64,000 bases of DNA from Ischnura elegans (Eukaryota > Arthropoda > Insecta > Odonata > Coenagrionidae). Below are positions 1 to 64,000 of this stretch, in pieces; within the stretch, counting starts at the first letter, position 1, and each line of letters opens with the position of its first letter. The notes under the pieces are model-generated. The model had not been told where the DNA came from and did no database searches. It saw only the letters and a list, made by a program, of their open reading frames with translations. The position numbers and the translations under genes were made by a program. The stretch lies in assembly GCF_921293095.1 (NCBI RefSeq), contig NC_060254.1, positions 61,426,069-61,490,068 of the forward strand, read 5' to 3'.

Positions 1-1440
1 CGACTCATGTTCACTAATTTTATTTCCAAAAACCGTAAAAACAGCTCATAAAGGCTTTTTACTCGAGGATTAACACAAATAACCATATATGACACAATCA
101 TCCACAATTAAACGAAATATCGCCGGGAGGATCAAAAAACAAGATACCGGATTATGATCAGAAATTACGGAAGCCGGGGACCCGTTTCATGTTTTTAAAT
201 ATTTTACTCACAAAAGAGTTATTCCCTAGTAAACCACAATTGATGTGTGGAGAATCATAGCAGCACTTAGCATAGTTTTAAGCAGTGGCGTAACTAGGAA
301 TATGCTTTGGGGGGATGGGAATGCTTTGGGGGGGATGATCGGGCTTTGGGGGGGGGAGGAGAGGGGTTATTGGGGTCTAGTTCCCCAGGAAACAAGGAGG
401 TCAGGAAAAATTTTGAAAAATAACATGCATGGATATGCATTTTACATCATTTTGGCATATAAAGTTAAACTTTAAGCAGATGCAGTTATTATATATCAAA
501 TCCAAACAACATTTTAAAATATTTTTTTTGATTTCTCTGAGGCTTTGGGGGGGGATACATCCCCTCAACCCCCCCCCCCCCATAGTTACGCCACTGGTTT
601 TAAGAATAAAGTATTCCACGTGGGTTTTCATGAGGACGACAAGTAAGATATCAAACACGACTTAGGCACAATACCGCCTTTTATCGTACATCGAGGGTTG
701 CAGCATACGACTATGTACGACACAAAAAATTCACAATTACACTAAATATCGCCGAGACTATCGAAACACAAGATACCTGATTATGATAAATTACTGAAGC
801 CGGGGACCCGTTTCATTTTTTTAAATATTTTATTCAGAAAAGAGTTATTCCTTATTAAACCACAATTGATGTGTGGAGAATCACAACATTACTCAAAACG
901 GTTTTATGAATTATTTTATGAATAAGTATTCCACCGGGATCTGTTGTTAAATTATAATTCAACGGATAGAATACAAGCTGAAAACCAGCGTCAGTGGGTG
1001 CGCAAAAGCTTTTCATTCCTTTTTCCAGACAACACAAAAAGGTGGATGATTTTCCACGGGCCTTATTTCTAGCGGCGATCCTTCCGCCACACCACTGCCC
1101 TCTGCCGTTGTTCTCCAGCAGGTTAATTCATTATCCAAGGTATTTGCGGCGTTGTAGCGGCAAGACAAAAACTCAAGACTAAAAGATTACTGGATTTAAT
1201 TGGACAAAAAATTTGATGAGGACGTCAAGTGAGATATCAAACAAGGCTCGGGCTTATTTATTTTATTTCCAAAAACCCTAAAAAAGGGCGCATAACGGCG
1301 TTTTACGTTAGGGGTTACAAAAGTATAACCATGTATAAGCATCCTCAATTATACGAAATATCGCCAGGTTGATCAAAACCCAAAACACCTTAATATAATC
1401 AGAAAGTATGGAATCCTGGAGCGCGTTTCACGTTTTTAAG
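1..1440. repeat. Tandem repeat, about three degenerate units of roughly 300 bp
   Basis: Three units share the same order of landmarks: a stretch with 'atatcgcc', then 'cggggacccgtttca' (176-190, 799-813, a decayed form near 1420-1430), then 'accacaattgatgtgtggag' (233 and 853), then 'caagt(a/g)agatatcaaac' (about 639 and 1225). Unit 1 is lengthened by a hAT MITE at 283-596, and unit 2 carries about 285 bp of extra sequence (about 930-1210). The window starts inside the array, so the true copy number is unknown. No coding sense is visible. Confidence 0.75.
283..596. mobile_element. hAT-type MITE with perfect 8-bp target duplication
   Basis: The ends are inverted: 'cagtggcgtaactagg' at 283 and its complement 'ccatagttacgccactg' ending at 596. 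They are flanked by a perfect 8-bp direct repeat, gttttaag (275-282 and 597-604), which is the hallmark of hAT transposase insertion. The interior is 314 bp with runs of G near the left end and C near the right, so it could form a long hairpin. No transposase is encoded. A fragment of the same end is seen at 24147, and a 25-bp piece at 59318. Confidence 0.85.
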
Positions 1441-1449
1441 CACGTGATG

Positions 1450-2766
1450 AACTTCTTCGTTTTTGAAAATATTTAGCAGAGAATTAACCCTTAAAAAAAG
1501 CTCAAAGAAAAACAAATCGATAAAAATTTAATTTAAATTAATTATTGGTCAAAAAATCTTATTTTCTCAATGGAATAGGGTAATCTCTGAATTAATTCTT
1601 CGTGAAGAGATCAAAATCCTCGGGCATACTTTTCATGAGAAGAGTAAGAGGAATCTATCAGCCAGCCACGTGCACGATGCATTGATCGCGACCTGAGTAA
1701 CCAGGTTTCATGGGAGAAAACCGAGCTGAAGATAGAGAGGGGACGTGAGGTTACTAGGGTAAGTTTTAATGCGCAAAAGAAGGTTCTTTTTTTAACCTAC
1801 CGCTCGCCGGATGATAATGAAATAAGGAAACGCTTGAGCGGGAGTCTCGCTCTAAAATTATTCAGACCATTCCCTCAAATCGCGCGCCCGTTCCGCGCCC
1901 TACGGAGACGGCGGGCCACGCGAATGTTTAATAGCGGCGGCGTCCATATTAGAGCGGAGGCGATGTATTTAGAAAGAGATACCGCCCAGTGTAACCGCGT
2001 CAGTTGAGCTGCTAATGTATGAGTGAAGGGGCATAGGAGAAACAAAAGAGAAAGGCTGCAGAAGGGAGATGGAAGCGTTAAATGAGGTTGAGAGAAAGGA
2101 AGAAACGCATATTGTGTTGGGGAGGAATACCTGCATTTCACGAATTCGGCTGGGAGCTGCTAGAGACTCGGAGTCTGCGCGCTAGGCTTAGATTGCTTGA
2201 GCAATTAAGCGACACAGATAACATCGTATTAAATCCCTATTAGGTGCTTGTGATTTAATATAAAATAATCAAATAAAGATAAATATTTCAGACCAAATAA
2301 ACACATGAATCCGGTAAAAAAAACAGGTGTAAGTAACAATTAGTTATCCCATATGTGGGATCCGGCTGAGGAAGACTTAATACATTAACTAAATATTTTT
2401 TTTTAATCTGCGCGATTCGTCAAAAACAGCTATGAGCGTACTTAAAGCGTGGCAATTTAAACCAATAGGCAAAGAAGCACTTGTGACTCGGAGGCTCAAC
2501 GATTGAGAATGGACATCTTTCAAAGCGACAAGGAGAACGTCATATTAGAACTCCGCAATATTTCCAGGTCCGACAGCAAAGATATATTGAGAGGGTTATT
2601 TAGCCGAACGGATAGGAATGGGATATTGTATTTCCCCAGAACAATAAGGCCTTGCGAATAATAAATGCGAAGAATAATTTCGTTTCAGAATATCCTTTTT
2701 GTTTGTAAACAGCTGGTGTCCTATAACATCCCGCAACACGCCCATTGAGGCGGCTAGCAAGGTAGT
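1450..2766. other. Unannotated intergenic stretch
   Basis: I see no convincing gene. 1640-2170 is somewhat more GC-rich, with short open frames on both strands that show no recognisable domain. 2170-2766 is AT-rich. Confidence 0.5.
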
Positions 2767-3401
2767 ATGTACTATCGTTTTCAAAAGTATGTAGACACCC
2801 ACGAGCCCCACTTAACTGATGTGGTAGGGTCGGTAAAAACTTGGAAGGTTGGCACATGAGGTAGCCTGCATCCCTCACCAGTACGCCAGCAATATCCGAC
2901 GAGGAAGGACGCGGGGGCGACCGGGCTAGCGAGACAGGAATCAAACTACAGGCTCAAATGCCCTAGCGAATAGAATGCTCTGAGGAAACTCACGTCCACG
3001 CACAGGTTGGGAGTGTTTTCTTGCGAGCTCCGTGGCGAGGATTTCCTCTCTTCAGATTCATATTTGGACTCACCGTGAACACGGAATGTGTATGTGGCCC
3101 CGTAGATGAGTAGGATTACTTTACGCGCATTTGATACACTGAAGTCATTGGGGGGATTCGAATCTGAGCCAAGTGTTTTTTTTTATTTTGTGAAAGGTCA
3201 ATTGATAACATCAACAAAATACACATACTTTACTCAATAATAAAATTAACACCGAATTTTTTTCCGACTAATTTTGTAACATAAATGACTCAATCTGCCT
3301 TAAGACATTTATTTCAAAGCAAGTTTATTTAAAGAGTGGAAATAAGCGGGGAAAGTGGCAGAGGTTGTATTTCATCCTTGCTACTGTCAAATTTCCGTTG
3401 A
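2767..3401. repeat. Left long inverted repeat arm
   Basis: It is the reverse complement of 6616-7214 over its whole length, with few substitutions visible by eye. It carries about 36 bp (around 3004-3040) absent from the right arm. The shared open frame of about 58 codons in both arms comes from the repeat itself and is not a gene. Confidence 0.85.
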
Positions 3402-3739
3402 TAAAAATCTCCACTCATATTATGGACAATACTCAATAAATAGCCAGATGCACTCGTCGTTGAAATCAGAATGATATCCCTAGAGCATGATGTTTGCAAC
3501 TCAATCGATAACACTGATCAACCAAAAAATTATATTTTCTGTTCTGTCCATATTTTTGAGTGATCCTCTGGTATTTTTTGGGCTGTTTCCGAATCTGGGC
3601 CCAGATGTTTTATATCACGTTAAGTTTTTTTAGGACAATCGTATTCAGCGGGGATTCAATGGAGTTTAATTAAATAAACTGTGAGTTAAAATAATGTGAA
3701 TAATGGGTACTTACTCGGAATTTTCACGCATATTTAGCT

Positions 3740-5300
3740 TCTGACGAATCCCTTTTCAGTGTCCACCACTAATCTGATAACATGTTGCTGAACTTTTCTA
3801 GGTGCCGTTCGTGCATTAGTAAAATATTCTGGTGGAAACACCTATCGTGTTGATCACTAACGGCGCTAAGGTTTGTAGGAGAAAAGTCCAGGTGTGAGCC
3901 GATGAAGTGATTTGTTTTGAATAGGTAGAGCAACCCATTTTTTGTGCACTTTAATTACATTAACCACCAGATCGTGATGATATTTAGCCATTCTCTTTCC
4001 TAAAAAACCTTCAAATCCATTTTTGAATGCCTTCCACGCGCTTTTTTTTTGTTGAACTCTTGCTGTCAAAATTCCGAATTCTTCAGCGCTTCCTAAAAAA
4101 AATCTGTGGCCCAATAAAAAATCCTTCTATTATCTGTTTTCACTGATTTTTACGACATCTGTTTCAAATAAGTAAAACCTGCACTATTTTTGCACATATC
4201 TTTTACACAATTTTTAAAAAGCCCTAATTTAAAATTTAGAGTTGGCAAAATAATATTTTTAGGATCGTAAAAACGTTAAAAGGGACATTTTGGAATCCAG
4301 GAACGAGTGCTTACGTTATAGCCAATCTTTTTTCAAGCAATGATTTTTTCTGTCCCTACTATCCCAATCGCAGAAGAAGCAATAATATTTCGTGTTGGTC
4401 AACTGTGTGCCTAGTAAAAATGCAGCTACTTTTAATTTTCCACAGATTTTGCGTAGAGAAAAATTTACTGCACATTCTGGAAAGATTCTTTCATGTCAGT
4501 TCCATGAGCTAATGTTTTCGAGGGGAGTTAAATTTCATTTTGTTAGAAAAAAGCCTTTAAACTGACGTTAAAGGAATCAATGAACCTAATCATCTGTGTT
4601 GTATTCAAAACTTAGAGTATCCATAACAGAGAGAACATCATTGCAAAAATTAAGATTGTTTTCATGAGAATGTATCGCTGTGATTTTTTTGTATTTCGAT
4701 TCAACAAAATCCAACCCTTCAACTGTGATTTTAAGATTTCACTCTGCTTTTTAGACAAATTTAAATTGCGCAATAGATCACTTAAATCCTCTTGCGTCAT
4801 AAAATGAGGTCTATCAGGTATGTTTGGTTCGAAAATTGGGTCTTTCGAGCTTTCGAATCCATCATTCTCACATACTTTCTGAATATTCGCTAAGATTAAC
4901 GTTTTGTGTGGTTCTACCACTGGTCAAATTTTCAAGTGTGGGGCTGATTCTAGGTTGTTTGTATCTTTAAAGTGTATTTTGACTTCGGTGTTATTCCTTT
5001 AATTTCTGTTTCACAAACATAGTAGTCTGAAATATGATCCTTAGCTTCCCGCTGAATCATGAGGACGGAAAAATTAATATGACGTTTTCCATCAGTCCAA
5101 CCAGTGAGAAGCCTTTCACACCTGCTATATATCACAGCAGGCTCCAATCCTGTATCCAGGTCACCCAACGTACAGTCAAAATAAAGTCTAAAACACTGCC
5201 TCCATCTTTAAGCCATGTTCCTCCTCTTCGCCTTAAAAGTAATTTCATCGCACACGTAACAAAAGTCACCGTGGTAGTTCCCGCTCTGTTTAGGCCCATT
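3740..5300 (-). pseudogene. Decayed ORF of a dispersed transposon-type protein
   Basis: Reading the reverse strand, successive blocks match a protein family that recurs as uncharacterised repeats in arthropod genomes. In order: a cysteine block FCYVC (near 5270), CERLLTGWTDGKR (about 5095), YYVCETEI (about 5015), HFMTQEDLSDLLRNLNLSKK (about 4740-4800), KLGLFKN (about 4220) and SHLDFSPTNLSAVSDQH (about 3850) followed by a Trp/Lys/Arg-rich block (about 3750). The two CxxC pairs suggest zinc binding near the N terminus. The blocks fall in several frames with several interruptions, so no intact product is made. Family assignment is from memory of these motifs. The reaction it catalysed is not known to me; transposition is inferred only from the flanking inverted arms. 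Confidence 0.65.
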
Positions 5301-6615
5301 CGCCCTTTTAAAAATGTCTGCCAAAAAAAGTATGTCTTGTAAATTTTTTTCAAATGGTGTTTTGTGTTTGTCTACTTGAAAGGAACCGATAAAAAATTCA
5401 GGATAATTAAAAATGCTGAGCAACATTACCTCGGTGATTTGAGATGGATTGACCCCACGATGAAAGCTCAGACACTTCACAACGATTACAATGTAATAAG
5501 CTGACATTTCCTGCGAGCAACAAAATTCTCAAACCGTCTGCAGATGAAAAACACACGTCTTTACGCGCCTACAGTCACATACTTATTTGGAGTGGAAGCT
5601 GATTATGCAGTGCATCGAAAAAAACGATAGGTTACTGCAAGTTTAATTATATATTTTGTTGGGATAGGAAGGCATGCCATCGTAGGACAACATGTTAGGA
5701 GAGGAAATTATAATTTTTACCTGTTCTTGCTATTATGATATATAAATGAAATAAGCATACATTCAGCTGTCCCAAACAAACTAGACGTGATGGAAATAAT
5801 CTAAGCCCAGATTTCGAATCAGCAAAAAATACGTCTAAGATCATCCAACGACGTCTCCAGGACAAAATCTTTGTTCACCAGTGTGGGAAGTTATGTAAGT
5901 AAAAGCACCAACTCTTTGCTTCCAATAGGAGTGCGAAATACATATATCTCCAAGGATTAATTGGAAGTAAATTGGTACATGAAATCTTTCACCCTTAAAA
6001 ACGTACGAAGGGGCGGCCTGGGGTGATTGTGTGACCTCGGCTGAGGCCCTAGGGAAATTTTTGGGAAATCGCATGCCCAGAAATGGATTTTGACGATATT
6101 CTGGCTCTTAAAATGTAGATTAAAGTTAATAAAAGGTAGCAATTTCGTAAATAAAAATACTAAGAAAAATGAAAATTACATAACTTAAAAATTTAGATAG
6201 GTGTGATGGTTCTGTTACCTATTTAGTATATTTGTACCTTAAAACCGCACTGAAATCTAAAAACCCTCCAAAATAACTTTCGAATAACCCTTTCAAAAAG
6301 CATAAAGTTCTCTTTTATCTTCTAAAACCTTTATTTCATTAATTTTTTTTACAAACTTTGTATGCTGATTAAGCTGTAAATAAAGCAAATAATCTGAGCT
6401 TAGAATTTTATAATTAAAAAAAATAATTTGGTTCAAGTAATCTGAGTTTTTTATTACAATTTTCATATACACTTCGAGATAGACGCGAGCGTTGTGGGGG
6501 CCCTATAACCTAGGGGCCTCGGAGATAGCCGACCAACGTTACCTGACCAGACCGCACCGATCGGACAACAATAAATAATTATAAATTTATAACCGAATGG
6601 ATATCATACATTTCT

Positions 6616-7214
6616 TCAACGGAAATTTGACAGTAGCAAGGATGAAATACAACCTCTGCCACTTTCCCCGCTTATTTCCATTCTTTAAATAAACTTGCTT
6701 TGAAATAAATGCCTTAAGGCAGATTGAGTCATTTATGTTACAAAATTAGTCGGAAAAAAATTCGGTGTTAATTTTATTATTGAGTAAAGTATGTGTATTT
6801 TGTTGATGTTATCAATTGACCTTTCACAAAATAAAAAAAAACACTTGGCTCAGATTCGAATCCCCCCAATAACTTCAGTGTATCAAATGCGCGTAAAGTA
6901 ATCCTACTCATCTACGGGGCCACATACACATTCCGAGTTCACGGTGAGTCCAAATATGAATCTGAAGAGAGGAAATCCTGCGTAGACGTGAGTTTCCTCA
7001 GAGCATTCTATTCGCTAGGGCATTTGAGCCTGTAGTTTGATTCCTGTCTCGCTAGCCCGGTCGCCCCCGCGTCCTTCCTCGTCGGATATTGCTGGCGTAC
7101 TGGTGAGGGATGCAGGCTACCTCATGTGCCAACCTTCCAAGTTTTTACCGACCCTACCACATCAGTTAAGTGGGGCTCGTGGGTGTCTACATACTTTTGA
7201 AAACGATAGTACAT
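6616..7214. repeat. Right long inverted repeat arm
   Basis: Reverse complement of the left arm, beginning at 'tcaacggaaatttgacag' and ending at 'aaacgatagtacat'. Similarity stops sharply at both ends, which defines the element boundaries. It lacks the 36-bp segment present in the left arm. Confidence 0.85.
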
Positions 7215-7900
7215 GTAGACCCTTGCCTTCTACGATTCATTACATAACCAGCCCTGTACTCCAGTTAAAGAGCGATCACCCACTCAGTGATTCAACCTGG
7301 AGGTCGGTTCGGATAGATAAGGTTAGATTTCACCCCGGACTACTGTTGGTGTCAAAATGATATGCCGCTGTATTTTGCAAATTTATATTTGGTCTTCAGT
7401 GTGCACTGCAAGACTAATGTATACGTCATTTTAAAGAAAATTATATTCTTAATTCTGTATATTTTTTGTTTCATGGAAAAATAAAAATGTAGACACGCCA
7501 GTGCATTAAATAACTCCGCGCACGGTAATATTAGCCGTTTTGTCAACTTCACGAACTTCGTAATTCAATCTAGAGAAAACTACTACGTCTAAAGCATTCA
7601 TATTCCACACTAACTAAGTTGCAAACATTAATCTAGATAAATAAAATGATTTTGGCGTATTTTCAGAACGCATAGTTTGTTATTAATTACCGAAAATGTT
7701 TAAACATTATCAGGTCATACAGATTACCTTAAAAAAATAAGTGTGATATATACTTTTTAATTTAAGAACTATAGTAAGCCACCGGCGTGTTAATTTCACG
7801 CATTCAGGGTAGGATTGGCAGTTCCTTTCCCTTGGATACACAGCACATCGAGGATTTAATTTAAGGGTGTCCGAAGGCTTCACCCGGGAGCCCTCGCCTT
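7215..7900. other. AT-rich stretch, nothing recognised
   Basis: No domain-bearing frame, repeat end or RNA gene was seen. Confidence 0.5.
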
Positions 7901-8040
7901 ATTGGGAATAGGCCATATTCGGAATTGAAGAGGTAAGTCCATGAACGGGTGTGAGACTGGCAGAATACCACTTAAATACTCCATGCAAACCTACCTTCAT
8001 CGGAAGAAACCCTCTATTATACTAATCATAATCAAAAATA
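7900..8040 (+). pseudogene. LINE 3'-end fragment (reverse transcriptase C-terminal tail)
   Basis: The + strand can be read as pieces such as YSELKR, VHERV, DWQNTT and LHANLP, interrupted by stops. The same order occurs at about 48430-48550, where it follows a longer LINE tail. In RTE/CR1-like non-LTR elements a (Y/L)..LK...(D/N)R..W block sits just before the stop codon. This is a short truncated copy; the clade is not resolved. Confidence 0.5.
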
Positions 8041-8199
8041 ATACAAAATGAAGAACAAGCCTATACCATCGAGAACAATACCGAACCTTGATAACAACGG
8101 TCAGCAACCTTAAGAACACAAATATTACCAAAGAGGATCTTCAAGTCGGCCTCTGTCACCTTCCGCACATTTGAAAGGGTCGCGAAAGTCGCGAAAGGA

Positions 8200-8612
8200 G
8201 TGAAGGCTTCTCGGGTTTTCCATTGAGTGAGTTGATTCTAGGCCGACATTACGATGGCTGCCCCTGCCATCGTCTTCAAGGAATGACCGTTGGAGAATGG
8301 TGACTTCCTATACAGCGGTCAGTTTTGCGCCAAAAGTCGTCAGGTTATTTCTGATTGGTTCGCGCTAGTTTTTTTACCTTCCCTCCTTGATTTTCTTAGG
8401 GGACACAAGAACCTAGCCATACGAAAAATCAAGGAGGAAAGGCAAATAACTAGCACGAGCCAATTAGAAATAACCTAACGATTTTTGGCGCGAAACTGAC
8501 AGGTATAGGAAGGCACCATTCTCGAATTCCTTGAAGACCACGGCAGAGGTAGCCATTGAAACGTAGGCCTACAATCAACTCACCCGGTGAAAAACCCGAG
8601 AAGACTTCACGA
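8200..8612. mobile_element. Fold-back (palindromic) element, arms about 200 bp
   Basis: The left arm (8200-8396) and right arm (8425-8612) are inverted copies with a loop of about 28 bp. Matching landmarks are gaaggcttctcggg / cccgagaagacttcac, gagaatggtgacttcctata / tataggaaggcaccattctc, and ccttccctccttgatttt / aaaatcaaggaggaaagg. Divergence between arms is moderate, so it is not a fresh assembly artefact. No coding capacity; superfamily unknown. Confidence 0.8.
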
Positions 8613-9490
8613 GCAAGATTACTTTCCAGTAAACCAGACACAAATGTGCCTATATAGATCCATTATTTTTCCACTCTGGGACTCCCCATACTTCTAGTGC
8701 AACGCCCGTGACCTTTCCCGAGAAAATGCGCATTTCCCCTCGACTCCTCGCCCCTCTACTTCTCCGCCACAACGCAGGGGGGCGCCACCCGCCGGTTCAC
8801 CCCATCCGAACCCCCCTTCTCTCTCCGAAAACAAACCCTCCCTCTCTCCAAGAAACACTCACCATACTTTTTCTCCCTCCCTAACCAGACCCAAAACGCC
8901 CCACTCTCAAACGGAGCCCAACCCCTTCCACACTTCTCCGAATCGCAAATCCGCAAAGATTTCTCCTATCACGGGGAGGAAGGGGGAGTCGTACTTGAGA
9001 GGGAGAAAGGAAGAGGAAAGGGGGTTGGCAAGGATATGGAACGGGTAAGGGTCGCTTTTCATTGCCCGAGAAATTTACAGCAAGGGTCGTAGCCGCACGA
9101 GTAAATGGTGAAGGGAGGAAGTGAGCATTTGGAAGGGAGGAGTGAACCGCGTGGATTTCCGAAGCGATCACGTTTTATTATTAAAAGTACCGAGGCAAGC
9201 ACGTCCTTCCGAAAAGTACTTAAACCAGGAGAGGAATGTTCCACGGAAATTTTAGTTTTTATTCGAATAGGAGCGCAAAAGACGTTCGGCTGTTTCCTTT
9301 CACTTACATTAATTGGTAAAGAGGGAAAAATTGCTTTGCGTTACGTTGCGGAAGCGTGAAATTCGATAAATTTTGCTTCCATATAGTTAAGACTTCTCAG
9401 AGAAACATGGTATATTTGAATCGAATAAAAGAGTAAAGGATACGTTGCTGTATGCACAAGTTTTAATTACTTGAGTGATACCTATGAAAT
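8613..9490. other. Unannotated stretch with pyrimidine/purine-biased blocks
   Basis: 8690-8960 is C/T-rich on the + strand and 8970-9060 is G/A-rich. Several open frames here are low in complexity and match no family I know. Confidence 0.45.
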
Positions 9491-9499
9491 GTTGGTTTT

Positions 9500-11000
9500 A
9501 TTCGTACTGGGTTTATTGGTAACAAGAATTATTTTTTGAAGCATTGATTAGAACTGAAAATAAAATGTATAAGGGAGAATCCGATCACGGCATATCTATC
9601 ATTATCATAACAGAAATACCTTCAGCAAACAATTCGTAATTGACTTTGTGAATTTATGCAATTCAACCAGTGATAACTTGAATTCTTTCCCCAGAAAAAA
9701 ATCGTTTTCGTGGAACAGCATTTGGCAGGAAGTAATCAATACACTTAAACGCAACCCTTGCACACGATGATTCTTAGGAATACCAATTTTACAGGCCTAC
9801 TCCATCACGAGTATATAACAATAACAAATAAGCTCATTGTCAGTTATATCTTCACCGGGTTTAAGATTCAATGTTACCAGTCGTTTTTATTGAAATCTAT
9901 TTCTGGCTAATAATAATATTGATGACAGTAGTTAATTTACAGCCGCTACTACAACTTTTTTCAATCGCAAATTTTCGAAGATGAATTGCCTATATCTGAT
10001 TTGATTTATATTTTCTTATAACAGTCTAACACCAAAGTTCAAAATTATTACCAAGTTAATGGAGCAAACTTCAAGCACCTTCGCTCACAACCATTCGTTA
10101 AAAATGTTCCTATAGTTTGTGTTGCAGACAATTTAACTTCTTCCAGCCTGTTTGGAAGCAAGAACCATTTTTGTGCAGCATTGATTAGCACTAAAAAGAA
10201 AATGTACAATTAAGAATCCTAACACCGCATATCCACATAAATAGTGGCGGATCCAGGATAGGGACAAGCGGGGGTTATGTGAGAAGTCTGGGGGTGACCT
10301 CCCAGCAGTAGTGAGGCTCCGAACAATATTGACATTTTATCTAGAGTAAATTTGATATCCCTGGGGGGCTGTAGCGCTTCCTATCCCCTCTCTGGATCCG
10401 CGTGTGACCATAAATATGATATAAATAACTTAAGCAAACTATTTGGAATTGCCTTCGTCAATTTCTGCAATTCAACCAGTGATTACTTGAATTTTTTCCT
10501 CAGAAAAAATACAAAATTCTTTTGTGGGATAGCATTTTGCGAGAAGTATTTAATACACTAGGACGCAACCTCAGGACACAATGATTCTTTTTGAAATGGA
10601 GTGAGAAATATCAGTCGTGAAGAATATTTGAAAAGTTAGTGTTGCAGAAAATTTAATTTCTTCCCGATCGCTTGTCAACAAGGATTATTTGTTTAAGCAT
10701 TGATTAGTACTAAAAAGAAAATATACAATTAAGAATCCAAACGCTGCATATTCACCATAAATGCGATAGAAATACCTTAAGCAAACAATTCGTTATTGCC
10801 TTCGTGAATTTCTGCAATTCAACCAGTGCGTTCTTTCCCCAGAAAAAATTGGAAAATGCTTTCGTGGGACAGCATTTTTGCGGGAAGTAATCAATACACA
10901 CATAACGCAACCCTTGCACACGTTGATTCTTTGCGATAGAGTGAGAACAATCTGTAAATTGATTTTGATGCCGACGGAATAGCGTTCTTGAATCCGTTCA
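9500..11000. repeat. Tandem array of three diverged units, about 0.5 kb each
   Basis: Each unit has the same order: 'gcattgatta' (9541, 10180, 10697), a block with caaac(a/t)a, 'atgcaattcaaccagtg' or 'ctgcaattcaaccagtg' (9657, 10465, 10813), a 'cagaaaaaa' block, 'cgtgggacagcattt'-like sequence, and 'cgcaaccc' / 'cgcaacct' before 'gattctt'. Unit 2 is lengthened by the MITE at 10244-10408. The open frames are short and not shared between units, so this looks non-coding. Confidence 0.75.
10244..10408. mobile_element. hAT-type MITE inserted in tandem-array unit 2
   Basis: Ends gtggcggatccag (left) and ctggatccgc...gac (right) are inverted. The flanks are a perfect 8-bp direct repeat, cataaata (10236-10243 and 10409-10416). 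Units 1 and 3 of the array show the uninterrupted site, which confirms both the borders and the duplication. It is 165 bp with no coding capacity. Confidence 0.85.
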
Positions 11001-13378
11001 CTTTCAATCAAGGCCTAGGGTGTTAAAAAAAAAATAAAATCCTTCATCACTCCGAGTTGCTACTGGTCCACTCTTTTCATCAAAATGCCTTTTTAAGTGG
11101 CGGCCGAAACAGTTGACGGTGATGTATCGCGAGGGAAAGCACTCCGTCGTCCCTGAACCTGCATGCAGCGATGCGAATATTTTATTAGCTACGAGCGCGG
11201 AGGCGAAGTGAAAGGACAAATTAGGAAGATATTTTGCCGCCGCCAGGGATAGGTAGGCGGTAGGTGTGCGAGGGAAAAAGGTGAAAGCAGACGAGAGGAA
11301 ACGCCTGAGGGTTTAATTCATTACAAAATCAGATAAACGCCGACGCTTTGCGCGTTTCTTTTTTTTCTGCTTTATTCCTCCTCACAGCTGTTTTCATGGG
11401 ATTAGCGGCCGTCTCGCGTCAAATGTAGTCAAACTGTTTACGCCGAGCGATAATAACAACGAGGAGAGGAGGGAAAAAAAGCAAAATATTAAATTCACGT
11501 TCACTCCCACGCGATGCAAGTCTGCATTAAAACTCACGCATGGGTGTGTATCAGAGAGTTTTTTTTCAGGTTTAACCACTGGTGAATGCATGAAAAGTGT
11601 GTTGTTTTACCAAAATTTTAGTGAAACACTTCCTGAACACTCAAGATATGCAGAGTGGCTGAAATATGAGAATGATGGAGTTTTCACAGAGAGAACCACA
11701 ACAACTTTATAGCAATGCCTAAAACTTGCCCAAGCGGTAGTAGCATGTGAGTAAAAAAATAAACAAAGCCTTTCATTATCTTTAATTAGATTTATCGGCA
11801 ACAAATCACATTCTTAATCCGTCAGTAAATGACTTCAACCAAACAAAAATGATCAGAGGCAAAATTTAATTTTAAAAGTCTCACTGAATTTACAGACCAT
11901 CAGCCTAAAGAGATGGCTCATTTAAATTCATAGCTTCATTCTTTATTAGCGACTATGATATTTATAGAGTAGCATAATTTTAAATGATTTCCCAATTTCT
12001 AAATGTGACGAGAGGACTTCATAATTTTTACATCCCTTAACTTACCATCGGGTTTGATGGAAACAACGAGAAGTCTACGAGATTTTGGAGTTCAATAAAC
12101 ATGAGTTAAGATTACTTAAAGAGGAAAAGATGAGCGGACGTATCCTTGACACGTTAAATACAAATGCTAAATAAATACTCCTATGCCATACATTTAGAGT
12201 TATTCATTAAAAAAAGCTATAGCTGAAACTAATGAAGTGGTAATTAGGGAGTAATCACAAGGATTGGGTTGATATAAAATTGATCAGAAAGGCAAGCTCA
12301 AACCCACATTCAATGTTACTAATGAGCCATTAGTAATAACAAAATTCATGCCATTTCCTATTCCGTTGTGTTTGAAAAAAATGTTATAGAATTAAATACT
12401 GGTATTTATGATGAATCAGAAATATTATCACTATGGTACGATAAATAAATTCTGCCTCTGATATCAGATTTACCTCATACGAATTTCCCCAGGATAAATT
12501 TTGCCTCGCTCTTCTTCGATGCTTCACGAGTATTTTTATAATAATACACGTCATCGCAGGAACTTTGCGATACTCGAAAGTATTGAGTTTTAAATATTAA
12601 ATAAGCAACCAAAAAATAACTCAGCAAAAATATTTAAGAACAAATAAAATAGATGCCTCATAACAGACATGGGAGAAGTCAATAAGGGTAAAGAGAAAGC
12701 TATTTCGAAAGAATAATATGTAAGTTTTCATTGCCTAACATCGCTAGCGAAGATGGGTTTTGTATCTTTTTACGGCACTGTGACTACAATAAACCTTTCG
12801 CCGCTAATTCATGCATATTAATACCATAAACATTCACCCCTTATGTTCGATGATGATGATGATAAGAGCAACTATATAAAATATTTATTAAACCTGACGC
12901 GAAAATAGGATGAAAACTTATTTTTACTAAAACATTTAATCCATAAAAATTTATTTTATCGTGGGATTAAAAAATTAGTATTATCATGGGATAGACGTAT
13001 ATTAATTTATGGATATATGAGATACGATAAGACGGTTTAAAGAAAATTCCATCTTTAAATAGAGTGAATAGTACCTTTAAACTCTAGACTTAAAAGGACA
13101 AGCTAAAATTATTTTCACAATTTTATCATCCAACTCTATCGAGTCTTAACCTCATCCTCATTCCTAAACAAACGAATATTAATGAGTGTTATCCTATATA
13201 GCGATTAAAACTCACGTTAGTTTTAATGAGAAAAAATGCTGTTAATATGCGTTATCCGGGGCTATGCCTCAGGTAGTCCCGAGTTGGCCGGGGTAAAATC
13301 TAGTAAGGGTCACTGATTCCGCAACCCTATTATATATTCGATAAACCCCATATTCTCAACACTCCACCATGAACACAT
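11001..13378. other. AT-rich intergenic DNA
   Basis: Nothing recognised apart from a short (gat)n run near 12849-12862. No open frame has a known domain. Confidence 0.5.
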
Positions 13379-13462
13379 GTCAGGATGGCCGAGCGGTCCA
13401 AGGCGCTGCGTTCAGGTCGCAGTCCGGTTCTCCGGGCGTGGGTTCGAATCCCACTTCTGACA
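13379..13462 (+). tRNA. tRNA-Leu (anticodon CAG), copy 1
   Basis: It delivers leucine at CUG codons. The 84-nt sequence folds as a type II tRNA. The acceptor stem GTCAGGA pairs with TTCTGAC, followed by discriminator A. The A box is TGGCCGAGCGG, the anticodon loop ttCAGgt sits between TGCG and CGCA, the long variable arm is tccggttctccgg, and the T arm GTGGG-TTCGAAT-CCCAC contains the B box. A T run 6 bp after the 3' end is a Pol III terminator. The downstream ~100 bp resembles that of the two other copies, so these genes arose by duplication including flank. Confidence 0.95.
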
Positions 13463-14654
13463 AACTTTTTCCTCGCGTGAATTCAATTGTGCGACATCTT
13501 AACGTAACTCTCCACCATTTCATCGTTAACTCCACCTTGTAATTCATACGTAGAGACAAATAAATCACTACGTTTAAATTATAAATTGTTTACTTAGGAT
13601 AATATACATCGGTTTTTTTGGTCTATTGTGGACTGGTGTTTAACCAATAGTGATCGGAAACTTTACTCTGGGATAAGATATTGACTTTATCAATTAACTA
13701 GGATTATTTTTTTTTATTTTGATGTGGTTGGGAGTACATAAAGAATCGTTCTAAATAGTAGATTGAGTAATTCAAACAATTATGTTAAATCTCATGTTAG
13801 GAATGAAACGAACATGCATAGCAATGAATTCAACATTTAATAAATTTTGATTTTTTTTTTAGTAGCTTGGAGGTCATAAAGACTTGAACGGCACCATTCA
13901 TAATAAAATGTAGGTTATTTACTATTTTAGCTGTCTTTCTTAAAGAATCATGGAATTGAAATTTTAGCATGGCATCTTAGATCGGAAATTTAAGTCTCGG
14001 ATCTAATAAATTTTTCCTATATTTTAAGTAGTCCCAACTTAAAAAATGTTTGAGAGTTCAAACAGAATTGAATGGTTCCTTTCGTGCTACAAAGAAGAGT
14101 CATTACGTTATAAAGTGTCCATATCCTGAGCTTCCGTGAGAATAAACTACGAGTTGAATTAAATCTTAAAACAAAAATCCGAGTTGGAGCTGAAAAATAA
14201 GTCATCGTTCGCGGTAAATCACAGAAGGCTAATTTCGGATGAGGGTTTGTATGCCTGCAGGACGGACGAGTAAATTGTGGCGAGTGACGGACGATGCAAT
14301 GAATACACGCACTTCGTCACCGCGCGTAGGGAGACATAATGGATACGTGCAGGGCGGGCATAATGCACCCACCCCGGACTCGGATGCTGCCTTGCGTTCC
14401 CCGAATTCCGGCGGCAAACCGCTCTTGACGTCATTACGGTCAGGACTCCCGCTTTCAACCTCCCCACCCCACGACTCCCACCACTCCCTCCGTGTCCCCC
14501 CACCCTCCACTTCATCACAACCCCCCTTACCTTTCTCCCCTGACCTATCTGACTGCCTCAAAAATTATGATGACAACCGATAGAAAACAAAGCGAGCACG
14601 CGAGCATACCTCGACATGAACATTTCTGGACATTATTATAGATACGTTTATAGG
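13463..14654. other. tRNA 3' flank, then unannotated DNA
   Basis: 13463-13560 is the flank shared with the other tRNA-Leu copies. 14219-14560 is more GC-rich with overlapping open frames on both strands; none shows a known motif and I do not call a gene. Confidence 0.45.
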
Positions 14655-15014
14655 CAGGGCTGAGAAAAATACAGTCCGAGGAGTATTTCAAATAAAAATA
14701 CCGCTCCAAGTGTATTTGAAATACAAAATACCTTTGACTTGGGTATTTGAAAACCAAACGACAAAATAGAATTTTAAATACCTTTTAAAATACGAAGTAC
14801 ATATGTATGGAAACTAAGAGATCTTCAAAAACAGAAGTGTTATCTGAGCTACTTCAAAAGTATTTTTTATTTTCGAATAGGAAAATACCAAAAATCTGTA
14901 TTTGAAATCCAAAACACATTCAGTTCGTGTATGAGAAATACCAAATACAAATTATAAATGTACTACAAATACGTATTTTCAAATAATTTGTATTTGAAAT
15001 ACTGCCCAGCCCTT
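14655..15014. mobile_element. hAT-type MITE rich in 'gtatttgaaatac' blocks
   Basis: Ends cagggctgag and gcccagccctt are inverted. The flanks tttatagg (14647-14654) and tttatatg (15015-15022) agree at 7 of 8 positions, as expected for an old hAT target duplication. The interior is dominated by variants of gtatttgaaatac in both orientations. Elements of this kind, with a 'gggctgggcagtattt' end, are widespread in animals. Confidence 0.8.
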
Positions 15015-15396
15015 TTTATATGTATGCTTAATGAGTTGCTTTTAACCGTCATTAAATAAATATTTAATAAGCATATGTTTATCACCTTCTGAGCTGACTT
15101 ACGTGCTGTAATTCTGTACCGCAGTGCAGGCCATTTTCTATACTTAAGTGTTATTTCGTTGCAACTGACTTTTGATGCGAGGAATAGGTGTTACGTATCA
15201 TTTAAAAGATTGATTTTTCTTTAGTTTTTTATTTTTTATCAAGAGGTTGGGGCCACTTTGTTAAGTAATAGCAAAATACGATTTTTCAAAAGACGGATGG
15301 CGTAATAATAAGCCCGTAGCAAAATTCTAAGGATTTTAGGTAGAATAACATTACGTCCATAACATGTAAAGTGTCATTTTTTATTTCATGCCTTAA

Positions 15397-16248
15397 GACC
15401 CGTTTCAAATGGACGCGAACGGTCCGCGGGGCGGGGCGCGGAGAGCGGTCGCCGTTGTTCACATAGTGACGAAACCCGTCCGCGTCCGGCACAATGTCAG
15501 TTATGTGCAGCTTGCCGAGGTAAAAGACGGTCATGATGCCAAGAGCAATTCAAGCAATTGCTGCATACCAGGTTAGAAGAAATGGATGAAAAGTGCCCGT
15601 CAAAGGAGATTTTTGGTTTTTTCAATTATTCTCTAAGTGCCAATAGGGTAGTTTCCTTCATCAAAGAAAACGAAATTCATTGATTGCTATTCGTTACCCA
15701 CCATTAGTGTATTCATAATATACAAATTATTTATTAAATATAATAGCGGGAACCAGAAAAACGTCATACGGATTTTTCCCATCATTCGTACTTAGCCGTC
15801 GCATTTTCGCGCGCTTGAAATTTTTCACTTTTCGTTTAATTGAGAAAAATAGATATCGTCATTCGAAAATCTAAGAACGTGAAATGCGTACTCCAGAAGT
15901 AATAATCTTTCGTATTTACGCAAAATATTTCGATTTATAAAAAAATAATAGGAAACCACCCTATTTCACTATACATGGCGAAAAGACGCACTCGTACTGT
16001 TATCTCCAAGTTCGCTCTAATTCTGCAGACAAATCTACTGGATCCGCATCACCTTTCCGCGTTCATGTGTAAGCACGAAACTGTCTCTGTGGCCCTTACG
16101 CGCGCGGATGATCCGCGGGGAGGATGGGACACGCGGATGACTCCTCCGCGGGCATACGGTCTGCACTAATGTGTAAGCTTCCATTAACGTCAATGGAACC
16201 TTATCCGCGCGCGTAGCGCGAATCGTCCGCGTCCATGTGAAAGGGGTC
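15397..16248. mobile_element. PIF/Harbinger-like MITE with TAA target duplication
   Basis: The left end GACCCGTTTCAAATGGACGC and the right end (read inward) GACCCCTTTCACATGGACGC are inverted repeats. A TAA flanks each side (15394-15396 and 16249-16251), the 3-bp target expected for PIF/Harbinger. The ends are unusually CpG-rich for this window (cgcgcggat blocks). A second MITE (15646-15961) is inserted inside. No transposase ORF is visible. Confidence 0.75.
15646..15961. mobile_element. TA-target MITE, family 'gggtagtttcc', copy 1 (internally deleted)
   Basis: Ends gggtagtttccttc and ggaaaccaccc are inverted and flanked by TA on both sides. The sequence matches 29502-30161 and 44839-45497 but lacks about 340 bp of the middle. 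The TA target and short ends suggest a Tc1/mariner-mobilised element. It sits inside the Harbinger-like MITE and is therefore younger than it. Confidence 0.8.
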
Positions 16249-16529
16249 TAAGGCTTCTTGCCCATCTTTGTCCATAACAAAATGGGATAAAGTATAGCGA
16301 ACTCTCCCGCGTCGGTCGGAACAGCTTCTGTATGCAATGGAAGTGACTCATTGAAAGTAAATTCATTGCACCTAAATGACGTCGTGGAAGCTTTTTTTAG
16401 GTGAGGTTTCAGTATCGCGATAATTCTGATAATATGCAGAAGTTAAATTAGAAGATTTTCCATCATGAAGGTGAAGTTGCGTAACTTTTAGGATAAATCA
16501 TGAAGAAAATTAACGCGAGAAAAACAGTT

Positions 16530-16613
16530 TGTCAGAGGTGGGATTCGAACCCACGCCCGGAGAACCGGACTGCGACCTGAACGCAGCGCCTTGGACCGCT
16601 CGGCCATCCTGAC
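16530..16613 (-). tRNA. tRNA-Leu (anticodon CAG), copy 2
   Basis: It is nearly identical to the copy at 13379, with the same A box, CAG anticodon, variable arm and B box. On the tRNA strand the 3' acceptor reads CTCTGAC instead of TTCTGAC, giving an A-C mismatch at the last acceptor pair (7-66). That is tolerable but may weaken it. A T-rich tract follows within 20 bp. The 3' flank (about 16440-16529, in reverse) matches copy 3. Functional status is uncertain but likely. Confidence 0.88.
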
Positions 16614-17774
16614 TTAAATGATAAAGAGAAAAATTAGCATATCCAAACTTCATCTGGTGTGAAGTGATGGTATTTTTCAGATCAGTTTTCCTCCCAAAAT
16701 CGACCGCCGAAATTCCGATCCAATCCTAATGTCATTACTAATTTAGGTATAACTTGGGTATGTGATGTACAATTTATTCAATCAATGGTAAAGTTGCTAC
16801 TCGAAATACTTTCCTGTATCTTATTCCTGATTATTTGAAATTGTTTCCATCTTTTATCCTCTGAGTAGCTGGAGTACTTTCTGTTGTGACACGCCATACA
16901 ACTTGTTCGATTTGACATCCTGCCGGGTAGGCGCACCTATTCAAACGCTCAACGAAGAAACATTGAAATCCTTTATGATCATGAAATCCAAGTTTTATAT
17001 TTTCCACTTATTTGGGTACTATCCTTCCGATTAACGCCGGGTGGCTTGGTAACGTATAATCAGCAAAAAAAAATTATATTGTGCATTGCGATGTGGATGG
17101 GTTATGTTAGGTACTTCGTGTAAGTACATTAATTAGTACGCGTATGGATTGCTTTATTTCCATCCCGCTGAAACTGTGCCTTTATTAAAAATCAAAACAT
17201 AAAAAGTGTTGGACATAGATCAAAAGCACTATATTCTTCCATCATTCTTCTTTGGAATTAGCTATGTATGATATAATTATAAGCTAAGTATATCGTTCCG
17301 ACTGAAGAATTGCTCTTATTTAGCGGTTGCTCAAGAAATGATTTTAATTATTTGTACGCGGATATTGGACCGAATTTAGCCATTTATTCGGCAACACCTC
17401 AGGTATTTAGGCGCCGAGACTAAACATCAGTTATTCAATACGGTAAAAATTAACATTACTTCGATGATTTTTAATTTTTTAACTAATCCATAATCTTTTA
17501 AATTAAATTATGTTTTTGATTTTTGCCTTCAGCTGATGACTAAATATATATTGCCACTATGGATCAGTGAATGTTTTCTACGCAGGCGAACGTTGGTGCA
17601 TGATAAAAGGCCGTATCGACGCCCTAAAATGAGAGAAAAAAGTGCTCGTCGCGCGCGTCGAACGGTAAATTGCAGCATTCAGCGACGAGAATTGCTGTCG
17701 CAAGGTTTTAGGCCGCAAACGCTGATCCCCCGCGCGGCAGAATAGCCTCTAGTGTGTGCAATGATGGAAGTACG
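16614..17774. other. AT-rich stretch, nothing recognised
   Basis: Only short open frames. 17536-17745 encodes an Arg-rich frame in a CpG-rich patch, which I read as chance. Confidence 0.45.
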
Positions 17775-17990
17775 TCGGTCGAAATCAATTATTCAAGAAA
17801 TCGATTTTTCATCGAAACAATTTTCGACATTACAAAAAAAATCGAAATTTGATCCAAAAGATCGATTAATCGAAAAAAATCGAATATTTGAAAAAAACAG
17901 CTTAGTAAAAACGTGTCAATTAATCACTCGAGTACCACATAAAATACATATTTAAGCCATAGAAAAAATTTTACTTGAAATCGATTTTTC
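17775..17990. repeat. TCGA-rich repeat with internal inverted motifs
   Basis: Many overlapping variants of aatcgattttt and its complement (for example gaaatcgatttttcatcg near 17800 and gaaatcgatttttccgtc near 17977). The pattern suggests a degenerate MITE, but I could not define ends or a target duplication. Confidence 0.4.
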
Positions 17991-20439
17991 CGTCAGTAAG
18001 TGTGCGGTAACACTCGCCGGAATCTGCCCCGGCGCGCCTGCCGCACGGGGTGATTCGGAAGTGCCGTTAACCCCAGAGGGTGCTCAGCCATAAGGCCATC
18101 TTCCTCAACACCCTAAACCTTGCTTCCCACATGATCCTGCCACCACCCAACTAGAACAACTGTTCCCTGCCACTACAAAAAAAAGAAAAAACGAGTTCTC
18201 CTCCGAGTAAAGAACCATGTTTTCCCCACAATTCCTGCCACTCGATCTTCCGTAAGAGTTCCCCGAGGCTTAGAAGACTGGGTGTGGGCTATTTCGAAAT
18301 AAGGAAACGAGATGAGACGAAAAGAAAAGGTGGAATAAAAAAAATAATGGCGGCAGAGTTAACAGGGTACGAATCAAGGCCGAAGGACGCGCATTGGCTT
18401 AAGGGGACGCATCACTCAAGTTCGATCATTTGTGAAAAAAGATTTGATGCTTTCGAGGCGAATGGTGGAAGTGTTAACCCTTTTCCTTGTCAGCGAGCCA
18501 ATACATTGGTCATCTTAAGGTGCACGAAAACAGCGACAGACCGATCTATCGGTCGAGCTTTTCGCAGTGGAAATAATTAAATAGTTATTTTTTCTATAAA
18601 AATATTTTTGTCCCAAATTATTATTTCGCGGTTTTATTTGCAAAGAATGCTCTCCGCGATGGGGAAAATTATACATACCACGTGAAATTAAAACAATTAA
18701 AATTCTTAAACTTTGCAAATTTCCTGAAATCAGCCTTTCCTGTATTCGTAAATTCCATTCAAAAAGGGCTGGCAGGCACACCCTGAATAAATTGAAAAAG
18801 ATCAAATTTTTGTAACAGTATTTTCTTTCAGCTCTTTATAACTGAGGCATAATTAAGTGTTGGTATATGTTTGCTCAATGCACCGTGGAAATTTCACGAT
18901 AATGAGGCAAGTGCCAAAATAGTAATGCATTAGGAAAAGGGACAAAATACGAACAGTTGTGCTGGAAATAAATAATTATGAATATAAATAATGCGTATTA
19001 GTGTCGTCGTGACATTAATGGAGGAATAAAAGTAACTGTTTGGTTGGCCGATATTTATCATTCGTACATTGCAATTGGATGTTCGGAGCACGGCGGAAGT
19101 CGCGGGGGATAGGATAAGGAGCCCCTGGTCTTGCGAGGTCGCAGACCGGCATTGGAGGCGAAGGAGCCGCGGGTCTCGCGAGGGCGCAGAGCGGCAAGGT
19201 TCAGGTCAGGGAGAGGACTCCCCCTTCATTCGAATCTCCTGTATTTATACGAAATACAGGGGTCCAGCGGGTGAATGGCTACCAAAGAGGGGATGCGAAA
19301 GGGAGGGATGAGAGCACTGGCGGACGGGATGATCTCACTAAGAGTGCCCTCTTTCCACCCCTCGCGACATAAATAAGACATTTACAGTTTCTTATGGAAT
19401 GAATTGAAACTCTAGGTGGTTCTATAAAACTCATTTTTTTATAGACATCAGCATTTAGGGACCTATTTCCACAAAAAATGAGTAGAAAAGTTAGTTTAAG
19501 TCCATGCGACCTACAGGGAACTTCCGTATCATGTGGGTCAACAGAACTCCTTCCACGGTTTTATGCCGCGGATAAGAAATAAACCCCGGCTTATTTTCCC
19601 TGAGTTGTAGGAGAGCCATTTATAGAACCAATAAAAACAAGATTTTAATTTAGTGGGTGAGAAGCCAAAGGGAATAAGTGATTTCTGTTTTGTAAAAAGA
19701 GTTGGCTACATAAATCAGGTAAAGAAAACGATGGAGATCAATTAGATATTTATTAGTGCATTTTATATTCCACTATATTTCGGCACAGAACAGAGGCTCA
19801 GTCGTATCCCTTCACACCAGTGTTTTTGTATATTTCTTTCAACAATTAACTTTACCTAACTCTGTTTAGAAAAAAATCACTATTTTATTAACTTTATTCA
19901 TAATCAACCCCAGATCGCGTCCAAATATTTCAATTACAGCATTTAAAATTACAACACTTGAATGAAAATAATAACAACGACATTTAAAAAATATTCCATA
20001 AAACTACGTTTTTATAATTATCAAAAAACAAACATAGTGAACCTTTCTGATTTTACTTATTTTGTTTTCCATGTAAAAAAGATGTTTAAAAAAGAAACGT
20101 CGTAGGACAGCTATCGAAGAGACCAAAACGACGAGATGTTGTGAGGAAAAAAAGGTGCAAATAGGCCAACATAAAAACGGGAAGGCCAACCAAAAACCAC
20201 CCCACATTCGGCAGTTGATGAATATCGATCTTGACAAGGGAAGGGCGAGAGAGACCACAGGCACCGTTCCCTGGTAGCTACCCCCTCCACCATTCCTTCC
20301 TTCCCCCTCCTCCTACACGCCCACACAACGCAGATCCCCCACCCCCAACAATCCAACTCCCCCTCCCCAGTCCCCGACCACCCTACGACCTCATATCCCC
20401 ACACTTATGCCACTTTTAGACTACTATCGTACCAGCGAT
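17991..20439. other. Unannotated stretch with a short tandem duplication
   Basis: 19120-19196 holds two GC-rich copies of a ~46-bp unit (aaggagcc...ggtcttgcgaggtcgcagac, then aaggagcc...ggtctcgcgagggcgcagag). 20230-20400 is strongly C-rich on the + strand. No gene recognised. Confidence 0.45.
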
Positions 20440-20839
20440 CGTACGAACTTGCGTGCCAAGAGGACTGCATACAGGAGGCCCAATTACATCCTATAGAACA
20501 GGGGTGGGCAATTGTTTGGGATGGAGTGCCACTTTGTATGAGCGGAATTTATCGGAGGCCCGCCGGTTTACAATGATTGTGTTCATCAGTTAACATTATA
20601 TTTAATTTCAGAAAAATATAAATTGTATAATAAAAAGTTAACAATAGTGGTATTTCAACTCTATTTATTTATTTGGTTAATTTTATATTAGTTAAATTTC
20701 TAGCCGCTGGCACATTAAGTTATACAGTGTGTCCCAAAAAGAATGACCCGATTTTAAATAAGATTATTTATTAGAAAGAACGGCTTAACATCAACATATT
20801 GTATACTAAATTACTCACAAAAGACAAAAGTTTATAAAA

Positions 20840-21780
20840 ACCCATCATAAATTTTCAATATGTCCTCCATTGGTTGCGCGGACGACATCTAGTCGATAGC
20901 TGAATTCATCCCAAACTGAGCGTAAGGGGTCTTCTGTCACTGAAGCTACAGCAGCTGATATTCTTGTTTTTACAGTCTTTATATCAACTCACCAACCTGT
21001 CTGTTTGTTTGTCTGTTTGTCTGGTACAAATCTTGTAACTGAAATTTGACTCACTTCCTGTGAAGCAAAAACGCTGAAATTTTGCACACTTCTTCATTTC
21101 CGATGACAATACATGAAAATATAACTTTTTCTCTCCAACCCCCCTTTAACCACCCCCCAGTCAACCTATAGCCCCCCAAAACACGTTTTTGATCAAAGAA
21201 GTTCCAAATGGTCGATTTTCGTGTTTTGCGACCACAGTTAAAGTTATCCACCATAAAATTTCCCATCGACTCAGCCCTAGCTTGGGGGATTCGTCTTGCT
21301 TTACTCGGCGAGACCCCCGCTTTCGAAAATTTTTCAAAGTCCCTCCGTCGTCTCGGGTCCGGCTTCGGACTTGGAAAAATTTCGTCCGAATTCCGTCGTC
21401 CCAGGTCCGGACTCTGGACTGAAATTTTTCGGCACTTAGATTTTTTTCGAAAATCGTCAAAAATTTTTTCTTCCCTTCGAGCGCCAGCAGATTCGTAGTA
21501 ATAAATATAGTGACTTTTTTAATACGTCACTTTTGGTTTTTCGGGGTCACTGAGTTTTTTTGCTTTGTGTCATATGTAAACGTTGCTCATCCCCTGTAAT
21601 CTAAATATAAAGGCTGGTTTTTAAAAAAAAATTTTTTATAAGAGCTTATTATTTCATCAATGTCACGAGGTAAGGGAGGAACGTAAACACGCTGCTTAAC
21701 ATTTCCCAAAAGGAAAAAAATCGCATGGTGTTATGTCAGGGGACTTGGGAGGCCAAGAGTGTAAAGCCTGGTCTCGCGGT
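20840..21780 (-). pseudogene. mariner transposase C-terminal remnant, split by an insertion
   Basis: On the reverse strand, 21780-21650 reads pieces like LGLPSP, FFLLGNVKQRVYVPPLPRD and IDEI. These correspond to the mariner segment 'SPDLTPxDFFLWGxxK..VY' that follows the second catalytic Asp. After the insertion, 20987-20850 reads IKTVKTRISAAVAS, SVWDEFSYRLDVVRATNGG and HIENL, the usual C-terminal end. The N-terminal DNA-binding domain and the first catalytic residues are absent; one stop lies in the conserved Pro-Asp region. Clearly inactive. Confidence 0.75.
20990..21650. mobile_element. Unclassified insertion inside the mariner
   Basis: It separates two adjacent parts of the transposase reading frame. 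One edge begins with a gtctgtttg run (about 20998-21022); the other ends near 'ataaaggctggtttttaaaa'. Similar 'tgtctgtttgtctggtacaa' starts are common in arthropod repeats, but I could not identify the class. Borders are accurate only to about 10-20 bp. Confidence 0.55.
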
Positions 21781-22240
21781 CCTGTACGTCATCTTCAGCG
21801 AGACTGGCTGCACCTCATTGTTAGACCTAATTGTTAGTCCAATGGTCTAAGGCCTGCACGCTCCACATCAGCGCTCGTGGTGACATTCAGCGGATTTTTC
21901 TAAAACTCTAAACAATACCGATCACATCTGGCGCTGTTTCGCCTGCCTAGTGACATTTGCTTCGATATTATTACAAGTTAAAATCGGGTCATTCTTTTTG
22001 GGACACACTTTATAATCAATTTAATGAGACAAGTGTACTTTATCACTTTTTTAAATTCTGCGTCGGGCCACCACAAACTCTGTGGCGGGCCGCGTGTGCC
22101 CCGCGGGCCACAGTTTTCCCACCTCTGCCATGGTAGGCTCATTTCCTTTGCCACTTCGGTCGCATTTCACAGTAATCCTCTCATTTACGGATTCGAAAAT
22201 GTGTCCGTAAGTCGGAGGTGACTCAAAGAAAATATTTTTT

Positions 22241-22733
22241 ATCCTTAACACTACCCCACAAGTATTACAGTGTAGGAATTTAAGCCAGCTGGATGAAATC
22301 CTTTACAAAAAAAAACAAATTTTCAGGGGTCGCTCAGAAAAACCACGGCGATGGTGTGCGTAAAAGAGAATACCGTGCCGTGACGTCACGCTCCGATGAC
22401 GTCGTGTTTTCAATCAGCCGATGAAGATCAATTTTTAAAGACTCATAACTCAGCTAAAAAGCATTATTCATACGCGAAATTTTTGGCGAGTACATTTGAG
22501 GTAGAGACCTTCTCATGCCAGGACTTTAAAAAAATTGTGCCTGTTCCCCATTCTGATGATATTTTGTTCTTGGAGACAACAGATCTGCTTACTATGCCAT
22601 CGTCTAATTAAAAACTCTATGAGGGTTTTTGGTTAGTTTAGTGTTACTTGTACCACTACTGTCATACATAAAGCTTTATTTGAAAAAGCAGTGGTGTAAT
22701 TAACAATAAACTAACCAAGAAATCTTATAATGG
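22241..22733. other. Unannotated stretch
   Basis: Nothing recognised. A 71-codon frame at 22396-22611 shows no domain. Confidence 0.45.
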
Positions 22734-23089
22734 AATTAAATCGAAACTTGAAGCTTGGACGTGGTGGAAGGGCTCCATATTATCAATAACAGACATTTCG
22801 TTACTTCCACAAAATATTTATAAAAATGTCAATGACCGGTTTCGGCTTTTCCACCAATATAAAATACAGAAAATATAAAAAATATGATGGGGAAAGGTTT
22901 ATATATACTAATTTAATTTACCAATCCCAGCTCGAAACTAACCCCACTCCATTATCAAACATAGTATATATAAGCCTGTTCCCACCATTTTTTATATTTT
23001 CTATATTTGATAATGGTGCAACAGAAACCGGTCATAGAAATGTTTATAAATACTTTGTGGAAGCAACAAAGTGTCTGTTATTTATAATA
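22734..23089. mobile_element. Palindromic insertion, GAAACCGG family, copy 1
   Basis: The flanks cttataatgg (22724-22733) and cttacaatgg (23090-23099) are a 10-bp target duplication with one mismatch. The ends share sequence with the copy at 60676-60978 (aattaaatcgaaacttgaag, then acgtggtggaag). The two arms (about 22780-22845 and 23015-23085) are inverted and both hold the GAAACCGGTCA core. That resembles the 3' half of a hammerhead (GAAA, then ACC/GGU, then C), but the CUGANGA half is not intact. The duplication length fits target-primed retrotransposition better than cut-and-paste. Confidence 0.65.
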
Positions 23090-23099
23090 CTTACAATGG

Positions 23100-23500
23100 A
23101 ATACCACGCAGTTAAGAATGAGTTCGTGAACAAAAAACTTATAAACTCACCTATGGCCTAACAATCGTTAAGTGACAATGTTCGGAACTATGTGTACAAC
23201 TGTCCGGACTTGCGCTCACACCACAACTTCCGCAAATTATCGTTAGGACGATCGCTGATACGATAGTACTCTGAACGAGGCATAAAAGACCTCAGCCCCT
23301 TCCACATCCCTCATAACAGCTTCGCCAGTGTCTTCCCCATTCCACACGCCCATTCTGTTCGCACCTAGGTGGTTGGAATATGCCGGAGGGGGCACGATTC
23401 GTTCTGAATTGTGGCTGAGATCTACAACTACATATTACCCAGCAGGTCACTTACACGGATGTATGGCAGGGATTGAGATAGGATGATGAACATTAATTAT
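23100..23500. other. Unannotated stretch
   Basis: Nothing recognised. 23245-23271 is a partial inverted match to 20418-20445 (cgatcgctg.tacgatagta), which could mark the ends of an older, larger element. Confidence 0.4.
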
Positions 23501-23601
23501 GAAAACATGCAGAGGTTGAATTATAAGATTTTCCGTCATGAAGTTATGTTTGCGTAACTTCTCGGATATCGCATGAATAGAATTCACGCGGGAAAAAAAT
23601 T

Positions 23602-23685
23602 TGTCAGAAGTGGGATTCGAACCCACGCCCGGAGAACCGGACTGCGACCTGAACGCAGCGCCTTGGACCGCTCGGCCATCCTGAC
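23602..23685 (-). tRNA. tRNA-Leu (anticodon CAG), copy 3
   Basis: The sequence is identical in all structural parts to the copy at 13379: acceptor GTCAGGA with TTCTGAC, discriminator A, CAG anticodon, long variable arm and perfect B box. On the tRNA strand it is followed closely by a run of seven T, a strong Pol III terminator. Its 3' flank (23500-23600) is clearly related to those of copies 1 and 2 (for example cgcgtgaattc). Confidence 0.95.
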
Positions 23686-24059
23686 TTGTGTTATATCGGA
23701 GAGATTATAGCTATAATATCCAAAACATGCTGTTAGAAATACTATGAAAATGTAGAATCATTCATTAATGAATACATAAATTAGTAAGCTGCACTATCAA
23801 TCAACCAACCCATTGCTAAGTCCTAACGCTGCCGTTATAGTCTATTGTCGATCGCGGAAAAAACGACATCCGTTGCAATGGCGCAACGATGGGCCATCCG
23901 AGGTGATAGAACCCTCACAAATCCAAAAGGCCTAGAGAAATAAAAAAAATAATTCAATACTTTTGTCTGGTTTTGACATGTAATAACTGCATCTTCTTCA
24001 TGTTAAATCTTTAGTGCCAAAATGGCGTAAATTGTTCCACCAGGCATGTCATTTTCCAA

Positions 24060-24147
24060 AAATTTTCCCGGACCGCCTGTTGCCTGAGGGGGTCGCCACC
24101 GAAGGCCATACTATCTTCCCCAAAGCATATTCCTAGTTACGCCACTG
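24060..24147. mobile_element. hAT MITE end fragment
   Basis: It ends with aaagcatattcctagttacg then ccactg, the complement of the left end of the MITE at 283. The other end could not be found, so it is truncated or too diverged; the left border given is approximate. Confidence 0.5.
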
Positions 24148-24413
24148 ATCTGTTCTACAGCCTATCTCTCTTATTTTATTTGTATGTTCTGATCAACCGT
24201 AGTATGTTGGCGTTCGTGAGATATGGCATACTTCGTCGGAAAATAAACTGCTCTTGAATTTAAAAAATAGAGTTAATCTATTTTTCAATCCACGTTCTAA
24301 CAGTGATTCCTATACGAGTTTTTCTCAGAGGTCAGTAATACTAACAAGGTTTTCGTTACGGCTTTCCGCATATCTGGCTACTCTTCTTTGTACACGTTCT
24401 AACTGTTTTTAAG

Positions 24414-24673
24414 CAGGGATGCCGACTTACAAAAAATATTAGGGGGCCCATACCGGGGATCTTGCCCCGGGAAATTTTATAAGTAGTTACTTTTAAGTTT
24501 TTTAAGCATTTTAAAAGAGTCATGTGATCAAAATTAGAACCCTGATAACTCGAATCTCGATATCTGGACACTCCGGGGAAAATTGACAAGCCTGAAACAT
24601 TTTTTCCTCACACCGATAACCAATTTTTGGGGGGGCCCGAGTCCCCTCAAGCCCCATGGAGTCGGCGCCACTG
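24414..24673. mobile_element. hAT-type MITE with perfect 8-bp target duplication
   Basis: Ends cagggatgccgactta and tggagtcggcgccactg are inverted (about 13 of 16 positions). The 8-bp direct repeat tttttaag flanks it at 24406-24413 and 24674-24681. It is 260 bp, G-rich near the left and C-rich near the right, with no transposase. Confidence 0.85.
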
Positions 24674-24996
24674 TTTTTAAGTCTATTTCATTTCATGGCA
24701 GGGGTGCTTCGTTAGCATAGGTCACGCCTTCTTCGATCAGAACATTGGTAGTCGCGCAAGGATCAACGAGAAATTTTCGGTCATGGCTCCTACATTCGTT
24801 GCAACTCACTGTCTCTTGCAGAGAATAAATCTTCTTACCTTACACATTGGTAGACTTAGCGAATGTTTGTGCTAGGTTTCTTTTCTTTGGGAAAAATAAT
24901 AATAGTGTTTCAGGATTGCATAGTACTACTATCGCAGCGAAAAATAAGATTCAAGCTCTATGAAGCCGTGTTTACATTTTCATTTACCCCCACAAG

Positions 24997-25665
24997 CAGT
25001 AGTGTAGCCAGGAATTTCGTTAGGGGGGGAGGGGGGGGGGAAGAGACGGGTCCGGGAGAAATTTTTTTGGAAAACATAGTGTTAAGGAGAGGCTTTTAAA
25101 CTAATTTCCATAATTATTATTTTTTTTCTTTTCTTGACCTTATTTAATATATAATATGGTATTTCCTGGAGTATAGGTCATTTATACAAAAGTTAGCAGC
25201 CAACGTTTCGATTTATTTTCTTAAATCATCTTCAGGGCTATGTTCGAAAAAGTGTGAAACAATATAAAATACAGAGAATAAGACGATACACAATATTTAT
25301 ACATAAAAAAGGAACAATTGGGTTGTTTTTTTATATAATACAATATAATTTAAAGAAATATGTATATATAAACATATATATAAGAACAGAATGTAATATT
25401 CAAAAAATTTTGACATACCTCTAAACTTTGAACATATTTATTTATGTTTTGTTTCTAAGGTATTGCCACAACCTACGTTACCATTAATTTTGATGTAATT
25501 TCCATAGTTTTCATATTAGAAAAAAACTTCATTTTACACAGAAATCCGATTTTTTATATTTTGTTTTCTTTTATAATGAAGCAAAGTAATTGTGTTTTTA
25601 TACTCTTTTCGGGGGGGTAGGGGGGTCCAGACCCCCCGAACGCCCCCCTCCTCGCTACGCTACTA
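24997..25665. mobile_element. hAT-like MITE enclosing a hammerhead-bearing sequence
   Basis: The ends cagtagtgtagccagg and gctacgctacta are inverted, with G runs at left (25022-25040) and C runs at right (25631-25650), as in the other 'gtagccagg' MITEs here. The flanking 8-mers cccacaag and tctacacg agree at only 5 of 8, so the target duplication is weak. The middle (from about 25125) is homologous to 34102-34240, indicating a later insertion of that family. Its far end is not defined. Confidence 0.6.
25198..25239 (-). ncRNA. Hammerhead ribozyme-like motif
   Basis: On the reverse strand the 42 nt read AGCC (stem I), CUGAAGA (core), one U, GAUUUA-AGAAAA-UAAAUC (a perfect 6-bp stem II), GAAA (core), CGUU (minimal stem III and cleavage position), then GGCU, which pairs with the first AGCC. 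This matches the hammerhead plan CUGANGA / GAAA. The tiny stem III is known from Penelope-like retroelement hammerheads, which act as dimers. The extra U before stem II departs from the textbook fold, so activity is uncertain. Confidence 0.6.
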
Positions 25666-25671
25666 TCTACA

Positions 25672-26530
25672 CGCACGTGTCTGGGTAAATTCTCGGGTAG
25701 ATGCAAGAAATTAGAGGAGGGGCTATTTCTTGGATATGCGTTCGTGTATTTGCGAAACTTTAGGACCTTACGCAGTGCAATATTGATAGCAAATCCGTTT
25801 ATCCATATTGCCGCGCGGGTAAATGTATCGTGTAAAAAGGCCTTCGGAGAAATTTTAAGACTCTACATTAGCGTTTTTCCTGTATTTCTACATCGTGCAT
25901 TTAACCCCGCAAGTGCGTGGCTGGATAAATGCTCGGATGGATCCACGAAATTAGAAGAGGGGTCATTTCCTGCACAAACATTCGTGCATTTTCAAAATTT
26001 TGTTTGCTTACCCTGCGCAACTTTGATGGCAAATGTTACCCCCTAACCGCGCGGCTAACTCCATCGCGTATAAAACAACCCTTAGGAGTAATTTTACGTG
26101 TCTAAATCAGCTTTCATCCTGCATTTCCACTGCGTAAAGCTAAGTCGGCCAATTTAAGTGGTTATGCCCTTTAGACTGCTATAGTACATATTGACCCGAA
26201 GGAGTAATTTTGCGACTTTAAATTAGCTTTTTCCCTGCAATTCTACAGCGTAAAGCTAAGCTGGCCAATTTAAGTGGTTATGCCCTGTAGGCTGCTGTAG
26301 TATTTAGTAGCCCTAAGGCCTAATTTTACGAGTCTATATCATCAAGCTTTTATCCTACATTTCTACTGCGTGAAGGTACGTCGGTGAAGTTTAATGGTTA
26401 TGCCCTTTAGGATGACGTTAGTATTTATTACACGAGTATAAATTCGCTTTCACCGTGAAATTCTACTGAATGAAGCTAAGCCGACGAAGCTAAATGGTTA
26501 TACCCTGCAGACTGCTGTGTTGCGAGTTCA
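25672..26530. repeat. Complex tandem repeat array
   Basis: The right part (26040-26530) has four units of about 100-120 bp, each with '(t)aagtggttatgccct(t/g)(t/g)ag' (26157, 26272, and variants at 26392 and 26491) and 'ctactgcgt(a/g)aag'. The left part (25672-26040) has two larger units sharing 'gaaattaga(g/a)gaggggc/tcattt' and 'ttcgtg(t/c)att'. The two parts grade into each other. Non-coding. Confidence 0.75.
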
Positions 26531-27040
26531 AAAATGATCAAAACAAAATGGAGGACCTCGCTAAAAAGTGGTAAACAGCGCCTCCTCGTATTCAAACCAC
26601 CTTGATTCTCACACACACACACACCCCCACTCCTCCCTCACACATAACCCCTATTCCTCCCCCTCCACGCACCCAAGTTCCCAACACGGGTTCGTTGAAC
26701 CGTGCGCTTTTGCGTGTCCACCAGGAGTCTCCCCTCCCCCTTCTCCCTACGTTCGCCCTTTCGGAGAGTCCGTGGGCACGCAAAGGGGTGGGCGGGCCGA
26801 GGCCGTCGCGATGGACGGCTGGCGTCTCAGGGGAGCCTCGGACGTGGTAGCATCACGGCCGACACCGCCGCCCCTAGCCGCCGACGCGAGCCGTCCATCG
26901 CCCCTGGTTCCCTGCATGACATACTCAAATATTTATTTATTTAAAGACGCATTGCAAATAGGGTAATGGCCAAATGGTAAATAATTAGTGTATAGCCTGT
27001 ACTGTGATTACGTTATTGGGTAAAAAAACGAAACAACATG
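26531..27040. other. (AC)n tract and GC-rich patch
   Basis: An (ac)n run lies at about 26611-26624. 26640-26910 is C-rich and then GC-rich with overlapping open frames on both strands and no recognised domain. Confidence 0.45.
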
Positions 27041-27055
27041 AAAAATTCACCCAAT

Positions 27056-27152
27056 ATTAAGTCAATACCCAGTACAGACAATACCCAATATAGACAATAC
27101 ACAATACGGACAATATCCAATACAGGCAATATTCAGACAATACCCATCGAGA
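27056..27152. repeat. Minisatellite, roughly 15-bp unit
   Basis: Repeated 'caatacccagtacaga', 'caatacccaatataga', 'caatacacaatacgga' and 'caatatccaatacagg', about six units with drift at the end. Confidence 0.85.
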
Positions 27153-27305
27153 AGCGTAAATCCACAAAAAATAATGATAAAAAATAAGAAGAAAATCACC
27201 TTATATATTATAAAGAAAATCCCACAACCAGTCTACTCAAGAATAGCTCGCAATACTCTATTCTCATAATACGTGTTTAACGTAATGACTACGTCTTTAT
27301 TAATA

Positions 27306-27690
27306 TAAAGAGCAGATTCAGTAATGATTTACAAGAGATTTAATGCATAGCATATAATCATAAAATATTTTTGGTGCATGTTGGTGATGGTTGACCCACT
27401 GCCAAACACCTCTGTAAGTGGCTTGCAAGGTAATACGAAAGAGTAGATGAAAATAGCGCTAACATACTTAAACTTCAAATCATACCACGTATTTCACAGA
27501 ATATGTAATTATCAATAAAACATAGAAGATTCAGTGCTTTTTATTATTTACCAAACATTAGATTTAATATAGAGTATATAATCATAAATAATTTTTTTGG
27601 TGCATGAGTGTGATGGTTTACCCACTGCCAAACTATTTGCAATGGTGGGTTACAGGGAAATAAGTAGATTTTAGTGAACTTAGATAAGAT
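27306..27690. repeat. Tandem duplication, about 235-bp unit, two copies
   Basis: The landmarks 'agattcagt', 'tatataatcataaa' (27352 and 27577), 'ttggtgcatg' and 'cccactgccaaac' occur twice in the same order and spacing. The second copy loses similarity after about 27660. Confidence 0.7.
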
Positions 27691-28178
27691 TAATTCACAA
27701 ATAAGCCAGTGACTCGCACCTTGCCAAATTTTTTTAATAAAATAAATGAACTAAAATTTACATCACATGCAATTCTTCTTCATTTGAGAAATGAGGAAAT
27801 TTTTCACATTAAGTCATTAAAGGTAGGTTTCGAAACAGTTCATATCATTCCCCTTCAATTATATAAATAGTTAGGCACATTTCTAAAGCAAAATATTATT
27901 CCCATCATCACAGCCTGAGTAGCTCAAAATCCTGAGGCGTTAGCCCGGACCACCATAGTCACATGCTTACGACACTGAACATCGTTTCGAAAGGCCTTTT
28001 CATCGGGAGCAGCCAACCCATCTTGCCAGACAAGGAGAGGAAGTGTTAGGTGATCACTTGATCTGAGTTTTTTTTTCCTTTTCATTCTTGGCCATATGCA
28101 CAGAACCTGAAAATTGCTCTTGCTTATTTTTACTGTAACATATAGCTTGCATGGACATGACGTATTTTATTTTTCAAA
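27691..28178. other. AT-rich stretch, nothing recognised
   Basis: No gene, RNA or repeat end seen. Confidence 0.45.
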
Positions 28179-28353
28179 CCACCGGATACGAGTCTGATTG
28201 GCCATTTTACACCGGGTTGTTCAGCAAATGTAACAAGTAAGCGTACACAAACAACCATGCCCTGGACTGGGGAAACCTACCCAGGCGAGACTCGAACCCG
28301 CGACCTCTTGTTTGGCAGGCGAGAACGTTACCCCGCCGCCACCGAATCATCAT
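28179..28353 (-). mobile_element. tRNA-derived SINE
   Basis: On the reverse strand it starts with an A-box-like tggcggcggggtaacg and a B box ggttcgagtctc, followed by a body (cagggcatggttgtt..gtgtacg, then aaaatggcc, then ggtggttt). The same body is found at 50717-50890 (+) and part of it at 35845 (+). The head resembles a tRNA but has no clean cloverleaf, so it is not counted as a tRNA gene. The A and B boxes would act as an internal Pol III promoter. Confidence 0.8.
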
Positions 28354-28926
28354 GACTTATTAACATTGAGGCGAAAATCAAGAGTGAAACCTGGAAGCCA
28401 AGTTGCCAAGCGTATCAGGTTAAACAAATACGAACCATGCTTGTTCCATTACAGGAATAAAAACGATTCTTAAACGACGCGGACTGTCAATTGTGTTACG
28501 TTGTACACACGATTGAACTTCCTCTTTTGTCATTCTCTCATCACTGTAGATTTCATACTTGAACTCAAGGGAACTGCATAGAGGAGGCCTTATTCTATCC
28601 CACAGAAGGTTCATTTCTGCTGCCACTTCGGTCGCAATTTAATCGGCTTTCAAAAATGTCCGCGGTGCGAAGTTGAGTTCAATGCGATCCGCTTTTTCCC
28701 AATATTTTGCAGTATAATGCTTGTATGTGCGATGAATACCATCGAAGAGATTATTACGATTTTAATTGCAAAGAATAGCTTTGACAAGCTATGAATTTGA
28801 TAATAACATCATCATGAATGTAAATGTTGGTTGACAACACTAATTATACCTTATTTTCCCTTGAAACTCGGATCAGTTATAAATGAAAGCGAAAAAACTT
28901 TGTAAATGTCTACAGTATTTATTCAA

Positions 28927-28966
28927 GTACGACGCGTTTCAGCGATTCATCGCTATCATCAGGTAC
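28927..28966 (-). ncRNA. Hammerhead ribozyme-like motif, left arm
   Basis: On the reverse strand: GUAC (stem I), CUGAUGA, one U, AGCGA-UGAA-UCGCU (a perfect 5-bp stem II with tetraloop), GAAA, CGCGUC (stem III of A-U and C-G pairs around GC, then C at the cleavage position), GUAC pairing back with the first GUAC. Compared with the right-arm copy, stem II has G-C in place of G-U, so pairing is kept. Confidence 0.65.
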
Positions 28967-28989
28967 AAATGCATCAGGTACAGGCATTT

Positions 28990-29029
28990 GTACCTGATGA
29001 TAGCGATGAATCGTTGAAACGCGTCGTAC
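28990..29029 (+). ncRNA. Hammerhead ribozyme-like motif, right arm
   Basis: Same layout as the left-arm motif: CUGAUGA at 28994-29000, stem II 29002-29006 with 29011-29015 (one G-U pair), GAAA at 29016-29019, the candidate cleavage C at 29025, and stem I GUAC 28990-28993 with 29026-29029. Further A-U pairing (AAAU with AUUU) is possible beyond an internal loop in stem I. Confidence 0.65.
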
Positions 29030-29501
29030 TTGAATAAATACTGGGGACATTCACAAAGTTTTTTCACTTTCATTTATAACTGCAATATGTTCCACAACAT
29101 CTCGCCAAACACCGTTGAATAAACTCGGATCACTTTGTCCGTCAGCGACGCCAGTGGCGACTTCTGTAAGCCCCTTTAAATGCGCGGCGGGCGACAACAC
29201 ATTATGAGGCCGAGTTGAGGACCCTCTACTGTAATATTCGTGCTTGGACCTCTGTTGCTTTTGTCGTCGGTTGAATAAAGACGTGTGCTATGAATTACGG
29301 TGTTTCCATCCGTTCTTAATCGCATCAAACTGAAGCATTTAAGTGGAGTATGCACTTCGCCCTGCAGACGCCTGGTGGAATCACGGAAAAACTGGCGTCA
29401 ACTTCTGACAACCAACGCGGCGAATACCCGGAAGATGGATAGATCCATGAATCATAATTTTACTTTTTGGAAAAAATCTCCAAAACTAAAACTTTTGAAT
29501 A

Positions 29502-30161
29502 GGGTGGTTTCCTATTATTTTTTTATTGCCTAGATCGAAAGATTATTACTCCTGGAGGACGCATTTCACGCTTTCTGAAGTTTAAATGACGATATCTATT
29601 TTTCACGATTAATTGAAAAGTGAACAATTGCAAGCGCGCGAAAACGCGTCGGCTAAGTATGAACGCTTGGAAAAGCCCGTGTGACATATTTCTGGTTCCG
29701 GTTGCCGCTGTGTGAGGCCACCTTGTTGCGAGGCTATGAACGCCGTTACGATGCAGGCTGTTAGCAGGTAGCAGAGTACCTTGCTAGCAGGTAGCGCTTG
29801 ACTTAAATAAGGATTATAAATACCCTATCAAACGAAGGAAACTTTCCGACCATAGGCAGTTTTAATAGGTGATTATTAAGACATGTTTCCCTGAAGTCTG
29901 TGCCTCATGCATGCACTAGTAATCTCAGACGATGTAAAACACCTATCTACTCGTACAGAAACTAGGTCCCTGTGACGTCACGTGGAGTGGCATCGCATGA
30001 GCGCCAATCTGCCCTTTTTCAAATGAAGTTAAAACTGACAATTGCCGTTTGTCTAAACTTGTATTTCTAAAACCAAATAATTTGTATATTATGAATACAC
30101 TAATGGTGGGTAACGAATCGCAATCAATGCCTTTCGTTTTATTTGATGAAGGAAACTACCC
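29502..30161. mobile_element. TA-target MITE, family 'gggtagtttcc', copy 2
   Basis: 660 bp, matching 44839-45497 in reverse orientation over its full length. Ends gggtggtttccta and ggaaactaccc are inverted; TA is present on the left (29500-29501) and decayed on the right. Shared inner landmarks include gctgttagcaggtagcagag, ctgtgacgtcacgtggagtg and aagcccgtgtgac. No ORF. The palindromic tgacgtca inside is a CREB/ATF-type site, probably by chance. Confidence 0.85.
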
Positions 30162-30359
30162 AATTATCTGCATCCAGGGTAGGTAACATATGAACGTAGA
30201 AATGAGATTCCAATGTCTTTGCACCGAGTACGCCTCATCCTTCCGGCCATCACCCTCATCGTATCGCCGATGGAAAATTTGAGCTCCCGGAACTTTTCCG
30301 CTGGGCGCGGCGGCCGAAATGGGCCACAGGGGCGGCCCGCATAAACTGAGTGCTCGGAT

Positions 30360-30520
30360 GTTCGAGGCGAGCATCTCTCCGCAAACTTTGCAGCCTAGAC
30401 CCGATCGATAGTTCGCAGGGTGGGGTGGGCGGGTGTCCCACGACCATCGCCCCACTCCATACAAATTGCGGGGTTCGATTCCCGACGGGGGTGGAGCACT
30501 ACTCTCGCCGCAAAAAGGTA
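30360..30520 (+). repeat. tRNA-like sequence (possible SINE head)
   Basis: A good B box, gggttcgattccc, lies at 30473-30485 inside an imperfect hairpin (tgcggggttcgattcccgac). The A box and acceptor stem are not convincing, and the flanks are not tRNA-like. Most likely a SINE head or chance. Confidence 0.35.
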
Positions 30521-30662
30521 GAACATTGGACTTTAAGCATTGGTGAAACTTCTACCGAAGCTCCATGGGGCCGTGTCACAACTTTTTACCCATTCTTTTT
30601 TCGGCTACAACAATGAATCGTTAAACATAGTTTGAAAGTGAATTGTAAACACTGTTACTTAT

Positions 30663-30835
30663 TGTTACTCTTACTGTTCACTGTTAAATTTCGAAGAACG
30701 GCATTCGGAAGATCCCCTGAGGATGATCAGCAAGTCGCGGATCGAAACGTCGGGAGACATGGACGACATCAACCGGTGGAAACCCCGAGAAACTTTTCTG
30801 CAACTGATACGCCGGGAAAACCTAAGATCATACAT
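30663..30835 (+). mobile_element. Short (173-bp) hammerhead-bearing retroelement
   Basis: A perfect 13-bp direct repeat, cactgttacttat, flanks it (30650-30662 and 30836-30848). The insert encodes no protein and contains a well-formed hammerhead-like motif at 30713-30755. Size, absence of inverted ends and target-duplication length resemble a SINE-like or retrozyme-like unit mobilised by another element's reverse transcriptase. Confidence 0.75.
30713..30755 (+). ncRNA. Hammerhead ribozyme-like motif
   Basis: UCCC 30713-30716 (stem I), CUGAGGA 30717-30723, U 30724, stem II GAUC 30725-30728 with GAUC 30740-30743 enclosing an 11-nt loop, GAAA 30744-30747, CGUC 30748-30751 (minimal stem III and cleavage C), and GGGA 30752-30755 pairing with UCCC. 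Layout and extra U are the same as in the motifs at 25198 and 28990, although the helices differ in sequence. Confidence 0.65.
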
Positions 30836-30849
30836 CACTGTTACTTATA

Positions 30850-31328
30850 ATAAACCAAAAAGATGAAAATTACTATTTTTGGCTCTGTGCATTGCCAAGG
30901 GGCAATTTTCGTCTGTGTGGTTTACTTTGAGTAAGAGGAACAATATAACATTTCCTGACATGAAAAGTTTGGAAATATGTTTTCCTTATAGTGTACGTAA
31001 CTTCGATGTTAATTTACTTTTCTACACCTTGGGAATTGGAATCTAACTTTCGGTTATTTAAAAAAATCAAAGAATGGGTAAAATTTAATTATAAAAAGCT
31101 TTTTTTAATGCGAATATGTCCTTATCATAAAAAAATACGATGAAATGCCCCAATCTAATATTTCGCCCGTGAAAAGATGAACAAGACAACCGTTTCGACG
31201 ATCTCATTGTTTTAGATGTGTTTTTATTCACTATTTCGACCGTATAAGCTAAACGTTTAAGTTTAACCAATGTTTATATAAAGTTCAGCGTTCTACCTTT
31301 TTTCGGCGATTGAAGTTCCCAAACATTG
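30850..31328. other. AT-rich stretch, nothing recognised
   Basis: No gene or repeat end seen. Confidence 0.45.
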
Positions 31329-31480
31329 TACGAGGGTTGCCCAGAAATTAATGCACCATATTTCTTTTTATTCGACATTTATGAATTGAACGTTATGAGA
31401 ATCACACTCAAGAAAGAATGATGTTTCAACTACACACCCTATTTTTCTGCATAATCTCCATGGTTCTTTGGTCCTCCTAT
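31329..31480 (-). mobile_element. mariner-type element, terminal fragment
   Basis: The + strand begins tacgagggttgcccagaaat then gcacc, matching the left end at 37746. The reverse strand encodes a short piece (NHGDYAEK) like the transposase C terminus GDCVEK seen at 38190. Only about 150 bp remain. Confidence 0.65.
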
Positions 31481-31713
31481 TAGGTAGATTTACTTCTTCT
31501 AAATAAAGGCATATCCTTCATTGACATACACACAGAACACCACAATACTGCTTCTTCATTACAACACCAACTCGCGCATTGAAAGCCATATATTTTCTAT
31601 CTCATTCGAATTTACTATTTTCTATTTCAAATATGAATGGAATTATTTTGTATAAATTCATTACTTAGGCGATTTCAGCCACTGCACATCATTTACACCG
31701 AAGGAGTGGCGTA

Positions 31714-31983
31714 TATAGGCGGACTAAAGATGGGGCCAGGGGGGCACGTGCCCCCCCAAGACGCTTCAGTGATAGACGAAATTTTTAGCACAAATATGTT
31801 GTTAAATGTATATTTTAATATATAAAAGTTATAAATATTTACATATTAATAACTTTAAATTAAAATTAAGAGTATATTTCGTAGTTCGATTGCTGGATAT
31901 AGTTTTTAATCCCGAAGATGAGAAGGCAGTTTGGCTGTAAGACCCTGGTGCCCCCCCGAAAAAAATCCTGGATCCGCCCTTGA
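31714..31983. mobile_element. hAT-like MITE
   Basis: Inverted ends aggcggactaaaga and tcctggatccgccctt, with G run inside left and C run inside right. Flanks gtggcgta (31706-31713) and gtggcgat (31984-31991) agree at 6 of 8, consistent with an old 8-bp duplication. 270 bp, AT-rich interior, no ORF. Confidence 0.7.
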
Positions 31984-32036
31984 GTGGCGATATTTCTTTC
32001 CGCATGAAAAAATTATCCTTCCGCTGGTTAGACTAC

Positions 32037-32185
32037 ATCTGAAAACCCTTAGCCAATACTGTATCCACACAGGGACAGGACTAAAAAGGAATTTAGTTTC
32101 AGCGCCAAAGAAACCAAGCCACCTTCGCAGTTCAAGATATACTCATCATGCTCAAAATAATTTCCTTGAAAGTATTCCCTGATTA
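32037..32185 (+). repeat. Dispersed repeat, uninterrupted copy
   Basis: It matches 33845-33995 (atccacacagg.acaggact, cgccaaagaaaccaagccac, gctcaaaataatttcc). It continues past a TTAA (32183-32186) into agaccatttaag, whereas the other copy switches to different sequence exactly at its TTAA. Confidence 0.75.
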
Positions 32186-32189
32186 AAGA

Positions 32190-33844
32190 CCATTTAAGAA
32201 CAAGCGATCTTTTATGTCAATGATTAAAACTCATCTGGCCACAAGAAACCCCAAAAATAACTTTTCTTGAATGCGTATTAAAAGGAAAAGTTTTTCGTGG
32301 TCAATGGTGTCCCTAATGTACCGGGACAGGCAATTAAAAAAGCGACTCGGTAGCTCATTGACTTGGCAGTAAAAAAAAGGGGGTGGCTCCAGACTCCAGT
32401 TTTAAAATACGAAGACTCTCCCTATTCATTTTCATCCGCATAAAGATCCAGTTTTTGGGCAGTAAGTAAAAGGATCCCAAGGAAGTGAGTGATGAATGAG
32501 CATATGAAAATTAAAGACGTATTACTCATGGCAGTCAAAAAACGAGGAGAGGGAGGAACTTTCAGAATGGAGACAATGAAGAGGGGTGAGAACAAAAAGC
32601 CTACGCCCAACAGCTACATTTGAGAGGAATACAGGGTTTTTGCAATCTGCAATACTTCAGGAAACGGTAGAGGAGACAATTTTAAATATTTTACTGTCCA
32701 TAAACATGGGATCGCAACTCGTTACTGAGCAACTGAAAACGCAAAAATTTTAATGCAATTTTGCATCTACTATGAACACAGTTTTTCTTGGATACCCAGA
32801 CTTATCGACATTTTATTTAATACTTTGGATTTTTGAGTACACTAAATAATTAAGGTCGGACGAAAATAAGCAATTATAATTGCCTGAAACAATTCATATA
32901 AAAATGCGCTATAAAAATCGATATTGCGCAATCGTATTGTTGATACTCGCACAAAGCTCTCGTTTGATTACGCTCAAATATTAATCGTTTCAGACAATTA
33001 ATATCGCACATTTTCATCCAGACTTAATTATTTAGTATCCTTGTAAATCCATAATATAAAATGAAATGACGAAAAGGATCGATAGCCAGGAAAAACCGTT
33101 TTCATAGTTGTTGCAAAATGCATCCAAAAAAATGTTTGCGTTGTCATAGCTCAGTAACTAAGGAGTTGGCAACCTATGTTTAGGGGAAAAAAATTCTTAA
33201 AATTGCCCACCCTAGCATCTCCTGTAGTATTGCAGATTCCTCCTGTAACAACATGTATTCCGAACAATTGATAAATGGGTAAGGTAAGCTTGCCATGGTA
33301 TAGTTGCATCAAATGAAACGTGATGCAGACAAATATTTCCGACTGGTATTCCAAAATCGTGAATCCATCCACTTACAAACTTCTAAAGAGCTGAAAATCA
33401 CAAAATACTCCTTTAAGTTCCATTGTCATGCTCCGGTTCTACGAACTTAGCTTTTCAATGCTTTTAAATTTCAACAAGTTCATAGTAAAAATAACGAAAC
33501 TATAACATTATTGCGGAAATATGTTTAATTGCGAACAGAAGAACGATCCAAGTAAAATTCGGAGCGTTGATGCAGATATTCTCTTAAGGAGAGCAAAGAG
33601 AAATGGATGCATTATCGATGAATTACGTCACGTTAGTGCCGTTCACCGAAATAAGATATTTACGATTATTACGTCGCGGTGAGTCAATTTTATGAGAACT
33701 AAGTTCATACTGCGTTAGAACAGCCATCGCGCCTGAAATAAGATGATAGCTGACACACAAATGATACGTCGCTATCAATTTGGAAAACCCAAAGTAGCGA
33801 AAAAAAACTTATAAAAGAGTGATTACATCGAGAAAAAATTGCAG
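32190..33844. other. Unannotated stretch
   Basis: AT-rich; nothing recognised on either strand. Confidence 0.45.
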
Positions 33845-33995
33845 CAAAAGCCCCTGGCTAACGCTGCATCCACACAGGTACAGGACTGAATAGGAATTTC
33901 ATACCAGCGCGCCAAAGAAACCAAGCCACATTCGCCTGTCAAGATATATACCCATCACGCTCAAAATAATTTCCCTGAAAGTATATCCCGATTAA
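33845..33995 (+). repeat. Dispersed repeat, copy broken at a TTAA site
   Basis: Homologous to 32037-32185 up to TTAA at 33992-33995, where similarity stops and a piggyBac-like end begins. Confidence 0.75.
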
Positions 33996-34560
33996 CCCAC
34001 TATCTTCCGTTGGTCTCATATGAGATCACTTAAAAATTAACAGATTTTATGCGAAAAATTGTATGTATCAATTCAATTGAAGCGATTTTTTTTAATCTCA
34101 TAATTTTTTTTCCTTATCTTGACCTCGTTTAATTCATGTTAAAATATTTCTTGGAGTGTAGGTCAGCATATGTTATGCAAAAAAATTATAGCCAACGTTT
34201 ATGTTTATTTTAAACCATCACCAGAGATATGAAAGAAAAAGAGACGCTATCGTAACATTTATTTATGTAAAAATATTGTACATCTTTGTTATCTTTGTAT
34301 TTTATATTGTTCTTATGTTTTTTTCTTTCATAGGCCTGGTGATGGTTTAAAATAAACAGGAACGTTGGCTATAACTTTTTTTGCATAACATACGTTGACC
34401 TACACTCCAAGAAATATTTTAAAATCTCATGTGGATAGCAGAGAAATATACCTAATAGATATAGTACGGAGGTTTGATATCCGCATAAACAGACATAAAA
34501 TTACGAAATATGTTAATTTTAATGCGATCTCATGTGAGACCACGGAGGAAAGTGAAAGTG
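33996..34560. mobile_element. piggyBac-like fragment with inverted ends
   Basis: Directly after TTAA comes cccactatcttccg and ggtctcatatgagatc. An inverted match, gatctcatgtgagaccacgg, lies at 34526-34545. A ccc start at TTAA and 'ggtctcatatgagac' blocks are typical of piggyBac ends, and the related repeat at 32037 supplies the empty site. The far TTAA was not found. A weak acidic frame (EESESEEDVETGFERV, 34542-34590) recalls the acidic N termini of piggyBac transposases. A hammerhead-family element (34102-34422) is inserted within. Confidence 0.5.
34102..34422. mobile_element. Palindromic insertion with decayed hammerhead-like cores
   Basis: Direct repeats aatctcat flank it (34094-34101 and 34423-34430). 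Arms 34102-34228 and about 34332-34422 are inverted and match the sequence at 25125-25240. The right arm reads CUGGUGA, U, GGUUUA...UAAAC, then GGAA and CGUUGGCU (34332-34370, +). Compared with 25198-25239, the two core boxes each carry one change, so ribozyme activity is unlikely here. Confidence 0.65.
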
Positions 34561-34590
34561 AAGAAGACGTCGAGACTGGATTTGAGAGAG

Positions 34591-35844
34591 TTCGGAAAGT
34601 GACGGGTAGCGGCTGATGACCCAATGGCAGCGGCACGAGACGTGGTCCGACGCCCGCATAACCAAAAAAGAATTAATGAAAATGTCGGCAGACTAGAAAC
34701 ATGGCTGCCTCCTAAGCGTCCGCTATCTTCAACAGGATAGCCGGACAACACGCGAAGCATCAAAATTGTATTCGAAACGTTTTTTTAATTATTACCGACA
34801 GAAGTCATTTTTTAAGGAATAAAGATGGTACTAAGATGATTCTGCGACTAAATGAAAACTTACGAATGAGATTGATATGACATATTCTTCCCACTTGATC
34901 ACTTTTTAGAAAAGTTTTAAGATTTGCTCACTTTTTTAGATTATCATTGGTCCATGAATATTGGCAAAAAAATTCATTCAACTTCACATTTAATTACAAA
35001 TTAGCATATAAGAAGCAAAAAGTATATTGACATTATTTTCATCATAAAAATATATAGATATTATTTTCATCACAACTGAATAAATGCAGAATTTGATTAC
35101 ATTAAAAAGGGTATCAGAAAACGTAAAAATTAGCAAAAAATTACAATAATTTTCTATTTATTGAAACATGTCAGTTATGAGCTAAATATTTGTCCCATTA
35201 CTTTAAGCTCTATTTTGATGCCTCTTACTATAAAACTAAAGATAAGACATTTACCAGATTGCTCACAAAAATCCCGATCCCGAAAAATCCCGAAAAAAGT
35301 CCGATACGGAAAGTGATGCTTTGCAGGGATGATAAAAGTGAGATGGACGGACAGAAAAATGGACGAGGAAGTTGAAGATGTGATGGGTGAGGAGGTGAGA
35401 AGATAGAGGGTATGGATGATTTAAACCATGATGTAGGGAAGGATGTTGGGTAAACCAAAAGGGGAAGGAAACAGGATTCGTGGATGTATTATGGGACTAA
35501 GCCTAGACCGAGTCGGAGCTGGAAATTCATTGTGGGAATATGGGCATGTGGAGGAGATAAGTAAACTTAGCAAGCCATGCCGCATGAAAATATAACTTAG
35601 CAAAGATAGTAATTGAAGGTATTGGATCATTTTGGTACCCCTAAATATTTTCTCTATATTTCAAATTCCACCAGTGAATGTACTTGATAAGTGATTCTTA
35701 AGATCTTGTTCCTGATTGTGGTCAATCAACCTTTGCGATGTTATCAACTTTCGCAAAATATATGCGAAAGCGAATTAGGTTATTTTTATTTTTGTCTACC
35801 AAATCTAAAGCCCTCCTCTGCCAAAATGTTCGCTTATGAACCAT
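34591..35844. other. Unannotated stretch
   Basis: 34600-34760 is moderately GC-rich and could be further decayed piggyBac-like sequence, but no motif supports it. 35320-35540 is purine-rich. No gene recognised. Confidence 0.4.
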
Positions 35845-35930
35845 TGCCCCCGGTTCGAGTCCCGCCTGGGTTGGTGGTGCCTATCTAGAGCATGGTGTTG
35901 GTGTTTTGTATTGTTAGAGGACCCTTGTCG
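35845..35930 (+). mobile_element. tRNA-derived SINE, truncated copy
   Basis: B box ggttcgagtcccgcctgggt at 35852 followed by a diverged 'gagcatggtgttggtgt' body. The A-box part is missing. Confidence 0.6.
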
Positions 35931-36136
35931 TAAATGTAGACAAACATGTGCAGTTTTCGGGGTGGTGCAAAGTAAAAACCATTAAACAAGCCTAAACATA
36001 AACGCTACAAAATAGTCACTGGCAAAAACTTTTTAATTTCCACGGCATTTCTTCCCGAACAAGTTCTCGACTGACACATTGTAACTTTGAAACCGAATAA
36101 AGTAGGCCAAAATCAACCAAATACGATTTTATGAAT

Positions 36137-37130
36137 CCATGAGCTAAAATTCAACAAAAAGAAGAATAAAATATTAGTATGCAGCAATGGAGAGGAGGCT
36201 AAGACAAGCATTAACCTAGGAAAGCATAAGTTTGAAGATATGAAAGAGTTTTCTTACCTGGGAAGTCGAATTACCAAAGATGGGCGAAGCTTCGGGTGTC
36301 AGTATCCACGGAGAAAAAATTAGTATGCTGCGATTTCCTGACGGCATAGCAGTCATAGCCGAGACAGTGAAGGATTTGAAGAAGACTTTGACATGCATGG
36401 AAATGACAATGCAGACTTTGAAGCATGGAAAGGACAATGGCCAGATATCAGCTGAAAAGCAACAAAAAGAAGACTAAGATGCTAGTTTGCAGCAAAAGAG
36501 AGGAGGCTAAAACAAACATCAACCTAGGAAAGCATAAGCTTGAAGAGGTGAACGAGTTTTCTTACCTGGGAAGCCAAATTACCAACGATGGACGGATAAA
36601 GAAAGAAAAACTCAGTAGAATAGCGCGGGCGAAGAGGGCTTTCTAGAAAAAGAAGAAGCTTCCTACAACTGGGAATACAAGCATAGAAGTGAGAAGGAAA
36701 CAATTCATCAGATGCTACATATAGAGTATGTCCCTCTATGGAAGCGAGGCTTGGACGTTGATAGCAGCAGAGATGTCAAGAGTGGAAGCATTCGAAATGT
36801 GGTGCTACCGAAGAATGATGAAGGTAAAATGGATTGACCGTGTCAGTGACGAGGAAATGCTAAGAAGAGTGGGAGAAAAGAGAAGCCTCCTAAAAACCTT
36901 GAGCAGAAGACGGGATAACTTAATTGGCCACATTCTGAGGCATGATGGCCTGATGAAGACAATCGTTGAAGGACAGGTGGAAGGGAAGAAGGGCAAGGGA
37001 CGGCCCTTCTTTGAGTTACATAGGACAGGTTATAAATGATGTAAAGGAGAAGAAATATGTCGCTATGAAAAGGCCACGGATAGGAGAGAGGAATGGAGAG
37101 CTGCGTCAAACCAATCGTATAATTGTTGCC
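36137..37130 (+). pseudogene. Non-LTR retrotransposon (LINE) fragment with internal duplication
   Basis: 36284-37130 encodes the end of a reverse transcriptase domain and the C-terminal tail. Blocks in order: GVSIHGEKISMLRFPDGIAV (36293 on), KEETKTNINLG-like, FSYLGSQITNDGRI (36560), SLYGSEAWTL (36732), FEMWCYRRMMKVKWIDRVSD (36792) and LIGHILRHDGLMKTIVEGQV (36920). The catalytic FADD box reads FPDG, so it would be inactive. One further frame break lies near 36440 and another near 36645. 36137-36289 repeats the sequence of 36441-36590, so a second copy is joined in front. The clade is RTE- or CR1-like; I cannot tell which. Confidence 0.8.
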
Positions 37131-37745
37131 TAATGATGATGATGAGCTAAAATACTGCATGAAAATCGTCAATTGATAAATGAGACCAATGATTTCATGA
37201 GTTATTTTTCCAAGTATTCAAGCATTAAAATATCCACTATATTAAGTACTTTTCTAACACAGTTTAGAAAATTACTATATTAAATATAGTTATTGTGATC
37301 ATTCGAAAATCAAAAGATTTCTACGAAGCTAAGTGAAGTGAAAAGTAACTATACTACAAGTCATGAAATTGGAGCAATGAGTGTTTTTCATAAACACAAT
37401 GAACTCGCGGGCCTAAATTTTACAGCATTTTCCGAGAAAACGTAAGGAAACAGTATTCTATTGCAACACCTAGCATCACGAGCCGTTATAATTAGAAGAC
37501 TAAACAAAGCTTATAAAATATGAAACGGAAGAGAGATATTACTACGGGTGAAGACATCGAATATCACATGTTTTTCGACCGTGCGGTCGAGTATTTATTT
37601 CCTCCTGTTTCAGAGAGGAAACGACAAATATGTGCACGAGCTGTGACACTGTACGAGGTGTGTGCAGGAAATAACGGGAACTAAATTTTTAAATTTCTCG
37701 CGAGTCTGGAGAGTCCGATAGCCAATTATTTTTATTATATTAGTA
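37131..37745. other. AT-rich stretch
   Basis: A short (gat)n run at 37132-37145, at the expected 3' tail of the LINE. Otherwise nothing recognised. Confidence 0.45.
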
Positions 37746-37833
37746 TACGAGAGTTGCCCAGAAAATATTGCACCATATGTTTTTCTTCAACATTTTTTAT
37801 TGCACATAATGAGAATTATACACACGATAAGAT

Positions 37834-38143
37834 CGCGGGCGTAGCCAGAATCAAAACTAGGGGGGGGGGGGGCAAAACTAACTGTGGTCGTTCAATTTGT
37901 AACTTTTTTGCACAGAAAAGGTTAATGAAACCAAATTTTAAGGAAATTATGACAGCAATATATTAATTTTTATAATTTTTTGCTTGAAAATATAACGATT
38001 TTTTTAGTTCCTTGTCTTATACTAATATCATTTTTATTCAAAAAGAAAATTTTTTCATAGCTTTTGTCTTTGACTAAATTTATTTTCGCTTCTAAGGGGG
38101 GCAGCCCCCCACCCACCCCAGCCACCCGATGAGTATGCCCATG
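37834..38143. mobile_element. hAT-like MITE inside the mariner relic
   Basis: Ends cgcgggcgtagcc and gtatgcccatg are roughly inverted, with a G run at 37861 and C runs at 38105. Flanks gataagat and gatagaat agree at 6 of 8. The related mariner fragment at 31400 shows the uninterrupted site (agaaagaatgatg). The left portion matches the inverse of 38740-38790, so the two MITEs are related. Confidence 0.65.
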
Positions 38144-38554
38144 GATAGAATGATGTTTCAGCTACGCACCCTATTTTTCCACGCAATCTCCGTCCCGTTC
38201 TATAGCCTTCCTCCAGCGATAAACTAGGGCGTGTTGGCCCTTTTGGTATCAAAGCTTGTTCTGGTCCACGACCCCTGCAAATCTTGGAGCACCGTCAAAC
38301 CGCATTCTGGTGTTCTCGTCCATTGGAGCCCAGTGACTAGCTGTACTCCTTTACACAGCAGACGCTCAATACACTTTGTACAAACACTCAAGAATATTCC
38401 TTACAGTTTCTTTCTCTGCAGTGAGACATTCAATTACGGCACGCTGCTTGTAACGTACATATCACTTACAGAAACCATTTTGAAACTGTCCTGCAGCTAT
38501 GTTAACTATCGTAAGAGCCAGAAATTTTGCACACGCACCCATGAAACTTCACAT

Positions 38555-38790
38555 CATGGGCGCACCCAGCGAGGGGCAGGAGTAGGCAGCTGCCCCCCTA
38601 GAAGCAAAAATCGCAAGTGTTATTAAGGAAAGTAATATTTTTAAAGCAAATAATTTTAAAAACTAATAAAGAGCTGTTACAGTTTCCTTAAAATGTTGAT
38701 TTCATTCACCTTTTCCATGCAAAAACCCTACCTACAACTTGAACAACCATGGCTTGCCCCCCACTAGTTTTGATCCTGGGTACGCCCTTG
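38555..38790. mobile_element. hAT-like MITE with near-perfect 8-bp target duplication
   Basis: Ends catgggcgcacccag and ctgggtacgcccttg are inverted. Flanks cttcacat (38547-38554) and cttcacaa (38791-38798) agree at 7 of 8. 236 bp, non-coding. Confidence 0.8.
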
Positions 38791-38886
38791 CTTCACAAGT
38801 GTATATGTGACGTCTCGCAATCGTACCATTGTTGTGGACTGAGAAAAAAATTCTGGTACATTACTTTCTGGGCTTAAACCCCCTTA

Positions 38887-39895
38887 GGTATGATAAAAAT
38901 TTCATCTGTACTCACTGTTTCGTTTGTCTGTGGCATCCACTGGCTTTAGAGGTGTTTCTATGAGCTCGGCGATTTTCGGCACACATTTCATTGGTTGCTC
39001 GTGAATTTTTGGCCATACAAAATACCTTAGCGATGCCTCAGCCTTAATATTCATCAGACAGGGCTCCGTACGAAAATTTTCTATTTACAAAAGTAAAGAG
39101 AATATTAAACGGCCGTTGAACCCTCGACTTAAAAGAAATGGCTGTAAGAGCTAAAGTCTATCCCCAGGATCGAGTTTGAGAATTCGTGGAATGGAAAAAG
39201 TGCAGTCACAAGTACGATATATCAAATCCAGCCATATCGATAATATCGAATAATATAATGTAGACGAATAAAAATTTTTTCCAAAGAACAAAAATTCCCT
39301 TTATTTTCTGAACTCACCTAGCATGCCTTGGAGCAGCCAAAAAAAATTATATTCGTAAACCTAGAAATAAAACCCCTTTCATTGTAAGCTGCAAAAATAG
39401 TGGCAGGAGCTCAACTTCCAATATCAATTAAATCCACATTTTCCACGGCTAAAAACACTGCAAGCCGCACGCCGTATGCAATAGAACAATGAAATGATGA
39501 ACGTTAAGCTAAAGGACACCCCATATGCGCCGCATATCATATATTCTACAAGTTGAAAATAAATTTGCCTAAAGGCCTCAAGCTACTATCAGGAAATGTT
39601 CGCAAAACCGCGCGAGGTAGATTATTTGTGGCCATCTCAGCCTAACTGACAAGGTATCGCTGCTTAACACAGAATCAGGGGCGCCGTGATGGAAAAAAGG
39701 TTGAGAAAATGCTTTTAGAAAAAGTCATCGTTAAAAACAGCTAATTGGCATTAATTACATTCCTTATTATTTTCAGATACCCATTCCGCTATCATATCCT
39801 CGGATTCATATTCCTCTTCATACTTATTTAGCTATTATTGAACTCGAGCCGATTAGAAAAGTATTCTTGGGTGTTATGCACTGTGTAGCGTCTTA
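38887..39895. other. Unannotated stretch
   Basis: Nothing recognised on either strand. Confidence 0.45.
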
Positions 39896-40121
39896 AGGCC
39901 GTTTTACACGGGGCACTTCATTGCTCAATCTGACGAATGTAGGAAGGCGCAGTCAAAATTGCGTCGTGTGAAGTGTTGAATTGCCAGAACGCATGCGAAA
40001 TTTGCGTGAATGCGAGATGGTAGAATAGCCCCTGCTCTAAAGCCAAGCTCACATTCTCACAATTTCAAAAATTTTTTCTGCACTAACCTGCGCAATGACA
40101 TGCCCCGTGTAAAATGGCCTA
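39896..40121. mobile_element. MITE with 'ggccgttttacacggggca' ends
   Basis: The left end aggccgttttacacggggca and the right end tgccccgtgtaaaatggcct are inverted repeats of 20 bp with two differences. Flanking bases (tta / ata) suggest a 3-bp target, as in PIF/Harbinger, but this is not certain. 226 bp. The family type with 'ttttacacgg' ends is common in insects. Confidence 0.75.
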
Positions 40122-40872
40122 TATAAGGCCACTCCGGATGGCCAAATTCAAAATTATCTCATACATTTATGATTCCTAATTTAATCAGCCTTTTTTTTAT
40201 TATTACTGAGGTAACGTATGACTCGTGTGACATGAAAGGCTACGAGCGGAAATCCGTAGACCAAAATTACAGGGTATTTCACCCCATTAAATTCACAGAA
40301 AATGACTATATGACGTAAACAGTCAAAAACTGCCGACAGTAATTCCATCCATCACTCAAAATTTCCGAAACTGGAACGGACGCTAAAGTATAGGGAGATG
40401 AAATTGTGTGACTGGGTCAAGAGGTAACTTGATTCAAGCCTAAAACAGAGTGAAATAACAAAATGTGAAGAATAACGCTAACTATTTGCCTCCTGTAGCA
40501 CACATCTGACTGCCTCTTAAGGAATCGGAAACTTATTTCCTATCTGAAGCTTGACGGATAGTTATTGAGACGACATGATCATAAAATTACGGGATAACCC
40601 TTTGAGCGGTCTGGAATCCTATGAATGAGGCGTAATTACGGCAGGAGTTACATCCTATATCTTGAATGGTAACTATAAATAAATGATTCGCTTCCGCCCC
40701 GACGCGACTCGAATAAAAAATTTTTGTTTCGACAATTTTTCCTGGTGTTTCAGGCGAATGTAGAGGTGGTCGATTCGATAACTTTTTGTCGTATCTCGTC
40801 TCGTTCACTAAAAACATTTGTATGAGTGAGTCAGCGGGCGCAAGTGGGTTTTATAGTTCATTTATTTATAGT
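40122..40872. other. Unannotated stretch
   Basis: Nothing recognised. Confidence 0.45.
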
Positions 40873-41134
40873 ATATCGATACCTCCACGGAAAAAACGCT
40901 CAACAATCGCCCACCGAATCAAATCTGCTCATCTAGTAGCCCAACAATACGAATGCGGTCAGCTGGCAGTAACCGGAGCACAAACGCTCATCTCCGACGT
41001 TAGAAGAATTGGAGGTGAGCGTTTATGCTCCGGCTACTGGCAGCTGCGCGAATTCGTATTGCCGGGCTACTAAATGAGCGGATTTGATTCGGTGGGCGGT
41101 TATCGAGCGTTTGTGCAATGGAGGTATCGTTATA
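40873..41134. repeat. Long hairpin (fold-back) element, arms about 120 bp
   Basis: The left arm 40873-40998 and right arm 41011-41134 are inverted copies (cgatacctcc, cgcccaccgaatcaaatc, tagtagccc.acaatacgaat, cagctg.cagta.ccgg, gcacaaacgctca) with a loop of about 15 bp around cgttagaaga. Arms differ at scattered sites, so the palindrome is not an assembly error. No known family ends. Confidence 0.8.
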
Positions 41135-43439
41135 GATTACACCATTTAAAAAATTGATTTTACGAGCAAAAATAAAGAAAATCACGGATCCCCAAATTAA
41201 TGTCATAGGTAGAGAAACCATGCGGATAAAAACCAGTATGCATTTTCCAAGCAAACATGCGTTTCCCACAAACAATAAAATTCTCTCCTCAAAACTCAAA
41301 CAACGTAGTCTTGACGCCATAAATAATCGGCTTCAAAATAAATAAAACATGACAAGAAACTTGATTCCAAAAGAATGCCATCCTAAAATTAGAGAAACAT
41401 CAGAGATTTCGATATTGAGTAGATTCGTAGAACATTCAAGCAAGAGAAAAACATCAAGTATATATTGTCATTTTTTGAGGACAAAGCTTCTGTTGATAAT
41501 AAACAATGGACATTTTTGCGACTATGGCTTATAGACTCATTAATTCATCTCTATTACCACATATACACCAATAGAAACCACATATACCACCTATGGAAAC
41601 GATGATTATCAGCAACTGGTTATAACATTTTTCCAAATTTAATGCTTCCAGATAAACACAAGGAAATCGACGTCATCTACCTAGACGCTAGCATTTTCAA
41701 AGTTATCCGCATAATTCAAAAACTGACATTTCGCTCCACCAGCCCACATGAATTATTTCACAGACGACAACTTACTAGCAAAATTCTACCAGTAAAAAAT
41801 TTTCACGGCAAACGGTAAACAATTTTTGAACAGGTACATTCCACAAGAAACTTGATCTAGAAGCTGATATTCTATATTTGTCCACCACGCTCATCACGCA
41901 TGAACAGTATTTCAAAAATTGCTTTACTTAACCGAGCGCATAACATTAGAGGGAGGGCATTTCATGCCTCTCTCTAATTGCATTCAGTTGTAGGCCAAGC
42001 ATCAAAACATCAAAACTCATTGTGTCTTAGCGTCTACCGGCTCCACGGCCCGTTCCCATGAGCAAGGGGAATAAGTTCCTCACAAATCCCATTGGTGGCA
42101 GCAGCGTCCAACTGCGCGTTTCGTAGCACTAGAACGAATTTCAAACCACGCACTCACAATAAGGCGCTGGAGAGCTCATTGACACAATTCTATGCTATTT
42201 ATCGATCACTAATAATTCAATTTCAGCACCATAATTAGCTAAAATACAGTCAACTAATCAAATAGGAGCCCATTGATAAAAATCAACCGCTATCCCACAT
42301 TAATAATTTTACGCAAATCGGTATTCGATGTCTCCTCAATCAATAACGTTTCAGTAAAAGCTCAAATGAACATTTCCTGAGATATTCGATTCATATACAC
42401 GGAAAATTTGGCCTTGTACATCCGTATTTTATTGGATATGACGCGCATATCCGCATATACGCGCATCATTCACGAGGCAACGCAAAGCGCGATCTCCAGT
42501 CAAACAGGACACCTTGCGGAGAGCTTATGTACTACTTCAACCTGAATTTCATTCCGTTTTGGCGGCCCCACAGAGTCATTTCAAACATCGGTCAGCGGTG
42601 TCTGAAAAATCAGGTTTATTGGAATTTTTTGCGTTACGCCTTAATTTTAATAGAAAAATATTACTAACAGCGAAAAATAATTCCTCTCCTTAAAATATTC
42701 CAAGTTCCCTACGTAAACTAACCTCTTGTTGAACGCTACCAGAAAAGAATACTAATGGATATGAGAGGTAAAAAAACATTGAAACGCTTCAAACTAAGAA
42801 TTTCAAATATCTGAGGGTGAGGTAAAATTAAAATAGGCCAGCTTCTATGCTTGAATTCAAAAATCCTCCAACATCCTTGAATTCAAAAATCAAAACGGAC
42901 AATTTATTATCACTTTAAAGTTAATCATTGTTTAAAAACTATTTATCATGTATCTTAAAATAAAAACAAGTATGAAAATAAATGCACCCAAATTTGTTCC
43001 TGGAATTATGTATTTTGGAGACACATCACAGTAACTATCTTTCCCATGGGCTACAACCTTGCCGCGGTGGAAAGTCTTGCGCGTTCCTATGATCCCTAGA
43101 GCTGCAATGACGGGATTAATTCTAAAATACTTCATGTCAGATAAGGTCGGGAGCCAGACGAAAGGTAGACCACGTAATAGTGTAACGCGAAAACCACAGT
43201 TTTAATGAAGGAGAGAAGTTCTATCTACTATCTCATTCTTGAAAACATTGAGTACAATCAAATGAGCCTCGGAAACTCAACGAGCGGGACCTATCCACAA
43301 AGGGCATGTGTCATTTATGGCACCGAGGACGGCAAGGTTATCGGGGTAGTCAACACGCGAAATCATTGAAGAGACTTATCGACTGCAGCAGCAACCAAGA
43401 AAGAACAAAATAAGACCAAGAAGATGGAGAAGGCAGCAA
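41135..43439. other. Unannotated stretch
   Basis: AT-rich with short open frames only; no RNA gene or repeat end seen. 43130-43440 may be diverged upstream LINE sequence. Confidence 0.4.
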
Positions 43440-43830
43440 TGCAATGCAGGGAACCAATGAATAAAGGCGGGTAAAGCAAGGGAAATAGATATTTTGGGAC
43501 TGAATCAGGCGAGATGAAGGAACTGAGGACTACTGGAGTGTTTAGTAAAGGGTTTTATGTAGTGGTGGGGAGGAAAGTAAACGACGGATAGCTTCAGTTT
43601 TAAACGGGAGCTGGTTAAGAGAGTGATTGGCATACAAGAGGTAAACGATAGGATCCTGATGGTAGAATTGAGGCGCGATCCACCAACCTTGTGGTGGTTT
43701 ACAAGTTTACATGTCCACAATCAATAAAAAGGTAGGAAGCAGTAGATAAGAAGTATGAACAGCTCGAGAAATTATTAGAGGAGCCCCGGGCAAGAAACCT
43801 CTAGTAGTGATGTGGGACAGGAAAGCCTGC
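43440..43830 (+). pseudogene. LINE endonuclease-domain fragment
   Basis: Reading across frames, the blocks RELVKRVIGIQEVNDRILMV (43605-43664), ELRRDPPTL, VDKKYEQLEKLLEEP (43745 on) correspond to the middle of the APE-like endonuclease of non-LTR retrotransposons, which in relatives leads to a VMGDFN block; here a decayed VMWDRK (43806) stands in its place. Several breaks are present. It may belong to the same family as the fragment at 36137, which lies in the same orientation. Confidence 0.6.
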
Positions 43831-44535
43831 GAACCCTCGTCAGCGACTAATTGTAATAAGGTTAAAATCAATGAGCAGTAATACCGAAAGAAAGGCTTTT
43901 AATTTCATAAATTCCGAGGCTGACACAAAATTTTCCAGCAACGAGTTACTTTAGCTGTTCTATCACCACGGAAATAGTCAATCAACGAGTGAGATACAAA
44001 GAATTCCAATATTGGACACAGTAGGTCTTCAATATTTCTAATATAAAAGCATCACGTCCATAATTGGGTGGTTCACCCACTACCGGAACGGTAATCTTAA
44101 CAATAACTTCAGTAGGTAGAAGGGAAAGATAAGCTTAAACACGAAAAAAACTAAAAGTTGCCAAACACTTTTAAGGGGTTGCAGATGTTATTAAATATCT
44201 GATTCATTTACTCGTTGGAATTGGACATTTCATTGATTGAATATAGTACTCACAATAGCATAAACAATAATGAACCACGGGAGACTCATGCACAGGATCG
44301 ACGAGTATCCGAGAAGCTGTGACCCGCTCAGAATGAGTTCGTGACGTCATCAACTTCGATGGGAAAGGGATGTGGCCGCCAAGTTTTTGTCAAACAGCTC
44401 GAGAAGTATATGACGGATCGGAAATTGGAAAAATACGGATATTTTCACTTTTCAATATCTATCATAAATAAAATAAATTCCTATTATTAAATACCTATAC
44501 TAAATTGAATGTACAATAAAATAAAATTGGTGAAC
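43831..44535. other. Unannotated stretch
   Basis: AT-rich; nothing recognised. Confidence 0.45.
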
Positions 44536-44539
44536 GGGC

Positions 44540-45625
44540 CCCTACTTTGTCATAAACTGTCATCAACGCTAAGATTGGTTTCACGCATCTCTCCACTATT
44601 TTCCTATCACCTAATCTTTTAACACCTACATAAATCTTCTGGTCTACATTCTTCATCCGAGGTCTATCTCTATATCTTCTTCCCTCCCACCTGTTCTTCC
44701 ACGATGATTTTCATTAGGCCATAGGGTCTAATGATGCGGTCGATTAAACTGTCCCGTCTTTAAACCAAACATGTCAAAAATATCTCTTCCTTTCTACACC
44801 TCTTAGAACTTCCGAATCACTCACACGACCTATCAATAGGGTAGTTACCTTCATCAAAGAAAACGAAAGGCATTAATTGCCATTAGTTACCCACCATTAG
44901 TGTATTCATAATATGCGAATTATTTTGTTTTATAAATCCCGGTTTAGACTAATGTTAATTGTCAATTTTAACCTCATTTGAAAAAGGCTAGATTGGCGCC
45001 CATGCGATGCCACTCCACGTGACGTCACAGGGGCCCAGATGCTACACGAGTAGTCAGGATATTTACATCGTCTTAGATTACCAATGCATGCATGAGGCAC
45101 AGAGCTCAGGGAAACATGTCTTAATAATCTCCTACTAAAATTACCTATGATCAGAAAGTTTCCTTCGTTTGATAGGGTATTTATAATCCTTATTTAAGTC
45201 AAGCGCTACCTGCTAGCAAGGTACTCTGCTACCTGCTAACAGCCTGCATCGTAACGGCGTTCATAGCCTCGCACCAAGGTGGCCTCACACAGCGGCGACC
45301 GGAACCAGAATGACGTCACACGGGCTTTTCCAAGCGCTCATACTTAGCCGACGCGTTTTCGCGCGCTTGAAATTTTTCACTTTTCATTTAATCGCGAAAA
45401 AAAGATATTGTCATTTAAAAATCTAAAAGCGTGAAATACGTACTCCAGGAGTAATAATCTTTCGATTTAGGCAATTTAAAAAAATAAGAAACCACCGTAT
45501 TGATCTTCATCAGTCTTCTTTAACACCACATTTCGTAATCTTCCAACCTTAATTTCTCTACTGCTGTCATCATCCATGCCTCACAATACCGTACATTTGA
45601 GTATATTTAGCCAAATGGAACTATC
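44540..45625 (-). pseudogene. LINE 3' end split by a MITE
   Basis: On the reverse strand, 45620-45500 reads YCEAWMMTAVEKL, RLEDYEMWC and RRLMKI. After the MITE (44839-45497), 44836-44560 reads RVSDSEVLRGVERKR, then SSWKNRWEGRRYRDRPRMKN, GVKRLGDRKIVERC. The order matches the fragment at 36730-37130 (EAWTL..., FEMWCYRRMMK, RVSDEEMLRRVGEKR, GRP...). The conserved WCxRRxMK box is readable, but stops and shifts show it is dead. The MITE falls between MKI and RVSD. Confidence 0.7.
44839..45497. mobile_element. TA-target MITE, family 'gggtagtttcc', copy 3
   Basis: 659 bp, the inverse of 29502-30161 throughout. Ends gggtagttaccttcatc and gaaaccaccg; TA on both sides (44837-44838, 45498-45499). It interrupts a LINE reading frame, so the host sequence gives an independent check of the borders. 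Confidence 0.85.
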
Positions 45626-46548
45626 AAAAAAAAATTAATAGCTTACGTTACTTGAAATATTCAAAAATAACTTATGCATGCAGTGTGTGTGTGTGTAATA
45701 ATCCGGCGAGTAGTACATCAAATTCGTGCATTAATAAGTGTAGATATACATGAGTAAATGGAAATGAATTTTTGCACGTCGTGGTTTCACTGTTCGGTTA
45801 AATTTACACCTAAAACACCTCTAAAATATCACACGCCTAAAAATAGAAGGAAAATACGGCATTTCTTCGGTGACACTTCGCTAGGTAACGGTCGAAGGAG
45901 TCTAAAACAAAAGCCACCATAGGAAAATGAGACCTATCTAAACCATGTGACATCATTAAGGTTGCCCGGCCTAGATATTTCACCATACCCGGCATATTTC
46001 TGTGTTCCTTCATGCAGCAAGCGCTGTCGACACGTACAAGCGACAACAATGTGAGAGACGGACACTACATAAATAAAACATTGAAAACTAATAACTATAT
46101 CCATAAAACTGGAGGTCTCACATACAACGCAGGCTTTTCGCACTTAAACAAAGATCATCTGCACTGTGACATTAGGGTGGTCCTTACTTTTCGATTTTTC
46201 GAATTTCTTTCGGGACGCCCCCTCATTTTATGCCAAATGGTGTAAAAATATATCCTGTACAATATTATTGCAATTGGATAACGGGAAAACGTGCCGCATC
46301 GCACTCAAAGTTGAGAAATTTTGCTATTTTCGGCTGTTTTTCGGATATGAATGGCGATAAGAAGGCGCTGGTATTTTTCAACTGATTTTCTATGGTAACT
46401 AACGATACACTGGACATTGGCACGCTGTACCAAAAATATTTTTCAATTGTGACGAGTGGTTCCCGAGATGTCACAGCGTATCATCTTTCGGTTTTTAAAG
46501 CGCCATGTTTAGAATGTGGAGTTTCAGTCATTTGCGCCTGTTCAAATT
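45626..46548. other. Unannotated stretch with a (GT)n run
   Basis: (gt)n at about 45682-45695. 46170-46500 resembles a decayed repeat that opens with 'agggtggtcc', but no second end was found. Confidence 0.4.
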
Positions 46549-46640
46549 GAGGAGCGAGGTATCCTCACGGGTAGGTAGCTTGGTTGTGGAACAAGGGCCC
46601 CGGGTTCAAAGCCCGGTCGAAACCTTTCGATAATCGCAAA
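46549..46640 (+). repeat. tRNA-like sequence, probably a SINE head
   Basis: Pol III boxes: tagcttggttg (A-like) and gggttcaaagccc (B box variant, 46611-46623). There is no complete cloverleaf. A different family from the 50717 SINE. Confidence 0.4.
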
Positions 46641-48159
46641 ATAAATCTTTGAAGTACAAGTTTTCCCAGGCAAAGGATCTGGCTCCTACCTCAAAATGTT
46701 TGAAATCGCACGCCAGTGGCTAAGTCGGGGTGAGCTCTTCCCTCACCAAATCAAACCACCTTCGAGTTGAATCACAGAGCGAGTGAGCTATTTAAAAGCA
46801 TATCCAGAGGCGAAAGTGGACTCAATGGAACTCAAGTTGAATGTTGGAAGTTTTTCCGCATGATTTCCAAGCCTTCTCGCGAGAAAAATCCCAGTCATGT
46901 TAGTATCGTTTTGGGTAACGATAACAACTCTATCCATGATCATTCTCAATGGTTAAAAGTGGCACACTGGAAAATAAAAATAAAAATTTGAAAAAACGTC
47001 CAATCTGTGCGATAAATCACATAAAAATGTTTCGCTGATGATAGAGTTCAAGGAAATGCTTGAAAAATTACATTCGCATTTTAATTAAATTATTTTGATC
47101 ATTAGAGATCACTATATAACATTAATCGCGAAATATTATTGAACTATCCGATGATGGTCCATTAGCATTATTTCGGACATTTTATATCAATTTATAAAAT
47201 TAATCGCGAAATTTTTTTGAACTATTCGATGATTAGGATGGGATCGGATCGAAAGTAACTCATAAAGGCGGAAGTACGACACAATCAAAGAGGCAACAAC
47301 TCAAAATTTTCTTTCCACTATTTCGCGGTTTCATGGTTCGATTAAATCTACGTGCCTTAAGCTAAAGCAGCTCTTGCGAATCAGACGCATAAAAAAAGTA
47401 GATGAAAACTACGGAATGTATGCGCAGGCACAATGGGGCGCCATGGCTTGGGAAGAAAACGCTACCATACTTTGACCACTGATACGTAAAGGTGACTGTC
47501 CTTCCGTTTCTAAACCTTGATTTTTGTTTTGAGGGTTTCGTCTGAGTGAGACAGCTTATCCACAGTGCATTGAACGAGGATTCATCCGGATACATGCGGT
47601 GCGTGAATATAAAACTAACTAGAATATTACGTATTTTCGTTAAAATGACCAGAATCAGTATTAACATTAATAATGGAACAATTAAATATTGGTAAAACTT
47701 ACACAAATAGTATTTAAACAAAATTCAACTTAGCCTACGGTAGTATTTTCATTGGATATTTAAAATAATATTCCAACTAACTATATATTTGGCTGTTTTA
47801 AGTGTGAAATTCCTTATCTTATTTATGGTTTATTTTGTTACTTTGGTTTATAAGCCTGGAGTATGCTTAAAAAATAAAGGGGTATGCTTAATAAATAAAG
47901 TTAGCCAGGCAAGTTTTTTCATCGATTGACCAAACCCTCAGAACTTAGAAATTTTACGAGTATATCAATTAAAACCATGAGAAATAATAAGTAATTAATG
48001 AAATCAAATTAAGAAATTATAAATGTTATAAAACTTGGATTTAAAAATTCCCTCGAGTTCAATGAAATGTAACCAAAAATATCAAATAATATGATCAAAT
48101 ATCAAATAATATGATCAGGCCAAAGGAAAATAAATTGGAACTTCTATTCCGATGCTCAT
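46641..48159. other. Unannotated stretch with small tandem duplications
   Basis: 47123-47235 holds two copies of attaatcgcgaaat...ttgaact at.cgatgat about 79 bp apart. 47868-47902 repeats (g)gtatgctta.aaataaag. 48079-48117 repeats atcaaataatatgatca. No gene. Confidence 0.5.
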
Positions 48160-48560
48160 TAGTGAATGCTATAGTGTCATGCTTCATTCAAGATGTGTTT
48201 GTGGAGAAGAATGGAGTTTTGAAGTCAACGGAGAGGAGGATAAACAACGAAGTGCTGCACATGGCGAGTGAGGAGAGGTAGCTTCTAGATGAGATACAGA
48301 AGAGACAGAAGTATGGAGCGAGTACTTAGCGGGGAGGGAATGCTGAAAACAATTTCAGAGGGAGGAATGCTGAGTAAACGAAGAATACGACGGAAGAAAA
48401 ATAGGATTTTTTCGTGAAATCAAGGGGACAGGCCTTATTGTGAATTGAAGAGGGAAGTACATGAAGGAAGGTGAGGCTCCCAGAATGCCTCTGAAGTATT
48501 CCATGCAAAACTTAGCTTAACCGGTAGAATACTTGAATAATAATACTAAAAAATACGCAT
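48160..48560 (+). pseudogene. Diverged LINE 3'-end fragment
   Basis: Pieces readable across frames: TERRINNEVLHMASEE (48219 on), LLDEIQKRQKYG, then SEGGML and RRKKN, then CELKREVHE. This follows the order of LINE C-terminal tails (NEEVL..M..E..LL..I..RQ...GH..R). The last part matches 7900-8040. Many breaks. It is a different subfamily from the fragment at 36137. Confidence 0.55.
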
Positions 48561-50716
48561 CTTCTTGTTATTGAGGTAGCAATAATCACAATAGGCATGC
48601 ATGCAGGCAGTTCACCTTGAGACTAGAAGCGGAATAATGAAACGGAAACGTTTGTAAAACGGATTCAATGCGTCATCTTCCGGCTTGCAAATACAAATGC
48701 TCAAATTTTCCCATCCGCAGAGATGAGATAGTTTCTCAGACACGAAGCGAGTGGTATTGCGACGAAAATTAGCGCGTGGGAGCGGCAATCCCTTTGTCTT
48801 GTAAAAAGCTTCCTTGTTGGTACACAGTGAAGCTTTCAGGGCCATGCTTGTTCTTCCTCAGAATTGCCGAAGCGTTTGAACTATGGCCACTTAAAACTGG
48901 CAAGATAAATTGAACTTATTGCTCAGCTGACGCCCAAATGAGGTGGTAAATAACTGGAACATGAGAAATCTACGAAATGCTATCGAGGCTCTTTCAATAT
49001 TAAGCGCCATTTAACTTCTGAAAGAGAAGATGGAAGCGCTTCCGTGTTTTGATAAACTACAATACTTAACAAACGGATATGACCATCTTGATCGCTCATC
49101 AGATTTTTAATGGATTCATCGCATAAGTGTCACACGGTAAAACGTTATTCGCATGAGAATGTTGTAGTCATTTTTTTTCCAAATCAGCTAGGCTCACTGA
49201 ACGTTAACAACAAAAGCTGTCTTATCGAAGGATTATCGTGGACATTCCAAGAATTTCCTAATGGTTATCTTGCCATGGTAAAAAAAATCTCGATTAACTT
49301 CATAGTGAGTCGTCATTACCACGCACATCATCCATCATATTGAAGAGACTTCAACAATATCTTCCCTTCTTCATCTAGGAGGTACAGTGCAAGCCACCAC
49401 CAGGGTGCGTGGCACGGGGTGATTCTATGGTACACCAGGCATGCAGCACTCATCCTAGCCTTAATCAGATACGCGCTCGCTTGCCGAACACAGGCCAAGC
49501 ACACAGGACAATGACACGCGGCCAGGCCAGAAACTAGGAGAGTGTTAAGAATATGAACATGCTACCGTGCAAATAAAACTATCAGTTTATGCAATTAAAA
49601 CTATTAGCGCGAGAAAACGGAAAGTTAAGTGATTCATGCATGAATCATAGCATGCCAAGAAATACATGCAGATAGTAAGTATTCACAAATGTAGTAAGTT
49701 ATCAATTATACATGCAAAGCTTATTTTACCTAGTGCGAGTCAAGATATACAAGAGCCAAACTATCGCACGTATTATTGTCCCTTATTGTACGCCGAATAA
49801 ACGGCATATTAAATTTATCGGTTCGGGAGTCTTTTTCCCTAATTCTATAATCCTTAATCCTCCCCGTGAAAAATCCTCCACAATAACTCACATTGCGTTT
49901 CACTTATTTTACCAGAATCTAATTGGTCTAATCTAGCAATACTGTTTGGTACATTGTTCGACATACGTAGGCAAGGTCTAAGTATTTTAAATTTTATTAC
50001 GGAGGCTTCCGCGGTGATTAAATTGATGATTGGTGTCTGGGTTAATTCCGCGTCGAGTCATTTCTGGTGGAAGATATTTGCCATTTGCACCCGAAGATGG
50101 GAGCTGGAACGCGCCCGAAACTGCCCGAAACACCAAAAATGAGTCGACACGGTATTAACCCGGAAACCAATAATCTATTTTCAATGTTTCTTCAAACTTG
50201 TAAATTTGAGCTCTGGCTGTTAAAATCTGCGCGACTTTAAGCTCTTTTCTAGTCGAATACAAGGATTCCTCCGAAAAAAAGCCTTCCTGTCGTTGAAAAT
50301 AGAAGCAAATGACACTACAGAAGCAATTAAGATAGCAAGCAATCATTCAATTAACATCGATAGGACCAAAAATTACGTACAACTTCAGTCGAAAAGACTT
50401 TATTGCGAAATTGAAGGCTATCCTGACAAATAAATTACTTCAGGCCTCGAATTTTAATATAGCTATATCAAATAATGTAGAAAGGTCACAATAATTATTT
50501 GAGTAAACACTGAAAAATTTATAAATTAATTTTCATCGGTGCGACTGGTTTCATCCGCCGCGGCATCTTTAGGTACAGAGAGTTTGAATTTCAATTCCTC
50601 TAATAAACGATAGGAATTAAGGGGTTGAATAAAAATGCTGTAGTACGGGAGAAGGGTGGGGAGGTAATAGTAGTATGCATGAAGCAAAATAAAAAAATAG
50701 AGGAATGCGATAAAAA
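48561..50716. other. Unannotated stretch
   Basis: No recognised gene, RNA or repeat end. Confidence 0.45.
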
Positions 50717-50890
50717 CCGCCCTCGGTGGCGGCGGGGTAAAGTCCTAGCCTGCCAAACATCAGGTCGCGGGTTCGAGCCTGGGTAAGTTCCCCTTATCCA
50801 AGGCATGGTTGTTCGTGTACGTTTCATTGTTGAATTTGTTGAATACCCCGATTTAAAATGGCCTACGAGAGCTGTATTCGGAGGTTTGGG
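50717..50890 (+). mobile_element. tRNA-derived SINE
   Basis: A-box-like tggcggcggggtaaag (50726-50741) and B box ggttcgagcct (50770-50780) precede a body (aaggcatggttgttcgtgta, then tttaaaatggcct, then cggaggtttggg) that matches 28179-28353 from end to end. A short A run follows at 50891. No clear target duplication. Confidence 0.8.
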
Positions 50891-50891
50891 A

Positions 50892-51836
50892 AAAAAAACA
50901 GGTTGTCATTAACGAGAGGATGGGTTTTTTTTACGGAGAATATCATTTGAAATTAAATCAGTTTCTACGCTATTTCCATGTCGTAAAAAATACCCAAGCA
51001 AAATCTTGAAAATAAAATAAAAGATGTTTAAAATATTTTAACGTGTAGATTGGGAGATACATTCACTATGCATTCGACTTCATGCAGAGGCTTATTAAAA
51101 AAGCAAGGACTCACAAAAAAAAACTTTACCGAAATTTAGGGCATTTCACCCGACAAATTGTGTGCATTTAAACCCGGCCTCATCCAATATACTGCTGAAC
51201 AAAGATAAAACAGAAGTTCTATATCTGTGAAGTTGTTCCTGATAATTATACGAATTTTTCAGCGGTAATTTTTCGGCATACATACATCTAAACGACACAT
51301 TAATCGTGACCATAATTCTATTAGTATGTGATCTTGCATTTTAAGCATTTGAATGAAACATCTATGGAACGGTGGCCATATTTTCAAACACTACCCATCA
51401 AATTAAGTGCAAAATAAGCCATCCTAGGAATCAATTAAGAGCGATTTCCTATGGTACTATTGGAAGGTTGTTTACAATGTTTTTGGCAATGCTTTGCCTC
51501 AGGTTACACTCGAAGTTAGTTTTCCAATAGTAAGCATTGCTGAAGAAGCTACAGAAAGGTATTTTGACGTGAAGATGACCTTTTCCAACTTGAATATCAA
51601 GGAAAATATTTTCTCTGCAGTTCAATACACAAGAGTTTTAAACTATTCACGTTCGCTGGTAGATTATTTGAGTGTGCAACCAGTAACTGCCAACCTTTAT
51701 TTGTCTAGGACAAAGCTATTGAAGGCTCAGCTAGTGAGAAACGAATTAATTCCTCCTGTACCCTTCTACGCTGAATAACCAGTGCATCTGCATACTTTGG
51801 GCCATAAAATATGCAAAGTGACAAAGCGCCTGAATT
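50892..51836. other. Unannotated stretch with an unrecognised 94-codon open frame
   Basis: 51494-51778 (+) is open for 94 codons with balanced composition (MPQVTLEVSFPIV... to ...PPVPFYAE). I recognise no domain, and there is no visible splice context. It may be chance. Confidence 0.3.
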
Positions 51837-52930
51837 AGGATGTTTCGCTAAAAATAAAACTAATTGGATGGTTCTATATGAAAAATTATTCCACTCTGCA
51901 ATTACCAGGCATGAAATAAAAGCAAATTGATATTTTTACTCTCGGAATAGCTAAATACAATTCTTCATTGAGCATATTGATATAATATAACATAACTACC
52001 TTATCCAGACTTCGTAATTATAATATCAGCATTGAAAGCAAAGGCTGCGCCATCGCCCATGAGGGTTAATTTATGCTAGATCAAATTTCTTCATTTTCCT
52101 CTTTCGCGACATGACGACAAATAGAATACTTCTTTCATCGATTTGAATAGGATACCGCCTTATGTAAGAAAATTGAGAGGGACTGCACTAACTAGTACAT
52201 CTACGGTGGCTATTTACGGAGTATGCTCATACTTTCAATATTCCAACAGAACTTCATCGCGTTAATAGAGGAGATAGCATACGTTCACGGGTATTATGTG
52301 ACTCAGCTGACTGGTGAAGCGGTGGTGGGCGTACGAATATTACGTCAGGTGTTTCATCCACTGTTAATGTAATCCCATTAACCATACTTCTGCATATGCA
52401 CACAATGAAGGACAATTTACGCCTCGTCTCATACTTTTCGTTCAAAATAATTGATAGTTATAGAAAAAATGCCATTTTGAAACGCAAATGTTTTTAGAGA
52501 TCCATATAATTGATTTAAAATTCCTTTTCATACATAAATAAATTTTATAACTCCAAAATCAATTAATTTAATACGATTAATCACCAATTTTTTTTATTAG
52601 CCCTGAAGATTCTTTGCATTAAATATCCACACCAAAATAGCACCATTATGAATATTTAAAGGCGCATTGGAAGGGAAATAAAATAACAACATTTTCTTCA
52701 TCGTTGTACCTTGCTTGTTGTACCTTTGCTTTCTATGCTAATATTATAATTACGAAGTCTGGATAAGGTAGTTATGTTATATTATATCAATATGCTCAAT
52801 GAAGAATTGTATTTAGCTATTCAGTGAGTAAAAATATCAATTTGCTTTTATTTCATGCTTGATAATTGCAGAGTGGAATAATTTTTCACATCGGACCATC
52901 CAATTAGTTTTATTTTTAGCGAAACATCCT
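51837..52930. mobile_element. Inverted-repeat element, arms about 208 bp, loop about 680 bp
   Basis: The left arm 51837-52044 and right arm 52723-52930 are inverted copies; both outer ends are aggatgtttcgctaaaaata. Landmarks: aaactaattggatggt, ccactctgcaatta, gctaaatacaattcttcatt, ccagacttcgtaattataat. The interior has no recognised ORF. Similarity ends sharply at both arm ends, as in a transposon, but no target duplication was clear. Confidence 0.75.
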
Positions 52931-53299
52931 ATCCATTAAGTTTTAGATAAAAACATTCCGGGTCCCGCGGAGTCCAATCCTGGAGAATTTTGACGTATAA
53001 TGACCGAACTCATTTTTCCCAATCAATTATACGAAGCATTTAATTTGAATATCAAGGCCAATGTACGATTAAAGCATGATAGTTCCACGAGTAAAACATT
53101 TCAAGACATGTAAGAAGCATGGCATTTTTTATGCATCTCATATTTAAGAGCGTTGGAATCTCCGCCGCCTTCCAATCATAGCAACTAATCTTCCGCGAAG
53201 TTACGAAGCCTGTCGGCGGAAGCACAAAATTGTCCCGGTCATTAGGTGCCGTTCACTTCAATGTTTTTCTTCTTTAAACCCTTACCCAACATCCCTCAA
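52931..53299. other. Unannotated stretch upstream of the ARRDC-like gene
   Basis: Nothing recognised; could hold distal regulatory sequence. Confidence 0.4.
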
Positions 53300-53764
53300 A
53301 AAGATGATTGCCGAGACAAGTTTTTCACTGCTTCGGTACCGTTTTCCGGAAATTCTAGGGCTCGTTCAATCGAATACACGAGGAGACTTCAATGACCGTC
53401 CACCCCCTTCGATGTATGCAACCGTGGAAGCATCTCCCTCCTCTGCCCTTACCCCACGCCCTCTTTTGCACCTGGTAAACGTCACACTTGCCTAGACTCG
53501 CGCGGCGATCTCCGAGGGACTCCACCGCACTTCAAAGTCACGATCGCCGCGGTCGGCCGGCGAGCCTAGAATACGGGGCGCCTCCATCCAACCCACGGCC
53601 CAGCACACCTTTCCCCGGAGCCAGTGCTCTGGAGGAGTATCTCCACCTCCTCCTCAATCCGCCTCCTACACCTTCCCCTCCAGGTTCCCTCGCCTTAATG
53701 GTCGCGCGACGGTGAAAGGGAAAGGTTCGGCCATCGTTCTCTTTCCTCCGGCAGACGTATACAC

Positions 53765-53799
53765 CTCAGTCACCTCAAGCGAGTCGTACCAACAAGACG
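53765..53799 (+). promoter_or_regulatory. Candidate Inr + DPE core promoter of the ARRDC-like gene
   Basis: TCAGTC at 53765-53770 matches the insect initiator, placing +1 at A53767. AGACG starts at 53794, exactly +28, where the downstream promoter element is expected. No TATA box sits about 30 bp upstream, as usual for Inr/DPE promoters. The surrounding 53480-54170 is GC- and CpG-rich, unlike the rest of the window. If correct, the 5' leader would be about 404 nt. Inference only. Confidence 0.45.
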
Positions 53800-54170
53800 G
53801 GAGAGCGGGGGCCTTCACCTGACTGACTCCCTATAGCCCCCGCCGGCCCCCCTTCGCACTCAGTCCCGAAGAACGAGATTAGAAACCCAATCTCCAGACT
53901 CGTGTGTGCGCCGAATGAAGTCTCCCGCATCACCTGTGATCTCGCCTTATCTTTTCGAGGAAACGAGCGGGCTTGGATATGAAGAAACAGTCGTAATACC
54001 ACGGTGAACGCAATAAACAGATAACTTCGCATTTGCCGGAGGCACGCATGGTCGTGAACTGCAGTGGATTATTCACGTCGACCAGAGTGTACAGTGAGGA
54101 GTTACAAGACTGATCGACGACACGTAGTTTTGTGCATCGAACTCTGATCGAGAGGGAACTTGCAAGAATC

Positions 54171-54291
54171 ATGGCTCGAAAACTTCTCAAGTTTCTCATC
54201 CTCTTCGACAACACGAACTTGCTGTACTTCCCCGGCCAGTTCTTGAGCGGCAGGGTTCTAGTGGAGCTGGAAGAGGATACACCTGCGTTGG
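54171..54291 (+). CDS. Arrestin domain-containing protein (ARRDC-like), first coding exon
   Basis: The exon encodes 40 residues plus one base: MARKLLKFLILFDN, then TNLLYFPGQFLSG, RVLVELEEDTPAL. This is the opening beta-strand pattern of the arrestin N domain; 'FDN...YFPGQ..SGRV..EL' is conserved in insect ARRDC2/3-type alpha-arrestins. These proteins are adaptors that link membrane cargo to HECT ubiquitin ligases through PPxY motifs near the C terminus (family knowledge; that part is not in view). ATG at 54171 is the first in frame after a GC-rich leader. The exon ends at 54291 with a good donor, GTGAGT (54292-54297), giving a phase 1 intron. Fit to the family is strong; which paralogue is uncertain. 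Confidence 0.85.
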
Positions 54292-57200
54292 GTGAGTGAA
54301 CTTAAACCATTTACTTGACCGCGTATCATTCTTTTGTTTACGTCATGATTGGTCATGATGCTTTCAAAAGAGAAGGTACTCGCCATCCTTGACCTTTTGG
54401 CGCCGTGGGCAAGCTGCAGATGCATATCTAAACGCTGAGTTGGACATTTGAGATGCTGCTATCTTTGCGACATAATTCTTTCCCTTTCAACGACAAAAAT
54501 TCTGTATCATTAGTTCCTCTAACAAATTCTAACAGAAAAAAACTATGGACTGCGATGATTTTTTTCATTTAAACATGAAAATATTCCGTACTCTATATTT
54601 AACATCATGCAGAGAAAATCGAAATTTTATTGATGATATAACACGCGTTATTTTTATTTATTATATGGTTTGGGTAGCGAGTTATGCAATACTATAATTA
54701 CCCGGCATGCTCCAATTAATCAAATAGGCATTGGACCGTATGAATAATTAATTTTAAACTATTTTTAAGTCAACACATGAGGCAACACAGACGAAACAAA
54801 AAACTCCAAAGGTACAAGGGGCTATTTATATGCGACATATTTTTTTAGTGGAACACAATAAAAACCGAAGCCGAAGAGAAGTTGGTAATCCGCAAACATT
54901 GTACCGGAGTCTTTTGTTCACGCGTGAGGCTTTGGGGAAAAAATGTTCATTTTCAGGCTCGAATAATGCAACATTATGGTCCAGAGAACCGGTCAAGGTT
55001 TGTACGGAGGAAAGCAGTGCAAAAAAGTCAGCGTTATAAATACAGGCCGTGACTACGCCAGAGTGGCGAGACAAATGAGGTGACAGAAAAAACTTCACTT
55101 GATGTCATTGGGCCATGAAATACGTCTTTCCGTGCAGTGCTGCTTGCATAACGGTAAATGTCATTTGAATTTTCTTCGCCATGCTAATATTTTTTTCGGG
55201 GCATTTTTTGTTTCCGCCTCTCTTTAATTACTTCATAAGCTCATTACGCTTGAGGTATAACATAATATACAAAAATAAATTAGCGTTGAAATGTTTACAA
55301 TCCTATAAATCTACAAGCATTTTTAGCCAAATAAATGACAACTCAATTTTTATAAGGCAATTTACCTGAAGCCATGCACTAAAACTTTATTTCACAGTTA
55401 TTCATACATAAGTTTTTCGTACAAATGCAGAAGTTCTAACGAAAATCTTACAACATTAGAGGTTTATCATACAAAGCTTGGCTTGCCGGTTTCTATACAC
55501 CTACAATGAAGATAATATCAAAAATAGAAACTGAGTAGCCAACAAAATTAGATGCACCGCATCGAAATCGAGATTGAAGCTCCAAGCCTTAGCAAACTTT
55601 GTATTTGCAAGCCATCGTTTTTGCCATTGCAATTAGAAGCCCTTCAGCTATTACCAAAGCTATATTGGAGAAATATTAATATTTGCACGCCAAAATGAAT
55701 TTCTCGATTCAATATATATTGCCGCTGGACGAGTGTCAACCGTATGCTGATGACAGGAGGGGCATAGCGACCACGTTCCTCAGTATTCCACCCGACTTTC
55801 TCGTGTCAAAGAGACTTCAATGCCGTATGACCCAGTTAAGTAAGCAAAACGAACAACCAGTTCATTAGCATCCAAGGGAGAGAAATCCTACAAATGTATG
55901 CAGACCTTGAGCGTTCTATGAATCTAGGAATTTGGTTACTCTGGACGTATTTTCATTGAGGTCTCCTGATTTTGAGATAATCGCGTCTTAATCACCTACT
56001 TATCTGCTTCTTTGTATATTATTCCTGCGCTTACGGCTATTTCATAACGGATATACAATTAAGACAGATACCGTATGCACAATTTAATGTATACGGTCCA
56101 AAATTCACGAATGAGTACGACAGTTAAAATTTGTTCACCATCAATTCTGGTATTCTTAAAAACAAAAAAGACCCACGTGTCTCCGTCATGCCATCCACTG
56201 CCTAATTATAGAGTCAATGGCGTTTTTGACTTCACTGGCTGCATCTTACCGGTCGAAGTGCGGCATTCTCCTCAATCTCCGAAGACGTCTCTAAATTTTC
56301 GAGCGAACGAGGAGACTTAATTGCACCAAATTCGACTTCGTTTTAATTCAAAAGCTGGTGCCTTCAATTTAAACAAATGTTCCATTGGTGAACTCTCAAT
56401 TTTCCAATAATCTATCGAATTTACTAATTAAATAATGATTGCGGGTCGAGGGAAACGATCTTTCTGTAGATAGATAGATATGCCAAGTACTATATATGAA
56501 ATCCATGAACAGATGCACAAAAAGGAAATAATATCGTGATTAGGGATATGTTGGAAACGTTAACTATATTTGGAGAACGATCTTGATTATCTGAATCCAC
56601 CTTTTCATGTCATTTAAACATGAGCAAACCCTTTGTTGGTCGGAACTCATATTAATTATATTATTTAAATCACCAAATGTTACTTTACTTTTCTCTTATT
56701 TAGACGCAATAAATACTGTTATTATATAATAACACAGGTATAATTGTCCCCTCATCTCATCAATAATTCGTCTCTTCCACTGTCCCTTGTAAAACGAAAT
56801 ACTGACGAGTATTTCGCGACATCCACTCCAAAAATTAAATTTGAAAAAACCTACCTATGAGTTCGATTTTGATTTTATTATAGTATCACGCTGACATTAA
56901 GAAATTAAATCTTTGTTGTTTCTGTAATCAAACACGTGTGAGGCACTTGGCAGGTGGCAGAGGAGAGAGGGGAGGAGGCTAGTCCATAGGCTGAGGCATG
57001 GCTTCATGATCACTGATAATTAAAACTTCTAGTATGTAGTTATGTTAACGTATTAATCGAGGGAAATCAATGAAGTCATTTACAAGTACGCTCTCTCCCA
57101 GATTTCTGACGTCATGGTTAACATTGGCTTCACTGAGGCAGCATCAACTCGACACCGGAAATGCCTATGCTAAGAAGCAAACGATGTCCCACGTAGTTGC

Positions 57201-59317
57201 TCGTAACGACCCTTCAGAGAAAAATAAAATGTATGCACAAAGTCAGTCTGCCACAAATTTGTTACGACTCATGCTTGCAAAGAAGTATCTATGTCTATAA
57301 ATGAGCACAGAATGCATTCCCTTCAACTTTGGCAAAAATGTTGAATGAAGAATTAGACGGTTTGGAAAAAAACGAAATTAGAAGAAAAAATCTGGAAGTA
57401 TAGACACCATAGGTAGAAAACGAAATTGGTACGGCAGTGGATAAACAAAGGCCTGGCGGAATCCTCTTAAAAAGAAGGACCTAACACTAGTTAAAACTTG
57501 AGCTTTCCAATAAATAACGCGCGCACAATTATAAAAGCTCAATAAAGCGTTTTCATCTATTCTGAAATAGTTGGATTTAAAGTGGAAAAGCATAAATTAG
57601 ACTTGGCATGAATTACATAAGAATTTTATCATAAATATTTTACGGCAAAAATTTATTACATGAATGTTTGATATATGAAAACTATTCGAAAATGAAGAGG
57701 TCAAGTAAGCCAGCATTTCCTGAGGTTCAGCATTCTTTTGAAAGTATTTATAACTATGCGAAAATGTTCAGAGATGACTAGAATGAAGGCTATAAGTAAA
57801 TAAGGATTAGCCAAAAGGAAAAATTCAGTCCAAAGCGTGCAAAAAACCTTTTAATGGGCGAGCAATAAAATGATTATCATTCTTAAGGATACCAAATAAA
57901 CTATTCATGACATTTTTAAGCATCAAGGGCAGTAAACGTAAAGCAAAACTACTCTAGAAGGTAAAAAATGCCCGAGGAAAATTAGTTACACGGCAGATAA
58001 TATTTCCCATAAAAGGTCTTCAACATCTCCTAATATAACTAGTGATGTAAATCAGTTTTTTTTTTCATGTTCCCATTTCACCAGTCACTTTCAATGCTAA
58101 ATCATCATCATTCGAGATGGATATTCCATCTGAAGTTTCATGATGGGGTAGTGAACGTATTACACGTTCTGTTAAATAAACTTGCAGAAAATTATAGCTG
58201 CAGCAACGCCTTTTATGAAAATTTATTTAATCATATACCCAATACTATTCTTCTTTATACGTTCTTTTACCATATCATATCTCGATAACTCCTGAATGAA
58301 CCAGGTTCCCAAGCAATAAATACACTCACCATCACGTTTCAGCATGTCCACCTCGAATGTACAGTCTAGTAATACAAACATCTGCGAGGATCTTAAATCA
58401 CTTCTCTTCTGCACAGCTTGAAAAGTTCACTCCGTACTTTTGCTAAATCACTGCCCCAAACTGAAAAAGAACCATTGTCTCACCTCTGTGATTATAACCT
58501 CACCGTGAAATCCAAGCAAAAAGTCCCTGAACCCCACTTCTTGCCGTCCCATGTACTTTACCCTTAATTCTTCTAACTATATAGACATTTCATGTATGAT
58601 TTTACACTTTCCTGGCGAACAATATATTTAAACTTTTCTCGGATTACCGCGCGGGTAAGATATTCGAAAAGCGCACCGCAAAAACCTTATATTCCACAAC
58701 TTAACCAATTTATTTGAAATAAACAATAATTTTAAAAAACAGACAAAGGTTGGGAATTACTGTAATAAATAAAGTGAAATGCGTTGCGTGCGTGCATGCA
58801 AATCATGTCCCTCAAAGTTTGGGTTAATTAGAAGTGGGAGGAAACAGTTGGAAGGAAACTGTTTCAGTGGAAACGCATCCTTCCTTGGGAGTAGGACGAA
58901 CGGGGAGAGGTTAAAAAGAGCAAGAGCTTAGAAGAGATGAGGGGACAACCAAATACGGATTCGCGACGCTCCCACTGTAAACATCGGAGAGAGAGCAAAG
59001 CGCACGGCCTTCTCCTTCCTTGGTGACTTGCGAAAGCTTCCACCGCTCAACTGGCTACACCTCCACAGTTCCGCCGCCCCAACGGTGTGACATCACTCGG
59101 AGATAAATGAGCAGTATCTCCGCCGTCTGCCAACAATCCAAACGAATGGTCTTGATGGCACAGAAAAATCTAGGATTTCAAGATTTCTCCTTTTTAACCT
59201 GGCATTTAAAAACGCTCCTATAGCAATGCACATCAACAATCGGATAAAAGTTATGCAGACCTGCTTGTCCGTTAATTTGCCAAAGAGTGGAATATATAAA
59301 ATGGTATAACTGACACC
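54292..59317 (+). other. Presumed first intron of the ARRDC-like gene, part 1
   Basis: Begins with GTGAGT. No second exon (expected to continue with Gly and a conserved His/Val-rich strand) was found by eye. Contents are AT-rich; a short tagatagatagata run is at about 56468. 58780-59100 is more GC-rich, without a recognised gene. Confidence 0.45.
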
Positions 59318-59342
59318 AGTGGCGTAACTAGGAATATGCTTT
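59318..59342. mobile_element. 25-bp hAT MITE end fragment
   Basis: cagtggcgtaactaggaata followed by tgctt is identical to the left end of the MITE at 283. Similarity stops there, so it is a remnant. Confidence 0.55.
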
Positions 59343-60149
59343 GATCTTGATGCTTGATGCTTAAAGATCTACGTTGCAGCATAATACATTACTTCTTAAT
59401 ATTACCGGCTTATACTGAAAGAGACCGTTGCGATCAATTTAAACCAATTGCTGCACGATCCAGTTTTTTTTCCGAAGATTTCATGGCTCTCAGCATTCTA
59501 ATCAGCGCCTCTACCGAAGCAGTAATAATTATCCACTAATGCAAAAACCATCCAAACTTTGACAAAACGTTTAGACAGACCCAACTTACGTGGTTGACCA
59601 CGATAAGAAGAACTGACAGGGAATAAAACTAAAAAATAAAATGCAGCCCAAAGTACTCAGTACAAAGTCTTTCTATCCTGCTTAGGCCATATTGACTGAA
59701 AATTGAGCGATGAAAATGCTATAAATCAAACATATCAATTGGACTGCCTGGGTCTTGAAAATTCCTCCGTTTGTAACTTCTTGACGGGTGACGTCTAGGT
59801 CCAAGGATACTTAATCTCCAGGAGTTTGTTACGTATCAAAACTAATTATTATTAAATAATTGGTTACAAGTCGACCATGAAGTCGGGTGGTAACATTAAG
59901 TTATTACACAATAATATACATAAACCAAAATGCAAAACAAAATACTTAGTACCACAAAATTTTTAAAAAGCCCTCAACAAAACCATTTTTACACAATACA
60001 TGTCCCCGTATACCTAGCACCAAATCAGCAAAAATACAATACATATCTACATTTACATTGCCCTCAAAATCCATTTTTACACAATAATATACTAAGACCA
60101 AAGAAAAAAAGACAAGAAACACAAAATTTTAAAAATATACAATTACAAA

Positions 60150-60600
60150 GCCCTCAAAATTCAATTTTATCTATCCTTTTGGTAAATCTAGAGGCGTGAG
60201 TTGGAAATGGCTCAGAAAAAATTTCTCCGGGTAAGCCATTCCAATCCTCTATCCCCCGATGTAGGAAGAAAAATTTTAGTCTATCTGTCAGCTGCCTTGG
60301 GGCCTTAATCTTATAATTATGATCCCTCCTCCCTAGATAACTTGGTCCTTTTAACCGCTTCGTTAGCTCCCTCCACGCAGGATCACCACTGTAAGTTTTA
60401 AATACACACTTCAAGCGTGCTTTCTTCCTCCTTGATTCTAAAGAATTCCATCCCAGCGTTTTTAACATTTCCGTGACGCTTGCCTTCCTTCTGAAATTTC
60501 CCAAAACAAATCTAGCTGCTAATCGCTGAACTTTTGCTAATTGCTTGATCTCACGATTCGAATGAGGATCCCTGAGGAGTTGGCATATATCATTAAATAA
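60150..60600 (-). pseudogene. CR1/L2-like LINE 3' fragment
   Basis: The reverse strand reads DPHSNREIKQLAKVQRLA (from about 60575), then, after one break, an open 116-codon frame (60504-60154): NFRRKASVTEMLKTLGWNSL, ESRRKKARLK, PSYLGRRDHNYKIKAP, TDRLKFFFLHRGIEDWNGLP. This order (RAARFV-like block, SVT.ML..LGW.SLE.RR, RR.H..K, TDR.K.SFF.R....WN.LP) is the C-terminal region after the reverse transcriptase of CR1/L2/Jockey-type LINEs. The frame ends with a stop at about 60154. It is 5' truncated just before the palindromic insertion at 60676. Confidence 0.8.
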
Positions 60601-60675
60601 TCAGCATCATCACCATAAGTTTTAAGGAGACTGCAATTGAGACGGTATACTAGATTTTTAACCCGTTATGTAACA

Positions 60676-60978
60676 TTTATCAGTAACAGACACTTTGTTA
60701 ATTCCACAATATATTTTTTTAATAAAAATTCTTTTGACCGTTTTCGGCTGTTACACCATTATCATGTGCAGAAAAAATCTGTACTTTTGTTTGATATTAC
60801 TGTACTTTGATACTTAACTTTACTTACTTTGAAATTTTCTGTACTTTATAATAGTGTAACAGCCGAAACCGGTAAAAAAATTAATGTTTTAAAAATATAT
60901 TGTGGAAGTAACAAGGTGTCTGATATAGCTAACAAGGAGACCTTCCACCACGTACAAGCTTCAAGTTTCGATTTAATT
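60676..60978. mobile_element. Palindromic insertion, GAAACCGG family, copy 2
   Basis: A perfect 13-bp direct repeat, ccgttatgtaaca, flanks it (60663-60675 and 60979-60991). It is related to 22734-23089: one end carries aattaaatcgaaacttgaag, then acgtggtggaag; both arms carry cagccgaaa(a/c)cggt. The hammerhead-like half GCCGAAAACGGUC is visible in the left arm on the reverse strand, preceded by AUGAUAAUGG, where an active family member would be expected to show CUGAUGAUGG. Probably inactive. Confidence 0.7.
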
Positions 60979-60991
60979 CCGTTATGTAACA

Positions 60992-62648
60992 CTTGCTAAC
61001 ATGAAAAAGGGATTTAAACTATCTTCCAACTAAGTATCCATTTTTCAGCTCATTGCGTCAAATGATTCTGGATGTATGAAATTTTTTTAAGAAGCTTTCA
61101 CACTGAATTCCTAAAAATAAAATTGAATTTGCGCTCTAGTCTCTGAGAGCAATATTTTCTCATTAGCATTTTCATCAAGTCTCCGTAAAAGTTCCGCTTA
61201 CGTCAACCGGGTACTCAACTAAAACAATTTTTACTCCATAACCTCCCGCACATCACATCATCCGAGTAATTTACACCGTGGGCTAATCTCACATTAGCAC
61301 CTGAGCATAGCAATGATTCTCAAGCTATTACGACCTTTATTACCACTGTCCCTCAATGCCTACCCTAAGAACTGTCAGGTATTGAGAAATAGGTCCTAAT
61401 CGTGACACGATTTTTCGTGGCTGGTAAAGGTATAAGAAATTTAAAAATAGTCTTTTCATCAAAATCCTGAAAAAAATATCTGGAAATGTTAAAAAAAAAT
61501 ACTTGTGTTTAATTGGAATTATCAATCGCAACATTACTTCGAGCCTTAAAACTTTTCAAATGATCACGAGAAATTAATCCACCATTAATTAAATCAAATA
61601 AATTAAACCATTAATCAGAGTTCGTATGGTTCATTATCATACTTTCTGTATTTTATTAATATGTATACCTACTTCGTATCAATGGTGTTGAGATATAGCA
61701 AGGGCAAGCTTGCAGAGGCATCAACCCGGCTAGAATTAAAATCGCAGGGGTCAATATAACCATCACCGGGTCAGTTGATGTAATACATAATCTTCGGTTT
61801 CGATAAACGAATTTCCATACATCAATCAAGGATAGTGTGTTCCATGACGCAGTTTTAATCACTGCCTCTATCAAAAACATACATTTAAAATAGCCGACAC
61901 CGTTATCGATACAAAAATGAGCCTCAAACGTTCGAGTGAAATTTCAATAATTATGAAAAAGTTAAAATGGTTTCCCATTGTGATAGGCAAGATAATCGGT
62001 TTCTAAATGGCTCTTGTACGTAATGCAATCTATAACCAAAATTTAGTAAAAATATTCCCTAAATGACGAAGGATTGGAAAACCACCAACGGTAATATGAT
62101 AGGAAATTTTGACAGGAGACATTCAATGACGAATTATTCCACATATCACCAGGTATAACCATTTCTATAAGTATTCACCTCCTGCATTTTGAACTGACAG
62201 ACAAGTTTCACCCGAATTCAAAATGATTATTTTCGTTAAATGAAAAAGAAAGTTCATAACCTTAATATGCTTCACAATGATTTGGGAATAAGCAGCTAAT
62301 TTCAGATCGGATTATTATTTTTAATTGCAAATCATCTCTCTTGAGCCGAAAGTGGAATAGAGGAAAATCAGAAAATAAGCCAGCCACAATTTCCCGCTCT
62401 ATACAATAGGATTCACAGGAAATTTTCCAAAAATATTACGCTCTAAATTCTCAGGTATCTTCCACTCAACCATTATCCAGAACGCGAACGGTGTCGCATA
62501 CACCAATTCGATTTCGCCGAGCATTGGAAATCAGACGAGGCTCGTATGCGGAATAGTGGAGCAAAATAGTTTTGCCGGTAGAAACGGTGTCGAAGACACT
62601 ACACGAATATAGGGCGCCCCGCCCCTCCGTTATCTAGCTAACAACCAT
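60992..62648. other. Presumed intron, nothing recognised
   Basis: AT-rich; no exon, RNA or repeat end seen. Confidence 0.45.
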
Positions 62649-63335
62649 GGGAACTACATATAGGAGCCCCAATTCCATTCCTAAAGGTAATTTTACACTG
62701 TGCAACATGTTATATGGTTATATGTAGCAAGTTACTTGTAACATTTGTTTTACATAACATTTTTTTATAAAAAGAGTCCAGCAGAGCCAAAACTGCACAA
62801 ATAGCATATAAATAATTACAGATTCAGTCCTAGCCCACCCGTCAACTGGCTATCCCAACCATGCGCCTCACCTCTTTTTTTAACGTTACACATTTTCCCA
62901 CTTCGTGCGGGAAACCAAAAACTTGTCATATAACACGAATGTTTGTTTTCTATAAAAACGTTGCATGCAACTTGTTACACAGATTTGTGAATTTTTCGTA
63001 AAACACGCTATATGTAACTTGTTTATGTAACATGTTACACAGTGTAAACCCTCCTTTACAAGGCTGATTTCTGTTTCCACTGCGGTTGCATTTCAATCTC
63101 TTTTCAAAAATGTCCACCATGCGGCGTAAATTTCGTACATATATTCTCTGTGCAGAAAATATGTAAATTTCGGTTAACACACCTAATTACACCTTACTTA
63201 CCCGTGAAATTCGGATGACATTGTCCGTCAGCGACGCGAGTGGCGACTTCTGTAAACCCACTGCAATGCGCGGTGGGAGACAACACATATGAGGCCGACT
63301 TGACTATCCTCTATTATAATATTCGTGCTAAAAAC
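62649..63335. repeat. Dispersed repeat family X, copy C
   Basis: Matches copy B (28577-29255) in order on both sides of the MITE at 62692-63048: gggaactacatataggagcc, then ggctgatttctgtttccact, tttcaaaaatgtcc, ttgtccgtcagcgacgcgag, gtggcgacttctgtaaa, taatattcgtgct. Unlike copy B it lacks the hammerhead palindrome, so it records that empty site. Confidence 0.7.
62692..63048. mobile_element. MITE with 'tttacactgtg' ends
   Basis: Ends tttacactgtgcaacatgtt and aacatgttacacagtgtaaa are inverted over 20 bp with one difference. Subterminal blocks (tatatgtaactt and relatives) also occur in both orientations. 357 bp; target duplication not clear. Confidence 0.75.
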
Positions 63336-64000
63336 TCTAACCACCGTCTCCGAAAATTTTCCTGCCGGGGAAAAGCGAGAATTCTTCCCGAGAGGGTTAT
63401 TTTACACTCGTTTTCAGCGTTATTTTTCCTCCGAGCGGTTCCGAGTCGCATGAGTACTTCCCACCCGCTACACTTTGCTCATTCTCATTGGCTCGCACGC
63501 GTAAGCAGGAGACGCCTTCTTGTTCCACCGAGCCCACTTTCACTTCCTCAACCTCTTGATGCACCAGCAGTAGTCGGACGTGGCATGTGATATGCATTCA
63601 CCGCTATATATATTCCATCCACTATGCAAACGAACGGAAGCACAATGTGGGAGAGATAAGTAGACGAAATTCTGAACTTGGAGGTTCACACCAAGGACGA
63701 TGTGCGTCATGAAAAAATATTTGGATTAACCGATGTTCGAACCAGGATCTCCCGATTTTCCGCTAGGCGTGTAGCCAAATACACCACCAAGCCACTAAGT
63801 TTTACATTTCGTATAAATCAACTCATTTTGGCGTGACTTGGTGAAACGATGAGATATTCATGGTGAAGCAAAAACCCAGTACCTACTGAAAAATAAAAGT
63901 TTGTGGAAGAGTACTGGGTTTTTACTTCACTACGAATTTTACATTGTTTTCCTGTATGTTTCTCATTCGCGATTAATGCAAATAAAACTGAATGGTTTAA
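63336..64000. other. GC-rich patch and a tRNA-like relic
   Basis: 63360-63600 is more GC-rich with overlapping open frames and no known domain. 63738-63790 on the reverse strand has a B box ggttcgaacatcgg and a tggcttggtggtgta A-like box, probably a SINE head. Confidence 0.35.

Follow-up and report, generated by a model that had tools for sequence, protein, structure and literature searches.

Introduction

Minimal type I hammerhead ribozymes of Penelope-like elements (PLEs) were reportedly described by Cervera and de la Pena in 2014 and by Lunse et al. in 2017. In the cited part of a 2020 review, the activity and role of PLE hammerheads are still called a mystery (PMC7761336). The cited sections on the Anolis element PAc describe an overlap between hammerhead and ORF, and report that cleavage was not seen in the absence of protein, that RNA-seq gave no ends at the cut site, that mutating the hammerhead left insertion unaffected, and that the RT start did not differ between strands (PMC11167929). 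An equal RT start on both strands does not predict one-tailed pairs. For Penelope of Adineta, the passages cited prefer self-priming on an antisense template as the source of head-to-head copies (PMC3846280).

Here we compare these systems with a cluster of hammerhead motifs in a 64-kb stretch of damselfly DNA (the window, meaning the whole stretch analysed). The cluster very probably represents four independent 5'-truncated PLE insertions, with a fifth remnant at 8241-8569. Its arrangement is that of published PLE anatomy, known from other animals.

Results

A descriptor for minimal type I hammerheads (a stem I with 4 bp or more, CUGANGA, a spacer of 0-1 base, a stem II with 4 bp or more, GAAA, and a closing stretch of 3-10 nt whose last letters are UH) matched the window at four places and no others, exactly the positions and strands proposed by a sequence-only reading of this DNA (Table 1). 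Dinucleotide shuffles of the window (n=100) gave a mean of 0.02 matches and a maximum of 1. In all four motifs, stems I and II pair around the CUGANGA and GAAA core; as the core letters are built into the search patterns, pairing alone is an independent test of a hammerhead. Stem III is tiny and, by sequence, self-complementary (ACGU, or ACGCGU in the GUAC family). The alignment places the predicted cuts after 29025 and 30751, in agreement with the earlier prediction, and the two decayed arms proposed within insertion 4 were likewise recognisable. The 8241-8569 pair, which that reading did not list, is more decayed than these arms, and we found no convincing target-site repeat around it. Rfam gave no hammerhead at the gathering threshold in the window, nor at E up to 10 in 24500-35000; the palindrome matched mir-9449 at 34.2 bits (gathering score 100), which we take as chance.

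Table 1. Hammerhead motifs and insertion features in the window (TSR, target-site repeat; CM, covariance model).
Feature	Position	Strand	Remarks
Decayed hammerhead, left arm of head-to-head PLE remnant	8241..8283	-	E 0.011
Decayed hammerhead, right arm paired with 8241..8283	8527..8569	+	E 0.097
Insertion 1 (AGCC), left putative TSR	25102..25112	.	11 bp, exact copy of 25496-25506
Insertion 1, AGCC-family truncated PLE end, single arm	25113..25495	-	genome matches 94-97%
Hammerhead, AGCC/GGCU stem I	25198..25239	-	descriptor; CM E 2e-10, AGCC family outside model
Insertion 1, right putative TSR	25496..25506	.	11 bp, exact copy of 25102-25112
Insertion 2 (GUAC), left TSR	28864..28875	.	12 bp, exact copy of 29121-29132
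Insertion 2, left arm, tailless	28876..28972	-	inverted repeat
Hammerhead, GUAC/GUAC stem I	28927..28966	-	descriptor
Insertion 2, right arm	28984..29120	+	tail of ~38 nt (29083-29120) past paired arms
Hammerhead, GUAC/GUAC stem I	28990..29029	+	descriptor; predicted cut after 29025
Insertion 2, right TSR	29121..29132	.	12 bp, exact copy of 28864-28875
Insertion 3 (UCCC), left TSR	30650..30662	.	13 bp, exact copy of 30836-30848
Insertion 3, truncated PLE end	30686..30835	+	genome matches 96-99%
Hammerhead, UCCC/GGGA stem I	30713..30755	+	descriptor; predicted cut after 30751; part of model R1, so CM match is by construction
AUG (core A9, 'extra' U, first stem II G)	30723..30725	+	ORF start seen in intact relatives
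Insertion 3, tail	30804..30835	+	32 nt, missing from opposite arm of related pairs
Insertion 3, right TSR	30836..30848	.	13 bp, exact copy of 30650-30662
Insertion 4 (AGCC-like, decayed), head-to-head arms	34102..34422	.	8-bp repeats 34094-34101, 34423-34430
Decayed hammerhead	34190..34228	-	CUGGUGA for CUGANGA, damaged GAAA
Decayed hammerhead	34332..34370	+	CUGGUGA for CUGANGA, damaged GAAA

Short target-site duplications (11, 12, 13 and 8 bp for insertions 1-4) and an optional tail on one arm, both characteristic of PLEs, are found here, the 8-bp pair of insertion 4 being weak as target-site evidence in its AT-rich surroundings. Of the best 40 of 2885 candidate genome places scored, those outside the window matched approximately 25111-25497 at insertion 1 at 94-97%, and 39 other places matched insertion 3 at 96-99% over approximately query 287-436. 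Nucleotides 30663-30685 of insertion 3 are filler without a match. The inverted repeat of insertion 2 spans 99 nt at 95% complementarity, with 11 nt separating the arms.

The hammerhead layout recurs thousands of times across the 1.72-Gb genome, and the helix letters differ between families while pairing is kept, as had been suggested from the window. The covariation score was 0.497, against 0.172 for shuffled and at most 0.103 for slid alignments; covariation was strong in stem II, with both-sided changes in six of seven pairs, and present to some extent in stem I (two of four). Minimum free energy folding of isolated motifs recovered both stems only for the AGCC motif (z -2.4), and not the hammerhead of the lone UCCC and GUAC motifs. 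By eye, a conserved GC-rich stem seems likely where the two arms end, but its two folds reached only z -1.4 and -1.1, and we do not claim it.

Coding sequence links all three families to PLEs. In the AGCC family a GIY-YIG domain (Pfam, 39.1 bits) lies 393 nt upstream of the hammerhead (L059); in the UCCC family a GIY-YIG-like motif, found by pattern, lies 430 nt upstream (L014), and in the GUAC family such a motif is visible by eye upstream of the hammerhead (L097/L098). Upstream of a C-spacer hammerhead at L089, a single 401-aa frame holds RT (RVT_1, 41 bits) and GIY-YIG, the latter at 22.0 bits, just below the Pfam cut-off of 22.6; the one-ORF pairing of the two domains that typifies PLEs is thus seen in related copies outside the window. 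Conversely, a hammerhead lies within 1 kb downstream of 21 of 30 GIY-YIG loci; of these 21, 20 belong to one family, and some loci overlap. The pattern search found none at the other nine. The identification as minimal-stem-III hammerheads of the Penelope kind is supported, with covariation in stem II and some in stem I. The further suggestion of non-autonomous relatives is not supported: since for all three families a GIY-YIG frame lies upstream of the same hammerhead elsewhere in the genome, truncation of coding elements explains the window copies. The best reading of them is as 5'-truncated PLEs of at least three families rather than as a separate non-autonomous family.

An extra U between core and stem II had been described as constant and foreign to a textbook hammerhead. 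One extra base is indeed real: with a spacer of one base assumed, 70 of 129 distinct motifs form at least three consecutive stem II pairs, against three motifs with no spacer and one with a spacer of two. It is not constant, being U, C, A or G according to family; genome matches with a U spacer numbered 5121 (reversed pattern 43) and those with another letter 5012 (reversed pattern 113). Nor is it peculiar to this locus, occurring in many families, and, in the cited part of one source, known hammerhead alignments contain as many as one or two inserted nt at the spacer position (PMC10085705).

A U spacer mostly belongs to an AUG, and for many families this odd letter is part of the start codon of the PLE protein. 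In the intact elements examined (L090-L093 and L094-L095; two families) the PLE frame opens at the hammerhead AUG. The frame of insertion 3 is open from 30723, with the predicted cut 29 nt into it. In some families the AUG is shifted inward by one codon, others lack ORF overlap, and the AGCC motif of insertion 1 follows its AUG with an immediate stop (AUG AUU UAA), so that no ORF starts there. Counts of in-frame stops are weak evidence for coding: among 99 there were 9 for the coding frame, compared with 49 and 17 over the inner stretch of the other frames, the 49 being inflated because the U spacer plus GA spells UGA. A third-codon-position test over nine families (0.348, 0.361, 0.396) was nearly flat and hardly favoured third positions. 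The alternative that a protein rather than pairing explains the conserved letters, raised in the sequence-only reading, is half right: the letters serve both frame and fold.

Catalytic C3 is present in all four window motifs and replaced by U in some other families, in which stem II is still paired. One such family combines a frame 835-844 codons long, measured between stops, with 2,556-bp tandem arrays and a perfectly paired stem II. Steps of 2,556 bp occurred three times, in two arrays, among the 100 matches listed, and not among 189 C3 motifs. We considered loss of C3 as a cause of tandem arrays and set it aside; the events are too few, and L094, which has C3, also carries an endonuclease frame directly upstream. 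The total with any letter at core position 3 (9723) is unusable, as C-spacer families match out of register.

Motifs lying within 5 kb of each other were head-to-head in 29 of 31 cases; the single same-strand case joined members of different families. Pseudo-LTRs were seen head-to-head and as tandem units 2,556 bp apart, and also at L090 and L094. In the UCCC family, the partner arms on the opposite strand end at query 330-409 in 22 of 22 cases, and the 39 best arms reach 432-452; arms were ranked by score, which biases the selection of 'best' arms towards tailed ones. Arms of L046 and L047 that differ at the same four sites hint at two template RNAs in one insertion without proving them, as one opposite-oriented composite element fits too.

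Discussion

In the proposed scheme, PLE RNA would run in the order ORF, pseudo-LTR, hammerhead and start of the next ORF. By analogy with the Anolis element, the element's enzyme would cut both target strands and copying would begin internally, for the UCCC family at approximately 81 or 113 nt from the ORF start. Because copying would start inside the RNA, each new copy would finish a short way beyond the hammerhead, and extension from the two cut ends would give head-to-head arms, one of them tailed. Cleavage of the RNA in vivo, which we infer, would probably proceed as a dimer or with protein help, because stem III offers only 2-3 self-complementary pairs.

The head-to-head copies could instead arise by self-priming on an antisense template; in the sections cited, palindromes found where inverted copies join led to this proposal for Penelope of Adineta (PMC3846280). 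We regard this as rather unlikely, though worth serious consideration: according to the relevant passages, both strands are cut and extended by the Anolis enzyme in vitro (PMC11167929), and the arms here stop at two distinct fixed sites, which suits two separate initiations. Self-priming would alter one step rather than the PLE identification, and its probability is not summed with those of the other readings.

That the insertions are instead non-autonomous retrozymes, short hammerhead repeats spreading as small circular RNAs by means of PLE enzymes, seems very improbable. Their shortness and very high copy number would suit such elements, and the cited part of the review has PLE enzymes as proposed helpers of metazoan retrozymes (PMC7761336). 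However, metazoan retrozymes are short direct tandem repeats in the sections cited (PMC7229834), an arrangement that a single same-strand case in 31, against 29 head-to-head, does not provide, and longer copies of the window families extend into PLE coding sequence. Coding sequence for RT and GIY-YIG in longer copies also speaks against MITE or foldback DNA transposons whose ends resemble hammerheads by chance. Palindromic copies with short target-site repeats would be expected of these too, but inverted repeats moved by a transposase should have equal arms, whereas the arms here are unequal in 22 of 22 cases; the tail sits on one arm only, single-arm copies exist and the inner truncation varies. 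We consider this origin next to negligible.

The motifs, the extra U and the palindromes can all be put down to a single ordinary cause, truncated PLE insertion. In families with hammerhead and ORF overlapping, cutting would part the start codon from the remaining frame. One speculation, which we think improbable, is that the fold is kept for a role other than cutting, as an RNA dimer at the cut ends and an AUG switch. Through its self-complementary stem III, two element RNAs could form a hammerhead dimer and reach both cut ends jointly, and the one-tailed head-to-head copies would be explained; the fold may also control access to its own AUG, so that a single RNA could act either as message or as template. 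Because the families differ in ORF overlap and in carrying C or U at core position 3, they provide natural material for studying PLE hammerhead function. More generally, a single damselfly genome holds thousands of PLE hammerheads, in which ribozyme, start codon and copy end fall within approximately 120 nt.

As far as the cited sections describe them, the PLEs of Adineta vaga and Anolis (PAc) resemble the elements studied here in joining RT and GIY-YIG in one ORF, in pseudo-LTRs that contain the first ORF codons and occur as inverted head-to-head pairs, and in target-site duplications of 8-10 bp (PMC3846280, PMC11167929); a 31-bp tail on one inverted pseudo-LTR of Adineta recalls the one-arm tails of the window (PMC3846280). 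The damselfly differs from both in being another host and in holding many families side by side, some with a shifted AUG, some without ORF overlap and some with U at core position 3. The minimal PLE hammerheads, in the parts cited, share the type I order, the near absence of stem III and the location in PLE pseudo-LTRs, and cleavage as a dimer has been proposed for them (PMC7761336, PMC6155905). Metazoan retrozymes, in the passages cited, are alike in carrying a type I hammerhead in short repeats and in probably using PLE enzymes; they form direct tandem repeats and small circular RNAs (PMC7229834), whereas the copies described here are head-to-head truncated PLE ends.

Results

The four minimal hammerheads proposed in the sequence-only reading sit at the places claimed and are the sole matches to the hammerhead descriptor in the 64-kb window, against a mean of 0.02 in 100 dinucleotide shuffles; the arms near 34.2 kb are, as noted there, damaged hammerhead copies. 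Families are named by stem I. A roughly calibrated covariance model of 34 distinct motifs with 35-nt cores, taken from loci of this genome, assigned E 2e-10 to the AGCC motif at 25198, whose family lies outside the model, and matched the GUAC pair weakly (E 4.9 and 8.3); the UCCC value (E 2e-17) arises by construction, the motif itself being within the model. A tRNA-like sequence at 28277-28348 (-) scores 26.6 bits, below the Rfam gathering threshold of 29, and is possibly the head of a SINE.

Features of the window, with the hammerheads of each insertion
Feature	Position	Strand	Remark
Decayed hammerhead remnant, C-spacer type, head-to-head PLE end	8241-8283	-	covariance model E 0.011; missing from sequence-only reading
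Decayed hammerhead remnant, C-spacer type, partner arm	8527-8569	+	covariance model E 0.097; missing from sequence-only reading
tRNA gene, long variable arm	13379-13462	+	54.6 bits
tRNA gene, long variable arm	16530-16613	-	47.9 bits
tRNA gene, long variable arm	23602-23685	-	54.6 bits
Insertion 1, AGCC	25113-25495	-	hammerhead 25198-25239 (-)
Tandem repeat	26078-26529		116 nt
Insertion 2, GUAC pair	28876-29120		hammerheads 28927-28966 (-), 28990-29029 (+)
Insertion 3, UCCC	30686-30835	+	hammerhead 30713-30755 (+)
Related direct repeats	32042-32186 and 33847-33995		1.8 kb apart
Inverted repeat	32758-33119		142 nt, 77%
Insertion 4, decayed pair	34102-34422

Elsewhere in the genome, all three families lie downstream of coding sequence of Penelope-like elements (PLEs). 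At locus L059 a core identical to that of the insertion 1 hammerhead follows a GIY-YIG domain (39.1 bits in Pfam) at a distance of 393 nt; the UCCC hammerhead lies 430 nt downstream of a GIY-YIG pattern match at L014, and the GUAC hammerhead downstream of a GIY-YIG-like frame, recognised by eye, at L097 and L098. A same-strand hammerhead was present within 1 kb downstream at 21 of 30 GIY-YIG loci, some of them overlapping, and none was found by pattern at the other nine; 20 of the 21 belong to one other family (CUGAGGA-A-GGAGA). Upstream of a C-spacer hammerhead, locus L089 joins RVT_1 (reverse transcriptase, 41 bits) and GIY-YIG (22.0 bits, slightly below the cut-off of 22.6) in a single 401-aa frame. 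With 356 aa of this frame as query, the best 114 of 19,366 candidates were scored; frames of at least 800 codons occurred in 13 of these places, 11 of them without an internal stop. The original observation was correct, and its subject is of a known kind: these are new members, in a damselfly, of the PLE hammerheads.

Pattern counts covered 1,722,721,009 bases in 110 contigs. The U-spacer pattern CTGANGAT-N(12-28)-GAAACGTC has 5121 matches, and its reversal only 43. The extra U between core and stem II had been called constant, a claim that fails: 5012 matches carry A, C or G there (reversed control, 113), and of the 100 listed from contig C1 (170,575,982 bases), 79 have C, 15 have A and 6 have G. 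Both listings come from C1 only, and 169 of their 200 matches are 35 nt long. Among the matches listed, stem II forms three or more pairs in a row in 70 of 129 distinct motifs with a spacer of one base, in 3 with none and in 1 with two. Covariation is present, with changes on both sides in 6 of the 7 pairs of stem II and in 2 of the 4 of stem I; the score on 34 aligned motifs was 0.497, against a mean of 0.172 for shuffles, which ignore relatedness, and at most 0.103 for slid controls, which preserve it. Pairing, covariation and letter counts therefore identify the extra base as a one-base spacer from core to stem II.

Discussion

The extra U can be explained concretely: it is a spacer base, and where that base is U it mostly belongs to an AUG. 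In the 830-codon frames of loci L094 and L095 the ORF begins at an AUG within the hammerhead (CTGAAGACG-ATG-AGT...), and in L090-L093 (835 to 844 codons), where the core has U at C3, the AUG is built from A9 of the core, the U of the spacer and the base that opens stem II. By eye, the N-termini of these frames resemble that of insertion 3 (RETFLQLIRRENLRSY vs REDFIHSIRREKLRSF), in which, by coordinates, 29 nt separate the predicted cut from the A that begins the AUG. Among the matches listed, 87 of 99 distinct 35-nt motifs have an AUG in this frame, and such an overlap of hammerhead and ORF is already published for at least one element, the Anolis PLE. Coding nevertheless does not account for everything: differences among nine families are barely enriched at third codon positions, and AGCC (AUG AUU UAA), GUAC (AUA) and GGAGA (spacer A) lack a usable AUG yet retain core and spacer, so that the spacer is not merely a start-codon effect.

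Families with U replacing the catalytic C3 bear on whether the fold serves a non-cutting role, which we consider improbable. With TTGANGAT replacing CTGANGAT, the genome holds 1684 matches, against 46 for the reversed pattern; among 47 distinct forms, drawn from 79 of 100 matches listed, stem II forms three or more pairs in a row in 26 with a one-base spacer and in 3 each with none or two. In one of these families tandem units follow each other at 2,556 bp, and four loci show 0 or 1 difference over 380 nt of ORF start. L090-L093 (contigs C1, C7 and C10) combine U for C3 with a perfect stem II and an intact frame in one family. For the Anolis PLE, PMC11167929 reports that C3G stops cutting but leaves insertion, and that C3G/G8C partly regains cutting.

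The insertions are very probably 5'-truncated PLE copies; cutting of both target strands and copying of the RNA from inside the ORF would give head-to-head arms, one of them tailed. Insertions 1-4 are bounded by exact repeats of 11, 12, 13 and 8 bp, taken without a chance control, the 8-bp repeat being weak. Motif neighbours within 5 kb on C1 are head-to-head in 29 of 31 cases (one same-strand, one tail-to-tail). Each family had between 613 and 2885 candidates at first look, of which the best 40 were scored as top-ranked samples. Outside the window, the 39 best-scoring UCCC arms stop at query 432-452 and their opposite-strand partners at 330-409, all 22 head-to-head; the two end sequences, ...TTTCTGCA and ...AGATCATACAT, fall near ORF positions +81 and +113. 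At L046 (1318-1535) and L047 (1500-1673), two insertions with unrelated flanks, four sites distinguish the two arms and are shared by both insertions, as would result from copying either two RNAs or a single composite element.

Single insertions at the spacer place are by implication already known: PMC10085705 states that known hammerhead alignments never have more than one or two extra nucleotides there. PMC11167929 places the start of Anolis reverse transcription 111-118 nt inside the ORF and shows that the two strands are each cut and extended, with no difference in start site seen between them, and PMC3846280 favours self-priming for head-to-head copies; either could alter one step of the proposed mechanism. 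The window insertions agree with PLE anatomy as passages of PMC3846280 describe it: inverted, mostly head-to-head pseudo-LTRs that contain the first ORF codons, an optional 31-bp tail on one of them, and target-site duplications of 8-10 bp.
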